Source: a virus | Virus record (IMG/VR): IMGVR_UViG_3300031565_000196 | Span: 1 to 33,948 of that record | Reading direction: 5' to 3' (one strand) | Length of the DNA stretch: 33,948 bases | Made by a program: the position numbers and the translations under genes | Notes under the pieces: model-generated | The model's input: only the letters and a program-made list of their open reading frames with translations | The model's database searches: none | Told to the model about the DNA's origin: nothing | Shown here: piece by piece, positions 1-33,948 of the stretch | How the letters are laid out: every line of letters begins with the position of its first letter | How positions within the stretch are numbered: position 1 is the first letter of the stretch

Positions 1-3000
1 AGTCTTCAGGTCCGTAATCGGTCCCTCCATCGTGTTGTAAAGGGCGATGAACGGCTTCGCGCCAGACTTCAACACGCCAACCGCCTCACTCACAATCGCG
101 TCGCTGCGCAATGAAAGGAGGTATTGATTGGACAGATTGAACAGGCGTGAGGCGAAGGTGACGGGCTCCAGCTTGACCTCCGCTTCCTCTCCAGCGACCT
201 GGTTCTCCGCGTCCTGCATCCCCTCGATTTTATCGTTGACCAGGCGCGCTAAGGTTTTCAGGTCACGAATGAACTGCGTGTAGTTATCCGCTGCCGCAAC
301 CTCGCTGACCGGGTTCTTACTGGTCGACCGAAAGCCCATCTTAACCCCAGTCCAATCCTGTTGTCGCCGCACCAGCTCGCCAGAAGACGCCAGCATCGAT
401 GTCAGCGCCTGCTGTAACGGCACTCCACCCTGAACCAGTGCATCCGTGAGGCCTTCGTTACTCAACCCGCTCAACTTGATGCTGGTGCCCAGCGCGTAAA
501 GCCCAAGGTTGTCGGGACGCTTAGCGAAGGTCGCACTGGAGAAATACATCCCCTTAGCCTGAGGCAACACTGAGGTGAATTTGAAGTTCACCTCGCTAGT
601 TGAACCAGCCGCTAGGTGGGCTTCATCCATGATGAAGATGGCCTTAGGCGCCAGGCTGCGCAGCATGTTCCATCGCGGACCATCCGGGCGCTCACCCTTC
701 TTCCGTTTGCGGGCGGCCCGCTGCTTGGCTGTTTCGACATAGCCTGACGGCTTGTCCGCTTTAAGTTGGTCGTAGGTAGTGAAGATGCCTTGCGCACCGC
801 CAGGCAGCAGGCCGGTCTGCGCTACCCCGTCCATCAAGTCAGTCATCTGCGCGGCGGTCCGGCTCTCCTTATGTTCCCGCCCCGCAGCATCCTCGTAATA
901 GCTCTGAGTATCCGTGATAAACGGGACGAAAGTCTTATTCCCCAACGCAGGCAAGTCCCGCGCCACCATATCGCTGTAGAGATTCTTCTTGGCTGTCACG
1001 AACACCGGCACCAACCCGCGCAACTGCGCATACTCAATGAGCGCCGCGACCATCCTCCCCTTCCCGACGCCAGTCTCATCAGCGACGATGAGAGCACTCC
1101 CCCGCTCGATGTTGCGAATTGCCAAGGCAACGGCGTCAATCTGAGCACCAGCCATCTGTGTGTGCAACTCAGCGGCACTTCGCTCGAGCTTCTCAGCAAC
1201 GAACTCATCGAGGGGTTTACCGACCTCCGCTTCCACCGTGCGCATGGCCTGAGCCATGTCATTGGCGATGTTGCGTGGAGCAACGAGATTGAGAGATGCC
1301 CCTTTACTGACTCCCACATAGGGGACCATCAAAGAGGCGGGAAGGCCTTCCGTTGGCGGACTTACTCGAGCTGGTTGAGCCGGGCCTGGTCCAGCAGCCA
1401 CCGGCCTTTGGCCGCCCACCCTCGGCGTCCCACCTGGTCCTGGCGCGGGGGCTCCTCCGCCAGCCACTTTGCCAGGCGCTCCGGGAGTTCCCGTGCCAAT
1501 ACCTGTGCTGGAATCTCCAACGACGCCTGTAGGTGGCGGCGGAGTTGGGTTGGGTCGTTCAACAGGTGGGGTTGCAGCTCCGCTCCCGGTCCTGCCGACG
1601 TCAGTAGGCTGTTCAGGTCGCGGAGCAGGTATTTGCGGTTTTCCGGGTCGCGGGGTTCGTTGGATTCCTGGTCGGACACTTGTTCCGCCAGGGCCTCGCC
1701 CAGCTTCTCCTGGGCTCTGTCTGTCAGGCTCTCGTGCATGTTCTGGTAGGAGTTGCGCTAATTCTTCCCATGTCTGAATAACCCTCGGTGGATTCACCCA
1801 AGGTCTCGTTAAACCACCCTCTTTCGAGGCTGGCGTTTTCCCTTTGCCGTGGACAATAACCACATCCACCGGCCAGGCCGCACCCATCTTCTTGTAAAGC
1901 TCGCCCCCAATGGTGAACCAGTCAACCACATTGAAGCGGTTGAAGAGGTCGAGCAACGCCGCCCGCTTGTATGAATTCGCCCGTTCCTGGGGTGCCGCAA
2001 ACTTGTTCCCGAATGGCGTGCCGGTCTTCGCGCCGATGATGGCGAAGGCTTTTCCGGCCGGGTCCATCGCCTGCAAACTGTTGAGCATGATGGCCACATC
2101 GATGCTCTTGGTTTGCGTGGCCGACGTTGTAGCTCCCTTGATAGGGAAGCTTTTCGCGGTGCCTTCAGCGCCAATCACACTACCAAACGGAGGATTCATC
2201 CCCAATCGGTCAGGCTTAGCTGCCTCCAGGAGGCTCTGGAACTCAGCCGTTGTAGCATCGTGACCACTGACTCCCTGCCTGTTGGTAACCTGTGCCAGGA
2301 AACGCCTCAATCGCACCTGCCTGTTCTGGTCGAACTCGTTGAGAGCAATCTTCGCCCCTTCACGAGCAGCGATGGACAACATTCCATGCCCAGCCGTAGG
2401 GTCCACGAACGCTTGCCCGCCAGGGATGTCGGCCATCAGCGATGCCGCGTAAGCCAGCGGAGGAGGCGTCGAATACTGCTGCGCGACCTTAGATTCAGCC
2501 GTGCGAGTCGTGCTGCTTGGCATCCGCTCGTAGAGATTCACCAGCGACCAAAATCGCTCCGGAGGGGTTTGGGTCTCATCCCGCGCAATCTCACGTGCGA
2601 CCTCAGTAGCAGCCAATTCCGCCCATTCATCGCTCTCCCGTTCACTCAGGCCAATCGCTTTACCAACCATCCTCACCACTCTCTGGTCTACGACCTGGCC
2701 CGTTCGGAGCTGGCTACCTACGGTATCAGCCAGGTCTTCAGGCGATGTTAAGGCACCCTCCACTACAGGCTGACCAGGCTCATCTACCGGCTGTTCTCCT
2801 CCTTCCGTGATAGACGGCTCCACGGGGGGCGCAATCGGCTCCAAGGGGGGCGCAGGCGGCTCCACGGGGGGGCCAGTCGGCTCCACGGGGGGCGCAGGAA
2901 CCCTCGGCGGCGCGGTCGGAGGTTCAGCAGGCGATGGAGGAGTCCTCGGCGTCGGGGCCGGAACCGGAGGCTCTGGCGCTGTTGGCGGCTCATAAGGCTG

Positions 3001-4185
3001 TCGGCCACGCGGAGGCGTAATGTCCCGTGGTGTGGCAGGTGGGGCTTCTGGCGCTATTACGATGTTGATAATCGGTTCACCGCGCTCAACTTTCGCTGCG
3101 AGCTGCTGCCGGGTAAGCGACGGGCGCCGCCCAATCTCTCCAGCCCCCATCAAACTCAATGCTATATTGGCCGTAACAGCATCTTCAAGTGCTTGGGCAG
3201 GGTTGTCTGCCTGAAGAATTCCCGGTGTCTGCAGGGCCAGGAGGTAAGCGTTATTCGCCAACTGCCCACCAGTGAACTCAAGAGCCTTCTGAACAGCCTC
3301 CTTCTTCAGAGCTGGATGGTGTTTCGCGATTTTAGCCGCGGCTTCCGCTGGTTTCGTGATTAAGATAGGTCGTGCCAGGGTTTTCCGGATGGTCGAGGCT
3401 GCAATCTCGCGGCCCAACTTATCGACATACGGCAGGCCTACAGCCGCCAACACTCCAATCGGGTCAACTTCACCCTCCTCATCAAACGCCATCGCCCCGA
3501 GATTAGCCACGGAATGAGGCGCCCCAGCCGCTCCTAAACCAGCCGCCACACCGATACGAGGGATAGCGTGCGCTACACCTTGGCCGACTTTACCAGGGAT
3601 TCTCGCCCAGGCGGGCAAGCGGTTCAATTCCTCTTGGATTGGCAGGGGCGCCTCGGGGTCGTTCGCGAATGCCCTCAAGTTAGGAACACCAGGCTCCCCC
3701 GAGAGCGTTTCAATAGCGTCACCGTGGGCCGCTGCGAGGACTTTACCCCCCTTGGACAATGGCGGTCCAACCGTCTTACCCAATGCCTCTATTGGCCCCT
3801 GTTGCTCTGAAATCACTTCCAACCCCAACCCCTCGAGCCCAGCGATGTATGACGCCTTGGCTTTGGCAATCTTGCTCGGACTTTCACCCGCCATCCCGAT
3901 GCGCGAGTCGTAGACTTTACGCATCTCATCTGCCTGCCGACTCACCTCCTGCTGCTGCTCTGCGAGAGTGGGGCCCGGTTCAGCCTTAGGCGGAGCACCA
4001 GGGACCGGTTGACCGGTGACCATGACCGGCTGCGACAGCGACGAGTGCTTGTGGAACTCAGTCCTAAACTCTTCGTTATCGAAGAACTCGGGATATCGCT
4101 TGCCGATGAACTGCGTCAGCTCCTGGTCTGAAACGTCGTTAAACCGCTCCTCCTTGGAACGGAAGAATTCGAGGACTTTACCCAT
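1..4185 (-). CDS. DarB-like polyvalent protein: N6-adenine methylase plus Strawberry-notch-type helicase, truncated by window edge
   Basis: One reading frame is open from ATG at 4185 to the left edge with no stop (1,395 codons seen), so the C-terminus is missing. The start overlaps the stop of the upstream gene (TAATG). Visible in order: an N-terminal segment like that of other internal virion proteins (DVSDQELTQFIGKRYPEFF, about residues 18-36); a helical, partly hydrophobic region to about 390; a Pro-rich linker; a methyltransferase with motif I DPTAGHG (595-601) and motif IV NPPFG (664-668); a Pro/Gly linker (about 815-945); and an SF2 helicase with Walker A GVGKGR (1039-1044) and the DEAH box (1187-1190). 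This order matches P1 DarB-type proteins, which travel in the virion and shield incoming DNA from restriction. Position directly after two internal virion genes supports ejection with the genome. The domains are strongly supported. Packaging and antirestriction are inferred. Confidence 0.85.
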   Translation of the reverse strand, partial: MGKVLEFFRSKEERFNDVSDQELTQFIGKRYPEFFDNEEFRTEFHKHSSLSQPVMVTGQPVPGAPPKAEPGPTLAEQQQEVSRQADEMRKVYDSRIGMAGESPSKIAKAKASYIAGLEGLGLEVISEQQGPIEALGKTVGPPLSKGGKVLAAAHGDAIETLSGEPGVPNLRAFANDPEAPLPIQEELNRLPAWARIPGKVGQGVAHAIPRIGVAAGLGAAGAPHSVANLGAMAFDEEGEVDPIGVLAAVGLPYVDKLGREIAASTIRKTLARPILITKPAEAAAKIAKHHPALKKEAVQKALEFTGGQLANNAYLLALQTPGILQADNPAQALEDAVTANIALSLMGAGEIGRRPSLTRQQLAAKVERGEPIINIVIAPEAPPATPRDITPPRGRQPYEPPTAPEPPVPAPTPRTPPSPAEPPTAPPRVPAPPVEPTGPPVEPPAPPLEPIAPPVEPSITEGGEQPVDEPGQPVVEGALTSPEDLADTVGSQLRTGQVVDQRVVRMVGKAIGLSERESDEWAELAATEVAREIARDETQTPPERFWSLVNLYERMPSSTTRTAESKVAQQYSTPPPLAYAASLMADIPGGQAFVDPTAGHGMLSIAAREGAKIALNEFDQNRQVRLRRFLAQVTNRQGVSGHDATTAEFQSLLEAAKPDRLGMNPPFGSVIGAEGTAKSFPIKGATTSATQTKSIDVAIMLNSLQAMDPAGKAFAIIGAKTGTPFGNKFAAPQERANSYKRAALLDLFNRFNVVDWFTIGGELYKKMGAAWPVDVVIVHGKGKTPASKEGGLTRPWVNPPRVIQTWEELAQLLPEHAREPDRQSPGEAGRGPGGTSVRPGIQRTPRPGKPQIPAPRPEQPTDVGRTGSGAATPPVERPNPTPPPPTGVVGDSSTGIGTGTPGAPGKVAGGGAPAPGPGGTPRVGGQRPVAAGPGPAQPARVSPPTEGLPASLMVPYVGVSKGASLNLVAPRNIANDMAQAMRTVEAEVGKPLDEFVAEKLERSAAELHTQMAGAQIDAVALAIRNIERGSALIVADETGVGKGRMVAALIEYAQLRGLVPVFVTAKKNLYSDMVARDLPALGNKTFVPFITDTQSYYEDAAGREHKESRTAAQMTDLMDGVAQTGLLPGGAQGIFTTYDQLKADKPSGYVETAKQRAARKRKKGERPDGPRWNMLRSLAPKAIFIMDEAHLAAGSTSEVNFKFTSVLPQAKGMYFSSATFAKRPDNLGLYALGTSIKLSGLSNEGLTDALVQGGVPLQQALTSMLASSGELVRRQQDWTGVKMGFRSTSKNPVSEVAAADNYTQFIRDLKTLARLVNDKIEGMQDAENQVAGEEAEVKLEPVTFASRLFNLSNQYLLSLRSDAIVSEAVGVLKSGAKPFIALYNTMEGPITDLKT
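2812..2895 (-). repeat. Four tandem 21-bp units (APPVEPx heptapeptide) in DarB-like linker
   Basis: Four in-frame 21-base units encode APPVEPT, GPPVEPP, APPLEPI and APPVEPS in the Pro-rich linker that precedes the methyltransferase domain. Such a stretch should behave as an extended, flexible spacer. The short near-identical units are prone to copy-number slippage, so linker length may vary between relatives. Confidence 0.85.
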
Positions 4186-5282
4186 TATTCAAAGAGTTTA
4201 TCGTCCTGGAACTCTTCGTAGAGAGACCGGGTCGGCTTCTTACTCGCGCCCGCCGCCCGCCCGGCCCAACCCGGACCGACAGGGGTGCCTGCGGGGATGA
4301 ATCCCTTATCACGCAACGACGCCGCTTGAGTCGCCCTCATGGCTTCCTCCTCGTTCAGAAATCCATCCTTATCCTTATCGAACGGAGCCAGGTCGATATC
4401 TTTGATTTCCTTTTTCTTCGGATAGAGCCTACCGGTCGACTCATCCCTGAGGTAGCCAGTCGGCTTACCCTCGGCATCCTCCGCTTCAATCAACCGCCCG
4501 CCGCCACTTCCCCTCTGAGGCGGTTTCGGAAGGAACGTGCCCGAACCAGAATCGCTTTGAACACCAAACCCAAGGTCCGGCCGCCCTGGCACCGGCAACA
4601 CCGTGCCCGGCTTAGGACCGCCAGACGCACGGAAGCCTTTGATAATGTCGTCATACTGGGCACCCGGATTGTAACCGCTTTGAGCAATCGCTCGAGGCAC
4701 ATCGACGTTTGGATTGAACGGTCGACCTTTAGGGCGGTCCGCCTCGGTGACGTCGCCGGATTCGTAGAACTGCTGCATCTCCCCGACACCCGGCTGCCCA
4801 GCCGCTCGCCGTGCAACATCAGCATAGAAGCCAGGCGCCCTCGCCTGGTTTTCACGGTCTGCCTCCAACCGCGCAGATTCCGCGTCCTGTCGTTTGATTT
4901 GCGCGTCGATATACCGGCCGTGCTGCTGCTCCTTCTCCTGCCTGCTCTTGATGCCCAACCCCTCCATATAACCGCGCAGCTCAGGCAAGCCCATCGAATC
5001 AAACTTGTCCGTGTCAGGCTCACGCTTTTCCTTCGTGCCAGACCGGCCGAAACCCTCGTCAGCGCCATCACCCTCCGCTTCACTCTTCTCGAGGGCCTTC
5101 AACGCCGACCGTAGACCACGAGCGATTGCCGCGTCATTCTTGTCCTTACGCTTTCGTTCACCGAACTGCGAGAGCATCTTGCCGACGCTTTGCCCGGCGC
5201 TCTCAAGGCCGCGTGCGAGGCTTTCACCGCCGCGCGCAATGAAGTAAGGCGATTGGTCCTGAACTTGTAGGTTAAATGGCAT
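4185..5282 (-). CDS. Putative internal virion/ejection protein with an EF-hand calcium-binding loop
   Basis: This 365-residue protein is hydrophilic, rich in Arg, Glu, Gly and Pro, and has no signal peptide or transmembrane segment. The middle (about residues 85-150) is charged and helical, and the following section is Gly/Pro rich. Residues 302-313 (DKDKDGFLNEEE) are a textbook 12-residue EF-hand loop, with Asp at 1, 3 and 5, Gly at 6, a hydrophobic residue at 8 and Glu at 12, flanked by short helices. The gene lies between another internal virion protein and the DarB-like gene: its start overlaps the upstream stop by 11 bases and its TAA shares a base with the next ATG. Position and composition suggest a DNA-ejection protein. 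I recognise no named family, so that role is inferred. The calcium-binding motif is seen directly. Confidence 0.75.
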   Translation of the reverse strand: MPFNLQVQDQSPYFIARGGESLARGLESAGQSVGKMLSQFGERKRKDKNDAAIARGLRSALKALEKSEAEGDGADEGFGRSGTKEKREPDTDKFDSMGLPELRGYMEGLGIKSRQEKEQQHGRYIDAQIKRQDAESARLEADRENQARAPGFYADVARRAAGQPGVGEMQQFYESGDVTEADRPKGRPFNPNVDVPRAIAQSGYNPGAQYDDIIKGFRASGGPKPGTVLPVPGRPDLGFGVQSDSGSGTFLPKPPQRGSGGGRLIEAEDAEGKPTGYLRDESTGRLYPKKKEIKDIDLAPFDKDKDGFLNEEEAMRATQAASLRDKGFIPAGTPVGPGWAGRAAGASKKPTRSLYEEFQDDKLFE

Positions 5283-6405
5283 GGCGTTGAGTCATTGAAT
5301 ATTCCCGGTCTTCCGCAATTCTGTCATCCATCCATTCCCGGATGGCTGGCTTGACGTGCTCGTTGACCTTCAGCCATTCAGCCAGCTCAGGCCCGAACAT
5401 GGTGTAAATCTGCACCAACCAATGAGGCGCACGAGTCAGGAGCCAGTTGCGGAATTCAATCCACTTCGGGTTACTCTCGCCATACACCTCACGGGCCACC
5501 CAACAGAAGGCTGCCGCACCGCCAGCCGCACTCCCGACCGCTCCAATAGCTGCTCCGTAGAGAGCTTTCTTGGACGCATCCTTCGCGGTCGCCTGGTTGC
5601 GGGCGCTGAACAGGTCCGCGTAGTAGGCGTTGAGCAAATCGCTGCCGTAAGTTGGCTCAATGGCACTATAAGGCGCCAGACGGCTGCTGGACTGACCTGC
5701 GGCACCCTGCGCAAACGGCAAGCTCGCCGCTGTCCGACCAAGCGTTGCAGTCATCGGGTCGAAACTGGAACGGTTGGATAGAGTGCTCTGCAATCCCTGC
5801 CGGCGCTGGCCGCGCAACTCCTCTCCACGGGTCTGCAACGCCAATGCTTCATGGAGTAAATCGTTCTCGCTGCCCTGGCCGAAACCCTGTCCCGACCTGT
5901 TGGTGCGCGAGAGCTGCTGGACTCTACGCAATTCTCGAGGGTCCATCTCCGCCCCCAGCCTGAACTGTTCGAGCGAGTCATCGAGGAGCTCATCTTCCGC
6001 GCCCTTACGAGCCACCTCGCGGGGGTCCGCGTCCTGCGCTTCCCTGAACGCTTGGGTGTATTGGGGGCCGAAGATACGCAAGTCCTCGAGGTCAGCCTCG
6101 CGTTGACCACGAGAAGCCAACTCCGACATTTCGCGGGACTGAGGACCGATGGTATCGCGGTAGATTTCGGCCATCAAACTAGCCGAACTCTGCTGCGTTT
6201 GGTCCTCTATCGCCTGGATGCGGGGCTGCAACTCCTCTTGCAAATCCACCCCTCCACGAATGAACGCGTTATACAGGTCGATTTTCTTCTGGCCCTTCTT
6301 ACCGAGCCTGTACTTTTTCTTCTTGTCGTTTAGCCCAAGCGAGTCGCCTAAAATTTTGCCACCCACAGGGTCGCTCATACCGAGAATGTCGCCGAAAAAG
6401 CTCAT
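5272..6405 (-). CDS. Putative internal virion (ejection) protein with C-terminal CWVAREVYG domain
   Basis: The 377-residue product begins with a basic segment and a long helical, Gln/Arg/Glu-rich region (about 40-230). It then has an Ala/Gly-rich hydrophobic stretch (about 283-301) that could insert in a membrane, and a C-terminal domain starting FCWVAREVYGESNPKW. That Cys-Trp-Val-Ala-Arg-Glu-Val-Tyr-Gly signature followed by a Trp-rich helical tail recurs in putative ejection proteins of podovirus-like phages. The start ATG at 6405 is preceded by an A-rich tract rather than a Shine-Dalgarno sequence. It is co-directional with the tail fibre gene upstream and overlaps the EF-hand gene downstream, as expected for a virion-internal block. 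The ejection role is inferred from the signature, the amphipathic composition and the position. Confidence 0.7.
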   Translation of the reverse strand: MSFFGDILGMSDPVGGKILGDSLGLNDKKKKYRLGKKGQKKIDLYNAFIRGGVDLQEELQPRIQAIEDQTQQSSASLMAEIYRDTIGPQSREMSELASRGQREADLEDLRIFGPQYTQAFREAQDADPREVARKGAEDELLDDSLEQFRLGAEMDPRELRRVQQLSRTNRSGQGFGQGSENDLLHEALALQTRGEELRGQRRQGLQSTLSNRSSFDPMTATLGRTAASLPFAQGAAGQSSSRLAPYSAIEPTYGSDLLNAYYADLFSARNQATAKDASKKALYGAAIGAVGSAAGGAAAFCWVAREVYGESNPKWIEFRNWLLTRAPHWLVQIYTMFGPELAEWLKVNEHVKPAIREWMDDRIAEDREYSMTQRHAI

Positions 6406-6416
6406 AGTTTTTTTGA

Positions 6417-7970
6417 TTAAAGAGTGAAACCACTAACCCAAAGAGAATGACTGTCACCCCCAAGTCTAGCCTTCCACTGTATTGTGTAATTACTCACATC
6501 ACCGCGCACAGGAACTCTAAACGGTAACCCGCCATTCGCGCCATCCCAGCCAGCTACGTTGGTGCTCTGAAGCTGCACCCAACCAATCCCGATTGTGCTT
6601 AGAGCGCCCGACGCCGTAGTGGCGCCAATCACAACCTGAGTCGGACCACCGACTCCCGAAACGTAACCATTGCAATACTTGGCAATCGGAGGCACCGCCA
6701 CTTGAAACGCGGTCTTATCAGCCGGGTCAAGAACTTTGAAGGTGTCAGCCGAAGTAGCGCCAGCAGTGATAACGGCCTGCCTTTCAATAGAAACCTCTCG
6801 TCCATACTGCACGAAATAGACTAAATCCGATGACACATTCCTGACCGCACCAACCAGCGCCTTGTAGGTGTAACCAGTCGGCAGCGTCGGCGTCGTGGCG
6901 CTTAGACTGAACAGCGACGCCACAGTTGTCCCGTCCCAGATGACGTAAACGTAATACCAAGCGTCCGACGATTCACCACCGGTATCTAACCCGTTAGGCA
7001 AACCAGAACCAGTCGCGAAATCACAAGTGAGATTGACTGCTTTTGCCACATACGCCAATCCAACCGGATTCTTCAACACGATTTCATCCGCATCGATGTC
7101 CACATCGGACAGGTTTCCACTGGCGTTGTTTTGCAACACCAGGTTGCGACTCGAACCGACCGCAACACTATCCGAATTGGAATTCCCGACCGGGCTGATT
7201 AACTGAAACACCTCAGTGGCCGCCGTGGCGTTATACTCGTAGACGACCTCGACCACCTGATACTGCTGGAAATCCCCCGCCACCAGGTCGTCGTTGAAAT
7301 TCTTCTTAATCGGCTTCGCCGTCAACGAACTGCCACCGATGGTGACCGCTAAATCGCACGCCGCCGTGTTCGTGTTCGGAACTTTGAACCGAATCCGCTT
7401 TCCGTCTAAATCGTTATGTGTCCACGTGCCAGTGGCAGGAGGGGCGATTGTGAGCGTATAGTTATTAGTGCCTGCCGCCGTCGCCTGATAGTAGTCCTGC
7501 TTCCCCGTGACCCCACTCATCATCTGCCAGGCGCCAGCGCCTGCATCGCCAGCCGTGTCGTAGCGCGCCTCGATTACCTGGTCAGCAACGATGTCGCCTA
7601 GCACGCAGGTTTCCGTCGTGTTCTTGAAGAGCTTCTTTGTGCTGCCACCAATGATGACACGGATGCCAGTAGTCACGTTTGGCACACCCCCAGCATTCGC
7701 CTTGAACGCGATAATCATCCCATCGACAACCGTCGGCACGGGGCTATATGTAAGAGTGTAATCCCCAGCGGAGAACGTGACGTTCGATGTGTAAAAATGC
7801 TTGTCCGGAACAGTCTTCGCAGCCGTCACGCTGGAATCGGTGATTTCCGCAGTCCCCACCGTTCCGGTCACGGTGAACGTCGGCGCGCCCAGCGCGTTCA
7901 GTTTCGCAATCGTCAACTGCTCGCTCGATGCAAATTCTTTTCCTGGAGTGGTTGTGACAGTTAAGGCCAT
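6417..7970 (-). CDS. Tail fibre / tail appendage protein
   Basis: This 517-residue beta-rich protein (Thr, Val, Gly, Ala, Asn) has no signal peptide. Its N-terminus, MALTVTTTPGKEF, followed by a short AEITDSSVTAAK segment, is typical of virion-attachment ends of phage fibres. Repeated beta modules with GxW and xxGxxLT patterns fill the body, and the C-terminal part (about 395-517) looks like a globular receptor-binding tip. ATG at 7970 has a GGAA-type ribosome site about 13 bases upstream. It follows the nozzle gene by 2 bases, consistent with co-translation of tail parts. Receptor specificity cannot be deduced. A fibre or spike is the best call, and the absence of an enzyme motif argues against a depolymerase. 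Confidence 0.75.
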   Translation of the reverse strand: MALTVTTTPGKEFASSEQLTIAKLNALGAPTFTVTGTVGTAEITDSSVTAAKTVPDKHFYTSNVTFSAGDYTLTYSPVPTVVDGMIIAFKANAGGVPNVTTGIRVIIGGSTKKLFKNTTETCVLGDIVADQVIEARYDTAGDAGAGAWQMMSGVTGKQDYYQATAAGTNNYTLTIAPPATGTWTHNDLDGKRIRFKVPNTNTAACDLAVTIGGSSLTAKPIKKNFNDDLVAGDFQQYQVVEVVYEYNATAATEVFQLISPVGNSNSDSVAVGSSRNLVLQNNASGNLSDVDIDADEIVLKNPVGLAYVAKAVNLTCDFATGSGLPNGLDTGGESSDAWYYVYVIWDGTTVASLFSLSATTPTLPTGYTYKALVGAVRNVSSDLVYFVQYGREVSIERQAVITAGATSADTFKVLDPADKTAFQVAVPPIAKYCNGYVSGVGGPTQVVIGATTASGALSTIGIGWVQLQSTNVAGWDGANGGLPFRVPVRGDVSNYTIQWKARLGGDSHSLWVSGFTL

Positions 7971-7972
7971 AG

Positions 7973-10561
7973 CTATGCTTTCGTTCCTGCGGAGTGATAC
8001 TCTTCGTTTGTCTCGATGGCCGTCGCCATGATGCGAATGCGACCCTGCTTGTTTGTGATGACTAATTGAGCCAACCGACCCGTGGCGTTAACCCGCTCCG
8101 TGATTCTACTCTCTTGATGCAAGTGCACATAGACGGGACTAATCGTGCCATCCTGGAGAGTCTTTCCAACCTCCAACGTCGGCCAAGCATCGGTTGCTGT
8201 TCCAAGGTAAACCGAATAATCTTCTCTATACGGTGCGTAAAATTCAGTGAACTGCCCAGCGTCATCGTAATCAGCCGCATCGCCTGGTTCGTAGAACTTC
8301 ACGCGGTCCCTCGTCCAGTCCGTCGTGACGTTACTCGATTCATTGACCCCACTTGTAACCACATCGATGTCGAGTTGAGGAGCCCACGTCTGCACATCCA
8401 CAATACCCCATTCGAAATCCGCCAACGCCATGACGTCACTACCATAACCCCTCGTGGTCATCTTGCTTACAATCGGCATCGTCGCCTGCTCCGAAACCAC
8501 CCAGGCATCTGAGCCAGTCGTGTGAATTCTTGGAATTGTTCCATCAGTGCTAAGGAAACGAATCCCACTATTCACGAGACTCCCCACAGGGAAGACACCA
8601 GCGGCCTCGGCATCTAAGTCCCTACTCTGCAATCGCAGCACCGTCGCGTTTCCAGCAGGCCAAGGATTACCAAGAATCGCTGCAAACCCCCACGTGGATG
8701 TATCCACATAGATGTTTTGCACCGCATTAAACCAACTCGCAAACGGGTTATCGCTTGAGAGCGTCGTTGACGTGTTGACACCCGTTGCCACCGTGACCAC
8801 GGTCCCGCCATTAACCTGAATAGTATCACCGTTCACCGGCTCAGCCGGATAAGGAAGCCTCACATCCGTATAAGGCTGCTGAAGCTGGTCCTCGAAATCC
8901 TCTTCGTAGAGCATCAAATTCCCCGAGGTCGTAACAATGAAGAGTCGCTCTCGACCACGGAAAGTCAGGAGAACAAAGTCAACGTAACCGACTCCCTCAG
9001 CTTCGTCGTAACCTGACCAGGCTTGGTTCAGGAAATCGTACACGAGAATCGCATTATTAACACCGACCTGCACCTCCTTCACACTGTTTCCCAGGCTAGA
9101 ACCATTGGTCACATTGGCTAACGTCAACGGGCTCGCTACTGGCGTTATGTTGCCACTGGAGAACAGCGTGGTTGTTCCGTCCGTCAGGCTGAGATTCGTT
9201 ACCGTCTTATCCCAACGGTAAGTCTTCCCAACCGTCACGGGAACCGTCAGACTTGCACCTGTTTCCAAGAAATAAGAACTATCGATAAGGTTCGGGCCAA
9301 GCACTTCAGCGTCATCCAGCGGAACAGCTAGGTAATACTTCGAGTCCCACACTTTGCCCACCGCTCCACTGGCGTAACCCCAATGGATGCGGTTGATTAT
9401 TGGTTGAATCGGGTCGCTAATCGGCAGCGTAACACCTTGGAGCTTGTTCTCAACAGTCTGAACAAGGGACATGACTCCCAATTCACTCAGGAACCACAGG
9501 TCTCGACCGACATGAGCAATGGACTTTCTGGCCACACAGCCATACTCAGTCGTTATCTCGTCCTGCTGCAACGCGCTGAGATTGCCATAGACATTGAGCA
9601 GGCCGTAAAGGCTGTGCTCCTTCAAGGCGATGATAGTCGTATCATTGAACTTAAAGATAGCCACCAACTCATCCGCGCTCCCCTGGTTCACTTTGAACTC
9701 CTGAAGAATCGGGACGTAGCGGGTGTAGTCGTTCAAATCACTGACGGCAACCTCGTCGTTGTCGTTAGGAACGAACAACCGGTTTTGGAGAAACAACGAA
9801 TGCGTTGCGTTCGGGATTCCTTGCGTTCCATCACCGCGCGGCGACTTGTCGGCAAGCTGCCACGGGAGAGTAATCCTCGGAAGTTTGAGAGCAGAATCAG
9901 AAACCCCTCGATGCATAAGCAGCACATCGAACGTTTGCGTGAACTCCACTTTCCCCGTGAGCGTAACCCCAGCAGGCAACGTCATTAGCTGAGGTTGATT
10001 GTGCGGTTGCGTGTAGTAGACCTGCCCCTCTGCCGCGATAATCAGGTATTCCTGGAAAGTAAACGGGTCACTGAACACGCCAACGCCATGAACTTCCGAC
10101 CAGGGCTGTGTCTGGAACGTGTTAATCACTGGAGTGCCAGTCGCTGGAGGCTCAGTCCCGGTAGACGTGAACGTCGTGAACACCGTAGGACTCACGACCG
10201 TGACCACCTCATGCGGAGCGTTATAGGCCGCCTGGTCTGCGCCCGACACTCTTGCAATCGAACCAACGCGCAACCCGTGGTTAACGGCGGTCGTGAACGT
10301 CCAAATTTCAGGGAACCCAGACTCGATAATCGAATTTATAGTAATCGTGCCGGTAGATGTCTTGTTGGCCCACGGTGGGAAGACGAATCCTTTTCGAGTC
10401 TCCGCGACGCCAAATCGGAATCGCATGTTAACAGCGTCACTGACGTAACCTGGTGGGACGATTTTGGGGTCCAAGCGAGCGTTGACACCGACGAACCTCA
10501 TGTCACCTTGCGGTTTCGGTTCGTCGTCTAGCTGGCCGTATTGGTCGTAGCGCGTTGTCAT
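7973..10561 (-). CDS. Tail nozzle / tail tubular B-like protein
   Basis: An 862-residue beta-rich protein. The opening (GDMRFVGVNARLDPKIVPPGYVSDAVNMRF) and the central repeated segments with FNDTTIIALKEHSLYGLLNVYG and DLWFLSELGVMSL are what one sees in phage nozzle or tail tubular B-type proteins (P22 gp10/T7 gp12 role), which form a propeller-like ring extending the short tail. Residues about 84-146 form an inserted module with NHGLRVGSIARVSGA and FTTFTSTG. A related module is found in the head-tail adaptor at 15333-16601. The gene lies three bases from the repeat-rich fibre gene upstream and is immediately followed by the tail fibre. The length fits large nozzle proteins. The family call is by pattern recognition, and the role in tail assembly is inferred from the family and position. 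Confidence 0.75.
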   Translation of the reverse strand: MTTRYDQYGQLDDEPKPQGDMRFVGVNARLDPKIVPPGYVSDAVNMRFRFGVAETRKGFVFPPWANKTSTGTITINSIIESGFPEIWTFTTAVNHGLRVGSIARVSGADQAAYNAPHEVVTVVSPTVFTTFTSTGTEPPATGTPVINTFQTQPWSEVHGVGVFSDPFTFQEYLIIAAEGQVYYTQPHNQPQLMTLPAGVTLTGKVEFTQTFDVLLMHRGVSDSALKLPRITLPWQLADKSPRGDGTQGIPNATHSLFLQNRLFVPNDNDEVAVSDLNDYTRYVPILQEFKVNQGSADELVAIFKFNDTTIIALKEHSLYGLLNVYGNLSALQQDEITTEYGCVARKSIAHVGRDLWFLSELGVMSLVQTVENKLQGVTLPISDPIQPIINRIHWGYASGAVGKVWDSKYYLAVPLDDAEVLGPNLIDSSYFLETGASLTVPVTVGKTYRWDKTVTNLSLTDGTTTLFSSGNITPVASPLTLANVTNGSSLGNSVKEVQVGVNNAILVYDFLNQAWSGYDEAEGVGYVDFVLLTFRGRERLFIVTTSGNLMLYEEDFEDQLQQPYTDVRLPYPAEPVNGDTIQVNGGTVVTVATGVNTSTTLSSDNPFASWFNAVQNIYVDTSTWGFAAILGNPWPAGNATVLRLQSRDLDAEAAGVFPVGSLVNSGIRFLSTDGTIPRIHTTGSDAWVVSEQATMPIVSKMTTRGYGSDVMALADFEWGIVDVQTWAPQLDIDVVTSGVNESSNVTTDWTRDRVKFYEPGDAADYDDAGQFTEFYAPYREDYSVYLGTATDAWPTLEVGKTLQDGTISPVYVHLHQESRITERVNATGRLAQLVITNKQGRIRIMATAIETNEEYHSAGTKA

Positions 10562-10564
10562 GTC

Positions 10565-12667
10565 CTAGAATGCGATTAGCTTAGCCGATTGCCATTCACC
10601 GGAAGCGCCCCCGTCCCGGCCGAATTGCACCTGATATTCGGTGCCGTTGGCGAGACTTAATTTCTCAGAACGCAGCCGAATTTGGTCAGTCGACGCAGTG
10701 CTCACCTCGGAATCCACCACCAGATTGCCATCAACATCCACCAAGCGCGCGTAAACCGTCCCCGAAACTGCCTTGATATACACCTCGAGATACAGGCTGC
10801 TCGTTTTCCAGTTCTCTGAGGTCCAAAGGAAAGGCGCCCCAACCGTCAAGAACACCCTTACCGATGGCGAACCGAGCGCCAGCGTGCTGGCGATACCATC
10901 CAGCGTGACAGGCCCAGCAACAATATGAGTGCCGAAAGCCAGTGTGCTGGCAATGCCGTCCGGGTCCACTTGCTGCGCGCCGCCCACATTGATAGCAATA
11001 GGGCTACCTAGAACCAAGGTGGACGCCAGCCCGTCGGGGTAAATCGTCAGGTTGAGCTGCTGCGTCCCAAAGGTCAGGGTGGAGGCGATGCCAGTCAGGC
11101 TAATCGGACCAGCCACCGTAGGGCTCCCCAACGCCAGCGTGCTGGCAATGCCGTCCGGGTCCACCTGCTGTGTCCCTCCACCCACTGTAGCAGCCGGGCT
11201 CCCCAGAGCCAAGGTGGACGCCAGGCCGTTAGGGTAAATCGTCAGGTTGAGCTGAGGGCTCCCTAACGCCGTCGTGGAGGCGATGCCAGCCGGATGGACG
11301 GTTAGGTTAACCTGAGGGCTCCCTACGGCCACCGTGGACGCCAGGCCGGACGGGTAGATAGTCAGGTTGACCTGCGGACTTCCCAACGCCGTCGTGGACG
11401 CGATGCCGTCCGGCGTGACCTCCTGGTCAGCGATTACCGTAGGACTACCCAGAGCCAGGGTGGACGCCAGGCCGTCAGGGTAAATCGTCAGGTTGACCTG
11501 CGGACTACCCAGGGCCGCCGTGGAGGCGATGCCATCCGGATAAATGGTCAGGTTGACCTGCGGGCTCCCCAACGCCAGCGTGCTGGCAATGCCGTCCGGG
11601 TCAACCTGCTGTGTCCCGCCACTAACCGAAACCGCAGGACTCCCCACGGCTATCGTGGAGGCCAGGCCGTCCGGGTAGATAGTCAGGTCGAGCTGCTGCG
11701 TCCCAAAGGTCAGGGTGGACGCCAGGCCGTCGGGGTAAATCGTCAGGTTGAGCTGCGGACTACCCAGGGCCGTCGTGGAGGCCAGCCCGTCGGGGGAGAT
11801 GGTCAGGTTGACCTGAGGGCTTCCGAGCGCCGTCGTGGAGGCGATGCCGGTCGGCGTCACCTCTTGGGCAATGATTACCGTCGGGCTCCCCAAGGCCACA
11901 GTGGAGGCCAGGCCGTCGGGGTAAATCGTCAGGTTGACCTGCGGGCTCCCCAGCGCCGTCGTGGAGGCCAGGCCGTCAGGGTAAATCGTCAGGTTGAGCT
12001 GAGGGCTCCCCAGCGCCGTCGTGGACGCGATGCCGGTCGGCGTAACCTCTTGGTCAGGAAACACCGTAGGGCTACCCAATGCCGTTGTGCTGGCGATGCC
12101 AGTCGGCGTGACTGTCTGGCCACTCGAAACAATCGGACTCCCGACCGCTATCGCGTTGGCGATGCCCGTAGGCGTTACCGTCTGGTTTGCATCAGGAGTT
12201 TCAAGCCAAACATCCTTGACGGCACACTGCCGGTTGGCCCCGCCGCCGTTCTTCTGCGCATAACAGCGGAACGAAAGGGCACTGTAATCGGTGATCGAGT
12301 CCGCCTCGGCCCCGGAGAGAGTGTAGGCAGATTCTACTACCGTCGCGGTCGTTACGAAGATCGAGGTCGACGCCCTGAGAGTTCCCTGCGAAGCCTCGCT
12401 GACGTAACCTTCTCGGAGTTGGACAAAGATATCATAGTTAGCTCCGCCCGACGCTTTGTTACCGCGAATGGCGAGTATATGCCCCGTCCCTACGGCAGGG
12501 TCAGTTACCGTTGTCCCCTTGCAAGTGAATGGTTCGCTGGATGTCGGGCTACTGTCCGATATTCCTTGCGTCGAGTCCGACGAGTCATTGATCTTGCTCC
12601 ACAGCGGCGTGGTTGTCCATGCGCCCGTGTTATCGGTATCGCTCGCTGGTCTTGAGAACTGCGCCAT
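10565..12667 (-). CDS. Fibre-like structural protein with about 21 tandem GIAST repeats
   Basis: The ATG at 12667 gives MAQFSRPASDTDNT..., a characteristic N-terminal start, so it is chosen over a GTG 51 bases upstream that would run through a hairpin. No clear Shine-Dalgarno is visible. The product is 700 residues. Residues about 1-160 form a lectin-like beta domain. About residues 162-600 are some 21 copies of a roughly 20-residue unit with core G(I/L)ASTTALGSP joined by variable linkers such as QVNLTIYPD or TVIADQEVTPD. The last 100 residues are a separate beta domain (about TVGAPFLWTS to the end). Similar Gly-Ile-Ala-Ser/Gly-x-Pro repeats occur in environmental phage proteins, but I know of no established function. 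The place between tail genes suggests a fibre shaft or surface appendage. Confidence 0.8.
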   Translation of the reverse strand: MAQFSRPASDTDNTGAWTTTPLWSKINDSSDSTQGISDSSPTSSEPFTCKGTTVTDPAVGTGHILAIRGNKASGGANYDIFVQLREGYVSEASQGTLRASTSIFVTTATVVESAYTLSGAEADSITDYSALSFRCYAQKNGGGANRQCAVKDVWLETPDANQTVTPTGIANAIAVGSPIVSSGQTVTPTGIASTTALGSPTVFPDQEVTPTGIASTTALGSPQLNLTIYPDGLASTTALGSPQVNLTIYPDGLASTVALGSPTVIIAQEVTPTGIASTTALGSPQVNLTISPDGLASTTALGSPQLNLTIYPDGLASTLTFGTQQLDLTIYPDGLASTIAVGSPAVSVSGGTQQVDPDGIASTLALGSPQVNLTIYPDGIASTAALGSPQVNLTIYPDGLASTLALGSPTVIADQEVTPDGIASTTALGSPQVNLTIYPSGLASTVAVGSPQVNLTVHPAGIASTTALGSPQLNLTIYPNGLASTLALGSPAATVGGGTQQVDPDGIASTLALGSPTVAGPISLTGIASTLTFGTQQLNLTIYPDGLASTLVLGSPIAINVGGAQQVDPDGIASTLAFGTHIVAGPVTLDGIASTLALGSPSVRVFLTVGAPFLWTSENWKTSSLYLEVYIKAVSGTVYARLVDVDGNLVVDSEVSTASTDQIRLRSEKLSLANGTEYQVQFGRDGGASGEWQSAKLIAF
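10860..12186 (-). repeat. Tandem array of about 21 units of roughly 60 bp within the fibre gene
   Basis: Each unit encodes a core like GIASTTALGSP or GLASTLALGSP. Three linker classes alternate: short ones giving QVNLTIYPD (about 60 bp), ones giving TVIADQEVTPD, and longer ones giving a Gly-rich linker then QQVDPD. A few units carry the variant core LTFGTQQLN. Neighbouring units are near-identical at the DNA level over long stretches, which points to expansion by unequal recombination or slippage. Counting by eye gives 21 cores, and one or two degenerate ends are arguable. Confidence 0.9.
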
Positions 12668-12678
12668 TGCAACAAGTA

Positions 12679-12706
12679 GGGCCGACCGCCCCACAACGGT
12701 CGGCCC
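12679..12706 (-). terminator. Perfect 10-bp hairpin ahead of the repeat fibre gene (terminator-like, no U tract)
   Basis: GGGCCGACCG and CGGTCGGCCC form a perfect 10-bp G+C-rich stem with an 8-base loop in the short gap between genes. On the transcribed (minus) strand it is followed by TACTTGTTGC and not by a run of T, so a strong intrinsic terminator is unlikely. It may attenuate transcription, stabilise an mRNA 3' end, or mark a processing site. The downstream gene starts 12 bases later. Confidence 0.45.
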
Positions 12707-12735
12707 ATTTTCCCACACCTACCCAACAATCCAAC

Positions 12736-13149
12736 CTACAGCGCGAAGATTTTATTAGCGCCACTGTCCCACGCAACAGTGATGTCACCGCCGTTGGGAG
12801 TGACAGGTAAGCCAGTGCCGGTATCGAAGTTGCAGATGAGCGGCGATGTCGTAGCTACGGTCGTATCCTTCCATACCAGCACGAAATCAATCGCCGCCCC
12901 AGCGCCGACCGCACTGAAGGTGATGTCCGTTGCATCAAAGACGCCATCGGTAACTGATTTTCCGGCCAGGTTCGCGCTGTCTGCTACCCGCGTCGTCGCA
13001 GCCGGGTCCAAATACTGGTCCGTGCTGTAATTGGGCGTATAAGCACTGGCCCGCACCAAGGAGCATTTGATGTTATCCGTGTCCAAGTCGATGGAAGGGT
13101 TTTGAGAGATGAAGCTCTCCTTGCATTTGCTGTACATCGTGTTCGCCAT
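12736..13149 (-). CDS. Conserved small phage structural protein
   Basis: The 137-residue product (MANTMYSKCKESFISQ...) matches from memory a widespread family of small phage proteins: a short helix, then a beta-rich segment with DTDNIKCSLVRASAYTPN, and a C-terminal VTPNGGDITVAWDSGANKIF motif. Members usually sit in tail or fibre regions, and their biochemical role is unknown. ATG at 13149 is preceded by TTAAAAATT with no Shine-Dalgarno sequence. It lies 5 bases downstream of the small fibre-like gene and 68 bases ahead of the repeat-rich fibre gene, with a hairpin between. I am confident it is a real gene and unsure what it does. Confidence 0.75.
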   Translation of the reverse strand: MANTMYSKCKESFISQNPSIDLDTDNIKCSLVRASAYTPNYSTDQYLDPAATTRVADSANLAGKSVTDGVFDATDITFSAVGAGAAIDFVLVWKDTTVATTSPLICNFDTGTGLPVTPNGGDITVAWDSGANKIFAL

Positions 13150-13154
13150 AATTT

Positions 13155-13427
13155 TTAATAGGAGGTTGGTGGTTCACTGCATGCCAAGCCTACATGAAAC
13201 TCGCCTCTTGGCGACTTGTCGGCCAGGTCACTTACTAGAAATCTAACGTCAGATTGATTGTGGATATGAGTCGAGAGAGCGCGGCCATTCAGAGCAGTCT
13301 GCAACCCAATCACATCGGAGATTGGATGCGTATGCCTCAACGGCGATAAACCATTCACGACAGACGTCAACGCCCAAGGCGCCCGGCCTGGGTTGACGTA
13401 GCTCGTGATGGCGCTATCGTGAATCAT
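13155..13427 (-). CDS. Short fibre-like protein with HTH-xxSDVxGLQTAL motif
   Basis: Residues about 32-60 (HTHPISDVIGLQTALNGRA, then STHIHNQSD) carry the histidine-flanked motif common in phage tail-fibre shafts and collar segments. At 90 residues this is far shorter than a full fibre, so it may be an accessory fibre subunit, a trimmed fibre remnant or a chaperone-like piece. The start overlaps the upstream lipoprotein stop (ATGA). Near its C-terminus it has LADKSPRG, which also occurs in the nozzle protein. The role is uncertain. Confidence 0.6.
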   Translation of the reverse strand: MIHDSAITSYVNPGRAPWALTSVVNGLSPLRHTHPISDVIGLQTALNGRALSTHIHNQSDVRFLVSDLADKSPRGEFHVGLACSEPPTSY

Positions 13428-13906
13428 CTCTTTTCAAACTTACTCACCGCCAAGTTCACCAACAGGTTCTTCACTGCCTTACGTGTGCCAGCAGATTCCT
13501 GTGTTTCCCGTAACGTGGCGACGACCGACTTATCCAAAGCCCTCCCATCCTTGCGAGCGAGAATAACTGCGCGGGCAGCATCGATGCCGGTAACAAGCGA
13601 GCGTTTCACCTTGCCATTCCGCACCTCACGATAGGCACCCAAAAGCAGAAGTAGACCAGTCGACGCAATACCAGCCCACGGCACCGGCACTGCTCCAAGG
13701 CCACCAATAGCGCCGGTGACGGCTGCGTCCTCTTCGAGGGTGATTCGAGGCACCAAGTTGGTCTGCAAGCCGCCACCTGGCGTTACGGTCACTACCGGCA
13801 CATCATTCGTTTCCACATCGTAGAACGTGCGGTCCACCCAATTAGCCTTGTCGGTTGCACACCCGACCAGGAGCATGAGTGAAGTGATTAAAAATAGTTT
13901 TTTCAT
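13424..13906 (-). CDS. Putative lipoprotein with a second membrane segment, possible o-spanin or lysis partner
   Basis: The 160-residue protein starts with a lipoprotein signal peptide: positive Lys-Lys, a hydrophobic stretch and lipobox LVGC with Cys16. A second hydrophobic segment of about 22-25 residues lies near 68-92. The remaining C-terminal region is basic and helical (about 95-160). An AAAGG ribosome site precedes ATG13906, which overlaps the upstream gene's stop (ATGA). Pairing with an upstream membrane/coiled-coil protein resembles an i-spanin/o-spanin pair, although known o-spanins are short and lack a second hydrophobic segment. Localisation to a membrane is well supported. Lysis function is a guess from context. 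Confidence 0.65.
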   Translation of the reverse strand: MKKLFLITSLMLLVGCATDKANWVDRTFYDVETNDVPVVTVTPGGGLQTNLVPRITLEEDAAVTGAIGGLGAVPVPWAGIASTGLLLLLGAYREVRNGKVKRSLVTGIDAARAVILARKDGRALDKSVVATLRETQESAGTRKAVKNLLVNLAVSKFEKR

Positions 13907-14211
13907 ACCTTTGCTCGTAGTTCACGAATCACACCCGTCGTTTCGTTCAGCGCCAGCGTATTACGGTCAATGACCACGGCCAACTTTTCTCGTGTCGAAT
14001 TGCAATCGACAAACAGAGTCGTGAGTTGCGCCGTGTGCTCTTTCTGGTCCATGCGATGCTCCTCGATGAGTCGTTCATGTCGATGTATCAACCACCTCAT
14101 CGCGAACACCACGAACATAGCCAACACCAATTCCGCACAGATGAACAACCACCTGTCCGTTTTGTTGGCTAACTGGTCGGCAGCCGTAGTTACTAGCGTT
14201 GCGTTTTCCAT
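13903..14211 (-). CDS. Single-pass membrane protein with C-terminal coiled coil (holin/i-spanin-like)
   Basis: Starting at ATG14211 the product is 102 residues. A TTG eight codons upstream would begin directly after the previous stop. A transmembrane helix lies at about residues 21-42 (WLFICAELVLAMFVVFAMRWLI). It is followed by a charged helical region with EHRMDQKEHTAQL and REKLAVVIDRNTLALNE that should form a coiled coil. Its stop overlaps the start of the lipoprotein gene. One membrane pass plus periplasmic coiled coil, next to a lipoprotein, resembles an i-spanin or class III-type holin. No endolysin is visible in the window to confirm a lysis cassette. Confidence 0.6.
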   Translation of the reverse strand: MENATLVTTAADQLANKTDRWLFICAELVLAMFVVFAMRWLIHRHERLIEEHRMDQKEHTAQLTTLFVDCNSTREKLAVVIDRNTLALNETTGVIRELRAKV

Positions 14212-14235
14212 TTTGCATATTTCATTTAACCCCAA

Positions 14236-14955
14236 TCAAACGCCGTAACCTCTCTGCAAATAAGCCTTCGATTGGTCCAAGCCCGGACCAGTGATGTCGC
14301 GGTCGTAAATCAGTATCTCAGCAATGTCCCCGACGAAGGTAGCAGTTGCCGATGCATTCGCAGCGCCGATACCGATGAGTGTCGTAGTGAGTGTTCCGAA
14401 ATCCGCGTCCGTTGTGGAGGCTGTTCCAACCAGCTCGAGATGAGTTGAGTTACCAGAGTCAGAGAACGTCGCCACTCCAAGGAACGGCCCTTTGGGAGCC
14501 AACCCACTCAACGTCACAGCGGCGATTGGATTTCGATACTCAAACTGAGAATCAGCTCCGTTAAGCGTCCCGTAAAACTCCGAACCGACAGCCGTAGTCA
14601 ATAGCGTTGCGTTTGAAACGTCGCTCGTGAGCCGGAACACGATTAGAAGCGTTTGCCCTGTCTCCGAACCGAACCCACTTGGAAAACCCTGCTCTAAATA
14701 GGTATCGACGGTCGTGTTGAACCTGACCGCTGGGCCACTATTGATTGTGGAACTAGCGATGAATGTCGGTCGCTTCGAGCCGGTCAACTGCTCGACGTCA
14801 TTCCCATTTCCACTTGCATCAGCCCAAACATCAACAGGATTTCCGTCACCAACAGCCAGCAGTTCGGCATCAGGCTTATACCAAGCCTTCAACCCCACCA
14901 AGGAAGGACTGCTCCCCGCGTTCCCCGCTCCGGTTAATGTCAGGATTGAACCCAT
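14236..14955 (-). CDS. LamG/concanavalin-like lectin-domain protein
   Basis: The 239-residue product begins with MGSILTLTGAGNAG and then has LVGLKAWYKPDAELL followed by VWADASGNGNDV, FNTTVDTYLEQ, TLLIVFRL and GDIAEILIYDRDIT. This order is the signature of LamG/concanavalin-A-like jelly-roll domains, which in phages commonly bind carbohydrate as part of tail or head appendages. The whole protein is about one domain long. No signal peptide is present, so it should be a virion component rather than secreted. Its start shares a base with the stop of the small beta-rich gene upstream (TGATG type overlap). The lectin fold is well supported. The ligand is unknown. Confidence 0.8.
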   Translation of the reverse strand: MGSILTLTGAGNAGSSPSLVGLKAWYKPDAELLAVGDGNPVDVWADASGNGNDVEQLTGSKRPTFIASSTINSGPAVRFNTTVDTYLEQGFPSGFGSETGQTLLIVFRLTSDVSNATLLTTAVGSEFYGTLNGADSQFEYRNPIAAVTLSGLAPKGPFLGVATFSDSGNSTHLELVGTASTTDADFGTLTTTLIGIGAANASATATFVGDIAEILIYDRDITGPGLDQSKAYLQRGYGV

Positions 14956-15326
14956 CAGGCGTAGAGAATGTTCGCTACAATATCGTTAGCGGCTGGCGCA
15001 CCAGTATCGGCGTCCGCCACAGCCGTGGTTGCTCGAGCACCGATACCGGCTGTGAATTTGACACCCGGACCCCAATACACGTTGGCCGCGGAAGACGCTG
15101 GCAACACAATTGTCATTACCGGCGTATCAGAGGAAAGAGGAGCCGTCACCTTATCGTAGAACCTGACGAACCTAGCAACGGTCGCCACGTTCGATAGGTA
15201 GTAGCCGTAGACAGTTCCAGCGCCCGCTTTGATGAGTTGACCCGTCTGGTCGAGGTCGATGGTGCGATGGACGTTACAGCCCCCCGAACTGCGCGCAGAA
15301 ACGTAGGCTTGAGTGTTGTGAGACAT
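14955..15326 (-). CDS. Small beta-rich phage structural protein
   Basis: This 123-residue protein has the pattern CNVHRTIDLDQTGQLIKAGAG, YYLSNVATVARFVRFYDK, PVMTIVLPASSAANVYW and a Gly/Ala-rich C-terminus. That beta-strand-rich arrangement recurs in small virion proteins of many environmental phages, often near tail or decoration genes. No enzymatic motif, signal peptide or membrane segment is present. ATG15326 is preceded by ATAATTCAAT with no Shine-Dalgarno, and the gene lies 6 bases after the head-tail adaptor gene. Role unknown, probably an appendage or decoration component. Confidence 0.65.
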   Translation of the reverse strand: MSHNTQAYVSARSSGGCNVHRTIDLDQTGQLIKAGAGTVYGYYLSNVATVARFVRFYDKVTAPLSSDTPVMTIVLPASSAANVYWGPGVKFTAGIGARATTAVADADTGAPAANDIVANILYA

Positions 15327-15332
15327 ATTGAA

Positions 15333-16601
15333 TTATCTGGTTTGGACGTTGAGTTGTTTGGTCTGCCCCTGAAGCCGTTCCACTTTATCAAACTCGATTT
15401 GGAGCAACCGATAGGCTTCCTTCAGTTCCTGGCCCCACTTGCTGCTCTTACCAGTGACCTTGAGCAAATCTGCATAAGCAGCATGCGCTACCGCCGCTTT
15501 AAGAACGTAAGGGAAATCCAACTTCGTCCAGTGAGTAGTCGTCGCAGGGTTTTGTCCACTGGTTGCCTGAATGCACACGTAATACTCGCCGGTCACCGTA
15601 TAGTAAACCTGGTCACCGACGGCGTGCACGCCTGACGTGACCCACGTATTTCCCGTGAAGTCGTTCGGGCGAATGCGGAAATGGAGGTAGACCACCTGCG
15701 AACCACCCCGCACAACCACACCGTCGCTGGTCAAAGAGAAATCCTGCTCCTCAGCATCTTCAACAATCCACGGATGCTTACTCCAAACGTCCTGCACCTC
15801 ACCGATTGCGGTCGCGGTAGCACCTTGGTTGCTGGTGGCGCTGGGGTCGAAGTCGATGTCTCGCTTAAACGGCGTCAGAACACCCCAATAGCTAGTGTTT
15901 GGAGGTTGCTGGTTGGTGTGCGCCAAGATGCATTGATACGTGCGGCCATCGAGAGGTTGGTAAACCAACGTACCGACACTATAAGCCACCGTCGCACCCC
16001 ATTCATTGCTTGGAGTGTATTCCGGTTCCCCCACCGCCCAATGCGACGTGACTGTTTGATTGCCGCTATTCGTTGGATTGATACCAGCCAGAAGCGTCCC
16101 TGTCGCGTCCGCTCCGGGGTCCGCTGGCATGACGTAGGTAAACTGCGTGCTACTCGTGACCGTGGCCGTCCAGGTGCCGTTGAAGGTGGCTTGAGCTGCG
16201 CCTGAAATTGTGATGCGAGGAGTTGAGCCGACGGTCAGATTGTGTCCGGCTGCATACGTAGCGGTTGCCGTGAGGTTCCCCGTTCCACCCCTCTCCAAGG
16301 TAGTCAGGGTGACTGGTTGATTCCGTAAGGCCTGGTAATAGGCTTCCGAAGGCCAGTAGTAGACTTCGGTGGCAGCCGTCGCTGTGCTGGCGGCGTAAGT
16401 CGCCGTGCCGTCATAGGCTGGCCGAAACGTGCGCTGCTCCACGCGCATCATCTCCTGCCAGAAGAACCTCTCGAAGAACTCGCGATAGCGGGCGTTGATG
16501 AAGACGTTCAGCGACGCAGTATCGTCAGCCGTGGCGTTCACCTTACCGGCAAAATGGACATTGGCCCTGTCCAGCACACTTTTATAGGTGACTGTTCTCA
16601 C
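15333..16601 (-). CDS. Head-tail adaptor protein with inserted beta modules and two CBM5/12-like motifs
   Basis: GTG16601 gives MRTVTYKSVLDRANVHFAG, which fits the usual start of this family. A TTG 27 bases earlier would lie inside the tRNA. The 422-residue product has a helical N-terminus (LNVFINARYREFFERFFWQE, 31-50) and a helical C-terminus (about 362-408), as in podovirus adaptors/tail tubular A-like proteins. Between them are insertions: a beta module at about 97-170 (GHNLTVGSTPRITISG, FNGTWTATV), and two short chitin/cellulose-binding-like motifs, WGATVAYSVGTLVYQ...YQCILAHTN...YW (201-239) and AVGDQVYY...YYVCIQATSG...HW (327-358). The second motif sits just before the C-terminal helices. 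The ring role is inferred from family and position, and sugar binding is only suggested by motif. Confidence 0.7.
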   Translation of the reverse strand: MRTVTYKSVLDRANVHFAGKVNATADDTASLNVFINARYREFFERFFWQEMMRVEQRTFRPAYDGTATYAASTATAATEVYYWPSEAYYQALRNQPVTLTTLERGGTGNLTATATYAAGHNLTVGSTPRITISGAAQATFNGTWTATVTSSTQFTYVMPADPGADATGTLLAGINPTNSGNQTVTSHWAVGEPEYTPSNEWGATVAYSVGTLVYQPLDGRTYQCILAHTNQQPPNTSYWGVLTPFKRDIDFDPSATSNQGATATAIGEVQDVWSKHPWIVEDAEEQDFSLTSDGVVVRGGSQVVYLHFRIRPNDFTGNTWVTSGVHAVGDQVYYTVTGEYYVCIQATSGQNPATTTHWTKLDFPYVLKAAVAHAAYADLLKVTGKSSKWGQELKEAYRLLQIEFDKVERLQGQTKQLNVQTR

Positions 16602-16605
16602 AAAT

Positions 16606-16680
16606 TGGTAGCAGGGGCCGGAATCCAACCGACGGTCTCAGCGTTATGAGCGCAGCGAGATAGCACTTCTCTACCCTGCA
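16606..16680 (-). tRNA. tRNA-Met (CAT), initiator-like, CCA encoded
   Basis: On the minus strand a 75-base cloverleaf folds: acceptor TGCAGGG/CCCTGCT with a T.T mismatch at 1:72, T8, D stem GAGA/TCTC with a 7-base loop lacking the usual GG, anticodon stem-loop CTGCG-CTCATAA-CGCTG (anticodon CAT), a five-base variable loop, T arm GTCGG-TTGGATT-CCGGC, discriminator A and an encoded CCA. The 1:72 mismatch, the A11:T24 pair and three consecutive G:C pairs at 29-31:39-41 are hallmarks of bacterial initiator tRNA. A 28:42 mismatch and the reduced D loop are flaws. The tRNA ends 4 bases before the GTG of the adaptor gene and begins 10 bases after the stop of the gene before it. Charging and use in initiation are not proven. 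Confidence 0.85.
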
Positions 16681-16690
16681 ATAAAATCCT

Positions 16691-17113
16691 TCACAAATAG
16701 ACGCACACGTCGGGATTATCCCGCTTGAGCGATTTCAAATTCTTGTCATCTTTCCAAAAGTCCGGGTCTTCACGAAGCCAGCGGAAGTAATCCCGCAACG
16801 GCACCTCCGCGACCTTGCGGACATCGGACCTGTTGTTCTGCTTGAATCCTTCATTCTTCTTGGCGACAGCCCGATACCTCTCAGACGTGCGGGCCTTCTC
16901 AACGCGCATATACTCGCTGAGCTCACCACCCGTCTTTAGTTCGTTCCTCCACCAGAGCAAGAAATCGTCGGGCTCCATCTCCTTCGCCCGCCCGGCGATG
17001 ATATTAAAAGCGGCGCCCGTAGGGGACGAATCTACGAGCGCCGCACCGGACCGCACTGGGGGTGGATGGCCCCCCCGTCGAATCGGACTGTATTTACCAG
17101 CCGCCTCAATCAT
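16691..17113 (-). CDS. Conserved hypothetical head-region protein
   Basis: The 140-residue protein has a Gly/Pro/Arg-rich N-terminus (about 1-30), a helical charged middle (MEPDDFLLWWRNELKTGGEL, 46-65), and a compact C-terminus (VPLRDYFRWLREDPDFWKDDKNLKSLKRDNPD) that I recall seeing repeatedly in environmental podovirus head operons. It has no signal peptide or membrane segment. Its ATG overlaps the TAA of the preceding gene (TAATG), and its stop comes 10 bases before the tRNA. Its function is unknown. A small head-completion or portal-associated role is plausible from position only. Confidence 0.65.
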   Translation of the reverse strand: MIEAAGKYSPIRRGGHPPPVRSGAALVDSSPTGAAFNIIAGRAKEMEPDDFLLWWRNELKTGGELSEYMRVEKARTSERYRAVAKKNEGFKQNNRSDVRKVAEVPLRDYFRWLREDPDFWKDDKNLKSLKRDNPDVCVYL

Positions 17114-17634
17114 TACGCCTCGCGGTCAAGCACCCACTGGCGGTAGGGCATGAGACAAGCGTAAATCCAGATTTGGATTCCTTTGGTCGCATCCAACGCA
17201 GCCAACGTGCTGATGTTCCCGGACGCGCTGGTAGCCAACGCAGTCAGATACTGACTGGCCGTCAACGTGGAATACGGCACTGCCGCAGCCGCAGGAAGCA
17301 CGACAGTGTTCTTCGTTTCACCTTGAATCGCCGTGCCAGCCACGAACGCCGTGGCGGCCGCCGTGTTACCTACATCGATTTTCAGGTTGTGGGCCGAGTT
17401 GCTCGTTGGTTCCTTGATAACCACCATTGCCAACGGATACTGAACAACGTAAAGCGGAACGCTCGACGCATCGGTCAGTTGCAGGAGGTTGTAGGACTGC
17501 GTGAGAGCAGCCGCCGTGAAGTCGCTGCCCCATGTTTTGGTGGCAGCGTCGTATGCTTTGTCTGAGCCCAGGATGAACAGGTCCGTGAACCCGCCATCGT
17601 TCTGGGCTTCATTGCGAAGATTTTTGTGAATCAT
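17113..17634 (-). CDS. Putative minor head or decoration protein
   Basis: ATG17634 is chosen because AAGGA lies eight bases upstream, and a longer start at 17706 would use a region without such a site. The 173-residue product is Ala/Thr rich and beta-like, with FTDLFILGSDKAYD near the start, a hydrophobic strand YVVQYPLAMVVIKEP in the middle and a C-terminal IQIWIYACLMPYRQW. No catalytic or membrane motif is present. It follows the major capsid gene after 86 bases and precedes the small head gene with a one-base overlap. A decoration, head-completion or carrier role is inferred from the position. Confidence 0.65.
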   Translation of the reverse strand: MIHKNLRNEAQNDGGFTDLFILGSDKAYDAATKTWGSDFTAAALTQSYNLLQLTDASSVPLYVVQYPLAMVVIKEPTSNSAHNLKIDVGNTAAATAFVAGTAIQGETKNTVVLPAAAAVPYSTLTASQYLTALATSASGNISTLAALDATKGIQIWIYACLMPYRQWVLDREA

Positions 17635-17720
17635 AGCTTTTTTCCTTGATTGGTAAGTAAGTCTTAAATTTCCCGGTTGTAATACATTTCGAAGAATGCC
17701 TTTCAACCGAGGGTTAAGCC

Positions 17721-18770
17721 TTAGGTGTTGTAGATTTTCCCGTTGCCCTTTGGATTGAGCCCGATGAGCGCGAACATGGCTTTGACGTAACCACTCAAGC
17801 CACCCGCATTTTCATCCTGGTCAACCGAGTGAAGGTTCTCCAGGAAGAGCAACTGCCACAGGTTCATCTTCAGGATGTAAGCAATCTTCGGGTCACCAAG
17901 ACCAGAAGAGGCACTCACACCATTGAACTGCGTCGGCACCATGTTGGCTCGACCGAAGGTCGAATCGAACACGGATACCGAAAGAGTGATTTCCTTTTTG
18001 CTGGCCTGTTCCTGCACCTGATACCGAGCGTTCGTTGTGCTGGTGTTGACCCGCGTGAAGTTGTCGACGGTTTGACAGATGTCATCCCCAGCGATGACCA
18101 TGTAATCCTGTTTCCCACCGTGAATCTTTTGAAGATTCCTCAGCAGATGAACGAAGATAGGTTCCGTCAACTTCGTCAAGTCATCGACGCCGCTAACGAT
18201 GGTTTCGGTGGTTGCACTCGCCTCGAAGGTTGACTCATCCCTCTCACCAGGCGGACGGAAATCCGCAGGCACCGGTTGAGTTGCTTGAGCGGCTGCCTGA
18301 ATCCAGGTGAACAGGCCGCGCGTGCGCATCTCCGAGTCGCTTCCGCCCTGCATCTCCTGAGAGCCGCAACAGACCGCCTCCATATCGCGCTTGACCTCTC
18401 GCAGGGCTTTCGCCTTGGAGTTGCCATACTCGTTGTCCACGGCCGCGACGCCGCCCCGGCGACTGATGGCCTGCTGAACGTCGGTGACACCGAATTCATC
18501 CTGAACACGGTGAACGTAGGAGCCGAAGCGCGTGCGCTTAGCTGCCTTGTTGTTGCCCTTGCCAGCATCCTGACCTTCCCGCGTGCCGCTCGTGCGAGGC
18601 TTGCGGAGAGTGTCAGCCAATACTTCGATGAAGGTTGCGTTGGGTCCGTCGCCTTTAGTGACGGCACTGGTGAAAGGAGTCTCTTCAGGCTCCAGGATTG
18701 TGAGGATATCCCGTAAATCCTCACGGTTACCACCGATTGTGCTCGGTGAGCCATAGCTATCTGCAATCAT
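17721..18770 (-). CDS. Major capsid protein, SU10/DUF5309 type
   Basis: The 349-residue product opens with a segment containing GGNREDLRDILTILEPEETPFTSAV near residues 13-37, the diagnostic start of the SU10-type (DUF5309) capsid family, which has the HK97 fold. Downstream segments, including FGSYVHRVQDEFGVTDVQQAISRRGG, HGGKQDYMVIAGDD and a C-terminal KMNLWQLLFLENLHSVDQDENAGG, are also typical. It forms the icosahedral shell. The scaffold gene ends 9 bases upstream, as expected for co-assembly. ATG18770 is preceded by GCGCAAAACT with no Shine-Dalgarno sequence, so translation may rely on coupling or an A-rich leader. The family call is strong. Confidence 0.88.
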   Translation of the reverse strand: MIADSYGSPSTIGGNREDLRDILTILEPEETPFTSAVTKGDGPNATFIEVLADTLRKPRTSGTREGQDAGKGNNKAAKRTRFGSYVHRVQDEFGVTDVQQAISRRGGVAAVDNEYGNSKAKALREVKRDMEAVCCGSQEMQGGSDSEMRTRGLFTWIQAAAQATQPVPADFRPPGERDESTFEASATTETIVSGVDDLTKLTEPIFVHLLRNLQKIHGGKQDYMVIAGDDICQTVDNFTRVNTSTTNARYQVQEQASKKEITLSVSVFDSTFGRANMVPTQFNGVSASSGLGDPKIAYILKMNLWQLLFLENLHSVDQDENAGGLSGYVKAMFALIGLNPKGNGKIYNT

Positions 18771-18779
18771 AGTTTTGCG

Positions 18780-19913
18780 CTAATTAACGCCCGCTCTGGC
18801 TTCCTGCCTTGCGAGCCTTTTCTGCGCGAGCAACTTCGACAAATCCCCTTCCCGCCCTCCACCTTCTGAGAACTGCTTCTCCGCCGCACTGACCGTCGCT
18901 GCCTTAGTCGCATTGGACTTTGGAGCCGCGCTTGGCGCGAACGTGACTACTGGCGTCGCCTTACGTTTCGGCGGCATTCCAGCCTTCGTTTTCTTGAGTG
19001 CTTCGCGCTCCAAGCGATGCCCAGTGACTTGCCGGGCGACCACGAGTTCAAAATCAGGCCTTTGCAACACAGCCGGATTTTCGCGAATGATACTCAGAGC
19101 TTCTTGGAACTCAGGACTGTTTTGGTTCCCTACCCAAGGGTAGAGTTTCACAGCTTCACCGTGAGAGGTTTGACGCTTTGTTTCCCAGTCTTGCCGCAAC
19201 ATCTCGAGCCGCGTTTCCCGCTTAGCATTAAGCCGGATTTGCTGGCGTTCGCTCTGTCGCCGCAAGTCTCGAACCTGCTCATCTGTCAGGTCGTAAGTCT
19301 TACCCTCACTCTCAAAGGTTCCCCCGTGGGGATTTTCCTCTGCCCAAGCCATGAACGCTTCAGCACCAGAGAGTTCGCTGTCGATTTCCTGAACGGACCG
19401 GTCGGCTTCAGCATGCGTTTCGGAAGGATGTTGCTGCGTCGACTTCGGCGCAGGTTGCTGAGGGTTTTCCCTCAACGCCTTCACTTCTTCCCGCAGGTCG
19501 GCCAGTTCCTCTCGAGTCTCCTGCAATTTCGCGTGCTTCTTGTTGAGCTGCTTTTGCAGCTCTCGCACCGCCTTTGGAGGCTCTTCGGTTTGCGTTTCAG
19601 CGTCGACAGCTTCTGTTCCCTCATCGGCATCAGCCTGTTCAGAAGCTTCTTCATCGCCCTCAGCGTCAGCGGCTGCGTCAGCCAGGGCGGCGGAGTCATC
19701 AGTTTCAGAATGTGAAAGAGCGGAATCCGCTGCATCCGATGCCGCTTGCTCGCTGCTCGTTCCGGATGCATCGGTTTCGGCGTCTACCGGTTCAGCTTTC
19801 GGAACGGAAGAAGTCTTTCGACTCTTAGCCATCCGTATTCCAAGGTCTCCGAGGGTCATATTGCCACTCGAAGGTTCAGTTGATACCGGTTCCGTCGTTT
19901 TTTCTGTAGTCAT
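18780..19913 (-). CDS. Head scaffolding protein
   Basis: The 377-residue product is strongly acidic over residues about 40-115 (Ala, Glu, Asp, Ser, Thr), then has a coiled coil from about 115 to 155 (VRELQKQLNKKHAKLQETREELADLREEVKAL), a middle domain with AEAFMAWAEENPHGG and YDLTDEQVRDLRRQ, and a basic, Lys/Arg-rich C-terminus (about 310-377) that should contact capsid protein. This layout matches phage scaffold proteins, which template procapsid assembly and then leave. It sits between portal-side genes and the capsid gene. AAGG lies 11 bases upstream of ATG19913. A protease domain is not evident. Confidence 0.8.
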   Translation of the reverse strand: MTTEKTTEPVSTEPSSGNMTLGDLGIRMAKSRKTSSVPKAEPVDAETDASGTSSEQAASDAADSALSHSETDDSAALADAAADAEGDEEASEQADADEGTEAVDAETQTEEPPKAVRELQKQLNKKHAKLQETREELADLREEVKALRENPQQPAPKSTQQHPSETHAEADRSVQEIDSELSGAEAFMAWAEENPHGGTFESEGKTYDLTDEQVRDLRRQSERQQIRLNAKRETRLEMLRQDWETKRQTSHGEAVKLYPWVGNQNSPEFQEALSIIRENPAVLQRPDFELVVARQVTGHRLEREALKKTKAGMPPKRKATPVVTFAPSAAPKSNATKAATVSAAEKQFSEGGGREGDLSKLLAQKRLARQEARAGVN

Positions 19914-20031
19914 GCAGTTTCGTGCCTTGCAAGAAGGCGGTCAGAGATTGTTCAAGGGCACAATCAACAGGAAAGCCCGTTCACCAGGCAGAGAATCGGA
20001 AAGGAGCGGTGAACGGAAGGAGAAGACCCCG

Positions 20032-20063
20032 CTTTGAGGCACACTCAGGCAGAGTTGGGCAAA
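20032..20063 (-). promoter_or_regulatory. 32-bp intergenic element, copy A, matching the element at 22763-22794
   Basis: On the minus strand it begins TTTGCCCAACTCTGCCTG and continues AGTGTGCCTCAAAG. It is 26/32 identical to the element in front of the portal gene, starts one base after the stop of the 100-residue gene, and lies in the 151-base gap before the scaffold. A shared core TCTGCCTGAGTG also occurs at 33128-33139 inside a gene. It looks like a repeated binding or processing site. The nature is not established. Confidence 0.5.
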
Positions 20064-20064
20064 T

Positions 20065-20367
20065 TTACGCCTCTTCTTGGTCTGACGGTTCCGTCATTCC
20101 ACCTTCAGGCGCAGGTGGATTGAGAAGACCAGTCAACTGGGCGGCTAAAACCCGGAATGCCCAGACACTACCGTTGGCGTGCGCCAGCACCCCGTAATCC
20201 TTCGCCACAGGTTGACGGCAAGCCGCGTCGCTGAAGTCAATACGGTTGCGCTCCAACCAGGTGACCACAGCACTGAATCGTTCATCCAAAGCCAGAGAGC
20301 GGAGCAATGCTTCAACCTGCTCAGGCTCGAGTGCCTCCCCCGCTTTCTTGTGCTCGTCGTAAGTCAT
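20065..20367 (-). CDS. Small conserved hypothetical protein in head operon
   Basis: The 100-residue, acidic, helical protein begins MTYDEHKKAGEALEPEQVEALLRSLALDERF and ends in a Pro/Gly/Glu-rich tail. I recall a similar arrangement in other environmental head operons, but no function is known. The ATG overlaps the stop of the upstream small gene (ATGA), so the two are likely translationally coupled. The stop is followed directly by the 32-bp repeat element. There is no motif for an enzyme, signal peptide or membrane segment. It is probably a packaging or head-assembly accessory, inferred from position. Confidence 0.65.
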   Translation of the reverse strand: MTYDEHKKAGEALEPEQVEALLRSLALDERFSAVVTWLERNRIDFSDAACRQPVAKDYGVLAHANGSVWAFRVLAAQLTGLLNPPAPEGGMTEPSDQEEA

Positions 20368-20588
20368 TGCTTCTGGAAATGCCTAAACTGGTCAAGGAAT
20401 TGGGATATGGAGCCCATCCAGGAGTCTCCACCGCCTTTTGGCCCCGTCGGGTCACTCCACGTGGTAACGCAATCCTCCTGCTTACTGACGGAGGTAACGG
20501 TATGACGACGGCCACAAGACTTGTCCCCTTGGAGCGAATTAGCTACCCCGGCATAAACCCATTGAGTCCCCGCTTCTAATCGAATCAT
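20364..20588 (-). CDS. Small hypothetical protein between portal and scaffold genes
   Basis: ATG20588 starts one base beyond the portal stop and gives 74 residues. A longer start at 20600 would run into the portal coding end. The sequence MIRLEAGTQWVYAGVANSLQG, with short beta-like stretches and a C-terminal SWMGSISQFLDQFRHF segment, suggests a small barrel-like fold. Its stop overlaps the next ATG. The last codons contain a 21-base element repeated at 33446-33466. No known function, and confidence that it is a real gene rests mainly on tight coupling to both neighbours. Confidence 0.55.
   Translation of the reverse strand: MIRLEAGTQWVYAGVANSLQGDKSCGRRHTVTSVSKQEDCVTTWSDPTGPKGGGDSWMGSISQFLDQFRHFQKQ
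20375..20395 (-). repeat. 21-bp direct repeat, copy 1 of 2 (partner at 33446-33466)
   Basis: On the minus strand it begins TTGACCAGTTTAGGCA. Nineteen of 21 bases match the copy at 33446-33466. The two lie about 13 kb apart, each at the very end of a gene and just before another gene starts or a gap. That placement suggests a recurring control site rather than coding similarity, because the two flanking protein ends differ. Confidence 0.55.
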
Positions 20589-20589
20589 C

Positions 20590-22713
20590 TTACGCACCAA
20601 GTCTCCCGATTACCGCATTTTCGCGCTGCTGGAGTTGAAATTGAAGTTGCTGGAGCCGCTTGTCCATCACTTCTTTGAAGCGCCCCTCCTTTTCATACTG
20701 CTCTTTTGCCATTGGATTGGTTGAAAAGATGTTCTGGAGCGTCTGCAGGCGCAATTCGTAGGCTTGCCCCTCCTCCTTCACATCCACATCCAATCCGGCC
20801 ATGAGCTGGGCGAAGACATTCTTCTCGTCCTCAATCTCTGCCTGGCTGGCTTCCGGCGCTGGTTTCAAGATGCGCTCGCCAATATCAGGGTCAATCAGTT
20901 CGAAAATGACGTCTAACGCCTGGTTCCGGTCAACCCGGCCCGTGGTATCCATCATCAGAGCTTTCTCAATGAGCCCCAACTTGGCCGCTACCAGCTCATT
21001 ATCCAAATCCGCGACGTTGTAGCCCACCGAGACGTCGAACTCTCCCTGAATCTCATCGTGAGTCGCCTTAAGCGGCTTCGCCTGGCCGCTGCCCACGACT
21101 CGGAAATAAATCTCTTCAGGCAGGAACTGCTGGCAGAGCTTCAAGATGTGCGTGTCCACCATCGCCAGACCATCCATCCAATTGTTAATCATGTCCTGAC
21201 GCATGACCTGGCTCTGGACCTTGTTCTGCTCATCGACAGGCCGCCCGAAATACTCGTCACTGAATTTGCGAAGACTTTCCTCCATTTCTACAGACCCGGG
21301 GTCATACTTCGGGATGTCCAAAAAGCCGTAATCATCCTTCGCGATAGTAGGAATCTGGACCCCCGGGCCCCACTTATCAGGCGCACTCCCGCTTGGGTAG
21401 TAGCTAGGCGGCAGAGTCGCAATGCTAGTGCGGTCAACCCGAGCGTCCCACTGCGTTTTGATGCCCTGCTGCCAGGTAAACCCGATTTCCCCATAGCCGC
21501 GTGCATCATCGAGGAGTCGGGACCGGGATTCGCGTTCGATATGGATGAACGGATACTCGCCGTGGTCATAGTCCATCATGCCGTGGTAGGCATATTCTGT
21601 CGTGCTGAACGCACTGAAAACGGTGTAAAACACACCAGGAACACCATTTTCGTCGTGTTGACGGCGCCAGACGTGAATCACCTCAAACAGCTCTTTAGTG
21701 GTCAACAAGCCGCTGCTGGTGACGGTAGTTGCCCTGAGGGCACCCCGATTATACTGGGCCTCGATATCCAGCGTGACATTGCCTCGCTGCTTCTTGAGCA
21801 TGAATTTAATCCATTTCCCGCTCCACCCATGCGTTTGCTGGCGCTCAACCAGCTCCGACTCAGTAAGCAGCTCTCGGCGGTAAATGCCGCGAGCCGACTG
21901 GATGTCCGTTGTGTCCGGAGGAATGAAAATCTCTTCATTAGGGCGGAGAGCGACGACGCACGGCCGGTCTTTCGCGATATATGGCCGCGGCAAACGAGTC
22001 GAGCCCTCTTCACGAAGTTCCCGCACAGCCTTGCGGAGATGCGGTAACTGAACACTTGGGAATCCGAGCTTTAGCGCCTGAATTGCCTCCTTCTCCAACG
22101 TCGGGTCTTGGATGAGTTCCGGCAGGCGGATGAGCAGTAGGGCTTCCGGAGGCATCTCCTGGCCCTCTTCTGCCGCCGCCTTCAGCTCGAGGGCAATACT
22201 GGCCATCTCCTCCAAGTCCAAGTCTTCGTAGCGTAACTGCTGGCGCCGTTCCCAGAAGATGCCAAACACAGTGCTACCGTTCTCGAGCATGTAATTGGCC
22301 CCCAGCCGTCGCTCTCGCGGGAATTCCCTCATCTGAGTGCTCTTCATCCACCTCAGGAGGTTCGTAACTCGGTGAGCGAAAGCGGCATCGTTAGATTCTG
22401 TGCCAGAGACCATGACGCGCATCCGCTTGGCGACTACCTGCATCATCGCTACGTCTTCATTGATGTATTTGTCCATCAAGGCGACGCGCGAATCACTAGC
22501 CCCCGCCCAAGGGAAAGGCTTCTTACCAGACTCCGCGCTCCACTTTTTACCGTCTCGGGATTGGTGAGCCCAGACGTTGTAACGGGCTTCGTAATTGATA
22601 CGTTGCCGGTTGAAAATGGAGCGGTCGCGGCGCTCGATGGCGTCGACAAACTGTTCTTTAAGCTCCTTTAGGTCCGGTTTCTCATTCGCCAACTCTCTGA
22701 AATCATCTTGCAC
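20590..22713 (-). CDS. Portal protein
   Basis: The 707-residue product has an N-terminal helical segment (about 1-50), a PFPWAGASDSRVALMDKYINEDVAMMQ segment (about 66-92), a long helical stem region, a wing-type central domain (about 250-400), and a C-terminal helical crown with Gln-rich coils (about 600-700). This layout matches large podovirus portals, through which DNA enters and leaves the head. It follows the terminase and HTH genes and precedes the scaffold and capsid genes. The start is GTG22713, with no clear Shine-Dalgarno. An 84-base gap with the 32-bp element precedes it. The call is by size, context and segment order. Confidence 0.82.
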   Translation of the reverse strand: MQDDFRELANEKPDLKELKEQFVDAIERRDRSIFNRQRINYEARYNVWAHQSRDGKKWSAESGKKPFPWAGASDSRVALMDKYINEDVAMMQVVAKRMRVMVSGTESNDAAFAHRVTNLLRWMKSTQMREFPRERRLGANYMLENGSTVFGIFWERRQQLRYEDLDLEEMASIALELKAAAEEGQEMPPEALLLIRLPELIQDPTLEKEAIQALKLGFPSVQLPHLRKAVRELREEGSTRLPRPYIAKDRPCVVALRPNEEIFIPPDTTDIQSARGIYRRELLTESELVERQQTHGWSGKWIKFMLKKQRGNVTLDIEAQYNRGALRATTVTSSGLLTTKELFEVIHVWRRQHDENGVPGVFYTVFSAFSTTEYAYHGMMDYDHGEYPFIHIERESRSRLLDDARGYGEIGFTWQQGIKTQWDARVDRTSIATLPPSYYPSGSAPDKWGPGVQIPTIAKDDYGFLDIPKYDPGSVEMEESLRKFSDEYFGRPVDEQNKVQSQVMRQDMINNWMDGLAMVDTHILKLCQQFLPEEIYFRVVGSGQAKPLKATHDEIQGEFDVSVGYNVADLDNELVAAKLGLIEKALMMDTTGRVDRNQALDVIFELIDPDIGERILKPAPEASQAEIEDEKNVFAQLMAGLDVDVKEEGQAYELRLQTLQNIFSTNPMAKEQYEKEGRFKEVMDKRLQQLQFQLQQRENAVIGRLGA

Positions 22714-22762
22714 GGGCGGGCCATTAACAGAGTTTGACCGAACAATAAACCATCAAGTGCCA

Positions 22763-22794
22763 CTCTGAGGCGCACTGAGGCAGACTGAGGCAAA
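22763..22794 (-). promoter_or_regulatory. 32-bp intergenic element, copy B: three tandem decamers before the portal gene
   Basis: On the minus strand the element reads as three adjacent 10-base units of the form TTTGCCTCAG, TCTGCCTCAG and TGCGCCTCAG. The 10-base period would put protein contacts on one face of the helix. It begins three bases after the stop of the small HTH gene and matches the element at 20032-20063 at 26 of 32 bases. A regulator or processing target is likely. No promoter boxes are obvious. Confidence 0.55.
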
Positions 22795-22797
22795 CTA

Positions 22798-23010
22798 TCA
22801 ACGCATCACGTAGCCAGCTATCCTAGCGGCATCCCGTTTGTAATACTTCCGGTAAGTCTTCACGCGCCCCACCTGGGGATTCCCCTGCCAGGCCTGTATT
22901 AGGCCAATCTCGCGCTCAGCACGGAGCTTGTGACGGGTCAAGCCAGTGACCACCATGAACTGAGACGGGCTCAACAGGCCCGGCAACTCGTCGAATTCTT
23001 GCTGTGTCAT
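22798..23010 (-). CDS. Small helix-turn-helix DNA-binding protein
   Basis: The internal start MTQQEFDELPG (23010) is preferred because a longer reading to 23103 would overlap the terminase end by 79 bases and adds residues without structure. The 70-residue product contains a MerR/Xre-like recognition region: LLSPSQFMVVTGLTRHKLRAEREIGLI, then a basic strand GRVKTYRKYYKRDAARIAGYV. It follows terminase by 14 bases and precedes the portal. It may act as a small-terminase-like DNA recogniser or as a regulator. The 32-bp decamer element follows its stop directly. HTH assignment is moderately firm. The target is unknown. Confidence 0.65.
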   Translation of the reverse strand: MTQQEFDELPGLLSPSQFMVVTGLTRHKLRAEREIGLIQAWQGNPQVGRVKTYRKYYKRDAARIAGYVMR

Positions 23011-23024
23011 AGCTGCTTCATCCG

Positions 23025-24989
23025 TTAATAACTTCCCCCACCCTGCGTTTCCAACGCGGCCGCATCGAGGTAACGCAACCGAGCCAGCGCCATGTAGCGC
23101 CAATTATCCACGAAATCTTTGCACGCACCCTTCTCCCCACCGTTGCCGGTGTAGTTCTGCGCGGCCCAAATGAACTGCCGACAATCCTCACTCACGTAAA
23201 TACGAGGCTCGTTGATGAGCGGCATAAGGGGTTCCTCTTTGTTCCAAAAGAGCGTTGCGTTGATGGCGATAATACCCTCCTCGATGTCCACTCCAGAAGC
23301 TAATCGGAAACGCATGGATGGCGCAGAGACTTCATCCGTGCCTGGCTTGTATTGGATTCTAGCCAACTCACTCACGAGGCACGTTCCACCCTTTTGAGAT
23401 GCGTGCTGATTCTTGCCAGCACGACTATCGACATAGCGGTCTTGAATGTCTTCGTGCAGCGTGGCCGTCCACGTGTCGGGGGTATTCACCAGGCGACCAT
23501 CATCCATCTTCAGAACAACAACAGACGTGGAGTCTATCCAAGGTCTCGAATACCCCCCAGTGCTCGCGCTCTTACTGGGTGACTCCACGTCTGCAATGTT
23601 CAAGCCGTCCTCTAACGCTTTCTCCTCAACGAGACGGCGGCGATACGGGTCGCGCTCCAGAATTACTCCATTCTTCACACGAGCTTCAATAGTTTCCTCT
23701 CTCAAAAATAGCTGTTTGTATTCAACATGTCCGTAACCTAGTGAACGCTGCGCCGGACCAGGGTCGCCATCCCATCCACGTCGAGTGTCGGCCGTGATTT
23801 CCCGTTCTGTCGGGACCGCCCACTCACCATAGACCTGCTCTTGAGGCCAATCTCGATAAACGTAATACTTCGGAGGATTACCAGGCACAACGCGGACCCA
23901 AATCGTCGCCCAATTCCGTCCACCAGCCGGGTCGGTGAACATGTAGTTCGTTCCTGTCGATGGAAGATTATCAGGTGACACGATGTTCCATGCACCGAAG
24001 TAAGGAAACCGACGTTCCGCAACATCACGGCTGTAACCATAAGCCCGGCGTTCAATGTATTCGCTTGGCTTGCTCTGGCACAGAGCCTTGATGTTGACGT
24101 AGTGATTTCCAAAAGGGTTGAGAATCGAATGAAAGTAAATCGCACGAGACTTCTCGAAGAGAGGCTCAACAATGTAAGGCATGTGGCCGACAGGTAAACC
24201 AGGCACATTCACTCTCTCCGCCAACAATTCAGCCGGTAACGTCTTCACCACCTTCCCCGTCGAACCGAGCAGTTCCTTAATGGTCGGAGTGATGCCGTTA
24301 GTCGGCGTGAACGTCCACACCAACTTAGCCGACCTCGATGCCAACCGCAGCTTCAACATGTTCAACCACGGCAGGGTCATGTTTTCATCAGCCCACACAC
24401 CGATACGCCCCTCGCACCCCTTAGCACCGAGCTCCAACCCCTCGAAGTCACCAGGCTTCTGGCCGTAAGTCAGGAAGTAAATCTCCGAGCGATTAGGAAG
24501 CACCAACTTCCCATCGGTGAACCCGTTGGCTAGGGAATACTTAACCTTGTAAACGGAATGGCTCCGACCGTTGAGTGTCTGGATTTGTTGAGGTAGGTAT
24601 TTCCAGACATACTTGTGTTGAAGCGCGACGCTCGCCTTCTCGTTTTCGTGCATGCAGAAGATGACGCTCTCCGGATAGTTAACCGCGTCCTGCACCGTTC
24701 GCTTAGCTGCGTATTCCGATTTCCCGGCGCGGTTCCCGCCGAAAATCATCAATATCAGAATCTTCAACCACAGCAGCGAGTCCGCATCCGCCCAGTGCTT
24801 CGGTTCCGTCCCGTAGTCGAATGGGTTTTGCTCGCTTAGCCGAATCAAATTCTCACGGTCAGAATAATACTTCGCTAACTTTTCGTCCCCGCCTGGCTTA
24901 GATATCCAGTAACGTATCGCGTCGTCCGCTGGCACCGGCAAGAGCGGGTGCGGTGTCCATTTCAGCGGTTCATCGACGGCGTTGCTCAT
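23025..24989 (-). CDS. Terminase large subunit
   Basis: At 654 residues this is a packaging motor. The ATPase has Walker A GGNRAGKS (84-91), Walker B region IGVWADEN (196-203) and the coupling motif VWTFTPTNG (224-232). The nuclease domain begins near residue 350 with FTDPAGGRNWATIW, where the Asp353 position fits the first catalytic acid. It cuts concatemers and pumps DNA into the head through the portal. It heads the packaging module, but I cannot identify a small terminase subunit with confidence. ATG24989 overlaps the end of a seven-codon reading frame. The family call is strong. Confidence 0.9.
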   Translation of the reverse strand: MSNAVDEPLKWTPHPLLPVPADDAIRYWISKPGGDEKLAKYYSDRENLIRLSEQNPFDYGTEPKHWADADSLLWLKILILMIFGGNRAGKSEYAAKRTVQDAVNYPESVIFCMHENEKASVALQHKYVWKYLPQQIQTLNGRSHSVYKVKYSLANGFTDGKLVLPNRSEIYFLTYGQKPGDFEGLELGAKGCEGRIGVWADENMTLPWLNMLKLRLASRSAKLVWTFTPTNGITPTIKELLGSTGKVVKTLPAELLAERVNVPGLPVGHMPYIVEPLFEKSRAIYFHSILNPFGNHYVNIKALCQSKPSEYIERRAYGYSRDVAERRFPYFGAWNIVSPDNLPSTGTNYMFTDPAGGRNWATIWVRVVPGNPPKYYVYRDWPQEQVYGEWAVPTEREITADTRRGWDGDPGPAQRSLGYGHVEYKQLFLREETIEARVKNGVILERDPYRRRLVEEKALEDGLNIADVESPSKSASTGGYSRPWIDSTSVVVLKMDDGRLVNTPDTWTATLHEDIQDRYVDSRAGKNQHASQKGGTCLVSELARIQYKPGTDEVSAPSMRFRLASGVDIEEGIIAINATLFWNKEEPLMPLINEPRIYVSEDCRQFIWAAQNYTGNGGEKGACKDFVDNWRYMALARLRYLDAAALETQGGGSY

Positions 24990-25009
24990 AGTCTAGGGTC
25001 TGTGCTCAT
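24986..25009 (-). CDS. Seven-codon mini-ORF MSTDPRL, possible translational coupler or gene remnant
   Basis: ATGAGCACAGACCCTAGACT encodes M-S-T-D-P-R-L followed by TGA. Its start overlaps the Dcm stop (ATGA), and its stop overlaps the terminase ATG (TATGA). The opening resembles the first codons of the duplicated MST- genes upstream. It could keep ribosomes moving from Dcm to terminase, or be the leftover head of a deleted gene. Too short to be certain. Confidence 0.4.
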   Translation of the reverse strand: MSTDPRL

Positions 25010-25980
25010 GGTTCAGTGTCTCCCTTCTCAAGGCTTTCATCTGCCTCCCAATTCTCTAGCGTCTTCTGGGCGAGTGTAGCTTTTACGCCAGCTTGGATGT
25101 ATGCCTTGGTCATGTCTAAAAGTTCCGACTTCAACCGCTCTACCTCGGCTTTGAGGGCAGCGTTCTCTGTCTCCAATATCTCGTTGTTGTGCAGAGAATC
25201 GACGCGCATCATGCATCGGAGGATTTCGGCGGCGACTTGCGGCACGATGGCGTTTCCAAGTCCTCTAAGTCTGTCCAGCCGACCGGGTAGCCCATCAACC
25301 ACTCTACCCACTGCGGGTTCAGGCTCCCACCGACAACATTGTGCAGGCTCGGTGAGAAGTCCGCTCGATCTTTGCCATGATGTTTGTTGGCTCTTGGCGT
25401 TGGCCAGAGTGCCACGGCTTCCTCCAGCTTGGCGTTGTATTTCCCACGCCGCTTGATGTTGTCCACGTTCTCCCCCATTGCTCCAGAACTCATTGCGGTA
25501 GGCCATAATCCACACCCTGTCTCGTCGGTGTCTGGCATCGACGGCACAAGCCGGAACAACGGTCGCTTCTGCGGCGTAGCCGATGGAATCCAAGTCAGAT
25601 AGCACTTCGTCGAGGCCCATCGTGACATGCCCAGCAACATTTTCAGCAAGCACCCAGCGGGGTCTTGCCTTGGCAATAACCTCAACCATTGCTGGCCAGA
25701 GGTGGCGGTCATCATCCTCGCCTTTTCGCTTCCCGGCGTAACTGAAAGGCTGGCAAGGGTATCCGCCTGTAATAAGTTCGATTGTTCCATATTCATTGGG
25801 GTTGAGGGTTCTTACGTCGTCGTGGATTGGCACGTTTGGGAAGTTCTTGGCGAGGATGCGTCTTGCCCACGGGTCTATCTCGCAGAAGCCCGCCGTCTTG
25901 ATTCCGCCCACCATCTGAGCAGCAAGCGCGAAGCCTCCGATACCACTGAACAAATCAAGATGCACAACAAGGCGCTGCAT
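25006..25980 (-). CDS. dcm: DNA cytosine-5 methyltransferase with C-terminal coiled-coil extension
   Basis: The 324-residue protein has C5-methylase motif I DLFSGIGGF (9-17), the catalytic motif GGYPCQPFS (72-80, Cys76), ENVAG (113-117), HRRDRVWIM (151-159), and the closing motif RLRGLGNAIVPQVAAEIL (237-254). It would methylate cytosines, probably to protect phage DNA from host restriction. The target-recognition section is short. Residues about 265-324 (NNEILETENAALKAEVERLKSEL and a charged tail ending DTEP) are a coiled coil that resembles small genes immediately upstream. The start lies 7 bases after the 8-codon frame at 25988-26014, and the stop overlaps a mini-ORF. No partner restriction gene is visible. 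The methylase call is firm. The role of the extension is unknown. Confidence 0.9.
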   Translation of the reverse strand: MQRLVVHLDLFSGIGGFALAAQMVGGIKTAGFCEIDPWARRILAKNFPNVPIHDDVRTLNPNEYGTIELITGGYPCQPFSYAGKRKGEDDDRHLWPAMVEVIAKARPRWVLAENVAGHVTMGLDEVLSDLDSIGYAAEATVVPACAVDARHRRDRVWIMAYRNEFWSNGGERGQHQAAWEIQRQAGGSRGTLANAKSQQTSWQRSSGLLTEPAQCCRWEPEPAVGRVVDGLPGRLDRLRGLGNAIVPQVAAEILRCMMRVDSLHNNEILETENAALKAEVERLKSELLDMTKAYIQAGVKATLAQKTLENWEADESLEKGDTEP

Positions 25981-25987
25981 GGAATCA

Positions 25988-26014
25988 CTACCCGGCGGGC
26001 AGTTTAGTGCTCAT
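25988..26014 (-). CDS. Eight-codon mini-ORF MSTKLPAG, possible leader or remnant
   Basis: ATGAGCACTAAACTGCCCGC encodes M-S-T-K-L-P-A-G, then TAG. It starts by overlapping the stop of the 83-residue coiled-coil gene (ATGA) and ends 7 bases before the Dcm start. Its first bases are the same junction sequence (GAACCATGAGCACT) found at the starts of neighbouring duplicated genes. It may be a leftover gene start or a coupling leader. Confidence 0.4.
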   Translation of the reverse strand: MSTKLPAG

Positions 26015-26262
26015 GGTTCAGTTCCTTCTAGTAATTTCTTCAAGCTGTTCGGGGTGCATCGACACGGCCCGTTAGGGGCCATTCCTTCGGGCTTTTTCAT
26101 TCGGCATCCGTGGTTGCCGCATCCCTCCTTAGTGCGTCTAATGATCTCTGTCCCCGCAGCCTTCAACCGCTCTACCTTTGCTTTGAGGCATGAATTCTCC
26201 ATCTCCAATAGCTCGTTGACCATTGCTATGGTTTGCCATTTCTGGGGACGTTTAGTGCTCAT
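26011..26262 (-). CDS. Small coiled-coil protein with Cys cluster (LKAKVERL family)
   Basis: An 83-residue protein. Residues about 16-37 (ELLEMENSCLKAKVERLKAAGT) form a coiled coil that is shared with the two genes upstream and with the C-terminus of Dcm. The C-terminal half has CGNHGC and CRC (Cys at four close positions), which could bind a metal. It ends in EGTEP. The start overlaps the previous stop by 11 bases, and its TGA overlaps the start of the mini-ORF. No family with known function is recognised. Confidence 0.6.
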   Translation of the reverse strand: MSTKRPQKWQTIAMVNELLEMENSCLKAKVERLKAAGTEIIRRTKEGCGNHGCRMKKPEGMAPNGPCRCTPNSLKKLLEGTEP

Positions 26263-26494
26263 GTTCCAACTCCAGTTCGGCTATGATGATTGCTGTGTTA
26301 AACGCCATCGGCTGAGGTAGCGCCTTTTGAGCCACGATTCTAGCCAACGCCGTGCGGTAATTGTCTGATAACGATGTCAACCGTTCCACCTCGGCTTTGA
26401 GTTTGGATTCGGATGCTCTCAGGTTGGCTATTTCGCTCTGGATACGGGAAGCCATAGCGTAAGCCTCTTTAGGTAATTGTGGTTCAGTGTTCAT
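26252..26494 (-). CDS. Small coiled-coil protein (LKAEVERL family)
   Basis: An 80-residue helical protein beginning MNTEPQLPK, with a coiled coil around ANLRASESKLKAEVERLTSL (about 23-42) and a second helix after it. It ends in ELELEHEH, and this end is read through the start region of the next gene. ATG26494 overlaps the upstream stop (ATGA). At the DNA level the LKAEVERL stretch matches those in the three sister copies closely. Function unknown, and duplication is the clearest thing about it. Confidence 0.6.
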   Translation of the reverse strand: MNTEPQLPKEAYAMASRIQSEIANLRASESKLKAEVERLTSLSDNYRTALARIVAQKALPQPMAFNTAIIIAELELEHEH

Positions 26495-26688
26495 GGTTTA
26501 AGTGCATTCTTGGCAACGGTGCATGCCTTTTGGTATGGGATTGACTCCCAAGCGTTAGGAAAAGCTATCTTTGGGATTGCCTCCAACGCCCCCCGCAACC
26601 GCTCCACCTCGGCTTTGAGGTTGTTAGTTTCAGCTACCATCTTGTCCCATTCTCTTGGTGACGGCGGCCAAGGGTATTCAGTGCTCAT
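26491..26688 (-). CDS. Small coiled-coil protein (LKAEVERL family), first of the tandem set
   Basis: A 65-residue protein beginning MSTEYPWPPSPREWDKM, with the coiled coil AETNNLKAEVERLRGALEAI (about 19-38) and a short C-terminal helix with a Cys. It ends in LKP with a TGA that overlaps the next ATG. Its own ATG overlaps the stop of the secreted Fn3-like gene (ATGA). Together with its two neighbours and Dcm it forms a tightly coupled run. No function known. Confidence 0.6.
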   Translation of the reverse strand: MSTEYPWPPSPREWDKMVAETNNLKAEVERLRGALEAIPKIAFPNAWESIPYQKACTVAKNALKP

Positions 26689-27140
26689 GGTTCTAACTCC
26701 ACCCTACTTCTAATGAAGGTAGTCAGGTTGGTCGGAGTCAGCAAAGAGACCAGATTGGTAATCGAGTCAGTCCACGGTCCGTCGATTGAAACACTCTGCT
26801 CAACTATCACTCTGAGATTGAGCGGTGCAGGCGGTGGCTTAGGTGGCTCAGGCACGTCGCAGCACACGGCCTGGATTGATTCACTCGGGTTGCTAAGCAA
26901 ACCGTTCGTTCCGATTGCTTGAACCGCGAAGGTATAGGTAGTTCCCACCACCAAGTTCGAGAACGTAGTCCAATTATTCGTGTAATTTTGGACTGTGTTT
27001 GTGAACGACACCCCGTCCAGAGTCCCCCAAGCATGATATCCGCTGATGACGTTCGCGCCGGGAGGTTGGTCCCATTTAACAGATAGGTTGTCCGCCAAGA
27101 GAGGCAGAGCCAGCAATGTGATTATAAGTAGATTTTTCAT
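26685..27140 (-). CDS. Secreted fibronectin-III-like protein
   Basis: The 151-residue product starts with a clear signal peptide (MKNLLIITLLALPLLAD). It continues with VKWDQPPGANVISGYHAWGTLDGVSF, LVVGTTYTFAVQAIGTNGLLSNPSE, a pattern typical of a fibronectin type III fold, and then a short Pro-rich hinge (PEPPKPPPAP, 97-106) and a second beta stretch. Cys-Cys at about 93-94 could form a disulfide. It would leave the host cytoplasm. The gene precedes the coiled-coil set with an ATGA overlap. A host-surface modifier, superinfection-exclusion factor or biofilm-related adhesin are possible. None is proven. Confidence 0.65.
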   Translation of the reverse strand: MKNLLIITLLALPLLADNLSVKWDQPPGANVISGYHAWGTLDGVSFTNTVQNYTNNWTTFSNLVVGTTYTFAVQAIGTNGLLSNPSESIQAVCCDVPEPPKPPPAPLNLRVIVEQSVSIDGPWTDSITNLVSLLTPTNLTTFIRSRVELEP

Positions 27141-27191
27141 GGTTTGTTTTCGAATCCCCCAGATTTTCCTTTTTGTGTGTCGTCGTTATGT

Positions 27192-27509
27192 TCACCCCTT
27201 CTTCACGTCATGCTTAAAAAGCCAACCATTCAATAGCGGCACGGCCCCCGTATCAACATTCGTCTCCAACCAGTTAGCATAGAAATCCCTAAACTGCTCT
27301 GGAGCGATGAGAAGATTTCGCAAACGCTTTACGAGCCTAGCCTCAACTTGCGCTCCAAGTTCGTCACGCAAATCGCGTGCGAGGTTTGGGTCGAAGTCGA
27401 AAATGGCATTGTAACCAAACGCCCACGTCCTCTTGTCAGGTATTTGCACCTGCGCCCGGTAACAGTCCGATGAGTTAAGTCTGTCTCGAGTTATCTTTTT
27501 GGATTTCAT
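27192..27509 (-). CDS. Conserved hypothetical early protein
   Basis: The 105-residue protein has a basic N-terminus (MKSKKITRDRLNSSDCYRAQV), a middle with FDFDPNLARDLRDELGAQVEARLVKRLRN (about 37-65) that should be helical, and a C-terminus ending in LLNGWLFKHDVKKG. No enzyme motif, signal or membrane segment is seen. A GAAGGGA ribosome site precedes ATG27509. The gene sits in the accessory block with short intergenic gaps on both sides. Function unknown. Confidence 0.6.
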   Translation of the reverse strand: MKSKKITRDRLNSSDCYRAQVQIPDKRTWAFGYNAIFDFDPNLARDLRDELGAQVEARLVKRLRNLLIAPEQFRDFYANWLETNVDTGAVPLLNGWLFKHDVKKG

Positions 27510-27535
27510 TATTATTTTCGTCCCTTCTACTCCTG

Positions 27536-27850
27536 TTAGTTGTTGTGAATCTTCCGCTCAATTAACGTCTGCACGTGGCGTATCGATTTCCCTACCTCTG
27601 GGTGTTTTTCGAATGCCGACTCGATGCTCGCTGTTTCCTTCTCGGTTGGCTCTCTGAGTTTCAGGTTCTCGTCGAACACGAGGAGCGTTGCGCAGTGCGC
27701 GCACAACGAGAAGTCACCAGGCCTTGGCCTATGGACCTGCTTCGAAAACATCGGGCTCGCACAATCACTTACGGAACGACAGTTTGGGCAGCGACTTGAC
27801 GGAAGCGGATTACTTTTTCCGACTTCGAGCTTACCATCTTCCTGACTCAC
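27536..27850 (-). CDS. Small zinc-ribbon-like protein
   Basis: The 104-residue product has a CPNC motif (about residues 21-24) and a CAHC motif (about 50-53), a spacing typical of a four-cysteine zinc ribbon. The region in between is basic. The C-terminal half is helical and charged. It starts with GTG27850, which overlaps the previous stop (GTGA) and has a purine-rich GGGGGAGGG site upstream. Zinc binding is inferred from cysteine spacing. It could bind nucleic acid or regulate transcription, but that is unproven. Confidence 0.6.
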   Translation of the reverse strand: MSQEDGKLEVGKSNPLPSSRCPNCRSVSDCASPMFSKQVHRPRPGDFSLCAHCATLLVFDENLKLREPTEKETASIESAFEKHPEVGKSIRHVQTLIERKIHNN

Positions 27851-28131
27851 CCCTCCCCCTTTGCTGCCGGGAACGTCTTCGGCTCCTCGACGAGCGTGTA
27901 ACCCGCCTCGAATGCGTCAGCCGGTGAGAACGACTCGTAGCCATCCGGGTATTTAACCCAGTAACCTCCCGCCACCGGCACGTGGCGACTCATCCATTCA
28001 ACGGTCACCATGACGGGTTTGAAGAGTGGATTTGCGACACGTAACGCAAAACCGCTACCCAGCTCTGGCAGCTCTTCAATGCTCACAATTTTCAGCGCCC
28101 AAACCTCTTTGTGACACTTGTATTTCGGCAT
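27847..28131 (-). CDS. Conserved small phage protein (MPKYKCHKEVWALKI family)
   Basis: ATG28131 is chosen because a strong GGAAGGAG site lies about six bases upstream. A start at 28185 has no such site. The 94-residue product begins MPKYKCHKEVWALKI, has a beta-rich middle (VMVTVEWMSRHVPVAGGYWVKYPDGYESFSPADAFEAGY) and ends in a hydrophilic tail. Similar proteins, with the same opening and the GGYWVxYxDGYxSFSPAxAFExGY core, recur in many phages, often close to Tad1/Acb2-like genes. Their function is unknown, and the recurring link suggests a possible partner. Its stop overlaps the downstream GTG. Confidence 0.7.
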   Translation of the reverse strand: MPKYKCHKEVWALKIVSIEELPELGSGFALRVANPLFKPVMVTVEWMSRHVPVAGGYWVKYPDGYESFSPADAFEAGYTLVEEPKTFPAAKGEG

Positions 28132-28204
28132 GGCGCTCTCCTTCCGAATGACGATGCGCTGCGTTTCTGGTTTTTTAGAATCCATATTTTCTTTCGTTTA
28201 GTTT

Positions 28205-28234
28205 GGGGGTCGCCCGACAATCGCAGCGACCCCC
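28205..28234 (-). terminator. Perfect 9-bp hairpin after the Tad1-like gene (no U tract)
   Basis: GGGGGTCGC and GCGACCCCC form a 9-bp stem with a 12-base loop in the gap between the Tad1-like gene and the next small gene. On the transcribed strand it is followed by AAACTAAACG, not by T residues. It may slow polymerase, stabilise the upstream transcript or shield it from decay. Intrinsic termination would be weak. Confidence 0.45.
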
Positions 28235-28255
28235 CGGTTACATTGCTTCAATACC

Positions 28256-28660
28256 TTAGACCTGGTGCGTTCCCTCAACTCCGCGAAGCACTCTGTCGTT
28301 AGTCCGTTTCTGCAACCACAGCAGGGCACTCTCGATATGCGTTAACGCGATGGCGTTCTCTCGACACGCAAACGGCCCGCTCTGGAATCCGCTTAACCGA
28401 TGAGCCAAGATAGCCAGCAGAGCCTCTTGCGTGATGCCGTTAACCCCGCTCTCCGGGATAGGCCCGTTTTGGAACAGGATAATTGACCGTTGGAAGGTCG
28501 ACTTGTAGCCATTCGGGGCATTTGCTGATGGGTTTTTAGCGGTATCGAAGCCTGTGATGTCGTAGCGATGATGGGCAAATCCAGCGCCTCGTTCATCTAC
28601 CACTTCAATCTGCAACTCGTCGTTACATGCGTTAACTTTGTGTCCGGTTAGGTGTATCAT
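28256..28660 (-). CDS. Tad1-family anti-defence sponge (anti-Thoeris, possibly anti-CBASS)
   Basis: The 134-residue protein has the Tad1 layout: an N-terminal beta region (about 1-60), then FQNGPI (63-68), SGVNGIT (71-77), a helix with HRLSGFQ, CREN (99-102) inside FACRENAIALTHI, WLQKRT (115-120) with NDR, and the closing RGVEGT (126-131). These agree with Tad1 and with the hairpin domain of Acb2. The family binds cyclic ADP-ribose variants that activate Thoeris effectors, and some members also bind CBASS cyclic dinucleotides, so host immunity fails to trigger. AAAGGA lies before the ATG. It lies in the accessory block between unknown genes. Family assignment is strong. The exact ligand is not known here. 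Confidence 0.85.
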   Translation of the reverse strand: MIHLTGHKVNACNDELQIEVVDERGAGFAHHRYDITGFDTAKNPSANAPNGYKSTFQRSIILFQNGPIPESGVNGITQEALLAILAHRLSGFQSGPFACRENAIALTHIESALLWLQKRTNDRVLRGVEGTHQV

Positions 28661-28702
28661 TTTGGTCCTTTGTTGGTGGTTTCAGTTTCTACGGCGCCGC
28701 CG

Positions 28703-28996
28703 TCATTGAGCCGGGCCGACTTTCGTTGTGGAAGCGATGCCATCCGGCGCCAGAATTTGAGCTTCTGGCTTCTTCTTTCCGCAGAGCTTATCGATTTCGT
28801 GTTTGAGATTGAGAATCTCTATCTCTTGGGCCTCCGCACGTTTCATCCACGCCTTACTCGCCGACAGCAAGTCCTTAAACTCATCGACGTAGAAGTCATG
28901 CAGTTTCGTCTCCACTAAATCCGGCGAGGTATCGCAAAGAGTTTTCGCGAGCACCCTAATGGATTTTTTGATTGGGTCTTTTGGTTCTTCATCCAT
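28703..28996 (-). CDS. Coiled-coil protein ending in a single fibre-type repeat
   Basis: This 97-residue protein is helical, with a coiled coil around EAQEIEILNLKHEIDKLCGKK (about 55-75). The last residues are LAPDGIASTTKVGPAQ, where PDGIASTT matches the core of the 21-unit array in the fibre gene at 10565-12667. The codons differ, so it is not a recent copy of that DNA. The two could share a structural patch or a common source. A tetranucleotide tract lies in its leader. Function unknown. Confidence 0.6.
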   Translation of the reverse strand: MDEEPKDPIKKSIRVLAKTLCDTSPDLVETKLHDFYVDEFKDLLSASKAWMKRAEAQEIEILNLKHEIDKLCGKKKPEAQILAPDGIASTTKVGPAQ

Positions 28997-29003
28997 AACT
29001 CAG

Positions 29004-29033
29004 TTCTTTCTTTCTTGGTTGGTTGGTTGGTTT
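29004..29033 (-). repeat. Tetranucleotide tract (AACC and AAGA units) in the leader of the coiled-coil gene
   Basis: On the minus strand the leader reads AAACCAACCAACCAACCAAG and then AAGAAAGAA. It contains about four AACC units and about three AAGA units between the Pro/Gly-tail gene and the ATG at 28996. It holds no evident Shine-Dalgarno beyond the A/G-rich units. Short repeats like this can vary in copy number. Confidence 0.7.
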
Positions 29034-29035
29034 CG

Positions 29036-29518
29036 TTACGTGATTTCAGGTTCGGCACCTGTCCATCCTGGCCCCGTCCCAGGCGTAGGAGTTCCTGGCC
29101 CTGGCGCTCCCAGCCCCGGACCAGGCACAGGGGTTCCTGGTGATTGCAGACTCGGCCAGCCAGGAGGGTAAGTGTAAAGAAGTTCCGTGTAGCTGTCGTG
29201 CAGCCAACCGCGTTTAGCAAACTCCTCCATCATGCACGCCGCCAGGTCGCAGCCCCGTTTCACCACTTGCTCGACCGGCATCAGTCCCATTTTTGCGCGG
29301 CCTGAACTATCTTCTCCATCAGGCATCGCCGTTACCAGCGCGAAGTGCTCGATGAACTTCCGTGCGTGACACGCTTCAAGTGTCAACCCGCGCGTTTCAT
29401 ACAGCTTCAGCTCCGAGTGAGATTGAACGACCGGCTGCCGCCTAGACGGTTTTTCTTCCCGGTCATCTTTTTCATCCCGTTGCTCGAACGGTCCGTTGTT
29501 TTTCTCGTCATCAGTCAT
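29036..29518 (-). CDS. Hypothetical protein with Pro/Gly-rich (collagen-like) tail
   Basis: ATG29518 overlaps the primase-helicase stop (ATGA), so a longer reading upstream is not used. The 160-residue product has an acidic charged N-terminus (MTDDEKNNGPFEQRDEKDD), a folded centre (LTLEACHARKFIEHFALVTAMPDGEDSSGRAKMGL...VKRGCDLAACMMEEFAKRGW, about 45-105), and a tail after about 122 with repeating PGxPxPGPGxGAPGPGTP. The tail should be extended, and may drive oligomerisation. The central part has Cys residues but no recognised family. Close coupling to the primase-helicase suggests an early function. Confidence 0.6.
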   Translation of the reverse strand: MTDDEKNNGPFEQRDEKDDREEKPSRRQPVVQSHSELKLYETRGLTLEACHARKFIEHFALVTAMPDGEDSSGRAKMGLMPVEQVVKRGCDLAACMMEEFAKRGWLHDSYTELLYTYPPGWPSLQSPGTPVPGPGLGAPGPGTPTPGTGPGWTGAEPEIT

Positions 29519-31653
29519 ATGGTCAGGTGTGGTTTTGGTTTTTGTAGTTCGGCGTTTGTGGGTAAATCGCCATCGGCAGAAGCGCCACCGATGTTCATGT
29601 AGGCGACCGGCCAACTGTCTGGCTGGCGGGTGAGAGCCCAGGGACTTTCCTGGACGAATTGACGCGCGTTCGCGTTGTAGTAGAGATATTTGCTGGCGAG
29701 TTCACCATCGCCGTTTCTCTGTTTGAGCAGGTGCAGTTCGCCATCGTGCCAGGCCTTCACAACAGTCAGTTGCTTCGTCTTCTCATTGATGCCCGCTCGA
29801 CGCTCATCTTCTTTCTCTGGTGACGCGCAAACCATCCCGTCCAAGTCCTTCAACTCGCGTTCCAAGAGTTGCCATTTCTTCGCCTTCGCCATGTTCCGGT
29901 GAACCACCGCGACGTTGTGCGCGATATCGGCCGTTTCTTTAGGCCCGGCGATGTCTTGCTTGCCGGGCGGCTTCCCCTCGTCATCTTTCTTCCGCGAATG
30001 AGCGACCAGATGGACGTGAACTTGATGCCGTTTCGCGAAGGAGGATAGCGCGTTCACGAACAGCTCGACCTGCTGGTACTCCTGCTCCGACCGGCCGACG
30101 CACATCATCAACGAATCGACGACGAACTGCTCACAGCCATAGCGTTGCCTGGCGTAGACGAAGCATTCCACCAGCTTCTGCCACTTCGCCCGGCCCACCC
30201 CGTCCGGGGTGTCCTGCGGGAGGAACACGAGCACCCGCTCCGCGAGCCATTTGAATCGTTCACGGAAACGGCGGGTGCCCAGGTCGACCTTGCTTTCCTC
30301 GCTCAGGTCGCAGACTTCGTTCCAATTCCACGGAAAACGCCCGCCGTTCGCCTGGCACCAGAAGGTTTCCAGCGTTTTATCGGGCTCCACCTCCATCGAG
30401 GCGACGCATACGCGCTGCCCCTCACTCGCCAGGTGGACCATGACCTGCGAGAGGCACACGGTCTTGCCGTGGCCGCTGAAGCCGGTCCACACCGTCATTT
30501 CCCCCGGGCGGATTTTCCACGGAAACGGCCACGGCATCTCAAAGCCCGGCTCAACTCCCCCGGGCGGAAACAGCCGCCGAAGCACCTTATCTTCAAATTC
30601 ACCCGCCCAAACCAGGTTTGCGGGGTCCAGCGTGACAGCCTTCTCGAACGCCAAGGCTACGTCTTGGGGCCTCAGCCCAGCCATGAGGCACTCGTTGGCG
30701 TCCTTGTAGGGCGCAGGAGTCTGAACCAGGAAACATCGCTCCAGGCCAATCCTCTGCGCAATGTCGCGGGCCGCTTTTTGTCCCGCCTCGTCACTATCCA
30801 ACCAGAGGTAGATGCGTTCAAAGTTCGCCAACCACTCGAAATCCGCCTCAATCCACGGGTCATTCGCGCTTTTCCCGTCGCCAGTGGCCGACTTTGCACC
30901 CCTGGGAACGCTAACGCCGTGATAACCGAAGCTGGCGACGCTCAACGCATCGATTTCCCCCTCGGTGATGACAATCACGCCCTTCGGCCAGTGGCCCACC
31001 GCAAATTTCAGCTTCTTCCCGAACAGCGAGTCCGTGACTCCGGAGGGCTGCGTCCAAATCATCTTTTTCCCGTCCTCACGGGCTACCTTGATGAATTTGA
31101 CCATGTAAGCCGACTTACCCAAGCTTACCTCGCCGTCACGCGATTGCGTTTCCATGAAAGGGAATGCAACGGCGTTACCGTCGGCGCTCTGGCCTACCGA
31201 ATACAGGTCCAGAATAACCGGGTCCAAGCGCCGTTCGTTGACCAGATACCTCTCAACTACGCCATCGTCGAGCATGTTACGCACCTTGCTGTAATCGACC
31301 TTTTCCGCGGCCTTTTTAACCGGCATGGTCCTCGTAAACCGGGCTGAGTAATCATCGGCAATGCCGAGCCAGGACCGGGCCTCCTTGCATGCCTGGGCGT
31401 AGTTTCCGCCGAGAACCTCAGCCCACAATCCGAGCAGGGTGCGGCTCTTTTTGTTTGCCGCAAAATCACACCACTGCCCCTTTTTGGCCCCTCCACAATG
31501 GATTTTCAGCGAATCGCCAGGGCTCCCGTCAAGGTTTCCAATCACGAATTCGGCGCCGACCTTCTTCCCCTGCGGGAACAGATGCGCGAGCACCTGGTCA
31601 ATCGAATCGCACAACCGCTGGTTCAGTTCGTGAGCGTTCACAGATTCCTCCAA
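29515..31653 (-). CDS. DNA primase-helicase (T7 gp4-type)
   Basis: At 712 residues the protein joins a primase half and a ring-helicase half. The N-terminal region contains HCGGAKKGQWCDFAANKKS and not a canonical zinc-binding four-cysteine cluster. The TOPRIM domain has VIVITEGEIDALS (226-238, Glu231) and YLWLDSDEAG (282-291). The RecA-like helicase domain has Walker A GFSGHGKT (391-398), Walker B VVDSLM (511-516) and HLVAHSRK (548-555). It would prime and unwind at the replication fork in the cytoplasm. The start overlaps the upstream gene's end by 16 bases and the stop overlaps the next ATG. The missing zinc cysteines suggest a variant primase. Confidence 0.88.
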   Translation of the reverse strand: MEESVNAHELNQRLCDSIDQVLAHLFPQGKKVGAEFVIGNLDGSPGDSLKIHCGGAKKGQWCDFAANKKSRTLLGLWAEVLGGNYAQACKEARSWLGIADDYSARFTRTMPVKKAAEKVDYSKVRNMLDDGVVERYLVNERRLDPVILDLYSVGQSADGNAVAFPFMETQSRDGEVSLGKSAYMVKFIKVAREDGKKMIWTQPSGVTDSLFGKKLKFAVGHWPKGVIVITEGEIDALSVASFGYHGVSVPRGAKSATGDGKSANDPWIEADFEWLANFERIYLWLDSDEAGQKAARDIAQRIGLERCFLVQTPAPYKDANECLMAGLRPQDVALAFEKAVTLDPANLVWAGEFEDKVLRRLFPPGGVEPGFEMPWPFPWKIRPGEMTVWTGFSGHGKTVCLSQVMVHLASEGQRVCVASMEVEPDKTLETFWCQANGGRFPWNWNEVCDLSEESKVDLGTRRFRERFKWLAERVLVFLPQDTPDGVGRAKWQKLVECFVYARQRYGCEQFVVDSLMMCVGRSEQEYQQVELFVNALSSFAKRHQVHVHLVAHSRKKDDEGKPPGKQDIAGPKETADIAHNVAVVHRNMAKAKKWQLLERELKDLDGMVCASPEKEDERRAGINEKTKQLTVVKAWHDGELHLLKQRNGDGELASKYLYYNANARQFVQESPWALTRQPDSWPVAYMNIGGASADGDLPTNAELQKPKPHLTI

Positions 31654-31997
31654 AACGAGGTCGGTTTATCGCTGTGTGCGGCGATAATTTCCTGTAAATG
31701 TCCACCGAAGTTGATGTCTAACGCCATCTCACACAACGGCCTAGCAGCACTCGCCCAAGAGGAGAAGTAGACTTCATTGCATGAAATTATCAGCGCGTAA
31801 CGCGCCAGTGCCCGACGCCGCTCTAAATCGTGAATACCGGACGCAATCACGAGCAATTGCTGCCGTACTGTCCACCAATACCCGTGCGCCACCTCATTGG
31901 TCAGCTTCGCCAAAACCTGCAACACCCTCGCATCCTCCACGAACACATCCTCCAGCCATGCCTCATACACTTCCGCCGTAAGTTCCTGAATTTCCAT
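31638..31997 (-). CDS. Small helical hypothetical protein next to primase-helicase
   Basis: A 119-residue, mostly helical acidic protein: MEIQELTAEVYEAWLEDVFVEDARVLQVLAKLTNEVAHGYWW is the visible N-terminus, followed by helices with ERRRALARYALIISCNEVYF. No signal peptide, membrane segment or catalytic motif is visible. AAGGA-like bases lie ahead of ATG31997, and the stop lies inside the first codons of the primase-helicase gene (16-base overlap), indicating translational coupling. Helicase-loader accessory or regulator is possible. I recognise no family. Confidence 0.6.
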   Translation of the reverse strand: MEIQELTAEVYEAWLEDVFVEDARVLQVLAKLTNEVAHGYWWTVRQQLLVIASGIHDLERRRALARYALIISCNEVYFSSWASAARPLCEMALDINFGGHLQEIIAAHSDKPTSFWRNL

Positions 31998-32011
31998 AGT
32001 TTACCATCCTT

Positions 32012-32836
32012 TCATTGTCCGGTTGCTTGTTTCTGAGACTCTTGGAGCCCCTTCAATTCCTCCCCCAACCGATAGGTCTCAGTCGGGTCGACAGCTATCG
32101 CGTAGCCGTGTTCGATATTTTCGAGGCGGCTTTTTATTTCGCGAATCCGGCCATTCAACGCGACCGGGTTCGCCGTGGCGGCGCGGTTTTTATCGTCCAA
32201 AATGCGTCGCTCAAACGAGGCTGGCCAGTGCGTGACAGGGTGATTCCCCCACCTCCAGGAGCCGTCCACGGTCTTTGCGCCTTCGAAAGCAAGGTAGGTC
32301 CGTTTGATTTCCTCTGCTGTGTAAGACCAGCCCAAACGCTTCGCGTAAGCCATGACCTGATTGAACGAAGGAGGAGGATACAGGGGGGCGGAACCATCTA
32401 CTCTCCTCTCCTCTACTCTTATCTCCTCTCCTCTTATCTTATCGGGTGTGCCTGGGGTTTTCGTAGGGTTATCCTGGGGTAACCCTAGGGTTATTGGACG
32501 ACCTCCTTTTGCTCCGTTTTTCCAATTTTTTATCAAAGAGGCATTCACAGAGTCCCAATCGTGTATAACGAGTCGGTCGGCCATCACTTCGATGAACCCG
32601 GCCGAGGTAGGCGTTAGTCCCCTCGTTAGAGCGGCGAAGAGCTTGCCAGATGGCCGTCCAGAATACTGACAGACAGCCTCCACATAGGAGGCGTCGGCGT
32701 GTGCCCAAACCTGCCCTCTCATCTCGCTGGCGCAGTGAGCCCAGAGCCTATAGAGGTAGTGGAGGGCCTTCGGTCCAATCGTCTTCTCGAGCACCAGATA
32801 TTTCGGGTGCGACAATAGGTCGGATGAAACAATCAT
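32012..32836 (-). CDS. Replisome organiser / helicase-loader-like replication protein
   Basis: The 274-residue protein has an N-terminal winged-helix-like region (LLSHPKYLVLEKTIGPKALHYLYRLWAH, about 7-34; LTRGLTPTSAGFIEVM, about 70-85), a linker with GGRPIT and a charged low-complexity section (GEEIRVEERRVDG), and a C-terminal domain with PPSFNQVMAYAKRLGW, AEEIKRTYLAFEG and DGSWRWGNHPVTHWPASFERRILDD (about 155-216). This arrangement is the one seen in DnaD-like/phage replication initiation proteins. It lies directly upstream of the primase-helicase block. Its role would be to recruit the helicase at the phage origin. The exact origin is not visible. Confidence 0.7.
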   Translation of the reverse strand: MIVSSDLLSHPKYLVLEKTIGPKALHYLYRLWAHCASEMRGQVWAHADASYVEAVCQYSGRPSGKLFAALTRGLTPTSAGFIEVMADRLVIHDWDSVNASLIKNWKNGAKGGRPITLGLPQDNPTKTPGTPDKIRGEEIRVEERRVDGSAPLYPPPSFNQVMAYAKRLGWSYTAEEIKRTYLAFEGAKTVDGSWRWGNHPVTHWPASFERRILDDKNRAATANPVALNGRIREIKSRLENIEHGYAIAVDPTETYRLGEELKGLQESQKQATGQ

Positions 32837-32837
32837 C

Positions 32838-33308
32838 TCAGTATTTTCCAGGAAAACGCGGGCAGTTCCCCACGAGCTCGTAGAGGTCGGCGCCCACGTG
32901 TCTGCAGGTCACCTTCATATAGGGCCTGAAATTGGTCTTGGTCTTCACACGGACGCGGCAGAGCTTGTTGTCCAGAATGGCTTGAATGACGTGGGGATTG
33001 AGGGTTTTTCGAGGGTGGACGAGGAGGGTGAAGAGGACGGGCCCGGGCCGGGCGGGTTCTTTTTGCGCAACCGGCGAATCCTGCTCCGGTAATCCAAAGG
33101 AAAGCCACAGTTTACGCATCCCAGCGTCACTCAGGCAGACTCTACGCTTGTGACGGATGAAGTCTTTCCCTTCGAGGAGCATCCCCACCCTGGCGATGTG
33201 AAGGGCTTTGTGGGTGCATCCAAATTTTTCCGTTTGCTCGCTTTCAAGCCAAGGGAACCCGGGGGTAGTTTTTCCGTTTTGCGTATTTTTTGAAGTTTCC
33301 ATGAGCAT
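32838..33308 (-). CDS. Putative HTH DNA-binding protein
   Basis: The 156-residue protein has an HTH-like segment (TEKFGCTHKALHIARVGMLLEGKDFIRHKRRVCLSDAGMRKLW, about 26-68) that resembles MerR/KilA-like recognition, and a basic C-terminus with HPRKTLNPHVIQAILDNKLCRVRVKTKTNFRPYMKVTCRHVG and ADLYELVGNCPRFPGKY. It starts at the edge of a 154-base gap containing the operator-like pair, so it may be regulated by the HTH protein upstream. A second ATG two codons in is equally possible. Its stop ends one base before the replisome organiser gene. Function is inferred. Confidence 0.6.
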   Translation of the reverse strand: MLMETSKNTQNGKTTPGFPWLESEQTEKFGCTHKALHIARVGMLLEGKDFIRHKRRVCLSDAGMRKLWLSFGLPEQDSPVAQKEPARPGPVLFTLLVHPRKTLNPHVIQAILDNKLCRVRVKTKTNFRPYMKVTCRHVGADLYELVGNCPRFPGKY

Positions 33309-33462
33309 CCATTCGTCAAATTAACCGCTTTTGCATCCAAATTTTCCGAGCCCGAACCTATACACTCTCACACGCCCGGCCGCGAGTTCGACCCCCCCCC
33401 CCCCCACTTTGACCGGCAATAGTTGCCTAGCCGTAGTGATGGGCAGGAATTGCCTAGACTGG
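33309..33462 (-). promoter_or_regulatory. 154-base control region: 14-G tract and paired operator-like palindromes
   Basis: No gene occupies this gap. It contains a homopolymer of 14 C on the plus strand (33392-33405). Two copies of a 16-base site lie 27 bases apart at 33415-33430 and 33442-33457. The first is GGCAATAGTTGCCTAG, a perfect 5-base palindrome arm around TAG, and the second is GGCAGGAATTGCCTAG, with 13 of 16 bases equal. The 21-base repeat at 33446-33466 overlaps the second site. The HTH gene ends at the edge. This looks like an operator cluster. I see no convincing -35/-10 pair. Confidence 0.55.
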
Positions 33463-33466
33463 TCAA
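33446..33466 (-). repeat. 21-bp direct repeat, copy 2 of 2 (partner at 20375-20395)
   Basis: On the minus strand this begins TTGACCAGTCTAGGCA, and 19 of 21 bases agree with the copy at the end of the small gene near 20.4 kb. It overlaps both the end of the truncated HTH gene and the second operator-like site. Such a pair far apart in the genome suggests a common regulator or an RNA/DNA processing signal. Confidence 0.55.
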
Positions 33467-33948
33467 CCCGATGAGGGCGCCGGCGCCGCCGTCGGAGGCT
33501 CTCGGAGGTCGTGGTTCACTGCATCATTCACACACTGACTCTGTTCATTCTCCTTTTGTGGGGGATTGAGAGCTAAAGCACCTGACTCTGAATCAGATGC
33601 CTCGACTTCGGCCTCCAGGATAGGCGCTCTGAGCTCCGCGAAGCTGGCAAGCACCTTCCCCTGGTCAATCTGATGCTCGTGGCGCACGATGGCCGTGGCT
33701 TGCCCATCCCAAGTGAGGCTTTTGTCGATGAGAATCCCCAAGGTAACCGGTAAAGATGCCGCTGGAATCAGCCGGTCGGCCAAGGCTTCTTGCACAGCCT
33801 CGGTTGCCATGCTCACCAGGCGCCTCAACTCGATGCCGGTCCTTTCTTTTTGTGCGGCTACCAGGTTACTCTCCCTCTCCCTGATGCCGATGACCGTGTG
33901 ATGACTCACATGGAACGCCCGGGATATCTGCCGCACGCCCAATCCCTC
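33463..33948 (-). CDS. HTH DNA-binding protein, N-terminus cut by window edge
   Basis: The frame is open at the right edge. In-window codons begin E-G-L-G-V-R-Q-I-S-R-A-F-H, so the true start probably lies outside and the first TTG is not used. Visible residues about 3-28 (LGVRQISRAFHVSHHTVIGIRER) form a homeodomain-like helix-turn-helix. A helical central section (about 38-82, ERTGIELRRLVSMATEAVQEALADRLI and LPVTLGILIDKSLTWDG) follows, then HEHQIDQ and a disordered Pro/Ala tail. Related proteins are common phage DNA-binding regulators. The gene is followed by the region with operator-like sites. Target and identity beyond HTH are unknown. Confidence 0.65.
   Translation of the reverse strand, partial: EGLGVRQISRAFHVSHHTVIGIRERESNLVAAQKERTGIELRRLVSMATEAVQEALADRLIPAASLPVTLGILIDKSLTWDGQATAIVRHEHQIDQGKVLASFAELRAPILEAEVEASDSESGALALNPPQKENEQSQCVNDAVNHDLREPPTAAPAPSSG

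Follow-up and report, generated by a model that had tools for sequence, protein, structure and literature searches.

The proline-rich linker that joins the methylase and helicase of a giant phage gene contains a complete second gene, here called X, which is conserved in several bacterial phyla, both among related phages and in mobile elements. This second-frame gene is the new element; the kind of giant gene that carries it was already known. The DNA analyzed here, referred to as the window, is a viral contig of 33,948 nucleotides (IMG/VR record IMGVR_UViG_3300031565_000196).

The giant gene and its surroundings

The minus-strand frame from 4185 to 1 comprises 1,395 codons without a stop and runs off the contig end. 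The original prediction of a frame of at least 1,395 residues joining an N6-adenine methylase to an SF2 helicase is upheld by the open frame, the motifs, and the profile matches described below, and no stop or frameshift removing the helicase core was found. The features of the locus, all on the minus strand, are as follows.

1..4185, minus: the first 1,395 codons of the giant polyvalent methylase-helicase gene; its 3' part lies beyond the contig
3061..4185, minus: N-terminal region, codons 1-375, without a known domain; 60% identity to L004
2761..3060, minus: first Pro-rich linker, codons 376-475; 39% Pro, ordinary divergence
1786..2508, minus: predicted N6-adenine methylase domain, codons about 560-800, with NPPFG at 2182-2196
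1321..1785, minus: second linker as read in the giant frame, rich in Gly, Pro, and Ala; third codon positions are frozen along most of its length
1362..1739, minus: nested gene X, ATG start, 125 aa (protein P0003), in the +1 frame relative to the giant gene
334..1185, minus: predicted Strawberry-notch-type SF2 helicase, first lobe (AAA_34), from motifs and Pfam match
1054-1071, minus: helicase Walker A motif, GVGKGR
616-627, minus: helicase DEAH motif

The giant protein (P0001) carries the methylase motifs YSTPPP, DPTAGHG, and NPPFG, which include the TP motif and the NPP(Y/F) motif of gamma-class N6-adenine methylases. The methylase core residues are invariant or nearly so across 25 relatives, and a profile built from the giant family matches EcoR124II M, a type I methylase subunit. 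The helicase portion shows the SF2 motifs GVGKGR, DEAH, and SAT, and the HMM search proposed earlier for a Strawberry-notch helicase returned Pfam AAA_34, the N-terminal part of that helicase (E=8e-9, residues 1001-1284). A complete homologue is available in the close relative L004/G001 (L004:8432-17875), where the open reading frame encodes 3,147 aa and includes the second lobe of the helicase as well (Helicase_C_4, E=7e-20). This lobe is also found in L005 and L012, and in the window it lies beyond the contig. The contig end is therefore not the gene end, as had been supposed. Over 1,387 aligned codons, the two giant genes are 63% identical, with 426, 311, and 767 differences at codon positions 1, 2, and 3 (dN about 0.32, dS about 1.6); since L004/G001 keeps the same gene with a coding-type substitution pattern, the giant frame is not a product of chance. 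A search of viral contigs with the single giant protein confirmed no relatives, whereas an alignment used as the query succeeded. No DNA-level similarity to the window was found in phage records.

Both linkers had been described simply as proline-rich. This description suits the first, in which a codon-position comparison with L004 found no nested-gene signal, but it falls short for the second, whose DNA also carries a coding gene in a different frame.

The neighboring genes place the giant gene in a virion module.

4185..5282, minus: 365-aa protein just upstream of the giant gene, 34% identity in L004; putative internal virion protein by position only
5272..6405, minus: 377-aa protein, 56% identity in L004
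7973..10561, minus: 862-aa protein matching a head-closure family (Hc3, E=4.5e-7), in the context of the virion module
17721..18770, minus: major capsid protein (SU10_MCP family), about 81% identity in sister phage G001
20590..22713, minus: portal protein, 77% identity in sister phage G001

The capsid, portal, and head-closure-like genes share the direction of the giant gene in an order collinear with G001, and the giant gene, near these virion late genes, is the last of the module, as in BcepIL02. The 365- and 377-aa proteins had been labeled putative ejection proteins, a label that found no backing: neither has a PHROG match or a Pfam match above the family cut-off. Phage HMO-2011 has a hypothetical protein that matches the C-terminal 69 aa of the 377-aa protein (42%). 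The window has a second DNA methylase gene, at 25006-25980. We also considered a circular contig in which the frame at the right end (33463-33948) would complete the giant gene, and rejected it, as this frame belongs to another gene, one collinear with G001 12721-13116.

Coding in two frames and the spread of X

Comparison of the window with L004 shows that third positions of the giant frame are 91% identical at codons 826 to 900, against 27% expected, and about 20-50% identical across most of the remaining gene. Among 20 pairs of homologues, substitution rates at positions 1, 2, and 3 of the X frame are.248,.198, and.377, whereas the same stretch read in the giant frame gives.369,.245, and.213, and the giant-frame flanks of X give.216,.167,.494 and.176,.119,.482. 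In the overlap, then, substitutions track the X frame and not the giant frame, and this reversal of the codon-position pattern appears in 20 of 25 windows inside X versus 8 of 704 outside. These codon-position rates indicate that X has been under long-term purifying selection. The giant frame is also kept open: it has no stop across the linker in any X-bearing homologue scored, and when X codons were resampled the probability of an open giant frame given X was 0.002 or less in 44 of 69 sequences (sum ln p = -355 over all 69). Further, third positions of X coincide with first positions of the giant frame, and they evolve more slowly than third positions in the flanks (0.377 versus 0.48-0.49), as selection on both frames would predict.

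A Shine-Dalgarno motif precedes 47 of 69 X starts, compared with 9.7% of other +1-frame ATGs (about 20-fold odds), and 59 of the 69 start with ATG; no such site was found at the X start of the window or of L004. By itself, the length of the +1 open reading frame does not reach significance in GC-rich members (for the window, P=0.265) and is weak evidence, because Gly/Pro-rich codons leave few +1 stops. We therefore rely on substitution patterns, start signals, and phylogeny.

X occupies the same position in every one of the 79 IMG/VR relatives scored, as well as in Bacteroides phage BS-TP4, and in every case scored its frame stops before the helicase. The L004 homologue (L004:10926-11318) is 69% identical to X of the window. 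A profile of viral X identified a homologue on a Gloeobacter plasmid, annotated as protein WP_230844304.1; single-sequence tblastn of plasmids had not found X. On a helicase tree of 126 rows, the presence of X needs only two changes, and where X is absent the linker is shorter by roughly the size of X (median distance from methylase to Walker A, 253 residues versus 365 with X). X appears to be an ancient, fixed gene. With a profile built without the window's cluster, the window X is the best match but a marginal one (E=0.34); X sequences diverge so fast that the case for homology of the window X with distant clusters depends mainly on position, frame, and size. These comparisons demonstrate computationally a constraint on both frames, a conserved position, and, in most relatives, internal start signals.

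The phage records examined here leave X out, and no paper or protein-family library that we searched describes it. Searches of X against Pfam, PHROG, NCBIfam, and PDB sequences gave chance-level matches only, with no nuclease or other known domain. AlphaFold2 modeled a representative X (from L009) with a pLDDT of 93.2 and a pTM of 0.87, and the window X with moderate confidence (pLDDT of 72); Foldseek matched neither model to any entry of the PDB or of the viral structure library searched (best E above 1).

Relation to known, probably injected enzymes

DNA methylase-helicase dyads, in which a gamma N6-adenine methylase is fused C-terminally to an SF2 motor, are among the commonest modules of phage and plasmid polyvalent proteins, and their phage members occur in late-gene context; Strawberry-notch members are mentioned (Iyer et al. 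2017, PMC5512222). By its sequence, the giant gene is a member of this known kind: it has the predicted gamma methylase, lies near late genes, and carries a C-terminal SF2 helicase of the SWI2/SNF2 clade (AAA_34, with Helicase_C_4 in L004, L005, and L012). The Pfam scans, whose models may not include LPD36, gave no hit to this domain, which in the dyads lies N-terminal to the methylase. It differs in that its linker bears a conserved nested gene, and overlapping-gene terms searched in the main text of PMC5512222 were not found.

Another known system is P1 DarB, which is found inside the virion head and counters EcoK/EcoB (PMC9024508, PMC5512222). The likeness drawn to DarB stands for the architecture, a giant protein with a methylase followed by an SF2-class motor, and for the place at the end of the virion block, but does not extend to orthology. 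BLASTP of the giant protein against DarB of P1 and Bcep22-like phages gave nothing significant, only the methylase aligns when the families are compared with hhalign, and P1 DarB and BcepIL02 match PF00176/PF00271 (SNF2-type), whereas the window protein matches AAA_34 (Strawberry-notch type). A DarB-like role is our best guess for the giant protein by analogy. The two longest +1 open reading frames of the P1 DarB gene encode 127 and 118 aa, and no similarity was found between X and Ulx, the small DarB helper of P1.

A virion-carried version in a podovirus-type phage had been put forward as a novelty; it is already documented for Bcep22-like JC1, whose 4,515-aa DarB-like gp69 yielded 51 unique peptides in purified virions (PMC9144972). 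JC1 gp69 and BcepIL02 gp70 resemble the giant protein in size, in combining methylase and helicase, and in standing at the end of the virion module, but have SNF2-type helicases and SLT, LPD3, and LPD38 domains, and the Bcep22-like darB has its own, different nested +1 frame, of about 107 aa, before the methylase. BS-TP4 gp3 (5,391 aa) shows 30% identity over about 870 aa spanning methylase, linker, and helicase, and contains an unannotated X of 119 aa; it is much longer, adjoins the portal gene, and belongs to another phage lineage. Finally, the homing HNH endonuclease ShiLan lies out of frame within phage DNA methylase genes (PMC11855218) and is likewise concealed in another frame, whereas X carries neither an HNH nor any other known domain and sits between domains.

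A proposed two-protein model and its alternatives

We propose, with a probability of about 0.6, that overlapping frames of this locus give rise to two proteins, a packaged and ejected giant enzyme and X, likely its partner. The giant polyvalent protein of about 3,100 aa would consist of an N-terminal region, a gamma N6-adenine methylase, a Strawberry-notch-type SF2 motor, and C-terminal regions. By analogy with DarB of P1 and of Bcep22-like phages, we infer that it is probably packaged and ejected with the genome and acts in antirestriction, where it may methylate or otherwise shield entering DNA while the motor travels along it; the giant gene is a new member of the known family of probable injected anti-restriction enzymes. 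X would be made independently from its internal +1-frame start codon, and the giant-frame product of the same stretch would be a flexible low-complexity tether, tolerant of the constraint from X. As a partner, X could act on the giant protein as a capsid escort or as a regulator restraining the enzyme in the producing cell. We consider a partner most likely because X has stayed between both domains across most of the sampled tree.

A different fate of the giant protein is somewhat unlikely: it might act late in the producing cell, in methylation of progeny DNA, packaging, or replication, without being ejected. The second methylase gene leaves room for this, since the phage may modify DNA by other means, but the giant size, the location that closes the virion module, and a JC1 protein that is proven in virions and shares architecture class and position argue for ejection. 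It is improbable that X is a selfish or once-mobile insertion, tolerated in the linker and useless to the methylase-helicase. ShiLan offers a precedent (PMC11855218) and the shorter linkers of genes without X would fit an insertion; X nevertheless has no nuclease or other known domain, has been under long-term purifying selection, and changed presence twice on the tree, unlike a homing element.

Two further explanations concern how the frames are read. A programmed ribosomal frameshift might reach the +1 frame and yield a methylase-X fusion ending before the helicase, so that a single gene would make the enzyme in two versions. X does lie in +1 directly after the methylase, its frame always stops before the helicase, and in some members that frame is open for 13-50 codons upstream of the X start. 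Most members, however, have an X-frame stop 0-7 codons upstream, which leaves almost no room for a frameshift, and the strong enrichment of Shine-Dalgarno motif and ATG at the X start makes this route quite improbable. We regard as very improbable that methylase, X, and helicase are three separate genes, with an accidentally open giant frame through the linker. The low complexity of that frame and the Gloeobacter annotation, which calls X as a gene and begins the helicase gene after it, agree with such an arrangement; against it, the linker is stop-free in every X-bearing homologue scored, resampled X codons mostly break the giant frame, and the third position of X is slowed relative to its flanks.

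The two-protein reading bears on dyads in general. To our knowledge, partners of methylase-helicase dyads have been described only for P1, and a conserved gene inside the dyad is a candidate partner for these enzymes. X also adds a protein whose representative is confidently modeled and matches nothing in the structure collections searched. More tentatively, X may be an ancient overlapping gene of single origin that encodes a dedicated partner for injected methylase-helicase machines, in both phages and mobile elements and across several bacterial phyla, and giant polyvalent genes may generally hide small partner genes in disordered linkers, as the separate nested frame of the Bcep22-like darB suggests. 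A low-complexity linker in a giant phage gene can also code for protein in another frame, and other giant genes may contain similar nested genes that go unnoticed; the well-studied Bcep22-like darB appears to hold one.

The giant gene and its complete relative

In this virus record of 33,948 bases, a minus-strand frame from 4185 to 1 continues for 1,395 codons without a stop and runs off the contig. It carries methylase motifs (YSTPPP, DPTAGHG, and NPPFG) and SF2 helicase motifs (GVGKGR, DEAH, and SAT); the Pfam Strawberry-notch helicase model AAA_34 matches the protein, and a profile of its family matches the EcoR124II M subunit. These matches bear out the original prediction of a frame of at least 1,395 residues joining an N6-adenine methylase to an SF2 helicase, and the HMM search it proposed for a Strawberry-notch domain was positive. 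Among IMG/VR relatives retrieved with an alignment query, the homologue L004 is complete at 3,147 aa with both helicase lobes, confirming that the window cuts off the gene's end. The two genes differ mostly at third positions (dN ~0.32, dS ~1.6). After the helicase, direct reading of the L004 protein shows an HExxH motif (HEIGH), which is typical of metallopeptidases; the Pfam M90 peptidase match there is sub-threshold only. In a 3,677-aa relative (L005:7160-18193), the methylase is preceded by an inorganic-pyrophosphatase-type (InPase) domain.

The contig carrying L004 (G001, IMGVR_UViG_3300037479_000143; 43,133 bases) is a sister phage, the closest of the IMG/VR relatives found (capsid protein ~81%, portal 77%). 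Its other genes follow the window's order in circularly permuted form, which suggests that the G001 genome is nearly whole and that phages of this group may package permuted genomes. Judged by G001, the window would lack mainly the remainder of the giant gene and ~3.5 kb. Other features of the window are as follows.
10565-12718, minus strand: 717-aa tail-type protein with many near-identical repeats (GIASTTALGSPQVNLTIYPDG-like)
16606-16680, minus strand: tRNA-Met (CAT), between structural genes
15333-16628: ORF whose real start is probably further in, since its listed TTG falls within the tRNA
25006-25980, minus strand: stand-alone second DNA methylase gene (PHROG 363, E=9e-79)
33392-33405: long intergenic C run near the right end

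A nested reading frame in the linker

In the codon alignment of the window and L004, fourfold-degenerate third positions are 91% identical over codons 826 to 900, against 27% expected; elsewhere they are roughly 20-50% identical over most of the gene. One ORF spans this stretch.
1362-1739, minus strand: X, 125 aa, ATG start, +1 frame relative to the giant gene, between methylase and helicase

The L004 copy has 130 aa and 69% identity. The linker was scored in 80 IMG/VR loci: the 79 that passed a motif test directly all have a +1 ORF of 90-163 aa at this site, and the last, L007, has one of 152 aa under a relaxed motif. Bacteroides phage BS-TP4 has one of 119 aa. The +2 frame holds no notable ORF in most relatives.

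Across 20 pairs, codon positions 1/2/3 of the X frame have substitution rates of.248/.198/.377; for the identical bases read in the giant frame the rates are.369/.245/.213, whereas the flanks follow the ordinary pattern (methylase.216/.167/.494, helicase.176/.119/.482). In a whole-gene scan of 15 pairs, this reversal marks 20/25 windows inside X versus 8/704 outside. In most members the giant frame does not survive resampling of the X codons (its median probability of remaining open is 0), so the giant frame through X is also real coding sequence. Dual coding of this stretch is shown by computation.

A Shine-Dalgarno motif precedes 47/69 X starts versus 9.7% of other ATGs in the same frame, an enrichment whose p-value is overstated because related sequences are non-independent; the motif recurs across many separate clusters. 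The X starts of the window and L004 have none. Near codon 1459, the L061 giant gene has a possible further nested +1 ORF (129 aa, ATG); in the L061/L066 pair, the scan window at codon 1450 has the reversed substitution pattern.

Distribution and predicted structure of X

Among 80 further homologues from bacterial genome contigs, X is present in those of Cyanobacteriota, Thermodesulfobacteriota, Pseudomonadota, Myxococcota, and one Bacteroidota clade. It is absent from another Bacteroidota clade, whose linkers are mostly short, as well as from Pseudomonas plasmid, Vogesella plasmid, and Acinetobacter phage homologues. On a quick, unrooted helicase tree (126 rows, 105 with X), presence requires two changes versus ~20 for shuffled labels, which fits a single origin plus a single loss, though two gains or two losses would also be compatible. 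Linkers lacking X are mostly shorter by about its length, suggesting that X came in as an insertion whose other frame turned into the tether.

X has no match in the family libraries searched, and the open-licence papers searched contain no description of it. Leave-one-cluster-out profiles significantly recover X of several other clusters; the window copy is found only marginally (E=0.34). A viral X profile also finds an annotated Gloeobacter plasmid protein, WP_230844304.1, likewise nested. AlphaFold2 models the L009 homologue confidently as an alpha/beta protein (pLDDT 93.2, pTM 0.87) and the window copy, with moderate confidence, as all-helical (pLDDT 72.4). No PDB entry resembles either model, and a viral structure library holds no match to that of L009.

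Comparison with DarB and a possible role

DNA methylase-helicase dyads, including Strawberry-notch forms, occur in phage late regions, with P1 DarB as archetype (Iyer et al., PMC5512222). The window protein shows every dyad feature tested. Orthology is rejected: P1 DarB and BcepIL02 gp70 have SNF2-type helicases, whereas that of the window protein is of Strawberry-notch type, and only the methylase aligns. The BcepIL02 giant gene is likewise last in the virion module, and the relative in phage JC1 was detected in virions by 51 peptides (PMC9144972). On these grounds, ejection with the genome and an antirestriction role are reasonable predictions for the window protein.

Bcep22-like darB genes also contain a nested ORF.
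L087:13296-13616: BcepIL02, 107 aa (MTETQLLELL...), +1 frame, just before the methylase

It is conserved at ~107 aa in BcepMigl (L086), JC1 (L186), and DC1 (L187). Its codon-position pattern is reversed, as in X, and a full Shine-Dalgarno sequence (AAGGAGG) precedes it in 3/4 phages; in the records shown, the DarB-like gene is the sole annotation at this place. It lies before the methylase, whereas X lies between methylase and helicase, and the two share no significant similarity.

X could instead have a selfish origin, for which ShiLan provides a precedent (PMC11855218), or be a frameshift product; on present evidence both are less likely than a partner role. Best supported is an injected methylase-motor of the DarB kind accompanied by a separately translated partner. 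We infer that X would be translated from within the giant gene's message and act with the giant protein, which would be packaged and ejected.
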